A stretch of 34,213 nt of DNA from Bacteroidales bacterium (GTDB lineage: Bacteria > Bacteroidota > Bacteroidia > Bacteroidales > Muribaculaceae). Made by a program: the position numbers and the translations under genes. This document shows, piece by piece, positions 1 to 34,213 of this stretch. The notes under the pieces are model-generated. The model was given only the letters and a program-made list of their open reading frames with translations, had not been told where the DNA came from and did no database searches. The DNA lies in contig JAAVFI010000025.1 of NCBI GenBank assembly GCA_014800815.1, forward strand, positions 1 through 34,213, given 5' to 3'. The first letter of the stretch is position 1. Each line of letters opens with the position of its first letter.

Positions 1-83
1 CGGTTAGATGTGAGCATGTAAGCGAAGTTAAGCATGTTGCTCTGGAGATTCATCAGGTTGCTTTGGAAAGTTGCGGTTGCCAT
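1..83 (-). CDS. RNA polymerase ECF sigma factor, N-terminal fragment (cut by window edge)
   Basis: An ATG at 81-83 on the minus strand opens a frame that runs off the left edge, giving 27 codons. The peptide starts MATATFQSNLMNLQSNMLNF and continues AYMLTSN. This matches, from memory, the start of Bacteroidales sigma-70 ECF factors, where region 2 begins with a short QxNLxxLQxNMxxFAYxLT helix. Such proteins bind core RNA polymerase and direct it to alternative promoters. A housekeeping-type promoter lies 65 bases upstream (148-178), which supports a real gene start. Only the first helix is visible, so the ECF subgroup and any anti-sigma partner cannot be judged. Confidence 0.72.
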   Translation of the reverse strand, partial: MATATFQSNLMNLQSNMLNFAYMLTSN

Positions 84-147
84 ATCGTTTAGTTTTTAGG
101 AGTGATTTTCTTAGGGTTTATTTTGTCGTTTTCGTTGTCCGACGATG

Positions 148-178
148 CAAAGTTAGGTTGCCGAAAAAGAAAATCAAG
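148..178 (-). promoter_or_regulatory. sigma-ABfr promoter of the ECF sigma factor gene
   Basis: On the minus strand, CTTG (175-178) is followed after exactly 19 bases by TAACTTTG (148-155). The Bacteroidetes consensus is TTTG, 19-21 bases, TAnnTTTG, so only one base deviates. The predicted start near 140 leaves a leader of about 58 nt before the ATG at 83. Confidence 0.7.
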
Positions 179-371
179 TATTTTAATGTAAATAAATGTT
201 AAAGCATAAATATTGCATAATAAGGCTATATAACACGCAGTATAACAGGTAAATATAAAACGATAAAATTGTTACACGATTGTTACAACATGATACAAAA
301 GCTGTGAATGTAATGTAAATGTAACAAAAGCGTGTGAAGAATGTGCTTGCGAAATCAGCTCGTATATGAAC

Positions 372-417
372 AAAAAAGCGGGCACACTCCGACACTTAAG
401 GTCGGCGAGTGTGCCCG
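372..417 (-). terminator. intrinsic terminator of the M48 peptidase gene
   Basis: An 11-bp GC-rich stem (379-389 with 407-417) carries an inner CGAC/GTCG extension around a short loop. On the minus strand it is followed by six T (372-377). It lies 22 bases past the M48 stop codon. The AT-rich stretch between this terminator and the sigma promoter (179-371) shows no credible gene. Confidence 0.85.
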
Positions 418-439
418 TATAGTAAGGTAGAATATTGTA

Positions 440-1243
440 TTATTCGCGTGTGAAGCCGTCTTTATGGCAACGGTTGGTCATAGCCTTGATGCGATCTTGG
501 GTCTCGGGGTGCGACGAGAACATCTTCTGCATGTAGCTGCTTTTAGCACCGGCTTCGTTTTCCATTTTTTCGAACTTCTCGAAAGCCTTAACCATGCCCC
601 AGGGGTTGCGACCGTTGGCAACGAGGAAATCGTAGCCGCAGTTGTCGGCTTCCTTCTCCTGCTTCTGCGAGAATTTTGCGCTCATGAGGCCTTCGCCGAG
701 GGCACCGAGCTGAGAGTCGGTGAGCTTGGCAATCTTGCCGTTAGAGGCAGCGATGGCGTCCTTTGCTGCGCCCGTGAGGAGCTGTTGCTTGAAAGCGTTC
801 TTGCTGTGGTGCTTCATCACATGGCCGATTTCGTGTCCGATGATTCCCATGAGTTCGTCGTCGTCCATGATATCCATGAGCGACGAGAATACGCGTACGC
901 TACCGTCGGGGCAAGCGAAAGCATTCACGTCAATTACCTCATATACCTTGAAGTTGAGAGGTATACCGTCGGCCGAAGTTATGCCCTCGGTGAGGCGGTT
1001 GAGGCGCTGAGTGTAAGGGCTGTCGGGAGCCGATACAGGGTTGATGCGGTCCATTTCGTCAACGGCATCCTTGACGTATGCAGCCATTTGCTGGTCGGTG
1101 ATAGTGAGGGCCTGAGCTGTCTTTGCTACGGCAGAAATTGCGCGGGGCGAAACTTTGAACTGAGCGGCGCAGTGAGGTGCCGAAGCCGCCATGAAACCTG
1201 CGAGCAGCAGTGCTGAGAAAGATTTCTTATTGAAAGTGAACAT
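440..1243 (-). CDS. secreted M48 family zinc metalloprotease
   Basis: This 267-residue protein has an N-terminal signal peptide (KK at 6-7, hydrophobic core 9-21, likely cut after AAQ near 28), so it acts in the periplasm or on the envelope. The zinc site HEIGH is at 137-141. A downstream EKEAD block supplies the third ligand, E198. This is the Peptidase_M48 layout of periplasmic BepA/LoiP-like proteases that degrade misfolded envelope proteins. No TPR domain follows, so it is the short single-domain form. The specific substrate is not visible. It is transcribed alone from a consensus promoter and ends at an intrinsic terminator. C25 is not in a lipobox, so a soluble periplasmic protein is more likely than a lipoprotein. 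Confidence 0.93.
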   Translation of the reverse strand: MFTFNKKSFSALLLAGFMAASAPHCAAQFKVSPRAISAVAKTAQALTITDQQMAAYVKDAVDEMDRINPVSAPDSPYTQRLNRLTEGITSADGIPLNFKVYEVIDVNAFACPDGSVRVFSSLMDIMDDDELMGIIGHEIGHVMKHHSKNAFKQQLLTGAAKDAIAASNGKIAKLTDSQLGALGEGLMSAKFSQKQEKEADNCGYDFLVANGRNPWGMVKAFEKFEKMENEAGAKSSYMQKMFSSHPETQDRIKAMTNRCHKDGFTRE

Positions 1244-1261
1244 GGATTTTGATAATTGTAT

Positions 1262-1269
1262 TAATTTTG
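1262..1269 (+). promoter_or_regulatory. possible -7 element for the 190-residue membrane protein gene
   Basis: TAATTTTG at 1262-1269 on the plus strand fits the TAnnTTTG -7 box and lies 55 bases before the ATG at 1325. No TTTG is found 19-21 bases upstream, so support rests on half a promoter. Confidence 0.35.
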
Positions 1270-1301
1270 CCAGAGAAATCTCTGAGTAGATTTTGGGGAT
1301 A

Positions 1302-1332
1302 CAAAATTATCAAATTTCTCGGAAATGGCAAA
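1302..1332 (-). promoter_or_regulatory. perfect sigma-ABfr promoter of the M48 gene
   Basis: On the minus strand TTTG (1329-1332), 19 bases and TAATTTTG (1302-1309) match the consensus at every defined position. The -33 box lies inside the first codons of the divergent gene that starts at 1325. The predicted transcript starts near 1295, about 50 nt before the M48 ATG. Confidence 0.85.
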
Positions 1333-1897
1333 AGGAAAATTTAAGGATAAGGCATTATTGATAGTCGGCATCGTAGCCATTTGTATCTTAGGCCTGGTGT
1401 CGATAGTACTTCAGGGAATGACCCTCGTAAGTTGGTACTCCATATGGGTGCCTGCATTGATAGTTGCAGCAGGGTGGGGTATAGGACGCGCTCTGCGCTA
1501 CCACCGGGAGGGCCGCTACGACGGCTTTCAGGCATGCGTCTTCGCCATTGTCGGCACATTAGCAGTATCTACGGCCCTCGTCGCCGCCGTCCTCGGCACA
1601 AACTATCTCGGCCGCAACAAGGCCGAAGTAAGGCAAGTAGAAGCGACCGTAGTAAATAAATACACCGAGACTCGCACTCAGCGCGAGCGCCGCGGCCGCC
1701 GCTACACCGGCCGTCAACACACCTACCAAGTGTATTACATAATTCTCGAACTCCCCGACGGCCGCCATAAGGAACTCCAGGTAACTCTCGAAAAATACAA
1801 TCACACCAAACTCTCACAACAAATCCACACAAACCTCACCCCCGGCCTCCTCGGCATGGATATATTCGAGATTGCGGGGCAGGGAACGGGGTCTTAA
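1325..1897 (+). CDS. hypothetical inner-membrane protein with C-terminal soluble domain
   Basis: The family is not recognised. The 190-residue protein has three likely membrane helices (about 11-30, 38-56 and 70-92) in its first half, then a soluble half. That half begins with an Arg-rich stretch (115-128, ETRTQRERRGRR) and continues as a beta-rich segment ending NLTPGLLGMDIFEI. The layout, helices followed by a 'V.A.VV...... YY.. L...DG' strand pattern, recalls DUF3592-type proteins, but this is only a resemblance. The start is fixed by the first ATG after the divergent promoter region. The gene is transcribed away from the M48 gene and has no partner of its own. Confidence 0.7.
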   Translation: MAKGKFKDKALLIVGIVAICILGLVSIVLQGMTLVSWYSIWVPALIVAAGWGIGRALRYHREGRYDGFQACVFAIVGTLAVSTALVAAVLGTNYLGRNKAEVRQVEATVVNKYTETRTQRERRGRRYTGRQHTYQVYYIILELPDGRHKELQVTLEKYNHTKLSQQIHTNLTPGLLGMDIFEIAGQGTGS

Positions 1898-1908
1898 TTC
1901 GGCCAAAT

Positions 1909-2004
1909 ATGGGCACATATTCCGACTTGATGAAACGGGATATCTATAACCTGACAATCAGCGAGAGAATACAATTAGTCGAAACGCTATTCCCGGAGGA
2001 CTGA
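1909..2004 (+). pseudogene. 31-codon remnant resembling an addiction-module protein N-terminus
   Basis: A short frame starts 11 bases after the preceding stop codon. It ends in LTISERIQLVETLFPED before TGA. The pattern 'L...ER.+LVE.L' resembles the start of small antitoxin-like 'addiction module component' proteins (PF09720), which normally run to about 70 residues. No toxin-like frame follows. The likeliest reading is a decayed or truncated antitoxin gene; a genuine micro-protein or chance cannot be excluded. Confidence 0.3.
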
Positions 2005-2097
2005 ATTGGTTCAAAAAAAACTGCACATAAACTGCACGCAAATAGGGCAAAATTGAGCTTTTGAGCCTGATTTTGCTGAGATAACTCAAAATTGAAA

Positions 2098-2136
2098 GCC
2101 AGTAATATTGAGGTTAATCACCTCAGTATTACCGGC
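2098..2136. terminator. long hairpin terminator after tRNA-Thr (possibly bidirectional)
   Basis: The arms 2098-2114 and 2120-2136 form a 17-bp stem with one mismatch and one G-T pair around a 5-base loop. On the minus strand it starts 11 bases after the tRNA 3' end and is followed by a T-rich tract (TTTCAATTTTG). It would end the tRNA transcript, and might also stop the weak plus-strand genes to its left. Confidence 0.8.
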
Positions 2137-2146
2137 TTATCTTAGG

Positions 2147-2219
2147 AGCCGCGAGTGGGACTCGAACCCACGACCTTTTCGTTACGAATGAAATGCTCTA
2201 CCAACTGAGCTATTGCGGC
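2147..2219 (-). tRNA. tRNA-Thr, anticodon CGU
   Basis: The reverse strand folds as a 73-nt cloverleaf. The D arm is GCTC/GAGC, the anticodon loop TTCGTAA has CGT at 34-36, the variable loop is AGGTC, and the T arm is GTGGG/CCCAC with loop TTCGAGT. The acceptor pairs GCCGCAA with TCGCGGC. Two A-C mismatches are visible: position 6 with 67, and 31 with 39. The discriminator base is T and the CCA end is not fully encoded. The gene reads ACG codons. It has its own exact-consensus promoter (2237-2267) and a strong terminator (2098-2136). Confidence 0.95.
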
Positions 2220-2236
2220 AACAATCAATGATGATG

Positions 2237-2267
2237 CAAAGTTACTACTTATTTTTGAGTCTGCAAA
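2237..2267 (-). promoter_or_regulatory. perfect sigma-ABfr promoter of tRNA-Thr
   Basis: On the minus strand TTTG (2264-2267), 19 bases and TAACTTTG (2237-2244) match the consensus fully. The -33 box lies inside the last codons of the DUF4270 gene (stop at 2249-2251). The -7 box is 17 bases from the tRNA 5' end, so the primary transcript carries only a short leader. Confidence 0.88.
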
Positions 2268-3637
2268 CTATAAGTGAATTTTATTTTTGCATCCTCAACT
2301 CGGAGATCGGCCATTACGGGGGAGGCGATGTAAGGGTAAATCTCGGCCTCGACTTGTGTTGAGGTGCTGTAATAGCTTGAGCTTGCGGTGTTTTCGAAGT
2401 TTACCTGCACGGGGATGAGTGAGAATATGTAGTCGTCGGCAGTTATTGTTTCGCGGCTGATCATCTCGGAGAGGTAGGAGCGGAGGCCGGAGAAGTAGTA
2501 GCGGCCGTAAGTTTCGTTGTATGTGGCGTAGAAAGAGGTGACGTTGTCGGTGAGCTTGTTCTTGGCGAAGAACTCGTCGCGGTCTTTCTTAAGCACTAGC
2601 AGCACGTAGGGGGGAGGTGTCACACCATAACCGTTGGCGATAGAGTCGACGGGTATCTCCATGGTGAGGGTGTTGATGATTGTGCGGTCGCCTCCGGCAG
2701 CACGATATTTGCTGAGGATGTCTTCGAGGGGGAAGGTGAGTTCGAGCTCTGAGCCTACGGGAGCTGCTATGATGTTGCGTCCGCTCTCAATCTTACTCTT
2801 GAGCGAGGCATCCATGGTGTAGTGGATGTTGTTGTTGTTGATCACTTCGGGGGTTACGAGGTAGTAGAGGTGCTCGGCGTCGATGGTGTCGAGTTTCTCC
2901 TGGCCTTCGGGCAGATAGATTTTGCGAAGGTTTACCGTCATGCCGCACACAGCCATGGTGGTGAGGCGGCCGTTACCGAAGGAGTTGGCTATGTAGAAGC
3001 CGGGGAATACGTCTTTGGCAAATACCTGTCCGTTGGCGTAGCTTGCGGGATTCTCTACGAATTTTCTGAAGAGGTTGCGTCCGAACTCTACGGGGAGTTT
3101 CACACGGAGTGTACGTGTTGCTGCAGCCTGGTCGGTGGCAGATTCGTGGAATGTGGAGGTGTTGTATATCTGTGTGGCAAGGGGTGTCTTGTCGTAGTAT
3201 CCCTCGGGGTCGAACGAGCTGGTGAGGTCTTTGGGGAGCTGCTTGTTGAGCGGATATACGGTGAGTCCGAGAGGGGCTATTGAGTCGCCGATGAAATCTC
3301 CGCGATAGTACTGGAAGAGTATCGAGATAGAGTCGATGTTTTCGGCTGTAAATGTGGCAGTATCAAGTACGGTCGAGGGCAGGAACTGCGATACGCAGTC
3401 GCTCGAGAGTGAGCCGAAGCCGGGTATGTCGACGCGTCCGAGCATCTGTGAGCTGATGCGCGGGCTTACTGATGATACGAGCACGGACTTGGCTGTTACG
3501 GTAAAGGTGGAGTCGATGACGATTTCGACGTTCTGACCTGTTAACGAAGAGCCTATTGCAGATGTCTCGTCGCAGGAGTTGAAGAGGAGTATTGCGGATG
3601 AGGCTGCGACAATGGCCGCCAGTTTGCAGAGTTTCAT
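2249..3637 (-). CDS. DUF4270 family outer-envelope lipoprotein
   Basis: This 462-residue protein starts with a lipoprotein signal peptide (K2 to K5, hydrophobic 7-18, then LFNSC with the acylated Cys at 22). The body is beta-rich. It holds the stretch 'GSSLTGQNVEIVIDSTFTV' and a 'RVDIPGFGSLSSD' block that I associate with DUF4270, a Bacteroidetes family of unknown function. The usual length is about 450-550, so it is complete. It follows the glycogen-synthase-like gene by 11 bases on the same strand. From memory this pairing is recurrent in Bacteroidales, suggesting co-transcription, but the functional link is unknown. Confidence 0.88.
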   Translation of the reverse strand: MKLCKLAAIVAASSAILLFNSCDETSAIGSSLTGQNVEIVIDSTFTVTAKSVLVSSVSPRISSQMLGRVDIPGFGSLSSDCVSQFLPSTVLDTATFTAENIDSISILFQYYRGDFIGDSIAPLGLTVYPLNKQLPKDLTSSFDPEGYYDKTPLATQIYNTSTFHESATDQAAATRTLRVKLPVEFGRNLFRKFVENPASYANGQVFAKDVFPGFYIANSFGNGRLTTMAVCGMTVNLRKIYLPEGQEKLDTIDAEHLYYLVTPEVINNNNIHYTMDASLKSKIESGRNIIAAPVGSELELTFPLEDILSKYRAAGGDRTIINTLTMEIPVDSIANGYGVTPPPYVLLVLKKDRDEFFAKNKLTDNVTSFYATYNETYGRYYFSGLRSYLSEMISRETITADDYIFSLIPVQVNFENTASSSYYSTSTQVEAEIYPYIASPVMADLRVEDAKIKFTYSLQTQK

Positions 3638-3648
3638 AGTTTTGTTTT

Positions 3649-4461
3649 TCAGAGCGAACGATAGAACTCGGTGTATGCTGCCGAGGGGTCGTCGGAGGGG
3701 GTATAAGGTAGGAAGGGTTTGCCTGATGCCTTGGCATATTCCACGAGCTCGGGAAGAACGCTGTCGGTGCTTTCGATTATGGCGTCGGCGTTGTCGATAG
3801 CTATCTTGTTGAGCTTGACGAAGTCTACGGGAGTGTCGCCTGCGGTGAGCGATGCGAGCTGCTCGTCGGTGAAGCCTTCCTGTTTGAGTTTATCGACCAT
3901 GCGGGGGTCGAGATTACCTTCAAAACCGTCTTTTGTGAGCGAGTACACAATCTTGCTGTTGCGGAACGAAGGGTCTTCGTTGTATATCTTCTTGAGATAC
4001 AGAGGTGTGAGTGCGGTAATCCAGCCGATACATTGAACTATGTCGGCTTCCCAGCGAAGTTTCTTAACAGTCTCTACGGTACCGCGTACGAAGAATATTG
4101 AGCGTTCGTCGTTGAGCTCGGCCCAGTCGACTGTCTCCATTTTGCCGGGGCTGTGGCGGTAGAAGTAGTCGTCGTTGTCGATGAAATATACCTGGAGACG
4201 CGAGGGCTGCAGTGTGGCCACCTTGATGATAAGGGGGTGGTCGCAGTCGTCGATTATGATATTGAGACCTGAAAGGCGTATTACCTCATGCAGCTGGTTT
4301 CGGCGCTCGTTGATAGCTCCGTACTTGGGCATAAAAGAGCGTACTTCGGCTCCTTTTTCTTGAAGTCCCTGGGCAAGATCCTTGGCGAATGTTGAGAATT
4401 CAGAGGCAGGAAGGTATGGGTCTATCTCCTGAGAGATGAAAAGCACTTTTTTAACGTCCAT
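3649..4461 (-). CDS. glycogen/starch synthase-like protein (GT5 N-terminal domain only)
   Basis: The 270-residue protein opens with 'KKVLFISQEIDPYLPASEFSTFAKDL', the N-terminal Rossmann signature of GT5 glycogen/starch synthases: the place of the KxGGLxDV loop is taken by S-E-F-S-T-F-A-K-D-L. It ends after about one GT-B domain. Full GlgA enzymes are about 480 residues, so the C-terminal domain that binds most of the sugar nucleotide is absent. This short form is common in Bacteroidetes, where it is still annotated as glycogen synthase. Catalysis by this half alone is doubtful. It could be regulatory, or need a partner. It is the first gene of a two-gene unit with the DUF4270 lipoprotein. Confidence 0.82.
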   Translation of the reverse strand: MDVKKVLFISQEIDPYLPASEFSTFAKDLAQGLQEKGAEVRSFMPKYGAINERRNQLHEVIRLSGLNIIIDDCDHPLIIKVATLQPSRLQVYFIDNDDYFYRHSPGKMETVDWAELNDERSIFFVRGTVETVKKLRWEADIVQCIGWITALTPLYLKKIYNEDPSFRNSKIVYSLTKDGFEGNLDPRMVDKLKQEGFTDEQLASLTAGDTPVDFVKLNKIAIDNADAIIESTDSVLPELVEYAKASGKPFLPYTPSDDPSAAYTEFYRSL

Positions 4462-4507
4462 TATCGGCTGAAGGAAGAGAGGTCTTGGTTTGTATCAAAT
4501 ATTTTGG

Positions 4508-4515
4508 CAAAGTTA
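4508..4515 (-). promoter_or_regulatory. -7 element upstream of the glycogen-synthase-like gene
   Basis: TAACTTTG on the minus strand at 4508-4515 lies 46 bases before the ATG at 4461. No clear TTTG occurs 19-21 bases upstream. The neighbouring gene upstream ends at 4575, so this is the natural promoter gap. Confidence 0.5.
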
Positions 4516-4574
4516 GCGATTATTTTTGAGATAACCGCTGATAACGCGTTTTATTGACGTTTTTTAGCTATGTT

Positions 4575-4973
4575 TTAGAATAGAGGGAACGATTTATCCG
4601 TCGCCACATATTTCTGATAGAACTGCGCGTTGGTCATGAAGAGCATCACCAGACCTTGAATAAAGGCCACCAACGACCATGTGCCGCAGGTAACTATTGA
4701 TAATAATATGGAGTAAACCATGCCCATGCCTTTGCCAAGGTACAGATATTGTATGCCCAGGCCTCCCAGAAAGATCGCGAGGAGGGCGGTGATGCCACGG
4801 CTCTTGCCTTCGGGACCGCAGGCGTCGAAAGCATTGTCGGTGTCGAAAGGCTGATAAGCGGGGTCGGGCGGTGTGACGGGACCTTGCTGTGCAGACTCGA
4901 AGTTGTGGCCGCAATTATTGCAGAATTTTGAATAATCGTCGGTATAATTTTTGCAGTTAGGGCATTGTTTCAT
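4575..4973 (-). CDS. TM2 domain membrane protein with N-terminal zinc ribbon
   Basis: I place the start at the ATG at 4971-4973, because the protein then opens MKQCPNCKN. Upstream in-frame codons read through the preceding gene. The 132-residue product has a four-Cys zinc ribbon (C4, C7, C18, C21) and a Pro/Asp-rich linker. A TM2 domain follows: two membrane helices with the GGLGIQYLYLGK turn and the second helix near SIVTCGTWSLVAFIQGLVM. TM2 proteins are small membrane proteins of unknown role. The gene follows the FeoB-associated peptide by 16 bases and is the last of six co-directional genes. Confidence 0.85.
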   Translation of the reverse strand: MKQCPNCKNYTDDYSKFCNNCGHNFESAQQGPVTPPDPAYQPFDTDNAFDACGPEGKSRGITALLAIFLGGLGIQYLYLGKGMGMVYSILLSIVTCGTWSLVAFIQGLVMLFMTNAQFYQKYVATDKSFPLF

Positions 4974-4989
4974 ATCAGTAGTTTTAGAT

Positions 4990-5160
4990 TTACATAGGTT
5001 TGCGATTATCGCAGCCTCGCGTTTTCTTCTTGTTGCACGCCGAGGCGAGGCCGCACCCCGAGCACGGGTCTTTAGCTCCTCTGATGAAGCTGCGGATAAG
5101 GTACGCGGCGGCAACGGCCACCACAATTCCGACTATTATCCATTGTGCGAGTTGTGTCAT
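4990..5160 (-). CDS. FeoB-associated Cys-rich membrane protein
   Basis: This 56-residue protein begins MTQLAQWIIVGIVVAVAAAY, one membrane helix (about 7-24). A basic segment follows, then a Cys-rich tail with C33, C36, C42 and C50 (CSGCGLASAC...GC). That layout is the FeoB_associated family, usually encoded next to feoB and thought to help ferrous iron uptake. Here no feoB is in the window. Instead its ATG overlaps the topB stop by ATGA, so it is translated as part of the dsbD-mazG-topB unit. The gene is below usual ORF cut-offs but the overlap and motif support it. Confidence 0.82.
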   Translation of the reverse strand: MTQLAQWIIVGIVVAVAAAYLIRSFIRGAKDPCSGCGLASACNKKKTRGCDNRKPM

Positions 5161-7199
5161 TTGGCCGTTTTGCGTGAGAGATGTTTCTTGACTTGAGCCG
5201 GTGTGGTGTCGGCAGCACATTCTTCGAAGGGCAGGCGGAATGTGCAGCCTTCGGCATATCGGCTGCAACCGAATGCGCTGTGGCCCTTGAGCAGATGACC
5301 TTCGCCGCACACGGGGCACTTTACCTGCTCGAGCTTGGTGACGCGCGGAGCTCGCGGCTTGGGTGTCTTTGCCGCCTTGGCTGTCTTCGGCTTTTCGGGC
5401 TCTTCGGTGATGATGCGGCGGTTGGAATTGTCGCTCAACACATTATATACTATCTTGTTGATAAGCTCGCTTATCTCACGGATGAAGAGAGCCGGTGAGT
5501 AGTCGCCACGCTCTATCCTTCGCAGCTTGTTTTCCCAGAGGCCCGTCAGCTTCGCCGATTTGAGCAGTTCCTCATTGATTGTTGCAATGAGGTCGATACC
5601 GGCCTGAGTTGCGATGATATTCTTGCGGTCGCGCACTATGTAGCGGCGCTTGAAGAGCGTCTCGATGATAGCCGCACGTGTCGACGGACGGCCTATGCCG
5701 TTGTCTTTCATAGCCTCGCGGAGCTCTTCGCTGTCTACGGTGCGTCCGGCCGTCTCCATTGCGCGCAGCAGAGTACCTTCGGTGTAGTACTTCGGCGGTT
5801 GCGAAGTTTTCTTGGCAAGGAATGGTTCGTGAGGACCGCTTTCGCCCGGTGTGAACACGGGCAGAATGCCAGAGCCGTCGTCGGCAGCTTCGGCATCCTT
5901 AGCCTCGTCGTCGGCTTTCTGGAAGAGTGTACGCCAGCCCGGGTCGGTGATTACCTTTCCCGTAGCCTTGAATCCGTAGTCGGCGGCATGACCCGTAACG
6001 GTCGTGCCCTCGAAAATACAGTCGGGATAGAAGGCCGCAATGAAGCGCATAGCTATAAGGTGATAGAGCTTTTTCTCATCGCCCTGCAGCCCGACAGGCG
6101 ACTGACCCGTGGGGATAATGGCATGGTGGTCGGTAACCTTGCTGTTGTCAAAAATCTTCTTTGACTTCGGTATGGGTTTGGCGAGAATAGGCTCCGTTAC
6201 GGGCGCGTAAGGAGTCATTCGCCGCAGCGTGGGAGCGATTTTCGGATGAATATCGTCGGAGAGGTATGTGGTATCTACGCGCGGGTACGTGGTAAGCTTT
6301 TTCTCATAGAGGCTCTGAATCAGGCGCAGAGTCTGGTCTGCCGTCCACGCAAATTTCTTGTTGCACTCAACCTGCAGCGAAGTGAGGTCGAAGAGGCGCG
6401 GGGGTGCCTCGCGTCCCTTCTTCTTGGCTACGTCGTCGATTACAAAAGTCTCGTCGGCAATAGCTTCAACGGCTTTCTGACCGTCTTCTTCTTTCTCGAA
6501 GCGGTCGCCGGTGTATGTGAAGTTGGCGTTGCGATAGTTGGTGTGGAGTTCCCACGAATCCTTCGGAACGAATTCCTCAATCTCTTTCTGACGCTTGACT
6601 ATAAGCGCAAGGGTAGGAGTCTGCACACGACCGATAGACAGTACCTGCCCCGGACGTGAATACTTGAGGGTGTAGAGCCTCGTGGCGTTCATACCCAGAA
6701 TCCAGTCGCCGATAGCTCGCGAGAGGCCTGCGTAGAACAGGCGGTCAAATTCCTCCTGAGGCTTCAACCCGTTGAAGCCCTCGCGTATCGACTCGTCGGT
6801 AAGGGATGAAATCCACAGACGGTTGACGGGGCAGCCTATGCGGGCCTTTTTCATCACCCAGCGCTGTATGAGTTCTCCTTCCTGCCCGGCGTCACCGCAG
6901 TTTATCACTTCGTCGGCTTTGCTGATGAGCGATTCTATGACGGCAAACTGCTTTTTGATGCCCGGGTCGTCGATGAGTTTGATGTCGAACTTCTGCGGAA
7001 GCATGGGGAGCGAGCTGAGAGTCCAGCGCTTCCACGCATCCGAGTAGTCGTGGGGCTCGAGAAGACAGCACAGATGACCGAACGTCCACGTAACGCAGTA
7101 GCCGGCTCCTTCGTAGAAACCGTCGCGACGCGTGGAAGCTCCCAGAATGGCTGCTATGTCTTTTGCCACGCTGGGTTTCTCGGTGATGCAGAGCTTCAT
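5157..7199 (-). CDS. topB: DNA topoisomerase III
   Basis: This 680-residue type IA topoisomerase cuts one DNA strand through a 5'-phosphotyrosine and passes the other. It resolves precatenanes and recombination intermediates. The TOPRIM domain starts at residue 1 (MKLCITEKPSVAKDIA), with its acidic cluster DAGQEGE at 103-109. The SIGRVQTPTL block is at 188-197 and the active tyrosine is in TTYPRVDTTYL (Y305). Near 505 is GIGRPSTRA. The C-terminus carries a single four-Cys zinc ribbon (CPVCG...GCSRYAEGC) after a Lys/Pro/Ala-rich linker. Length fits TopB of Bacteroidetes. Start and stop overlap mazG and the Cys-rich gene by ATGA, so the three are translationally coupled. Confidence 0.96.
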   Translation of the reverse strand: MKLCITEKPSVAKDIAAILGASTRRDGFYEGAGYCVTWTFGHLCCLLEPHDYSDAWKRWTLSSLPMLPQKFDIKLIDDPGIKKQFAVIESLISKADEVINCGDAGQEGELIQRWVMKKARIGCPVNRLWISSLTDESIREGFNGLKPQEEFDRLFYAGLSRAIGDWILGMNATRLYTLKYSRPGQVLSIGRVQTPTLALIVKRQKEIEEFVPKDSWELHTNYRNANFTYTGDRFEKEEDGQKAVEAIADETFVIDDVAKKKGREAPPRLFDLTSLQVECNKKFAWTADQTLRLIQSLYEKKLTTYPRVDTTYLSDDIHPKIAPTLRRMTPYAPVTEPILAKPIPKSKKIFDNSKVTDHHAIIPTGQSPVGLQGDEKKLYHLIAMRFIAAFYPDCIFEGTTVTGHAADYGFKATGKVITDPGWRTLFQKADDEAKDAEAADDGSGILPVFTPGESGPHEPFLAKKTSQPPKYYTEGTLLRAMETAGRTVDSEELREAMKDNGIGRPSTRAAIIETLFKRRYIVRDRKNIIATQAGIDLIATINEELLKSAKLTGLWENKLRRIERGDYSPALFIREISELINKIVYNVLSDNSNRRIITEEPEKPKTAKAAKTPKPRAPRVTKLEQVKCPVCGEGHLLKGHSAFGCSRYAEGCTFRLPFEECAADTTPAQVKKHLSRKTAK

Positions 7200-7978
7200 T
7201 TCAGATTCTTGGCTTCGTTCCAGAGGGCATCCATCTCTTCGAGAGATAGCTCGCGGATGTTACGTCCCTGATTTTTTGCCGCTTCTTCCACGTGGTTGAA
7301 GCGGGATATGAATTTGCGGTTGGTATGCTCGAGGGCGTTCTCAGGATTTACGCCATAGAGACGTGCGGCGTTGACGACGCTGAATATCAGGTCGCCGAAT
7401 TCCTCTTCGATGTCGGCCTTGTTGCCCGACTTTATAGCCTCGGCCACTTCCGCCGTTTCTTCCGATACCTTGCTCCACACCTGCTCGGGATTTTCCCAGT
7501 CAAAGCCAACGTTCGCGGCCTTCTCCTGCACGCGGAATGCCTTGACGAGAGCGGGCAGTGCAGCGGGCACTCCGGCGAGCACCGAGCGGTTGCCGTCCTT
7601 CTCTTTGAGCTTGAGCTGCTCCCAGTTCTGAGTTACCTCCTCGGCGTTTTCCACGTGAGTTTCGCCGAATACGTGGGGGTGACGGAAGATGAGTTTTGAG
7701 TTGAGCGCGTCGGCAACGTCTGCAATATCGAATGCCTCCTTCTCCTCGCCGATTTTCGAGTAGAAAAGAACGTGGAGGAGCACGTCGCCGAGCTCTTTCT
7801 TTATTTCAGAGTCCTTGCCTTCGATGAGAGCCTGCGCGAGTTCGTAGACCTCCTCGATAGTGTTCGGACGGAGACTTTCGTTGGTCTGTTTTGCGTCCCA
7901 CGGACATTTTACACGGAGGATATCGAGGGTGTCGATTATCCTGCCGAGTGCTTCTATTTTTTCCTGACGGGTGTGCAT
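7196..7978 (-). CDS. mazG: nucleoside triphosphate pyrophosphohydrolase MazG
   Basis: MazG hydrolyses NTPs and dNTPs to the monophosphate plus PPi, clearing aberrant nucleotides. In E. coli it also lowers ppGpp. I chose the ATG at 7976-7978: the product (260 residues) then starts 'MHTRQEKIEALGRIID', close to the 263 of E. coli MazG; the longer frame would run into dsbD. Two tandem MazG domains are visible. The first has CPWD near 27 and EEVYELAQAL...KKELGDVLLH; the second has EETAEVAEAIKSGN...EEEFGDLIFSVVNAARL. Both keep the ExxE...ExxD metal-binding pattern. It sits two bases after dsbD and overlaps topB by ATGA. Confidence 0.95.
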   Translation of the reverse strand: MHTRQEKIEALGRIIDTLDILRVKCPWDAKQTNESLRPNTIEEVYELAQALIEGKDSEIKKELGDVLLHVLFYSKIGEEKEAFDIADVADALNSKLIFRHPHVFGETHVENAEEVTQNWEQLKLKEKDGNRSVLAGVPAALPALVKAFRVQEKAANVGFDWENPEQVWSKVSEETAEVAEAIKSGNKADIEEEFGDLIFSVVNAARLYGVNPENALEHTNRKFISRFNHVEEAAKNQGRNIRELSLEEMDALWNEAKNLK

Positions 7979-7980
7979 GG

Positions 7981-9909
7981 TTATTTCTGAGTCTGATATG
8001 TTTCGATGCCCTTTTCGAGCCATTCGGTGAAGGCTGCCACGTTTTCGTCGTAGACGCGCGGAGCCTCGAGGGGGAGGCCGGCGTTGTCGAGGAGTACGTA
8101 GTAGGGCTGAGAGTTGATACCGAATTTGTGACGCTGGAGATATGCCCAACGTTCGCCTACGGTAGTGAGTTTCATTGTCTTGCCTTCTTCTTCCACATAC
8201 ATGGGAGCGGGGAGTGAGGCTTTGTCGTCGACCATAAGTTTGATGAGGACGTAGTTGTCTTCAATTATAGTGCGTACGGCCGAGTTGTCGAACACTGCGC
8301 CCTCCATTTTGCGGCAGTTTACGCAGGCGTAACCCGAGAAGTCGAGGAGCACGGGCTTGTTGTGCTCGGCTGCGTAAGTCATTCCCTGATCGTAGTCGTG
8401 GAATTCCTCGAATGTACCGCCGTAGAGGTTGAAGTCCTGGGTGTACAGAGGAGGAGCGAAGGCGCTGATTGCCTTAAGAGGTGCGCCCCAGAGGCCCGGG
8501 AGCAGGTACACTGCAAAGGAGAATGATGCGATTGCAAGGAAGAATCGGCCTACGGGAGTGTGCTCGGTGAGAGCGTCGTGGCTGAAACGGAGTTTGCCCA
8601 GCAGGTATATGCCGAGGAGGGCAAAGAGCACAATCCAGATTGCTATGAACACTTCACGGTCGAGGATTCGCCAGCCGTAAGCGAGGTCGGCAACGGAGAG
8701 GAATTTGAGCGAGAGGATGAGTTCGATAAAACCGAGCACTACCTTTACGGTGTTGAGCCAGCCGCCGGAGCGGGGGAGCTCTTTAAGCATCGAGGGGAAA
8801 AGTGCAAAGAGGCCGAAGGGGAGTGCGAGGCCGAGTGCAAAACCACCCATACCGGCAAGCGGACCGAGGAGGTTGCTCTGCGAGAAGGTCTCTACGAGCA
8901 CGGTGCCGATGATAGGACCTGTGCAGGAGAATGATACCAGCACGAGGGTAAAGGCCATGAAGAAGATGCTCAGCACGCCCGAAGTATTCTCTGCGCGGGC
9001 ATCGGCGGCGTTGCTCCACTTGGAGGGGAGGGTGATCTCGAACGCTCCGAAGAATGATATTGCGAAGAATACGAGCAGTGCGAAGAATATTAGGTTGAAT
9101 ACCGCACCCGTTGCTATTTCGTTGAGCTTGCCGGGGCCGAAGATGAGGGTGAGGACGATACCGAGCACCAGGAATATCACGATGATGCTCGCGCTGTATA
9201 TCGACGCGTCGATGATAGAGCGCCGACGGCTTTTGCTCTTCTTGAGGAAGAAGCTCACGGTCATCGGTATCATCGGCCAGACACAGGGTGTCATAAGGGC
9301 TACGAGGCCGCCGAGGAAACTGAACAGGAGGATGCCCCAGAACGATTGTTCCGAACTTTCTTCATTTACTTCGACAGGCGCCCAGTAAGAACTGAGTTCA
9401 GTGAGGTTGGTAGCAGAAGTCGCAGCGCTCTCCTGAACGGTCGCGGCCTCGCCGAAAGGCAGCGAGAACTCAAACTTGGCAGGAGGAGTGCAGGCCTCGT
9501 CGGTGCAAGCCATGTAGCTGAGGGTGCCCGCAACAACACCTGTGGCCGATGTGCGGGTGAAGGGCTGGCGTAGTGTGAACGAGCCTGAGAGCCAGGGCAA
9601 TTCTACGTTAAGCGTACCGTCGAGGTGAGCTGCAGGCTCCGCGTCGCACTCAAGAGCGCCGTCCGCTTCCGTGCCGGCTTCAAAGGTAATATTTGTCGGG
9701 TCGGGAATACCTGCGGCAATGCCGCCTTCGGGCATCGTGAGGCCGTATATGTGCCACCCTTCGGCAACGTCGACTTTGATAACGAGTGTGCCTGCATCGG
9801 CATTGTCGGCGGCAGGTTCTATCGATGGCGTGCATGTGACTGGAGATGCCGCAAACGATGTAACAACTCGGATGCACAGCAGTGTGAGTATTAGACCTAT
9901 ACGCTTCAT
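7981..9909 (-). CDS. dsbD: protein-disulfide reductase DsbD
   Basis: DsbD moves electrons from cytoplasmic thioredoxin across the inner membrane to periplasmic oxidised proteins. All three modules are present in the 642 residues. A signal peptide (1-21) and an N-terminal beta domain (about 24-155) include a CX4C pair in MACTDEAC. The central domain has about eight helices with the redox cysteines in TPCVWPM and SCTGP. A periplasmic thioredoxin-like domain has CVNC at C529-C532 (YACVNCRKME). Length matches DsbD of Bacteroidetes (about 600-690). It overlaps the upstream DsbD-alpha-like gene by ATGA. It is probably driven by the promoter before 10373. Confidence 0.94.
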   Translation of the reverse strand: MKRIGLILTLLCIRVVTSFAASPVTCTPSIEPAADNADAGTLVIKVDVAEGWHIYGLTMPEGGIAAGIPDPTNITFEAGTEADGALECDAEPAAHLDGTLNVELPWLSGSFTLRQPFTRTSATGVVAGTLSYMACTDEACTPPAKFEFSLPFGEAATVQESAATSATNLTELSSYWAPVEVNEESSEQSFWGILLFSFLGGLVALMTPCVWPMIPMTVSFFLKKSKSRRRSIIDASIYSASIIVIFLVLGIVLTLIFGPGKLNEIATGAVFNLIFFALLVFFAISFFGAFEITLPSKWSNAADARAENTSGVLSIFFMAFTLVLVSFSCTGPIIGTVLVETFSQSNLLGPLAGMGGFALGLALPFGLFALFPSMLKELPRSGGWLNTVKVVLGFIELILSLKFLSVADLAYGWRILDREVFIAIWIVLFALLGIYLLGKLRFSHDALTEHTPVGRFFLAIASFSFAVYLLPGLWGAPLKAISAFAPPLYTQDFNLYGGTFEEFHDYDQGMTYAAEHNKPVLLDFSGYACVNCRKMEGAVFDNSAVRTIIEDNYVLIKLMVDDKASLPAPMYVEEEGKTMKLTTVGERWAYLQRHKFGINSQPYYVLLDNAGLPLEAPRVYDENVAAFTEWLEKGIETYQTQK

Positions 9910-10373
9910 AACTTAACGGGTGTTGCTATGGTTTCAGTCTTGGGAGGACGGCAGCTGTTGCCGTCGCAGCTCATATAGTTTATCTTACATTCGATTCGCG
10001 GAGCCGCTCCCGTAACCTTAAAAGGCACTGTGAATTCTACATTGGTATCCCACCAGTCGAGTTTGAGCCCGAAGAGAGGGTCGTCTACGGTCAGAGGTTT
10101 GCGTGAGGGCGTGATCGGACCGGTAAATTTAATGTCGGTACTGCTCTTGAGGTCGAAAGATGTAGCTTTGGGACCGCCCTCGGGTATGTTGAGGCCGTAG
10201 AGGTGCCAGCCCTCGCTTATGAGTGCTTTGAAAGTGACCGTGCCGGTATTGGCGCCTGTAGCTTTGACGATAGTGCGCCAGCGCACGGGATTGTCGGAAG
10301 GAGACGCTGCTGAAATGGCTGCGCTGCCGACTATGAGAATGAATAGGGCTGTGAAAAGCGTCCGTAATTTCAT
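9906..10373 (-). CDS. stand-alone DsbD N-terminal-domain protein, secreted
   Basis: This 155-residue protein has a signal peptide (1-22) and one domain that is visibly paralogous to the N-terminal domain of the next gene, dsbD. Both carry 'EGWHLYGLNIPEGG' (WHIYGLTMPEGG in DsbD) and end with a CX4C pair (INYMSCDGNSCRPP here, SYMACTDEACTPP there). The family (DsbD-alpha, 'protein-disulfide reductase N-terminal domain') binds and reduces periplasmic partners. A plausible role is a soluble extra electron acceptor or substrate adaptor of the membrane protein. It is the first gene of the six-gene unit, and its stop overlaps the dsbD ATG. Confidence 0.88.
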   Translation of the reverse strand: MKLRTLFTALFILIVGSAAISAASPSDNPVRWRTIVKATGANTGTVTFKALISEGWHLYGLNIPEGGPKATSFDLKSSTDIKFTGPITPSRKPLTVDDPLFGLKLDWWDTNVEFTVPFKVTGAAPRIECKINYMSCDGNSCRPPKTETIATPVKL

Positions 10374-10408
10374 AAGTAATTCTTTTGACGTAAAAAATGA
10401 ATTATCTG

Positions 10409-10416
10409 CAAAGTTA
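10409..10416 (-). promoter_or_regulatory. -7 element of the dsbD-mazG-topB unit
   Basis: TAACTTTG on the minus strand lies 35 bases before the ATG at 10373 and is the only promoter-like signal before this gene. A good -33 TTTG at 19-21 bases is not seen (the position reads CTCG). Confidence 0.5.
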
Positions 10417-10475
10417 CGAATAAATAGTGAGATAGCGAGGGCTTTGCAGCAATTTTATCACGTAGCTATATACAG

Positions 10476-10518
10476 CCGGCCGCACCTTTCAGTCAGAAAA
10501 ACTTAAAGGTGCGGCCGG
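10476..10518 (-). terminator. GC-rich hairpin between the FadL-like gene and the dsbD unit
   Basis: A perfect 14-bp stem (10476-10489 with 10505-10518), mostly G/C, encloses a 15-base loop. It lies 18 bases past the stop of the FadL-like gene. No T-run follows on the minus strand, so it may be a factor-assisted terminator or RNA 3'-end stabiliser rather than a textbook intrinsic one. Confidence 0.6.
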
Positions 10519-10535
10519 TAATATCTGTGTGTGCG

Positions 10536-12131
10536 TCAGAAGCGGAAGCCTGTGGATATCACTATGTTGTTGAGTGTAGTGCTTACTTCAGCCGAGGGAG
10601 TGTTCTTGTAGTTCTCGAAGGGAGTATAAGCACGGAAGGTTCCGGTCTGGTGCGAGTGCTGGTATGCGAGGTCGATGTACCACGATTTGTACTTGTATCC
10701 TGCGCCTACGGTTATGTTGTTTGTGTTGCCGTAGAAAGTGTATGAGGGGTCGGTACCGCTTGTGTAGATCTCAGTAGTACTGTTCATTGCGGCGTTGCGG
10801 ACTGCTGTACCCTGCCAGTTGTAGCCTGCGCGGATGCTGAACGAGGGATTGATACGGTATTCGGCACCAATGCGTATTATGTTGGCAGCCTGATAGTAGT
10901 CCTTGATGTCCGTGTTGGCAAAAGTGTTTTCGACGAAAGTTCCGGCAAAATTTCCCTGCTCTTTCATCTTCATGTTGTCGTAGCCCACGCGCTCGTAGTC
11001 AAGACTTAAGATAGCCTGACCGGCGATAGTTGCCGATGCGCCGACCATGATGCGCCAGGGAGTGGTGAGGCGCGAGGCGTAGCTGTAGTCAGGCGTGTAC
11101 TTGGTGTCCGAATTAGTTTTGTTTGTCACGTCGGGGGTGTAGTTGTAGGATACTTCGCCATAACCGCTGTGGTTGAGATGCAGCCAGGTAGGAGTATGGA
11201 ATGCCACACCGATGCGCAGCCATTCCTCAGGACGGACTATGACGCCGAGCTTGAGGTTTACGCCGCTGCCCGAGATGTAGCGGTTGTTGTAGAGGTTGAA
11301 GCCTGCATTGCCGGAGGTGAGGATATCGCCGTCGCGGTCATATACAAGAGCGTTGGCCATGCTCTCGGAGTAGTTGCTCTCCGACGAGTAGCTCATATCC
11401 ACAATGCCGAGGCCGAGACCCCAGTAGACTACATCCGATACATTGCCGGCGATATCAATATTGTATTCGTCGATATAGCCGCGCTCTCTCGCATTGTAGA
11501 GGGCATCACCATTGGTACCGTTCTGATAGAGACCCGCGTAGCTGTCGTTGCTGCCGTCGTTGCTGATCATGAACGAGTTGTAGGCAAGAGCCGAGAGCCA
11601 GTCGGCGCCGTTGGCGTAGGGATTGTAGCTGTCGTCCCAAAGCAGATCGTCGGAATTTACGCCATTAGTGTACGAGGCTATATAGTTCGAGAGTGAAGTC
11701 TCGGTGGGCTTGTTGTAGTTCGACGCAAGTCTGTCGAACGATGCCACGCGGCTGTAGCTTACGCCCCATTGAATGGCACGGAGAGTGCCCGAGAGATTCT
11801 GTACGCCCACATAGCCGAAGTTGTCGAAGTAGGCGCGGGTTTCGCTGTCTTTCCAGTCTGAGAAATTCGTCTTGGAAGAGTATGAGCGGGGTGAAATGCT
11901 GAATGTCAGACCGAGGTCGCTCGAGCGGTAGATGCCCAGACCTGCAGGGTTCTGTGTCATAGAGGAGATATCTCCGCCCAGAGAGGTGAAGGCGCCGCCC
12001 ATACCTACGAAGCGGGCCGTACCTCTCAGTTGAACCGGAGTTATATTGTAGGCGTCGATTGCGCTCTGCGCCGACGCTCCTGCTGTGGCAAGGGCTGCGA
12101 AACCGATTGCCGAAAGTATCCTTGATTTCAT
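10536..12131 (-). CDS. outer-membrane beta-barrel protein, OmpP1/FadL-like
   Basis: This 531-residue protein has a signal peptide (1-21, cut near ASAQ). The mature N-terminus runs 'DAYNITPVQLRGTARFVGMGGAFTSLGGD', followed by 'MTQNPAGLGIYRSSDLGLT'. That stretch is the plug-like start of the OmpP1/FadL/TodX transport family as found in Bacteroidetes. The rest alternates aromatic and polar residues as in barrel strands and ends in GFRF, a terminal aromatic sorting signal. It should form an outer-membrane channel for hydrophobic compounds; the substrate is not readable. It follows the Trp/Gly-rich secreted protein gene by 30 bases on the same strand. Confidence 0.85.
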   Translation of the reverse strand: MKSRILSAIGFAALATAGASAQSAIDAYNITPVQLRGTARFVGMGGAFTSLGGDISSMTQNPAGLGIYRSSDLGLTFSISPRSYSSKTNFSDWKDSETRAYFDNFGYVGVQNLSGTLRAIQWGVSYSRVASFDRLASNYNKPTETSLSNYIASYTNGVNSDDLLWDDSYNPYANGADWLSALAYNSFMISNDGSNDSYAGLYQNGTNGDALYNARERGYIDEYNIDIAGNVSDVVYWGLGLGIVDMSYSSESNYSESMANALVYDRDGDILTSGNAGFNLYNNRYISGSGVNLKLGVIVRPEEWLRIGVAFHTPTWLHLNHSGYGEVSYNYTPDVTNKTNSDTKYTPDYSYASRLTTPWRIMVGASATIAGQAILSLDYERVGYDNMKMKEQGNFAGTFVENTFANTDIKDYYQAANIIRIGAEYRINPSFSIRAGYNWQGTAVRNAAMNSTTEIYTSGTDPSYTFYGNTNNITVGAGYKYKSWYIDLAYQHSHQTGTFRAYTPFENYKNTPSAEVSTTLNNIVISTGFRF

Positions 12132-12161
12132 AGTTGACAGTTGAAGTGGTAGTTATGAGAA

Positions 12162-13265
12162 TTATCTGCGACCACGGCCTGCACCGCCTGCGCCGCCACC
12201 GCCTGAACGGCTTCCGCCGCCATAGCTGCGCGAACCTCCGGTAGAGGGTCTGCTGTATGAGGGCGATGAGGTGCGGCCCGACGAGGAGTTGTTGTAGCCC
12301 GAGCCGGATGAGCGGCGGCTGTTGTTGCTTGGCGAAGTGCTTGTGCCCTGGTTGTGCGAAGGAGTCGAGGGGCGCGATGAACCCTGTACGCCTGAGCCTG
12401 ACGACGGACGTGTCGACGAGTTGCCCATATTGCCGGGGCGGGTATTGGCCTGATTGTAGCTGTTCCAGGAGTTTACGGTGCCGCCGTAGGAAGGACGGCG
12501 ACCGGCTGTTGTCGATGCTCCGCTTGCGGGACGGTGAGGACGCGATGCTCCGGGAGAGTTCACCGCCCAACCGTTGCCGGGACGAAGACCGCCGGGGTGT
12601 CCGGGATGTCCGGGATGACCTGCCATAGGAGGACGGGGTGCCCAGCCGGGATGATTCCAACCCCAACTCCATCCCCAGTTCCATCCCCACGACGGGCCAT
12701 ACCAAGGTGAACCCCAACCGAACGATACGTCAAACCAGGGGTCGAATCCCCAGCCGTAATTCCACGAAGGCCAGCCGTAGTTGTAGCGCCATGAGTAGTA
12801 GGGACGGTTCCAACCCCAGGAGAAGGGATTGTTGTCTATCACATAGATATTTACCTCGGGCTGTGAGGCCGCCGAGTAGTAGTATTCGATAAGCTCGTCG
12901 TCGCCCGACTGCGCCACGATTTCCGGGTTGTGGAAGCGCTCGAGGCGGCGGGTGTATGAGAAGTCGCCTTCATCCGAAGTGCTGTTGCCGGCGTAAGTCT
13001 CCGAATCGGTGCGACGGTTATAGGCTTCGACATCGACAGTAAGAGGCATAGATGAGCCGGTAGAGTATGAGTCGTTGAATTGAGCTGCCTGATTGCGGTA
13101 AGCTTCAGCCTGAAGCTGGCGGAGCTGTTCCTCTTTCTTCTGCTTTTCCTTAGCTGCTTTTGAGGGCGAATAATAGAGGTCATCGTATTGGTTCTGCGCC
13201 GCAACCGATGCGCAGGCAAGGGCTGTGGCAAACAGAATGCTGAGTGTTCTCTTATTCATTTTCAT
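12162..13265 (-). CDS. secreted Trp/Gly- then Ser/Arg/Gly-rich low-complexity protein
   Basis: The family is not recognised. The 367-residue protein has a signal peptide (1-23, ending SVAAQ). A charged region follows (about 33-75, KAAKEKQKKEEQLRQLQAEA) that could form a short helix. The centre (about 150-215) is a Trp/Tyr/Gly/Pro-rich tract built on repeated WGW and GW units, with HPGHPGHPGG next. The last 130 residues are Ser/Gly/Arg/Asn-rich and end GGAGGAGRGRR. Such composition fits a surface or matrix protein that is largely disordered. It appears to be the first gene of a unit with the FadL-like barrel. In-frame low complexity over so long a stretch makes homology calls unreliable. Confidence 0.8.
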   Translation of the reverse strand: MKMNKRTLSILFATALACASVAAQNQYDDLYYSPSKAAKEKQKKEEQLRQLQAEAYRNQAAQFNDSYSTGSSMPLTVDVEAYNRRTDSETYAGNSTSDEGDFSYTRRLERFHNPEIVAQSGDDELIEYYYSAASQPEVNIYVIDNNPFSWGWNRPYYSWRYNYGWPSWNYGWGFDPWFDVSFGWGSPWYGPSWGWNWGWSWGWNHPGWAPRPPMAGHPGHPGHPGGLRPGNGWAVNSPGASRPHRPASGASTTAGRRPSYGGTVNSWNSYNQANTRPGNMGNSSTRPSSGSGVQGSSRPSTPSHNQGTSTSPSNNSRRSSGSGYNNSSSGRTSSPSYSRPSTGGSRSYGGGSRSGGGGAGGAGRGRR

Positions 13266-13308
13266 AATTCCTTTATAGTGTTATATTCACTTAGACATGT
13301 TCTGTGCG

Positions 13309-13338
13309 GACAGGTTTAGCCTGTCATGGGCAAAAATA
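13309..13338 (-). promoter_or_regulatory. -7 element and leader hairpin of the secreted protein/FadL unit
   Basis: TATTTTTG on the minus strand (13331-13338) matches TAnnTTTG and lies 65 bases before the ATG at 13265. Just downstream a 6-bp hairpin (13320-13325 with 13309-13314) could form near the 5' end of the transcript. The -33 box is not recognisable. Confidence 0.45.
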
Positions 13339-13394
13339 CAGATTTTTGTTGGAATCTGAATTGGAAAAGTAGAAAAATAAACACTTTTTAGCTA

Positions 13395-13445
13395 AAAGTG
13401 CCGCCGAACTCGGAGCTGAAACGGACTCTGTTACGGCAGCACTTT
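13395..13445 (-). terminator. terminator of the HdeD-like gene
   Basis: A 12-position stem with one mismatch (13395-13406 with 13434-13445) starts 27 bases past the stop at 13473. On the minus strand the hairpin arm ends in a run of T (ACTTTTAG). The loop is long (27 bases) and may fold further. Confidence 0.65.
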
Positions 13446-13472
13446 GAAATTCTTAATCAGTCAGTTGATATT

Positions 13473-14024
13473 TTACTTCTCTAAGGGCCGCATCTCGTAT
13501 GACGCAAGCGCAATGGTGAAGCCCCAGTAGATGAAGGAGATAGAGGTGAGGAACGATACCATGAGCATGTTGCTGATGTAGCCTGCTTCAAGGAAGAGGA
13601 AACCGATGATACAGAGTATGATACCATTGATGATACCGAGCCACCAATATTTCCTGCGTGTACCCATAGCCGAGCCTATAAATGCCTCAATACCCCAGAA
13701 GATAAAGATGATGGCAAGGAAGTAGGGGAGAACCATTTCTGAAAGGATGATGCTGCGCACGAGCATGAAACCGATAAACATGTCAATGACACCGCCGGCA
13801 ATCCACCATCCCCAGCCTTTGGCATGGTTAGGCCCTGCGGCCACACAAAGTTGAACGATACCTGCAAGGATCAGGAGCCAGCCGAAAATCTGTGAGGCTA
13901 CTGCATAGCCTGCTGCCGGCCAGAACCAGTAAGTAAAGCCACCTATTACGAGGAGAATACCCACAAGCATCACGACCCACCACAGGCGGGACGTGCCGAG
14001 ATAGTTGAGATTAATGTTTTTCAT
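13473..14024 (-). CDS. HdeD family (DUF308) integral membrane protein
   Basis: This 183-residue protein is nearly all hydrophobic, with about six membrane helices in three hairpins. Short polar turns include GPNHAKGWGWW, MGTRRKYWWLG and a charged C-terminus (YEMRPLEK). The repeated pattern 'G.. L...GI. L' with Trp-rich turns is that of HdeD/DUF308 membrane proteins. In enterobacteria HdeD is linked to acid resistance; in Bacteroidetes the role is not known. It stands alone, with a terminator behind it and no clear sigma-ABfr promoter in front. Confidence 0.82.
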   Translation of the reverse strand: MKNINLNYLGTSRLWWVVMLVGILLVIGGFTYWFWPAAGYAVASQIFGWLLILAGIVQLCVAAGPNHAKGWGWWIAGGVIDMFIGFMLVRSIILSEMVLPYFLAIIFIFWGIEAFIGSAMGTRRKYWWLGIINGIILCIIGFLFLEAGYISNMLMVSFLTSISFIYWGFTIALASYEMRPLEK

Positions 14025-14111
14025 AACTTAAAGAGTTAAAACGTTGTTGAATTTTGATTTTTATGATATTCTAACAACCGATATACCTCTTTAGTTTTAT
14101 GACGAACCATT

Positions 14112-15683
14112 TTATTCTGCAACCAACGAGCGCTTTATGGCATCTCGGACTCGTGTAGCCTCGGGGCGGTTGAGCCGCAGCAAGGCTATCACTCCTTCGA
14201 TATACGCGTCGGTATTCTTGAACCCGCACAGTTGGGCTACATTGGAGCAAGTGAGCATAGACTTTCGGTTGAATACTCTCAGCACCGCCTCGTAGTCGCC
14301 TGCCTCGATATATCGGTGAAATTCCTTGCAGAGCTCTTCGTATTTGGCTCGCGGACGCAGCTCGTCGATTAGTCCGGCGATGTGCTTCTCGAATGTGCCG
14401 ATGTCGGTAAATCTGCCGTCGATGCGATATTCTACCGTCCGCTTCATCTTGTGCCTGGTGTGCTGCAGCGCCTGCTGATGCAGATCGGCATTGAAGAGCG
14501 AGAGTATCGCTTTGCGCACTTTCACAAACACACGGTCGGGATTCTTGCCCGCAACCTCAGCCATGGTGCGCACCACATCTTCTATAAGGAAGAGATTCTC
14601 GATTTCGGCCACTTCGGGCACCATTATCTTTTTACGACGCAGATATGCTACCTCTCCCTCATCGCGGCGGTCGCGGTCGACTATGCCGAAAGAATCCATT
14701 TTGTGGAACGTCGTGAGGTCGTTGAATGTACGCGTCGATTCTATCACCTTGTTGCAGCTCCCGAGCGATTGCACAGTGAAGTCAGGGAATATCAGCGGAT
14801 ACAGTTTTGCATCTATCGAATGGCTGCTGTCGCCCTCGATAAAGAGCACGGGTTTGCGCGCTCCCACCAGGGTCATATAGAGTTCGGGCGAGATTCCCGA
14901 ATCCGGCGGCAGAATATCGTAGTCCCACTTTTCGGCAGTAGGGTCGCAGTCGCGTACCCATACCACGGTGGCGCCGTTGCGCGACGACGCAAATTCGGTG
15001 TCGTGCGTCGTGTAGCAGAATGTGCAGTCGCTCCTCAGAGTTTCGAGTCTGTTCCACAGTGAGTTGGTCAGCGTGGGGTGCAGGAATATTTCGGGAGAGT
15101 CCACAAATATCACACCGCCTTTTGGTGCATATAGCACTGCGCTCGCGTAGTAAAGCACAGCACGTTCGCCGTCGGACAGACGCAGCGGCGAGTAAGCCGT
15201 GAGGTCGAGTCCGCGCGAGAAAAGTATCTTGCCGCTGTCTATCAGCACTCGGTTGCCGGGGAACACTTCCTGCCACAGAGCAATCACGCTGTCGAGCCGC
15301 GTACGCCTCAGTTCGGCCTTCCGGCCGTCGGCTGCCGCAAGTTTGTAGCTGATGAGATTCACCATTTCATCGTGCATGAGTTGGGCGAGGAGGAGTTCGA
15401 GCAGGGTAGGGTGGGTATCGCCCTTGTCGGCCTTCTCCACGACCGCGGGCGACAGTCTCTTGCGCAAAGCGGGCGATATGTCGGGGCCGGATGCGCGACG
15501 ATTATATAGAGCGTCGAGAGCCGAGAGTCTGAATGCCTTGTCGCCGAGCGATGCCGCCGTAGCGGTGGTGAACCTTGTTTTGCCGGCACCGTTGGCACCG
15601 ATTATCACAAAGCATCTCGATGAATCCGTATCAAGTACTCCGGCTGCCGAGCCGTCGCGCCGTTGTGGTAGTGTGATTTCCAT
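14112..15683 (-). CDS. ABC-type ATPase fused to a DUF4435 (TOPRIM-like) domain
   Basis: The 523-residue protein has two parts. Residues about 1-260 are an ABC/AAA_21-type ATPase: Walker A GANGAGKT at 29-36, signature LSDGE at 169-173, Walker B VIFVDSPE at 191-198 and switch His H227 in TTHDTEF. Residues about 270-480 match DUF4435, with EGDSS at 283-287, DRDRRD at 336-341 and the AEIENLFLI block at 359-367. These supply the acidic residues of a TOPRIM-like nuclease. This is the OLD-nuclease logic, and the same two domains occur as AriA and AriB in the PARIS phage-defence system. An anti-phage role is inference. The gene stands alone; no second component is near, and no promoter is recognisable. 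Confidence 0.85.
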   Translation of the reverse strand: MEITLPQRRDGSAAGVLDTDSSRCFVIIGANGAGKTRFTTATAASLGDKAFRLSALDALYNRRASGPDISPALRKRLSPAVVEKADKGDTHPTLLELLLAQLMHDEMVNLISYKLAAADGRKAELRRTRLDSVIALWQEVFPGNRVLIDSGKILFSRGLDLTAYSPLRLSDGERAVLYYASAVLYAPKGGVIFVDSPEIFLHPTLTNSLWNRLETLRSDCTFCYTTHDTEFASSRNGATVVWVRDCDPTAEKWDYDILPPDSGISPELYMTLVGARKPVLFIEGDSSHSIDAKLYPLIFPDFTVQSLGSCNKVIESTRTFNDLTTFHKMDSFGIVDRDRRDEGEVAYLRRKKIMVPEVAEIENLFLIEDVVRTMAEVAGKNPDRVFVKVRKAILSLFNADLHQQALQHTRHKMKRTVEYRIDGRFTDIGTFEKHIAGLIDELRPRAKYEELCKEFHRYIEAGDYEAVLRVFNRKSMLTCSNVAQLCGFKNTDAYIEGVIALLRLNRPEATRVRDAIKRSLVAE

Positions 15684-15786
15684 AACAGAGATTATTCTTT
15701 GCGATAAAATTAGTCAAAAGATAAAGACAATCGTATCGGTTTAACCTTATTTAATAGATATACTCGTGCTATATTGTGTAAAATTT

Positions 15787-15829
15787 AGGTCTATAAATGA
15801 CCTGAATTAATAAATTATGGTTAACTTTG
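15787..15829 (+). promoter_or_regulatory. -7 element with upstream dyad, promoter of the MFS transporter
   Basis: TAACTTTG at 15822-15829 fits the -7 box. A 5-bp inverted repeat, AGGTC (15787-15791) and GACCT (15799-15803), lies where the -33 box should be, and no TTTG is present there. A promoter with a poor -33 and a dyad over it is compatible with activator or repressor control, as expected for a sugar transporter. The transcript leader would be about 77 nt. Confidence 0.5.
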
Positions 15830-15912
15830 CACGCAGAAGAGTCTTTTCGGAGTCTTCACTTCATTACCTTGAATCATTATATTATTCAAATTAAAATCAT
15901 TTACATAAGCTA

Positions 15913-17292
15913 ATGGCAAATGCAGTTAAGGCGCAAGGCGCCGGGGCGAAAGGCAACATCGTGGCTATCGTAGCCATGTTCTTCCTCTTCGCCATGATTT
16001 CATTCGTGACCAACCTGGCAGCGCCGCTTGGTACAATCTGGAAAAATAATTACGACTGGTCGGGCATGCTCGGCAACATGATGAACTTCCTCGCATACCT
16101 CTTCATGGGTATCCCGGCTGGTAATCTCCTCGTAAAAATCGGTTACAAGAAGACAGCTCTCTACGCTATGGTAGTTGGCTTAGTAGGTCTTCTCCTTCAG
16201 TACCTTTCAGGTATCGTCGGCACTGAAACAGGCCTCTTCGCCGTTGCAGGTCAGACAGTCACTCTCAACTTCGTGATCTATCTCCTCGGTGCATTCATCT
16301 GCGGTTTCTGCGTATGTATGCTCAACACCGTGGTTAACCCCATGCTCAACATGCTCGGCGGCGGCGGTAACACCGGCAACCAGCTTGTGCAGACAGGTGG
16401 TGCCTTCAACTCTCTCGCAGGTACACTCACACCTCTCTTCGTAGGTATGCTCATCGGCCAGGTGACCGACACTACTTCTATCAGCGACATCTCGCCCCTC
16501 CTCTTCATCGCTATGGGCGTGTTCGTTGTTGCTTTCATCATCATCAGCGCTGTGGCTATCCCCGAGCCTCACCTCTCTAAGGGCGACAAGAGCGTTGCTA
16601 AAGCAAAATCGAAATACAGCCCCTGGAGCTTCCGTCACACCGTACTCGGCGTTATCGGCATCTTCTTCTATGTAGGTCTCGAAGTAGGTATCCCCGGCGT
16701 GCTCATCTTCTATCTGAGCGATAGCGTAGCTTCCGGCATTACCGAAAATGCTACTGCCGTTGCCGGTGGTGTGGCTGCTATCTACTGGCTTCTCATGCTT
16801 GTAGGCCGTCTTATCTCAAGCGTTATTTCAGGTAAGGTATCAAGCCGTATTCAGCTCATCGTAGCTTCTACAGCTGCTATCTTCCTCATCTGCCTCGCAA
16901 TCTTCTTACCCGACGATATCCGCGTGTCTATGCCCGCCTACAGCTCTGCCGACGGCTTCACTATGGCACAGGTTCCCGCCAAGGCTCTCTTCCTCGTACT
17001 CTGCGGTCTCTGCACCTCTGTGATGTGGGGCGGTATCTTCAACCTCGCTGTTGAAGGTCTCGGCAAGTACACTGCTCAGGCTTCGGGTATCTTTATGATG
17101 ATGGTAGTTGGTGGTGGTGTAATGCCCCTCATCCAGAATGCTATCGCAAACTCTGTAGGCTACCTCGCTTCTTACTGGCTCGTAGTTGCAATGCTCGCTT
17201 ACCTCCTCTACTACGGTTGCGTAGGTTGCAAGAATGTCAACACCGACATCCCCGTTGACGAAGACGAACTTCCCGACGCTCGTAACCTCTAA
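15913..17292 (+). CDS. MFS sugar transporter, FucP/FHS-like
   Basis: This 459-residue protein has about 12 membrane helices. It opens with a short polar N-terminus, then 'GNIVAIVAMFFLFAMISFVTNL', and has the cytoplasmic loop 'GNLLVKIGYKKTALYAMVVG' between helices 2 and 3. That loop, and a Gly/Asn-rich 'NTVVNPMLNMLGGGGNTGNQ' segment in helices 4-5, are typical of the fucose/glucose/galactose:H+ symporter branch (FHS) common in Bacteroidales. The sugar is not deducible. The gene has its own promoter and a strong terminator. The glycerate kinase downstream (220 bases away) could share the pathway, but this is only context. Confidence 0.87.
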   Translation: MANAVKAQGAGAKGNIVAIVAMFFLFAMISFVTNLAAPLGTIWKNNYDWSGMLGNMMNFLAYLFMGIPAGNLLVKIGYKKTALYAMVVGLVGLLLQYLSGIVGTETGLFAVAGQTVTLNFVIYLLGAFICGFCVCMLNTVVNPMLNMLGGGGNTGNQLVQTGGAFNSLAGTLTPLFVGMLIGQVTDTTSISDISPLLFIAMGVFVVAFIIISAVAIPEPHLSKGDKSVAKAKSKYSPWSFRHTVLGVIGIFFYVGLEVGIPGVLIFYLSDSVASGITENATAVAGGVAAIYWLLMLVGRLISSVISGKVSSRIQLIVASTAAIFLICLAIFLPDDIRVSMPAYSSADGFTMAQVPAKALFLVLCGLCTSVMWGGIFNLAVEGLGKYTAQASGIFMMMVVGGGVMPLIQNAIANSVGYLASYWLVVAMLAYLLYYGCVGCKNVNTDIPVDEDELPDARNL

Positions 17293-17316
17293 TTAAATAG
17301 AGTCCTAATATCTATT

Positions 17317-17350
17317 GCGCCCGGCTGGAATTCAGTCGGGCGCTTTAATT
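17317..17350 (+). terminator. intrinsic terminator of the MFS transporter
   Basis: An 11-bp GC-rich stem with one G-T pair (17317-17327 with 17333-17343) has a 5-base loop and is followed by TTTAATT. It lies 24 bases past the stop codon. Confidence 0.88.
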
Positions 17351-17512
17351 AAGACTTCTATATTAGTTTATATTACAATTTGAAGTAGGTATGAGCAAGA
17401 TTCGTCCTTACGAAGAAGGAGTTATGGGGCTCCATAATGACTGATGAGTAAGCACGAAGATTGCCATAACTACTCAAAGAGTGATATAAACTTACTTAAT
17501 TAAGACATGTAG

Positions 17513-18622
17513 ATGAAAAGATATATCATGGCTTTCGATTCCTTCAAAGGATCGCTCACATCACGGCAGGCCAACGCCGCTGCTGCCGAAGGTGCTCGTC
17601 GTGCCGACCCTGCATGCAGTGTTAGGGAAATTGCGGTTGCCGACGGTGGCGAGGGTACGCTCGATGCACTCGCGTCGGCTCTTGGTTGCACTGTGCGTCA
17701 CTGCAAGTCGGTAGATGCTGCTGGTCGTGCTATCGAGTCGGAATACGCCGTAACACCCGACGGCGACACCGCTATTATAGAGACGGCCTCGACCATAGGC
17801 CTGCCGCGTATCGAACCCGAGCTGCGGCACCCGCTCATGCTTTCCTCTCGTGGTGTGGGTATGCAGATAGCCGATGCAATTGCCGCCGGATGCCGTAATA
17901 TTATAATATGTATAGGAGGCACGGCTACTGTCGACGGAGGCGTCGGAATGCTCCGGGCTCTCGGCGCTCGCTTCCTCGACCGCGAGGGTTGTGGCGCCAC
18001 CTCTATTATAGATATATGTAGTGTGGATGTAAGCGGCCTCCCGCAAGGAGTGAAGTTCGTAGGCTTTCACGATGTGACCAACACTCTCTGCGGCGCAAAT
18101 GGCGCTCCCGAAATATTCGGACCGCAGAAAGGTGCCACGCGCGATGAGATAGTCATCCTCGACAAAGCGCTCTCGCTTCTCGCCGATGTAGCCGTCGACG
18201 CAGGTATGGCTGATTGCCGAAACATGCCCGGAGCAGGCGCGGGCGGTGGCATCGGTTTTGCTCTTGCGGCCTTTCTTGGCGCTGATATGAAGTCGGGTGC
18301 AGCAGAAGTCTTGAAATTGACAGGCCTTGACAGTTTGCTCGACGATGCCGACGCCGTCTTTACGGGCGAGGGCAGGGTAGACCGCTCAACCTTGTTCGGC
18401 AAAACGCCCTTCGAAGTTCTGCAGCTCGCAAAATCTAAAAGTGTGCCCGTCTATGCTCTTGGAGGCTCCGTCGATGCCGCTCAAAATCTGATTGACGCCG
18501 GATTTTCCGAAGTTTGCGGAATAGTTCCCGAAGGCCAACCGTTGAGCGAAGCTATGATTCCTGCTCAAGCAGCAAAAAATCTGGCTGATACTGTAGAAAA
18601 ATTAGTTCGCAAATTGACCTGA
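17513..18622 (+). CDS. glycerate kinase
   Basis: This 369-residue protein belongs to the GarK/GlxK glycerate kinase family (Gly_kinase), which phosphorylates D-glycerate with ATP to 2-phosphoglycerate (3-phosphoglycerate in some members). Family landmarks: 'AFDSFKGSLTSRQANAAAAEG' at 8-28, 'VADGGEGTLDAL' at 42-53, the Gly-rich 'GGTATVDGGVGMLRALGARF' in the middle, 'PGAGAGGGIGFAL' and 'FTGEGRVDRSTLFGK' towards the end. The usual length is about 375, so it is complete. The 220 bases before it hold the MFS terminator and no recognisable promoter. The gene may depend on read-through or a different sigma factor. Confidence 0.93.
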   Translation: MKRYIMAFDSFKGSLTSRQANAAAAEGARRADPACSVREIAVADGGEGTLDALASALGCTVRHCKSVDAAGRAIESEYAVTPDGDTAIIETASTIGLPRIEPELRHPLMLSSRGVGMQIADAIAAGCRNIIICIGGTATVDGGVGMLRALGARFLDREGCGATSIIDICSVDVSGLPQGVKFVGFHDVTNTLCGANGAPEIFGPQKGATRDEIVILDKALSLLADVAVDAGMADCRNMPGAGAGGGIGFALAAFLGADMKSGAAEVLKLTGLDSLLDDADAVFTGEGRVDRSTLFGKTPFEVLQLAKSKSVPVYALGGSVDAAQNLIDAGFSEVCGIVPEGQPLSEAMIPAQAAKNLADTVEKLVRKLT

Positions 18623-18698
18623 AAGGTGGTGTAAAAGTCGAATTTTGGGTGTCAAACGCAAAATAATGTTAAATCCATGAAAATTTTTGCTCCAAAAT

Positions 18699-18729
18699 TA
18701 TGTTGTATAACATATAATTTCTAATTTTG
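18699..18729 (+). promoter_or_regulatory. promoter of small-RNA candidate, copy 1, with operator-like dyad
   Basis: TATG (18699-18702), 19 bases, TAATTTTG (18722-18729): one mismatch to the sigma-ABfr consensus. The inverted repeat TATGTT-gtat-AACATA (18699-18714) overlaps the -33 box. Confidence 0.65.
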
Positions 18730-18734
18730 CATCA

Positions 18735-18798
18735 GTTTTTCATGGTATTAGATTTAAGGTGAAAAGGTTATTCGTCGAGACGACGAGTAATTTTTTTT
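18735..18798 (+). ncRNA. candidate small RNA, copy 1
   Basis: The segment runs from the expected start (about 6 bases past the -7 box) to the end of a T8 run, about 64 nt. It ends in an 8-bp hairpin (18770-18777 with 18781-18788, one G-T pair, loop AGA), then AA and eight T: a standard intrinsic terminator. Copies 2 and 3 have loop CGA, so one of the two changes falls in the loop and the stem is kept. It contains a six-codon frame, MVLDLR, whose TGA overlaps a GTG, so a leader-peptide reading is an alternative. The start site is predicted. Confidence 0.55.
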
Positions 18799-19141
18799 GC
18801 TTTATACCCACCTATTCTTTCGTAACGTTCTGCTTTTCAATAATATCATATTTTATAATTAGCTGCTTATCAGGTCATCCACGTGGTGTTCGGAGAACAC
18901 CGATTAACTCGCGCCCCGGTAGATGCCGTAGCGAAGCGGAGGAATGTGCCCGGATAGCCTCATACACCACGTTGGCGTACGGTCAGGATGCCGATTCATG
19001 GCAGAGTCAGTGTCCCACCGCTCCTTGCACAGTATCTGCAATCCGCCTTCCCGAAAAGGAAAATATCCTGTCCAAAAACGGCCAAAAATCCACCTCAAAT
19101 ATAAAATAATGTTAAACCGATGGAAATTTCTGTCCAAAAAT

Positions 19142-19172
19142 TATGTTGTATAACATATAATTTCTAATTTTG
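19142..19172 (+). promoter_or_regulatory. promoter of small-RNA candidate, copy 2, with operator-like dyad
   Basis: TATG (19142-19145), 19 bases, TAATTTTG (19165-19172). The TATGTT/AACATA dyad is identical to that of copy 1. Confidence 0.65.
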
Positions 19173-19177
19173 CATCA

Positions 19178-19241
19178 GTTTTTCATGGTATTAGATTTAA
19201 GGTGAAAAGATTATTCGTCGCGACGACGAGTAATTTTTTTT
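19178..19241 (+). ncRNA. candidate small RNA, copy 2
   Basis: This is the same layout as copy 1: about 64 nt, terminator stem 19213-19220 with 19224-19231, loop CGA, T8 at 19234-19241. It differs from copy 1 at two positions (AGG to AGA before the hairpin, and the loop base). Confidence 0.55.
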
Positions 19242-19606
19242 GCTTTATACTCATCTTTCTTTCGTAATGTTCTGTCTTCCAATAATCTCATAATTTTTAA
19301 TTAGCTATTTATCAGGTCATCTACGTGGTGTTCGGAGAACACCGATTAAATCGCGCGGTACATGCCGTAGCGAAGCGGAGGAATGTGCCAGGATAGCCTC
19401 ATCCACTACGTTGGCGTCCGGTCATGACGCCGATTCATGGCAGAGTCAGCGGTATGTCTCTCCGTGTATAATATCTTGCTCAAATAAAGCGCACAGTATT
19501 TGCAGCCCTCTTTTCTCAAAAAGGAAAATATTCTGTCCAAAACGGCCAATAAATCCGCCTCATACATAAAATAATGTTAAACCGATGAAAATTTCTGCCC
19601 GAAAAC

Positions 19607-19637
19607 TATGTTGTAAAACATATATTTTCTAATTTTG
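19607..19637 (+). promoter_or_regulatory. promoter of small-RNA candidate, copy 3, with operator-like dyad
   Basis: TATG (19607-19610), 19 bases, TAATTTTG (19630-19637). The dyad arms TATGTT and AACATA are kept while the four bases between them change from GTAT to GTAA. Confidence 0.65.
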
Positions 19638-19642
19638 CATCA

Positions 19643-19706
19643 GTTTTTCATGGTATTAGATTTAAGGTGAAAAGATTATTCGTCGCGACGACGAGTAATT
19701 TTTTTT
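19643..19706 (+). ncRNA. candidate small RNA, copy 3
   Basis: About 64 nt, in its transcribed part identical to copy 2, with terminator stem 19678-19685 with 19689-19696 and T8 at 19699-19706. This copy lies about 140 bases before dusB, whose own -7 element follows at 19809. Read-through could make it part of the dusB leader. Confidence 0.55.
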
Positions 19707-19808
19707 GCTTTATACTCAAAGTTTGGCGGAAAGGGATAAAAACGAGCCTCTTTGGATAACAAATTGGTCAAAATTTCCTTTTGATTTTTTCGCTCTGTGA
19801 TTATTTCG

Positions 19809-19816
19809 TAATTTTG
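19809..19816 (+). promoter_or_regulatory. -7 element of the dusB unit
   Basis: TAATTTTG at 19809-19816 lies 32 bases before the dusB ATG. The -33 position reads TTTT (19786-19789), one mismatch to TTTG at 19-base spacing. Confidence 0.6.
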
Positions 19817-19848
19817 TACCCGTAAACAAAACAAGACTCAACTATCCG

Positions 19849-20847
19849 ATGAAAATAGGCAGTGTGGACTTGGGTGATCGTCCTGTAATGCTCGCCCCGA
19901 TGGAAGATGTAACGGATGCTTCGTTCAGACTTATCTGTAAGGAGCAAGGTGCTGATATGACTTATAGCGAGTTCGTATCGGCTGATGCCTTAATCCGTAA
20001 TATCGCTGCCACCACGCGAAAGCTCCATATTGCCGAAGGTGAGCGCCCTACAGCCATACAGATTTATGGCAGGGAAGTGGAGCCTATGGTGGAGGCTGCT
20101 AAAATTGTAGAGAGCGCAAATCCCGATATATTGGATATCAACTTCGGTTGCCCCGTGAAGAAGGTGGCAGGCAAGGGAGCCGGTGCAGGTATGCTCCGCG
20201 ATATTCCCAAAATGCTCGAAATTACTCGCGCGGTGGTCGATGCCGTCAAAATCCCCGTCACCGTCAAGACCCGTCTGGGCTGGGACTGCAACTCAAAGGT
20301 AATAGTAGACCTCGCCGAGCAGCTACAGGACTGCGGTATCAAAGCTATCACTGTGCACGGTCGTACGCGCTCGCAGATGTACACCGGCGAGGCCGACTGG
20401 GAGGAAATTGCCAAGGTCAAGGCAAATCCGCGTCTCACCATTCCCGTTATAGGAAATGGAGATATCACCAAACCCGCTAAACTTAAAGAGGCGTTCGAGC
20501 GTTATAATGTCGACGGAGTGATGGTGGGCAGAGCTTCGATAGGCGCCCCCTGGATTTTCCAAGAAATGACCGGCCTCCTGCGCACGGGAAGTGTTCCCGA
20601 AGTATCGGTAGCCGAGAAATTCGCTCTCCTGCGCCGACAGATACGCGAAAGCGTGGAGCGCATCGACGAGTACCGCGGAATTCTCCATATCAGGCGCCAC
20701 CTCGCTGCTTCGCCGCTCTTTAAAAGCATACCATCGTTTCGCTCAACGAGGATAGCAATGCTCAAGGCTTCGACTCTCGATGAACTTGAAGCAATCCTCG
20801 CAACAGTTGAAAATGAAATAATTCCCTCGCTCGAAGCGAGACCGTAA
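19849..20847 (+). CDS. dusB: tRNA-dihydrouridine synthase, DusB type
   Basis: This FMN enzyme reduces uridine to dihydrouridine in the tRNA D-loop with NADPH. The 332 residues have the Dus TIM-barrel: N-terminal 'VMLAPMEDVTDASFR' (13-27), catalytic cysteine C101 in 'INFGCPVKKVAGKGAGAGML', the flavin-contacting 'VKTRLGW', 'ITVHGRTRSQMYTGEADW', the phosphate-binding 'IPVIGNGDI' and 'VDGVMVGRASIGAPWIF'. A C-terminal helical RNA-binding part follows. Length is typical. It is probably the first gene of a unit with the head-GIN protein (24 bases) and the flippase (26 bases). Confidence 0.96.
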   Translation: MKIGSVDLGDRPVMLAPMEDVTDASFRLICKEQGADMTYSEFVSADALIRNIAATTRKLHIAEGERPTAIQIYGREVEPMVEAAKIVESANPDILDINFGCPVKKVAGKGAGAGMLRDIPKMLEITRAVVDAVKIPVTVKTRLGWDCNSKVIVDLAEQLQDCGIKAITVHGRTRSQMYTGEADWEEIAKVKANPRLTIPVIGNGDITKPAKLKEAFERYNVDGVMVGRASIGAPWIFQEMTGLLRTGSVPEVSVAEKFALLRRQIRESVERIDEYRGILHIRRHLAASPLFKSIPSFRSTRIAMLKASTLDELEAILATVENEIIPSLEARP

Positions 20848-20871
20848 CCACCACATTAGAATTCAAGTGTT

Positions 20872-21612
20872 ATGAAACGATTCAAGGCTCTACTTACTTT
20901 TACTCTCGGCGCGGCGCTCGCCCTCTCGGCCGAAAGCACTACTCATAAAGTTCACGTTCAGGATTTTGCAGATCTCACCGTTGTCGACGGCGTGAATGTG
21001 GAGTACCACTGTGATGCCGACCGCGCCGGCTGGGCTGAGTTTACCTGCGACGATGAAATTGCTTCACATCTGATATTTACCACCAACGCCGACAAACTCA
21101 CTATCCAGACTGACGCAATCGAGACTCCCGTTGAGGGAGTACCTACCGTCAAGGTATATTCGGTTCATCTCCACCGATGTGAAAACAGCGGCGACTCTCT
21201 GCTCGTAGTCAACCTCGGTGAACATGCCGATAAGTTTAAAGTAAAGCAGATTGGCAATGGCGCAACAATAGTCAACGGCCTCGACGTAGACAATCTCGAC
21301 AGTAGCGTGGCCACAGGTCGCGGCTCTATAACTCTCCATGGCAATGCCGCCAAAGCCTCGATAAGCAATGTCGGCTCAGGCCCTATCGACGCCTCCGATC
21401 TTGCAGCGGAGCAGATTAAGTGCTTCCTCTTCGGCACCGGCGACGTGAAATGTGCACCCGCTGAAACTCTCAAAATATTCGGTGCCGGCTCGGGTTCGGT
21501 GTTCTACAAAGGGACTCCCGAAAAAGTGTCGAATCGAAGCATCGGACTGAAACTCCAGCCGATACTCGAGGCTTCCAAGCAGGCTTCTACCGAATATCTT
21601 ACAAATAACTGA
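20872..21612 (+). CDS. secreted head-GIN domain (DUF2807) protein
   Basis: This 246-residue protein has a signal peptide (1-20) and a repetitive beta body. 'FADLTVVDGVNVEYH' and 'ATIVNGLDVDNLDSSVATGRGSITLHGNAAKASISNVGSGPIDASDL' show the G-rich beta-helix turns of DUF2807, the 'putative auto-transporter adhesin, head GIN domain'. Such proteins are exported to the periplasm or surface; their function is unknown. There is no passenger or barrel, so the name 'autotransporter' should not be taken literally. It is the middle gene of the dusB unit. Confidence 0.85.
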   Translation: MKRFKALLTFTLGAALALSAESTTHKVHVQDFADLTVVDGVNVEYHCDADRAGWAEFTCDDEIASHLIFTTNADKLTIQTDAIETPVEGVPTVKVYSVHLHRCENSGDSLLVVNLGEHADKFKVKQIGNGATIVNGLDVDNLDSSVATGRGSITLHGNAAKASISNVGSGPIDASDLAAEQIKCFLFGTGDVKCAPAETLKIFGAGSGSVFYKGTPEKVSNRSIGLKLQPILEASKQASTEYLTNN

Positions 21613-21638
21613 TACAGTACAACACCTTACATACCAAT

Positions 21639-23117
21639 CTGAAATCACGAAATCTTAAAACACGCACCGCTAACTCCCTGAAGTGGAATCTCATAGACCG
21701 CGTAGCCACACAAGTGCTCTACGCGGTCACAGGCGTTGTATTGGCTCGTGAACTTTCGCAGGAAGAATTCGGTATGGTCGGTGCCGTACTCGTCTTTCAG
21801 GCCTTTGCCTCGCTCCTCGTCGACAGCGGCTTCTCCTACGCCCTTATCCAGCGCAAGCGTCCGTCGCGCCTCGACTATTCAACAGTGCTGTGGTTCAACC
21901 TCTTGACAGCCGTCGCACTCTACGCCATACTCTTTGCAGCAGCCCCGCTGATAGCCGACTGTTTTCAGGGCGACCGTCGCCTCATACCCCTCTCGCGGGT
22001 AATATTCCTCTCCATGATACTCAATGCCTCCGCTATCGTGCAGACCAACAGACTGATGAAAGCTATGGATGTGCGTATGGTGGCAGCATCCAACAGCATC
22101 GGACTCGTTGTGGGAGGTATCACCGGCATCGTTCTGGCAGTCACCGGTTTTGGAGCCTGGGCCGTTGTATGGCAGACCGTGGCGACAGCCGCCGTAAAAA
22201 GCCTTGTGCTCTGGACTACAAGTCGTTGGCGTCCCCTCGCAAGATTCTCGTGGAGTGTACTCCGCTCCTATTTCCATATCGGTTCGAGGATGATGCTCAC
22301 ATCCTTCCTCAACACTCTCTTTCTCAACATCTACTCATTTGTAATCGGCAACCGCGCCGGCCTCACCTCCCTGGGCTACTACACACAGAGCGACAAGTGG
22401 AGCAAAATGGGTATAATGTCTATCACGCAAGTACTTACATCATCATTCGTCCCGGCATTATCGGCCGTCCAGGACGATAGACAGCGCTTCGCAGCGCTCG
22501 TCTCGAAGATGAATCGCTTCACCTCCTACATCGTATTCCCGGCGCTCCTCGGCCTCATGCTCATGGCCACTCCGATTTTCCACACACTGTTCGGCACGAA
22601 GTGGGATGCCTCCATTTTCCTTTTTCAACTCCTCCTCCTCCGAGGCGTCTTCACCGTACTGATGAGCCTGTACAACAACTACTTGCTCGCCCTCGGGCAC
22701 GGCAGTGCAATACTCCGCCTCGAAGTCTTCCGCGATGCTGTAGCCGTTGTGGCACTCTTCGCCACGCTGCCTTTCATAGCCCTCGAGACACCCGAGAATC
22801 CCGTCTACGGCCTCGAAATACTACTCTGGGGGCAGTTTGCAGCCACCTTCGCCGCATGGATAGCAACCCTCATCGTCACCGTCCGTCGCACCGGCGTCAC
22901 CTTCGGCTCATTCATCTCCGACGCGCTGCCATACATCGCTCAGACCCTCCTTATAATACCCCTGATGTACTTGGCATCTACGATGTTTGAGTCCGCAATA
23001 CTCAAACTCACAGTCGAGGCTGCAACCCTCCTCATCCTCTACGTCGGCGGCAACCATATATTCCGCTCGGCAGTTCAGCGCGATGTTTTTGCATACATTC
23101 GCGGGAAGTCTCTGTGA
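21639..23117 (+). CDS. polysaccharide flippase (Wzx/MATE-like), probable CTG start
   Basis: The protein belongs to the lipopolysaccharide/O-antigen flippase family, which moves lipid-linked oligosaccharides across the inner membrane. It has about 12-14 helices and the early 'ARELSQEEFGMVGAVLVFQAF...LVDSGFSYALIQRK' block typical of the group. The first standard start codon is GTG at 21714. Homology-like sequence begins before it (LKTRTANSLKWNLIDRVATQ), and this frame is open back to the TAA near 21608 without ATG, GTG or TTG. The CTG at 21639-21641 gives 492 residues with a normal N-terminus (KSRNLKTRTAN). No other capsule genes are in the window. Confidence 0.8.
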   Translation: MKSRNLKTRTANSLKWNLIDRVATQVLYAVTGVVLARELSQEEFGMVGAVLVFQAFASLLVDSGFSYALIQRKRPSRLDYSTVLWFNLLTAVALYAILFAAAPLIADCFQGDRRLIPLSRVIFLSMILNASAIVQTNRLMKAMDVRMVAASNSIGLVVGGITGIVLAVTGFGAWAVVWQTVATAAVKSLVLWTTSRWRPLARFSWSVLRSYFHIGSRMMLTSFLNTLFLNIYSFVIGNRAGLTSLGYYTQSDKWSKMGIMSITQVLTSSFVPALSAVQDDRQRFAALVSKMNRFTSYIVFPALLGLMLMATPIFHTLFGTKWDASIFLFQLLLLRGVFTVLMSLYNNYLLALGHGSAILRLEVFRDAVAVVALFATLPFIALETPENPVYGLEILLWGQFAATFAAWIATLIVTVRRTGVTFGSFISDALPYIAQTLLIIPLMYLASTMFESAILKLTVEAATLLILYVGGNHIFRSAVQRDVFAYIRGKSL

Positions 23118-23124
23118 GATTTCT

Positions 23125-23132
23125 TATCTTTG
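23125..23132 (+). promoter_or_regulatory. possible -7 element of the non-coding/PAP2 region
   Basis: TATCTTTG at 23125-23132 comes just after the flippase stop. No TTTG is found at 19-21 bases, so it is half a promoter. If used, the transcript would run through both structured elements to the PAP2 gene with a leader of about 550 nt. Confidence 0.4.
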
Positions 23133-23180
23133 CACCCGTATAGATTATTAACTAAACATACATTGCTTATGATATAAAAC

Positions 23181-23207
23181 GGCATCTGATGTGATGCCAC
23201 ACTTTTT
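23181..23207 (+). terminator. small hairpin followed by T5, weak terminator or attenuator
   Basis: A perfect 6-bp stem GGCATC/GATGCC (23181-23186 with 23193-23198) is followed four bases later by five T. It lies 63 bases past the flippase stop and before the first structured element. Confidence 0.45.
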
Positions 23208-23240
23208 GAGGACAATAATACTCGTTATGTCGAAATCTTG

Positions 23241-23390
23241 CTGTAATAAAGCGTAGGAAACTTTAGATAGATAACAAGATTGGCATGATGGATCTCCGCG
23301 TATATGCGAGGAGCAGCCATCACCATTCCGTTATCAAAGGCTTTCCTACCGCCTGTTACAGAGGAATGACTGATGACCGGCTCCTCGTTT
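23241..23390 (+). ncRNA. structured element A (150 bp), unknown RNA
   Basis: Element A begins with AAAGCGTAGGAAACTTTA (23248-23265; AAAG/CTTT stem-loop), then a hairpin CTCC...GGAG (23294-23297 with 23310-23313). A long hairpin follows (CATC and CATTCC at 23318-23329 with GGAATG and GATG at 23363-23375). It ends CCGGCTCCTCGTTT. An extra long helix, 23241-23260 with 23342-23361, is specific to this copy (8 plus 8 paired positions around a 4-base mismatch). Element B keeps the fixed blocks and the hairpins but with different paired bases. I do not recognise the family. No protein frame is shared with B. Confidence 0.6.
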
Positions 23391-23483
23391 GGTATTTTCT
23401 GTTGAACTCTATAAAAGGTATCCCTCTATATGTAAACCATATCAAATCATAATATTAAAGAGAAACGTAGTGTCTTCATCTTT

Positions 23484-23633
23484 CTGTAACAAAGCGTAGG
23501 AAACTTTAAAACTGATAGCGAGACTGTGGCACGATAGAATCTCCATGCGGTATGTATGGAGCAGATGTCGGTATGCATTAATCAGATATTCGGACAGTAG
23601 TACGAAGTGATGCAGACATCCGGCTCCACGTTT
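23484..23633 (+). ncRNA. structured element B (150 bp), second copy
   Basis: Element B is the same length as A and starts 243 bp later. It shares the 5' block (CTGTAACAAAGCGTAGGAAA) and the 3' block (CCGGCTCC.CGTTT). Its hairpins are CTCCAT/ATGGAG (23541-23546 with 23556-23561) and a longer one: GATGTC/GACATC (23564-23569 with 23615-23620) enclosing TGCATTA/TGATGCA (23574-23580 with 23608-23614). Loops and arms differ from A but pairing is kept. It ends about 50 bases before the PAP2 start codon, so it would lie in that mRNA's leader if transcribed on this strand. Confidence 0.6.
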
Positions 23634-23685
23634 CATCACATTTCACAATAGCCGTGCAGGATCCGGGGCGGCTGTCGCATACCTC

Positions 23686-24468
23686 ATGGATTTCAGAAAT
23701 CTGTTTATGGCATTGGGTGTACTTATAGCCATGCCCCTCAACGTGTTCGCCCAAGTCAGCAACACCGATTCGCTAAATTCGACAACCGAAAGAGCGGTCG
23801 AAAATTACAATTTCAATTGGCGTCAGACCATACTTCCGGCCTCTCTGATTACCGCCGGAGCTGTAGCTATCGCCCCCGGATTCTTAAGACACGGCAATCA
23901 TGGTCTGACCAACGCAATTATAGATTTGCGTGGCAATCACCGACGTCTCGAGTTCGACGACTACGTTCAGTACCTGCCCGTCGTCGGGGCGTGGACTCTC
24001 GGATGCGTCGGAGCGAAAGCAAAACACACATTTGTTGAGCGAACCTTGATTGTCGCCACATCTTACGCCTCGTTGGGAGTCCTTACCAATGTCCCCAAAT
24101 ACTTCGTAGATGAAAAGCGCCCGGAGTTCGCAGGCCATAATTCATTCCCTTCGGGCCACACCGCCACCGTATTTATGGGAGCAGAACTTGTACGAATCGA
24201 GTACGGCGGTTGGTATGGTATAGGTGCCTATACCGTAGCCGTCGGCGTCGGATTCATGCGCATGTACAATGGCCGCCATTGGTTCAACGATGTTGTAGCC
24301 GGCGCGGGCATAGGCATATTAAGCGCAAGAATAGGGGAGTGGAGTGCCTGCCTTTGGCAGAAATTATTGAAGAAGAAAGGACGAAAGGAGCAAAACTTCG
24401 CTCTTACTCCGATAGCGACACCCTTCAGTGGCGGTTACTACGGATTTTCTATGGGTTGTTGCTTCTAA
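23686..24468 (+). CDS. PAP2 family phosphatase
   Basis: This 260-residue membrane enzyme has a signal peptide or first helix (about 6-22, ending VFAQV). The complete acid-phosphatase triad follows: K138...R145-P146, PSGH at 155-158, and R192 with H198 and D202 (RMYNGRHWFND). Such enzymes cleave lipid phosphates, for example undecaprenyl pyrophosphate, phosphatidylglycerol phosphate or lipid A phosphate; the substrate cannot be told from sequence. The basic, helical C-terminus (KKKGRKEQNF) is followed by a short Gly/Phe-rich end. The gene has an unusually long non-coding leader region with two structured elements. Confidence 0.9.
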   Translation: MDFRNLFMALGVLIAMPLNVFAQVSNTDSLNSTTERAVENYNFNWRQTILPASLITAGAVAIAPGFLRHGNHGLTNAIIDLRGNHRRLEFDDYVQYLPVVGAWTLGCVGAKAKHTFVERTLIVATSYASLGVLTNVPKYFVDEKRPEFAGHNSFPSGHTATVFMGAELVRIEYGGWYGIGAYTVAVGVGFMRMYNGRHWFNDVVAGAGIGILSARIGEWSACLWQKLLKKKGRKEQNFALTPIATPFSGGYYGFSMGCCF

Positions 24469-24482
24469 ATACCCGACTTTTA

Positions 24483-24530
24483 AAGTAAATGTACTATCTT
24501 TGCACCGTCGCAATCATAGTGCATTTACTT
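24483..24530 (+). promoter_or_regulatory. -7 element inside a 12-bp inverted repeat, TonB_C/TPR gene
   Basis: TATCTTTG (24495-24502) lies 29 bases before the ATG at 24532. Arms at 24483-24494 and 24519-24530 (AAGTAAATG.AC and its complement) match at 11 of 12 positions and bracket the -7 box and predicted start. The -33 box is poor. This is an operator-like arrangement; the binding protein is unknown. Confidence 0.5.
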
Positions 24531-24531
24531 C

Positions 24532-25683
24532 ATGAAAATCAAAAGCATTCTCTTACTTTTCACCCTGCTTCCGCTATTTGCTGTAGCGGAGCCTGCTTTT
24601 ACCCCTCCTGTATATCCCGGAGGTGAGATGGCAATGTTTAAATTTTTGGCGAACCACATCGAATATCCGAAGTATTGTGCCGACAGATATATTCAGGGCC
24701 GTGTGGTAGTACAATTTATAGTTCGGGAGAACGGAATGGTAGACAGTGTATGTGTAGAATCTCCCGGGTTCCCCCTTATGGATAAAGAGGCCGTTCGTGT
24801 TGTCAGGGCTTTATATCGGTTTGAGCCGGCTACTAAAGATGGCGCTCCGGTAAAGAGCACATTTAAAGTACCTATTACATTTAAAATTCAAACTTCGGGC
24901 TTTTTTTTCGATCCCCTGGACCTCTTTGAAAAGAATATCCGACAAGGGGTGAAGTATAGTCGGGAGAAAGATTACTATCTTGCCGAGAGAAATTTTAAAG
25001 ATGCTTTGGGGATAATTCCTATCAGATACGATGTGGTGAATTATTGCGACAGTATCCTTGAAGGCTCCGACCGTCAGTTTGGTTTCCGCGAGTGGGTGGC
25101 AAATATGCTGCAGAAGGAAGTCGAACTTTATCCCGAAACATCATCTTTCTATACTCCCAAGATAATCGAGATCAGAGAGAAAGCACTCCGACAGAATCCT
25201 GACGATTTAAAGATGCTCTACGGTATGCAGAGAGCACGCTTGTTCAACGGAGATTATAGCGAGGCTATCGCGTTGGGCAACAGATTGCTTGATTCGATTT
25301 CTCCCGAAACTGACGGATACATGTATTCGCGTGTACTTGCCAACCAGATTAAGGCGAAACTCAATGCTTTTGATTATCAAGGCGTAGTAGACCTCTTCGG
25401 CCATGACGCTCAAACGCTTTTCCTGAAATATCGTACCTCCAAGACGCCTCTGAAAGACTTGAACTTTTCCGAGTATTTCGAAAAGAAATCCGAGCAAATT
25501 CGTTTCGAACCTATGTATGACCTCGCCGAAGCGTATGTCCAACTCGGTCGTGTCGATGATGCCAAGAATGTCATTGGGACATTGAAATATTATCTCAAAG
25601 GCTCATTCAAAGCGAATACCCACAAAGTATGGAGCAAGAAACCGGGAATGCTAAATTTAGCAGGTCTCTGGCGAAAAAACTAA
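24532..25683 (+). CDS. secreted TonB C-terminal domain protein with TPR-like tail
   Basis: The 383-residue protein has a cleavable signal peptide (1-19, ending AVA). A TonB_C domain follows at about 28-122: 'PVYPGGEMAMFKFLANHIEYPK', 'GRVVVQFIVRENGMVDSVCV' and 'DKEAVRVVRALYRFEPATKDGAPV' are its core. Classical TonB has an uncleaved anchor and Pro-rich linker; neither is here. The rest (about 130-383) is helical with repeats reminiscent of TPR units (YYLAERNFKDALGI, YSEAIALGNRLLD, LAEAYVQLGRVDDA). A role in the cell envelope is likely, but energy transduction is not. The gene appears more AT-rich than its neighbours. Confidence 0.85.
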   Translation: MKIKSILLLFTLLPLFAVAEPAFTPPVYPGGEMAMFKFLANHIEYPKYCADRYIQGRVVVQFIVRENGMVDSVCVESPGFPLMDKEAVRVVRALYRFEPATKDGAPVKSTFKVPITFKIQTSGFFFDPLDLFEKNIRQGVKYSREKDYYLAERNFKDALGIIPIRYDVVNYCDSILEGSDRQFGFREWVANMLQKEVELYPETSSFYTPKIIEIREKALRQNPDDLKMLYGMQRARLFNGDYSEAIALGNRLLDSISPETDGYMYSRVLANQIKAKLNAFDYQGVVDLFGHDAQTLFLKYRTSKTPLKDLNFSEYFEKKSEQIRFEPMYDLAEAYVQLGRVDDAKNVIGTLKYYLKGSFKANTHKVWSKKPGMLNLAGLWRKN

Positions 25684-25684
25684 T

Positions 25685-25715
25685 TTTGCAGTTCGGCAGA
25701 AAATTTGTAACTTCG
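25685..25715 (+). promoter_or_regulatory. sigma-ABfr promoter of udk-lptB
   Basis: TTTG (25685-25688), 19 bases, TAACTTCG (25708-25715): one mismatch to the consensus. It lies directly after the preceding stop codon and gives a leader of about 60 nt before the udk ATG at 25780. Confidence 0.68.
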
Positions 25716-25779
25716 TGCCTTTGAAAGAGGAGTAACGGCCTCCGCTCTCCTTTTGAAAGAAATAAACTCACCAATAGCT

Positions 25780-26420
25780 ATGTTAATCATCGGCATTGCC
25801 GGTGGTACCGGTTCCGGTAAAACCACCGTTGTAAATAAAATCATAAACAGCCTCCCCGCAGGAGAGGTCGCTGTCATGCCTCAGGACTCCTACTACAAGG
25901 ATTCCAGCCATATTCCGCCCGAAGACCGCAACAAAATCAACTTCGACGAACCCGCGGCTATCGAGTGGACTCTCCTCGTGGAGCACCTCAAGCAACTCAA
26001 GGAGGGCAAGACCATACAGATGCCCACCTACTCATATCTCACCTGCACCCGCCAGGAAGAGACCGTAGCCGTAGCCCCCTCCGACGTGGTGATTGTCGAA
26101 GGCATCCTCGTGCTCACCGACCCAACTATCCGCAGCATGCTCGATATCAAGGTGTTTGTCGACGCCGACCCCGACGACCGTCTCATCCGCGTCATCGCCC
26201 GCGACTGCATCGAGCGTGGCCGCACTCCCGAGATAGTCATCAATCGCTATCAGGACGTGCTCAAACCCATGCACATGCAGTATATCGAGCCGAGCAAACG
26301 CTACGCAGACCTCATCGTGCCCCAAGGTGGCAGCAACATAGTGGCAATCAACCTTCTCACCGACTATATTGAAAGCCGACTCCAGCGCGCCAAGATGCGC
26401 GGTGTGGCCACCGAGTGCTG

Positions 26421-26421
<1 letters not shown>
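25780..26421 (+). CDS. udk: uridine kinase
   Basis: Uridine kinase phosphorylates uridine and cytidine to UMP and CMP in pyrimidine salvage. I place the start at ATG 25780, because the product then opens [18 protein letters not shown] as Bacteroidales Udk does; a TTG at 25753 would add nine residues. The 213-residue protein has its P-loop at 8-15, 'QDSYYKD' with the catalytic Asp in the next block, '[12 protein letters not shown]', '[10 protein letters not shown]' and '[21 protein letters not shown]' (lid and nucleoside contacts). Its TGA shares one base with the ATG of lptB, so the two are co-translated. Confidence 0.94.
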
Positions 26422-27308
<887 letters not shown>

Positions 27309-27346
27309 TTATAAACGAATTAAAATATAAAATACTACATAAAGCA

Positions 27347-29056
27347 ATGGCAGAAGAAAAAGAACTTACAGAAGGCACCGCAACTAAGGGCCTCAACTTC
27401 GTTGAAGAAGAAGTTCTCGCCGACCTCAAGGCGGGCAAAAACGGCGGACGGTTAAGTACCCGTTTCCCGCCCGAACCCAACGGCTATCTCCACATCGGTC
27501 ACGCCAAGGCTATCTGTATGGACTTTGGTGTTGCTGAGAAGTTTGGAGGTACATGCAATCTCCGTTTCGACGACACAAACCCCGTCAAGGAAGACGTTGA
27601 ATACGTCGACTCTATCCGCGAAGACATCCACTGGCTCGGATTCGACTGGGGCGACCGCGAATACTACGCTTCCGACTATTTCCCTCAGCTCTTCGACCTC
27701 GCCGTGCGCCTTATTAAAGAAGGTAAGGCATACGTCGACGACCAGTCGAGCGAAGAAATCGCCAAGCAGAAGGGTACTCCCACAGTCCCCGGCACCGAAA
27801 GCCCCTACCGTAACCGCTCGGTAGAGGAAAACCTCGACCTCTTCATGCGTATGAACGCCGGAGAGTTCGACGAAGGTTCGCGCGTGCTCCGTGCCAAGAT
27901 TGATATGGCGTCGCCCAACATGCACTTCCGCGACCCCATTATGTACCGCATCATCAAGACTCCTCACCACCGCACAGGCACTACATGGAAAGTCTACCCA
28001 ATGTACGACTTCGCACACGGCCAGAGCGACTACTTCGAAGGCGTCACACACTCTATCTGTACACTCGAGTTCGTAGTGCACCGTCCTCTCTACGAGCACT
28101 TTGTAAAAGAACTCGCCGACGACACCTACTGCCCCCGACAGATCGAGTTCAACCGACTCAACCTCACCTACACCGTGATGAGCAAGCGCAAGCTCCTCCA
28201 GCTCGTCAAGGAAGGCCTCGTCGCAGGTTGGGACGACCCCCGCATGCCGACTATTTCGGGCATGCGCCGTCGCGGCTACACTCCCCGCGCTATCCGCAAC
28301 TTCATCGACACTATCGGTTACACCAAATATGAGGCTCTCAACAGCGTAAGCCTCCTCGAGCACGCCGTGCGCGACGACCTTAACCGCATCGCCACACGCG
28401 TCATGGCCGTTATCGATCCCCTCAAGGTAGTCATCACCAACTACCCCGAAGGCAAGACCGAGACCGTGACCATGGAGAACAATCCCGAAGACCCCGAAGG
28501 CGGCGTTCACGAAATGCCCTTCAGCCGCGAAATCTACATCGAGCGCGACGACTTCATGGAGAATCCTCCCAAGAAATTCTTCCGCCTCGCTCCCGGTTCG
28601 GAAGTACGTCTCAAAGGCGCATACATCATCAAGTGCGACGAAGTGATTAAAGACGCAGAAGGCAACATCACCGAGCTCCGTTGCTCTTACGATCCCGACA
28701 CCCTCAGCGGTATGGCCGGAGCCTCACGCAAGGTCAAAGGCACCCTCCACTGGGTAGCAGCCGACAGCGCTGTTGATGCCGAAGTACGCCTCTACGACCG
28801 CCTCTTCGACGTGGAAAATCCCGCCGCCGAGACCGAACGCGACTTCCGCGAGATGCTCAATCCCGAGTCTCTCAAGGTTGTGAAAGGCGCCAAGCTCGAA
28901 CCCTACGCAGCCAAAATTGCCACTCCCGGCGCTAAACTGCAGTTCCAGCGCATCGGCTACTTCACTCCCGACTACGATTCGCGTCCCGACGCGCTCATCT
29001 TCAACCGCACCATCGCTCTCAAGGACACCTGGGAGAAAGAAAAGAAAAAAGCTTGA
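27347..29056 (+). CDS. glnS: glutaminyl-tRNA synthetase
   Basis: GlnS charges tRNA-Gln with glutamine. The 569-residue class I enzyme has '[18 protein letters not shown]' with HIGH at 49-52, '[13 protein letters not shown]' at 71-83, and the second motif MSKRK at 278-282. The C-terminal two-barrel anticodon-binding region starts about 345. Length is normal (E. coli 554). It has no canonical promoter in the 38-base gap after lptB. It is followed after one base by the TPR gene. Confidence 0.97.
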
Positions 29057-29057
29057 T

Positions 29058-30524
29058 ATGGCAGAAGAGACAAACCCTCGTGAGGAACTTTACGAAAGAT
29101 TCAAGGCGTCGCTGAAACGCCCTGTGGCAGACCGATACTTCGACGAAGACGAACTGGTGGAGATCTACGACTACGCCGGCGACCTCTCCGACGACTATGT
29201 GCAGCTCGAAGTACTCTTCTGCGGCGCCCGTCTTTACCCCGCGAGCGCGTCTCTTGCCGAGCGCAGGGCGCTGATGTACCTCGACACAAGTGTCGACGAC
29301 AGCGACGAACCCACCCCGGCTGCCGGTTCTTTTCTCAACGATAACCCCGAACTGCAGACGCCTCTCTTCGAGATTGCGCGTCTGCAGATCAACCGCCCTT
29401 CCGACCCCGAAGGAGCCCTCGAGTACATCCTCGGCCAGTTCGAGACTCTCGGCGACGAGGAGATAATCCGTTTCCTCGACCTCGCTTTCGACCTCGGTTG
29501 CTACGACTGGGTCATATCCAATCTTCCCCGCCTGCGCACCAAGGTGAAATTCATGCCCACCCTCGTATATGAGATAATGCGTGAAGCCGAGAGCAGCGGC
29601 GACGACGAAACGGTGATAACTCTCGCCGAAGAGCTAATCGAGTCCGAGCCCTTCGCTGTCGGCTACTGGGTGACACTCTTCAAGGCTCAGGCCAAGGCCG
29701 GCAAGGAAGAAGATGCAAAGTCATCGTTCGACTACGCCCGTGCTCTCGGTGCGGACAATCCCGACGCCCTGCTTATCCTCGCCGAGTCGGTCTACAGTTT
29801 CGCTCCCTATCTCTATTCCGAAGCCTACGAGATTATCGAAGGCCTCAAGGAAGAGAATCCCGACGAATTCATGTACACCGACTGCCAGTGCGCCATACTC
29901 GTGCGCATGGGTGCAGGCTCGAAGGCAATAAACATCCTGCGCGAGTATCTCGACAAGCATCCCGGCCACTCCCGCGCCATGCGTCAGCTCCTGGCATGCA
30001 ATGTGCCCGACGCCTCCGACTACCTCGACCGCTTCTACGATGCGACAGGTGGCGAAGGCTTCGACCCTGCGACGTACGCCGAACTTGTCACCACGCTCTC
30101 GCTCAACGGCTCCATGACTTCCCTCGAGGCACTCCTCACACGAAGCGGAGCAGGTGTAGACATGGATCCCGGCGACTTCTGCGCATGGATAGAGTCGCTC
30201 TATGCCCTCGGACGATACGAAGAGTTGGCTCAACTTGTCGATGCTCATCCAAATAAGGGTGTCTTCGTCACTATCCCGCTCAAAGGTTCGGCTGTGATAT
30301 TTGCCTATATCGTCGCGCTGATGAAACTCGGTCGCGGCGACGATGCCAATGCCTTCTTCAGCGAGGTAAGGCCCGCTCTCGAAGCCATTATCGAAGACGC
30401 CCCCATGCCCGTGCGCATGTCGATACGTACCGTCTTCACCCTCGCCGACAAAATGCGCCGACACCCGGCCGACGACACCCTCTACTGGGAATATTTCAAC
30501 ATGCTTAACTACGAGAAGAAATGA
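29058..30524 (+). CDS. TPR-repeat hypothetical protein
   Basis: I use the ATG at 29058, one base after the glnS stop; the frame extends upstream only inside glnS. The 488-residue product is acidic, without signal peptide or membrane helix, so cytoplasmic. Pairs of helices with TPR-like spacing recur: 'YWVTLFKAQAKAGKEEDAKSSFDYARALGADNPDALLILAE', 'AILVRMGAGSKAINILREYLDKHPGHSRAMR' and 'WIESLYALGRYEELAQLVDAHP'. TPR stacks bind partner proteins; no partner is indicated. It is placed between glnS and cdsA, and its TGA overlaps the cdsA ATG. Confidence 0.85.
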   Translation: MAEETNPREELYERFKASLKRPVADRYFDEDELVEIYDYAGDLSDDYVQLEVLFCGARLYPASASLAERRALMYLDTSVDDSDEPTPAAGSFLNDNPELQTPLFEIARLQINRPSDPEGALEYILGQFETLGDEEIIRFLDLAFDLGCYDWVISNLPRLRTKVKFMPTLVYEIMREAESSGDDETVITLAEELIESEPFAVGYWVTLFKAQAKAGKEEDAKSSFDYARALGADNPDALLILAESVYSFAPYLYSEAYEIIEGLKEENPDEFMYTDCQCAILVRMGAGSKAINILREYLDKHPGHSRAMRQLLACNVPDASDYLDRFYDATGGEGFDPATYAELVTTLSLNGSMTSLEALLTRSGAGVDMDPGDFCAWIESLYALGRYEELAQLVDAHPNKGVFVTIPLKGSAVIFAYIVALMKLGRGDDANAFFSEVRPALEAIIEDAPMPVRMSIRTVFTLADKMRRHPADDTLYWEYFNMLNYEKK

Positions 30525-31351
30525 ATAAACTGCTTATGCGTTCGCTCAGCGGTGCAGTGTATGTGCTGCTGATTGTCGGTGCTATCGCTCTCGGCAACTG
30601 GTGGTTTGCCGCCCTTACCACACTCTTTGCCGTACTCGGAGTGATAGAGTTCGAGAGAAATCTCGACGGCTGGCCCGAAGGTCCTTTCGCCCTGGCATGG
30701 CGCATATTGGATGTACTTGCCGCTGTCGCTGTTGTAAACCTCGGTATGCTCGTCTTACTCCCGTCGTGGCTCCTCCTCTCGCTCCTTGTCCTCGTCGCCA
30801 TATATCCCGTTGCTCGATTCACCCTCGCACTCTACGATAAAAGTGCCGAGTCGTTCCGCTCTACGGCGTGGTCGATACTCTCTATCGTCTACATCGCAGT
30901 GCCCATGCTTCTCCTCCAGTTCCTGTACACCGACCGCGGAGTGGCCAACCACTGGCTCGTCCTCGCCATTTTCATCATGATATGGCTCAACGATACCGGC
31001 GCCTTCCTCGTAGGCTCGTCGTGCGGTCGTCACCGCCTCTTCGAGCGCCTCTCGCCCAAAAAATCTTGGGAAGGATTCTTCGGAGGCTTCGCATTCTGTC
31101 TGATAGCCGGCGCCGCATGCTCGTATATCATTCCCGAAGTAGGATTCTCACTCCCCGTCTGGGTAGGTCTTGGTGCCGTAGTGAGCATATTCTCTACCTG
31201 GGGCGACCTCTTCGAGTCGCTTATGAAGCGCAGCCTCGGAGTCAAGGATTCGGGCAACCTCATTCCCGGTCACGGCGGTATCCTCGACCGCATCGACTCA
31301 CTCCTTTTCGTGGCCTGGGCTGCCTTTATTTATTATAACATTTTCGGATAA
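30521..31351 (+). CDS. cdsA: phosphatidate cytidylyltransferase
   Basis: CdsA makes CDP-diacylglycerol from CTP and phosphatidic acid, the branch-point of phospholipid synthesis. This 276-residue protein has about eight helices and the C-terminal CdsA signature 'SLMKRSLGVKDSGNLIPGHGGILDRIDS'. It holds the K-D-x-G and GHGGxxDRxD residues that coordinate metal and CTP. 'NDTGAFLVGSSCGRHRLFERLSPKKSWEGFFGG', another family block, is in the middle. It overlaps the TPR gene by ATGA and is followed by the DUF2027-Smr gene after five bases. Confidence 0.96.
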   Translation: MNKLLMRSLSGAVYVLLIVGAIALGNWWFAALTTLFAVLGVIEFERNLDGWPEGPFALAWRILDVLAAVAVVNLGMLVLLPSWLLLSLLVLVAIYPVARFTLALYDKSAESFRSTAWSILSIVYIAVPMLLLQFLYTDRGVANHWLVLAIFIMIWLNDTGAFLVGSSCGRHRLFERLSPKKSWEGFFGGFAFCLIAGAACSYIIPEVGFSLPVWVGLGAVVSIFSTWGDLFESLMKRSLGVKDSGNLIPGHGGILDRIDSLLFVAWAAFIYYNIFG

Positions 31352-31356
31352 GTAAT

Positions 31357-32469
31357 ATGGCTGTAAAAGTAGGAGATACCGTACGTTACCTCAATTCCGT
31401 AGGCGGCGGACGCGTTGTCCGCATCGTAGGCGATATTGCCTACGTCGACGAAGACGGATTCGAGACACCCGTCCTCACCCGCGAATGTGTCGTGGTAGCC
31501 ACACCTTCGGCTCAGGCGAAGGCCGCTCCCAAGTCGGTTTCGCGTATTGAGAGTGCTCCCGTACCGTCTAAAGATACCACTCCCGCGCCCACCCGTCTGC
31601 CCGTGATCGAGACAGCCGGCGGCGACAAACTCAATATCGTTATCGGCTTTGAACCCGTTGATATCAAGGCTCTTTCACGCTCAGGCTTCGAAGCCTTCAT
31701 AGTCAACGATTCAAACTACTACCTCTATGTGACCCTCGCAACCCGCAGCACGTCCGACAGTGAGTGGACGCCCCGTTTCGACGGTCTCATCGAACCTAAT
31801 ATTCAGGAATTTGCCTTTGAATTCCCGCAAAGCGAACTCGGCACTTTCGAGCGCCTTGGAGTGCAGTTCGTTGCTTTCAAGCGCGACAAGGCCTTCGCCG
31901 CCAAAGAGCCCGCTTTTGTAGAGTTCAAAGTCGACCCCACCAAGTTTGCAAAGCTCCACTGCTTCCGCCCCAACCCTTACTTCGACAATCCCGTAATCGC
32001 CTTCGACGTAGTTACTTCCGACCGCGTCGCTGCCGACTTTACCCCCGATGCCGAAGCGCTGGGTCGCAGCATGATGCAGCCCAAGAAAGCGGAGCATAAA
32101 CCCTCGCCGCGCGAGTCCAAACCTTCTCAGAAGAAAGCATTCCGCAACGATGTTATCGAAGTAGACCTCCACGCCGACGAACTCTTCGACACCACCGCAG
32201 GCCTTTCGCCCGCCGATATCCTCAACCGTCAGATTGAGACCTTCACCGAAGTCATGACTGCCAACTTGCGTCATCCCGGTCAGAAAATCGTCTTCATCCA
32301 CGGGAAAGGGGAGGGTATTCTCCGCGAGGCGCTGAGAAAAGAACTCACTCATCGCTTCAAAGGACACGATGTGCAGGACGCCTCCTTCCGCGAATACGGT
32401 TTCGGCGCCACACAGGTCACAATCCGTCCTCAGAGCTCTAACTCCGCTAACGGCAAATCCCGCCGATGA
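31357..32469 (+). CDS. DUF2027-Smr domain protein
   Basis: The 370-residue protein begins with a small beta module (MAVKVGDTVRYLNSVGGGRVVRIVG) and continues as the DUF2027 beta-domain to about 225. A basic, Pro/Lys-rich linker (240-262) follows, then a C-terminal Smr domain with DLH at 270-272 and HGKGEG at 315-320. These are the catalytic-type motifs of the MutS2/Smr family, linked to endonuclease or RNA-binding activity, recently tied to ribosome rescue. The DUF2027-Smr fusion is typical of Bacteroidetes; its substrate is unknown. Its stop overlaps the start of the EFR1 gene by ATGA. Confidence 0.92.
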   Translation: MAVKVGDTVRYLNSVGGGRVVRIVGDIAYVDEDGFETPVLTRECVVVATPSAQAKAAPKSVSRIESAPVPSKDTTPAPTRLPVIETAGGDKLNIVIGFEPVDIKALSRSGFEAFIVNDSNYYLYVTLATRSTSDSEWTPRFDGLIEPNIQEFAFEFPQSELGTFERLGVQFVAFKRDKAFAAKEPAFVEFKVDPTKFAKLHCFRPNPYFDNPVIAFDVVTSDRVAADFTPDAEALGRSMMQPKKAEHKPSPRESKPSQKKAFRNDVIEVDLHADELFDTTAGLSPADILNRQIETFTEVMTANLRHPGQKIVFIHGKGEGILREALRKELTHRFKGHDVQDASFREYGFGATQVTIRPQSSNSANGKSRR

Positions 32470-33239
32470 TTATCTATTTCTCAGGCACGGGCAATACACG
32501 CGTCGCCGCCGAAAAGCTCGGCCAACTGCTCGGCGATGCCGATGTCAGGCCGTTCACAGCTTCCGAACTCCGTCAGCCGGCCGACGCGTTTATCGACTGC
32601 AAGCCCGGCGATAGAGTAGTGTGGGCCTTCCCCACATACTCTTGGGGCATACCTCCCGTAGTGGCCGAAGTCATGAAGCAGTGCCGCTTCGGCGCAGGTG
32701 CACAGTCGGCCACCCATGTCATGCTCACAACCTGCGGCGACGATATGGCCTACACCGATAGGCAGTGGCGCAAGATTATGCACCGACGCGGCCTCAGCAC
32801 CGCCGGTGCCTATGCCGTGGTCATGCCCAACATCTACACCCTCATGAAAGGCTTCGATGTCGACTCACCGGCATTGGCAGCCGAAAAACTCGCGGCAGCT
32901 CCCGACACCCTCGGGCAGATAGTCGCGTCGATTAAGAGCGGAGGTGCCGATATGCCCGTACGCCTGAAATTCTCGGGAGTGAAGTCGCACATCGTTTATC
33001 CTTGGTTCGTGCGTTTCGCCATGTCACCCAAACCCTTCCACTCCAACGAAGGTTGCATCTCATGTTCGCTGTGCGCACGCTCATGCCCGATGCAGAATAT
33101 CACCATGCACGAAGGTCGCCCGCAGTGGGGCAGTCAATGCGCCCTCTGCCTGCGTTGCTATCACATATGCCCGCGCCACGCCGTAGCATACGGAAAAGCC
33201 ACCGACGGAAAGGGTCAAAGTATAGTTGAGAAATTATGA
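32466..33239 (+). CDS. EFR1 family flavodoxin-ferredoxin protein
   Basis: This 257-residue redox protein joins a flavodoxin-like fold (phosphate loop FSGTGNTR at 5-12; AFPTYSWGIPP at 54-64) to a bacterial-type 2[4Fe-4S] ferredoxin. The two clusters bind C197, C200, C203, C207 and C225, C228, C231, C235. This is the EFR1 'ferrodoxin' family. It should pass electrons between FMN and iron-sulfur centres in an anaerobe; the partner is unknown. It overlaps both neighbours by ATGA. Confidence 0.93.
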   Translation: MIIYFSGTGNTRVAAEKLGQLLGDADVRPFTASELRQPADAFIDCKPGDRVVWAFPTYSWGIPPVVAEVMKQCRFGAGAQSATHVMLTTCGDDMAYTDRQWRKIMHRRGLSTAGAYAVVMPNIYTLMKGFDVDSPALAAEKLAAAPDTLGQIVASIKSGGADMPVRLKFSGVKSHIVYPWFVRFAMSPKPFHSNEGCISCSLCARSCPMQNITMHEGRPQWGSQCALCLRCYHICPRHAVAYGKATDGKGQSIVEKL

Positions 33240-33997
33240 AAACCGCCTTTATCACTGGTGGCTCCACGGGTATCGGTGCAGCCACTGTCCGAAAATTCAT
33301 AACCGAAGGCTGGAACGTAGCCTTCTTTGATTTCAACGAAGAAGCAGCGCGAGCCCTCGTCGAAGAGATTGCCGAGCCCGAAAGACTCATGTTCCTCTGC
33401 GGCGATATCCGCACCAAAAGCGAAATCTTCGCCGCCGTCGATGCCGCTGCCGCCCGCTTTGGAAGCATCGACAGCGTATTCGCCAACGCAGGCATACACC
33501 GCCGCAACACCGTGCTCGACATCACCGACGAAGAACTCGACCGAGTGATACACACCAACATCTACGGCACCGTCAACACCCTCCGCGCCGCCGTCCCTCA
33601 CCTCATCAAAGCAGGCGGAGGCACTATCGTAATCAACTCCTCCGACCAATTCTTCATCGGCAAAGCACACTCCTTCGCCTACGGCATGACCAAAGGAGCT
33701 CTCGGCCAGATATCCCGCAGCCTCTCTATTGACCTCGGCCCCTACAACATCCGCGTAAACGCGATTTGCCCCGGCACAATCCACACCCCCCTTGTCGACA
33801 ACATCTTCGAGAAATTCTCAAAAGTAGACAATAAATCCATCGAAGAATACTGGCAGGAAGAAAACGCCCTCTTCGCCCGCGGCTCAGCAGGCCGTCCCGA
33901 AGAAGTAGCCGAACTCGTCTACTTCCTCGCCTCCGACAAATCCTCATTCTGCACCGGCGGCCAATACCTCATCGACGGCGGCCTCGTCGCCCGCTGA
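33236..33997 (+). CDS. SDR family oxidoreductase
   Basis: A classical short-chain dehydrogenase of 253 residues. The NAD(P)-binding GGSTGIG is at 8-14, NAG at 84-86, and the catalytic set is N108, S136, Y149 and K153 (YGMTK). The end has 'SSFCTGGQYLIDGGLVAR', the usual SDR C-terminus. An Asp in 'FDFNEEAA' (D32) at the end of strand 2 points to NAD rather than NADP. The substrate is open (sugar alcohol, steroid or fatty acyl are all possible). Last gene of the unit, overlapping the EFR1 gene by ATGA. Confidence 0.94.
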   Translation: MKTAFITGGSTGIGAATVRKFITEGWNVAFFDFNEEAARALVEEIAEPERLMFLCGDIRTKSEIFAAVDAAAARFGSIDSVFANAGIHRRNTVLDITDEELDRVIHTNIYGTVNTLRAAVPHLIKAGGGTIVINSSDQFFIGKAHSFAYGMTKGALGQISRSLSIDLGPYNIRVNAICPGTIHTPLVDNIFEKFSKVDNKSIEEYWQEENALFARGSAGRPEEVAELVYFLASDKSSFCTGGQYLIDGGLVAR

Positions 33998-34023
33998 CAC
34001 ACCTTTCAACTAACATATTTATT

Positions 34024-34046
34024 GCTGAATAAAGAAACTATTCAGC
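34024..34046 (+). terminator. hairpin after the SDR gene, possible terminator
   Basis: A perfect 8-bp stem GCTGAATA/TATTCAGC (34024-34031 with 34039-34046) with a 7-base loop starts 27 bases past the stop codon. No T-run follows. The remaining 170 bases to the window end hold no gene. Confidence 0.5.
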
Positions 34047-34082
34047 GAATAGTAAACCTTTAAGTGTTTGATTATCAGTGTA

Positions 34083-34109
34083 GGGACGCACCCTGGTGCA
34101 CTGCTGTCC
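34083..34109. repeat. degenerate palindrome (GGGACGCACC...GGTGC...GTCC)
   Basis: GCACC-CT-GGTGC (34088-34099) is a tight inverted repeat with outer GGGAC (34083) and GTCC (34106-34109) that no longer align exactly. It resembles the 'GGGACGCACC' palindromes I associate with intergenic regions of many Bacteroidetes, but this is from memory. Confidence 0.35.
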
Positions 34110-34163
34110 ACGGAAAATTTTAACAATCGCTCATAGATTGCGTATTTACAGATAGTTATATTG

Positions 34164-34212
34164 TATTTTTGCTGTCGGAGGATTTTAAAATGAATTTTCT
34201 GAGCTATCTTTG
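34164..34212 (+). promoter_or_regulatory. two -7 elements for a gene beyond the right edge
   Basis: TATTTTTG (34164-34171) and TATCTTTG (34205-34212) both fit TAnnTTTG. The second has ATTT at the -33 position with 19-base spacing (one match short of good). The gene itself is outside the window. Confidence 0.5.
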
Positions 34213-34213
34213 C

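Follow-up and report, generated by a model that had tools for sequence, protein, structure and literature searches.

Three tandem FopS small RNA genes with Cur-type palindromes at their promoters in a Muribaculaceae genome

The window, as we call the whole stretch of 34,213 nt analyzed here (contig C25), belongs to a Muribaculaceae genome of 2.77 Mb that is 99.9% complete. Between a glycerate kinase gene and dusB it carries three tandem units, all on the plus strand, spaced 443 and 465 bp apart (Table 1). Each unit contains a -7 element, TAATTTTG, followed by a 68-nt block and an intrinsic terminator. The original prediction, made from the sequence alone, had described a triplicated cassette of promoter, short transcript, and terminator, and the three copies are confirmed where it had placed them; the two spacings differ by 22 bp, in agreement with the spacer indel of about that size it had noted. 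The two differences that had been counted between copies 1 and 2 are borne out over the stretch that begins with the -33 region (18699) and closes with the T8 run (18798): 18767 (G/A), directly preceding the terminator stem, and 18778 (A/C), within the loop of the hairpin. The stem itself, given as 8 bp, is 10 bp long, with 18768-18777 paired to 18781-18790. Of the near-consensus sigma-ABfr promoter that had been proposed, the -7 element is good, but the TATG taken for a -33 box opens a 16-bp palindrome; tested against the canonical promoter, all three copies have the -7 element and have this box in place of the -33 element. Protein coding was rejected, since the open reading frames that cross the array begin within copy 1 or in the repeat and were judged spurious.

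Table 1. Coordinates of the features of the FopS array and its flanking genes in the window
Feature	Positions	Strand	Basis
Glycerate kinase gene	17513-18622		TIGR00045
Unit copy 1	18605-18810	+	
Cur/BT4338-type box copy 1, TATGTTGTATAACATA, replaces -33 element	18699-18714	+	Perfect core of PMC6989115 consensus
-7 element TAATTTTG, copy 1	18722-18729	+	Sequence
FopS sRNA gene copy 1 (seed 18736-18760)	18733-18800	+	RF04319, 58.6 bits
Intrinsic terminator copy 1 (10-bp stem, 3-nt loop, T8)	18768-18798	+	Fold, covariation
Dispersed repeat element, spacer 1	18877-19010	.	Spacer matches in own genome (49), none in 60 relatives
Unit copy 2	19048-19253	+	
Cur-type box copy 2, TATGTTGTATAACATA	19142-19157	+	Perfect consensus core
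-7 element copy 2	19165-19172	+	Sequence
FopS sRNA gene copy 2 (seed 19179-19203)	19176-19243	+	RF04319, 58.1 bits
Intrinsic terminator copy 2	19211-19241	+	Fold, sequence
Dispersed repeat element, spacer 2	19319-19449	.	Spacer matches in own genome
Unit copy 3	19513-19718	+	
Cur-type box copy 3, TATGTTGTAAAACATA	19607-19622	+	Perfect consensus core
-7 element copy 3	19630-19637	+	Sequence
FopS sRNA gene copy 3 (seed 19644-19668)	19641-19708	+	RF04319, 58.1 bits
Intrinsic terminator copy 3	19676-19706	+	Sequence
dusB gene	19849-20847		TIGR00737

The blocks were proposed to be a small RNA family, with a search of Rfam covariance models as the check. All three match the Rfam family FopS (RF04319) over the full model (1-71) and above its curated cut-off of 56 bits (E = 1e-7 to 1.3e-7 per copy, in a 1,251-base stretch), and the 25-nt FopS seed is exact in each. 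They are therefore members of a known family, the RNA itself being predicted. Two copies fold better than shuffled sequences (z = -3.0 and -3.4). The GibS sRNA (RF04182) was rejected as an identity, with scores of 26-29 bits (best 29.1) against a cut-off of 115; GibS has the R1 part of its seed in common with FopS (PMC11697453) but differs from FopS by a second seed and by its PM2 promoter.

The 14 FopS genes of Bacteroides thetaiotaomicron (FopS-01 to -14) share with the window copies the seed, a single-stranded 5′ part, the terminator hairpin, the length, and the occurrence in multiple copies (PMC11697453). FopS RNA appears there as bands of ∼65 and 70 nt (PMC11697453), and the RNA predicted here would be about 66-68 nt long. 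The window differs in having a tandem array of three, a Cur-type box instead of the canonical -33 element (the B. thetaiotaomicron promoters being taken from the paper's text only), and a genome without a detected RRM_1/RbpB protein. A canonical promoter and association with RbpB are the context of the B. thetaiotaomicron copies and not part of the definition of the RNA family. The words "tandem" and "Muribacul" are absent from the text of that paper (PMC11697453). The RNA family itself is thus known, and what looks new is the class of promoter, the setting without RbpB, and the dose that tandem copies would give.

Conservation was expected to follow the mini-gene and not the whole repeat, and this is what we observe. 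Between copies 1 and 2, there are two differences among 103 aligned positions from box to terminator, compared with 20 among 205 in the spacer (P = 0.0099, Fisher's test). Copies 2 and 3 have identical sRNAs (0/69 differences vs. 6/72 upstream, P = 0.028) and differ at two of 34 positions from the box to the start site. The original prediction also held that the RNA is under selection, and homologs with a destroyed terminator were looked for: In an alignment of 38 bacterial homologs (out of 81 listed references), the 10-pair terminator stem is paired in 98.7% of 372 cells. Six of its pairs change on both sides, in 59 cells where shuffling gives 18 on average; the number of further pair types, at 16 against a shuffled 15.9, is not in excess. 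The exact 25-nt seed is found in 96 of the 117 nonviral FopS copies, a proportion that the covariance-model and seed-pattern searches favor. The entropy table was built from these 96 exact-seed copies alone, hence its zero entropy in the seed. Stem pairing and covariation, together with the kept seed, therefore mark the seed and the terminator as what is kept.

Every one of the 36 other genomes searched within the genus has FopS, as do 149 out of 149 genomes of the family (30 of 30 genera), 141 of them above the cut-off. The source genome has six matches: the three in the window, one each on contigs C2 and C43 at 69 bits, and one on C73 that falls below the cut-off. This last copy (C73:13571-13643, L067, minus strand; 41.8 bits) has an altered seed and a G+C-rich hairpin, and lies between what we take to be a tryptophanase-like gene and an rnz-like gene. 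Among 20 same-genus regions around copies that score like those of the window, each has one FopS copy; six of these copies adjoin a dusB gene 77%-88% identical to that of the window, and in none of the 20 is a glycerate kinase gene within reach. Two of the 20 regions end at a contig edge and so could hide arrays, and a pair of weak FopS-like matches separated by 206 bp in one genome (G036:C115) indicates that close FopS pairs occur elsewhere. The single copies in relatives and the shared dusB neighbor suggest one ancestral FopS gene at dusB, tripled later.

The spacer sequence has 49 matches in its own genome, many of them as inverted pairs or near contig ends, and its 156-bp core has no match in 60 relatives (E threshold 0.001). 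Aligned over the two window copies and 18 others, the repeat is ∼130 bp long with hairpin-like blocks (GGTGTCC/GGACACC and GGCGTCC/GGACGCC) and is possibly REP-like. We saw no general tie between this repeat and FopS: It has no match in the fetched regions surrounding the three other FopS copies of the genome and the 20 relatives' copies. Judging from these sequences, a unit consisting of FopS and the genome-specific repeat was probably duplicated locally to give the array, and the dispersed element may have aided that duplication. It is conceivable that the tripling is without function in itself and reflects chance amplification via the high-copy repeat, with the likeness of the copies kept by gene conversion. 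The presence of the repeat in the unit and the one copy per region in 20 relatives fit such an origin, but box, promoter, and sRNA are near identical while the spacer has diverged by ∼10%; conversion could give the same pattern, and on balance we regard a tripling without function as doubtful.

Eight viral contigs (L151-L158) carry the exact 25-nt FopS seed followed by differing terminator-like hairpins, with the Cur-type box upstream in none. These copies were found by the exact seed, so the identity in eight out of eight is not independent. One of the contigs adjoins an apparent tRNA end. Phage-borne FopS could act on SusC-type surface proteins of the host.

The palindrome at the -33 place matches the core of the published binding site of BT4338, wwwTATGTTnTAnAACATAwww (PMC6989115), without a mismatch in all three window promoters. 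BT4338 is the regulator later named Cur (PMC10294740). An 18-bp form of the box, scanned across the genome at up to two mismatches, yields 18 sites compared with four for the reversed control. Only six perfect cores occur in the 2.77 Mb, three of which are the window copies. One of the others precedes an indolepyruvate-oxidoreductase alpha gene (C73:1625; TIGR03336, 524 bits, below the model cut-off) and one at the membrane-fusion gene of an efflux-type operon (C73:27261); the third (C49:66192), within a terminator-like hairpin, was discounted. Cores with one mismatch are located upstream of an EF-G2 gene (C2:113717; NF058620 on a partial protein, 790 bits against a cut-off of 1000), of a CRP-family gene, P0001 (C8:38514), and of a gene at C2:12681. 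The most enriched region in BT4338 chromatin immunoprecipitation in B. thetaiotaomicron is the promoter of fusA2, which encodes EF-G2 (PMC6989115). For background, 201,608 bases of the genome not fetched for the box contain three sites at up to two mismatches (∼0.0008 per promoter-sized window), one of which is C49:66192, and such a site occurs in two out of 40 further 250-bp upstream regions.

The comparison covered the promoters of 125 FopS copies, 117 of them nonviral, after identical 145-bp stretches had been merged and three copies (L050, L064, and L145) dropped for short upstream DNA. The box, at up to two mismatches, is present in 55 out of 117 nonviral promoters, compared with 0%-0.7% of shuffled upstream sequences. 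By group, it occurs in three out of three window copies and none of the three other copies of the genome, 32 out of 59 in the genus (14 out of 41 once the 18 copies picked because they resemble those of the window are set aside), eight out of 35 in other genera of the family, eight out of 13 in other families, and all four further metagenome-assembled copies, which were selected by pattern. A -33-like motif, defined after the promoters had been viewed as TTTG, TTGC, or TTGA in a 12-bp range, is absent from 52 of the 55 box promoters and present in 42 of the 62 without a box. By this mutual exclusion, the box takes the place of the -33 element. The box center lies 22.5 bp from the final base of the -7 TTTG in 24 of the 32 genus copies with the box.

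FopS promoters of named relatives were read from contigs filed as plasmids (24 matches and one contig taken by accession), which cover a subset of the named FopS places. In Bacteroides finegoldii, six out of 10 FopS copies have the box at up to two mismatches: In five of them, it lies 71 bp before the seed, near -60, with an intact TTTGC -33 element in between, and one copy, which follows a gene for a class I SAM rRNA methyltransferase, has a perfect box at -39. The box is also found in four of seven copies in Parabacteroides distasonis, in one of six in Phocaeicola massiliensis (three more at three mismatches), and in the single copy of a Bacteroides ovatus plasmid, though not in the single Prevotella copy; Bacteroides phage BX-TP2 (L312) has a four-mismatch box at the -71 place. 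Many PLSDB "plasmids" of TSDC17.2-1.1 strains of B. finegoldii, P. distasonis, and P. massiliensis (NZ_OY725931.1 and NZ_OY725754.1, for example) carry housekeeping genes and resemble chromosomal contigs filed under plasmids.

These arrangements bear on the direction of control. The box in the window is centered at about -27 and overlaps the promoter, where it could be repressive; scarce carbon would then shut FopS off and free SusC translation for scavenging. BT4338 is known to repress as well as to activate (PMC6989115), and the palindrome stands at or past the start site in P0001 orthologs and in the efflux-type operon. Against repression, 52 of the 55 box promoters would be weak without an activator because they lack the -33 motif. 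CRP-type activators classically bind near -60, upstream of a complete promoter, so the B. finegoldii copies with this layout favor activation. We therefore consider repression of FopS by the box unlikely.

The candidate for the Cur protein of this genome is P0001, a CRP-family protein of 232 residues (PF00027 and PF13545) whose nearest solved relative is 2gau. It has a match in 35 of the 36 other genus genomes, in two pieces in one of them (G028); the exception is G024, which is 71% complete. Its relative in B. finegoldii (54% match) adjoins glutamine synthetase III, and P0001 shares a 20-residue segment, REDLANLSNMTTSNAIRTLS, without a difference with its relatives in B. finegoldii and P. distasonis, the helix being identical. 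BT_4331 is the host gene of FopS-14 (PMC11697453); if the B. finegoldii methyltransferase gene corresponds to it, the gene count places the P0001 relative at about BT_4338, two intervening locus tags being absent from the table. The comparison of P0001 with Cur thus runs through the B. finegoldii protein, by the 54% match and gene order, and not through the BT4338 sequence. In 14 out of 30 P0001 orthologs of the genus, ATGTTnnnnAACAT occurs at up to one mismatch within 250 bp upstream, and in 16 it does not; nine of the 14 have it directly after a -7-like TTTGC or TTTGT, as if the gene were autoregulated.

At the efflux-type operon (L168), the Cur-type palindrome likewise lies just past a -7-like TTTGC, upstream of the membrane-fusion gene. 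Among 30 orthologs of the operon, 11 have the palindrome at up to one mismatch: only six beside a -7-like TTTGC (L210, L211, and L213-L216), four at another site near -145 (L220, L221, L224, and L228), and one at -79 (L237). The perfect box at this operon would also fit a different regulator that binds dyads, for instance one responding to bile or membrane stress, acting on otherwise ordinary FopS copies, as would the bile-salt response of FopS in B. thetaiotaomicron, where the RNA is bile-induced (PMC11697453). Because the core is that of the published BT4338 consensus and also stands upstream of the gene for EF-G2, the best-known target of BT4338, we regard a regulator other than Cur as quite improbable. 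The paper on B. thetaiotaomicron FopS reports a canonical promoter plus a further, unidentified regulator (PMC11697453). No published link between Cur and FopS was found in the literature on FopS, on BT4338 and sRNAs, and on the Cur regulon, with preprints and most subscription papers outside the scope of the search.

In B. thetaiotaomicron, FopS-10 acts at the start codon to block translation of SusC, a block that is lifted by RbpB (PMC11697453). An RRM_1 domain (PF00076), the type that binds FopS there, is detected in none of the 37 genomes of the genus, including the source genome, although a strongly diverged RRM could escape the search. Across the family, it is found in two out of 149 genomes, both <90% complete, compared with 16 out of 24 genomes of other families. 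Eight of those 24 have FopS, five of them with RRM_1, and 16 lack FopS, 11 of them with RRM_1. Two modes of action had been suggested for multicopy RNAs of this kind. Titration of a protein becomes less likely, since no RRM_1 protein is found in the genome; additive action on mRNAs agrees with the published view of FopS.

Pairing of the seed with mRNA start regions (-45 to +30) is stronger for SusC genes than for window genes, with mean energies of -12.86 kcal/mol (19 genes) and -10.11 kcal/mol (22 genes), respectively (P = 0.0016). The SusC set comprises the 19 genes above the cut-off, each assigned the first ATG in its reading frame as the start, and the score is pairing energy alone; G+C is slightly lower in the SusC leaders (0.34 vs. 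0.38). The advantage of 2.74 kcal/mol is reached by none of 300 shuffled seeds. The sites of pairing vary, and several overlap the ATG (L104, L100, and L107). An anti-seed pattern at up to three mismatches has 12 matches in the genome (none for the reversed control), five of which are FopS copies; of the seven others, two (on C16 and C71) are not located at the beginning of a gene. Among anti-seed pairings at start codons, the strongest (-23.8 kcal/mol; L131, C43:34337-34354) precedes a gene that presumably encodes a UDP-GlcNAc 2-epimerase and is a possible non-SusC target of FopS.

Putting these observations together, we think it likely that the locus comprises three FopS genes activated by Cur at carbon shortage that dampen SusC translation without RbpB, the tripling raising the dose. 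Under carbon shortage, Cur, as a CRP-family regulator, would bind the palindrome at the -33 place and turn on FopS transcription. The FopS seed would then pair over the start regions of mRNAs for SusC-type and other outer-membrane or secreted proteins and block ribosome loading. The tripled gene would supply a higher dose of FopS under common control. As no RRM_1 protein is found, the circuit should run here without RbpB, which counteracts FopS in B. thetaiotaomicron. An sRNA gene activated by Cur has a precedent in MasB of B. thetaiotaomicron, although MasB is another RNA with another target, BT_1675 (PMC10994844).

A broader reading extends this to the order: FopS may be a direct post-transcriptional arm of Cur across Bacteroidales that does not need RbpB, with the box either replacing the -33 element or sitting near -60, and we give this a somewhat better than even chance. 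From the promoters compared here, the first arrangement would hold in the window, many Muribaculaceae, some Parabacteroides, and the FopS-14-like copy of B. finegoldii, and the second in the other B. finegoldii copies. The Cur paper expects a Cur-controlled sRNA or RNA-binding protein to act on the roc leader; BTnc140, BTnc195, and BTnc364 had no effect there (PMC10294740). FopS would be a candidate for the postulated sRNA (PMC10294740).

The sequences thus point to Cur as the further transcriptional regulator of FopS for a large subset of its genes in several families, and a gut family retains FopS while nearly lacking RbpB-type proteins. If the proposed circuit is true, the question of which sRNA or RNA-binding protein acts downstream from Cur, raised in the Cur literature (PMC10294740), gains a candidate, and the master switch of carbohydrate use in gut Bacteroidales would work at two levels, activating glycan use and silencing SusC translation.
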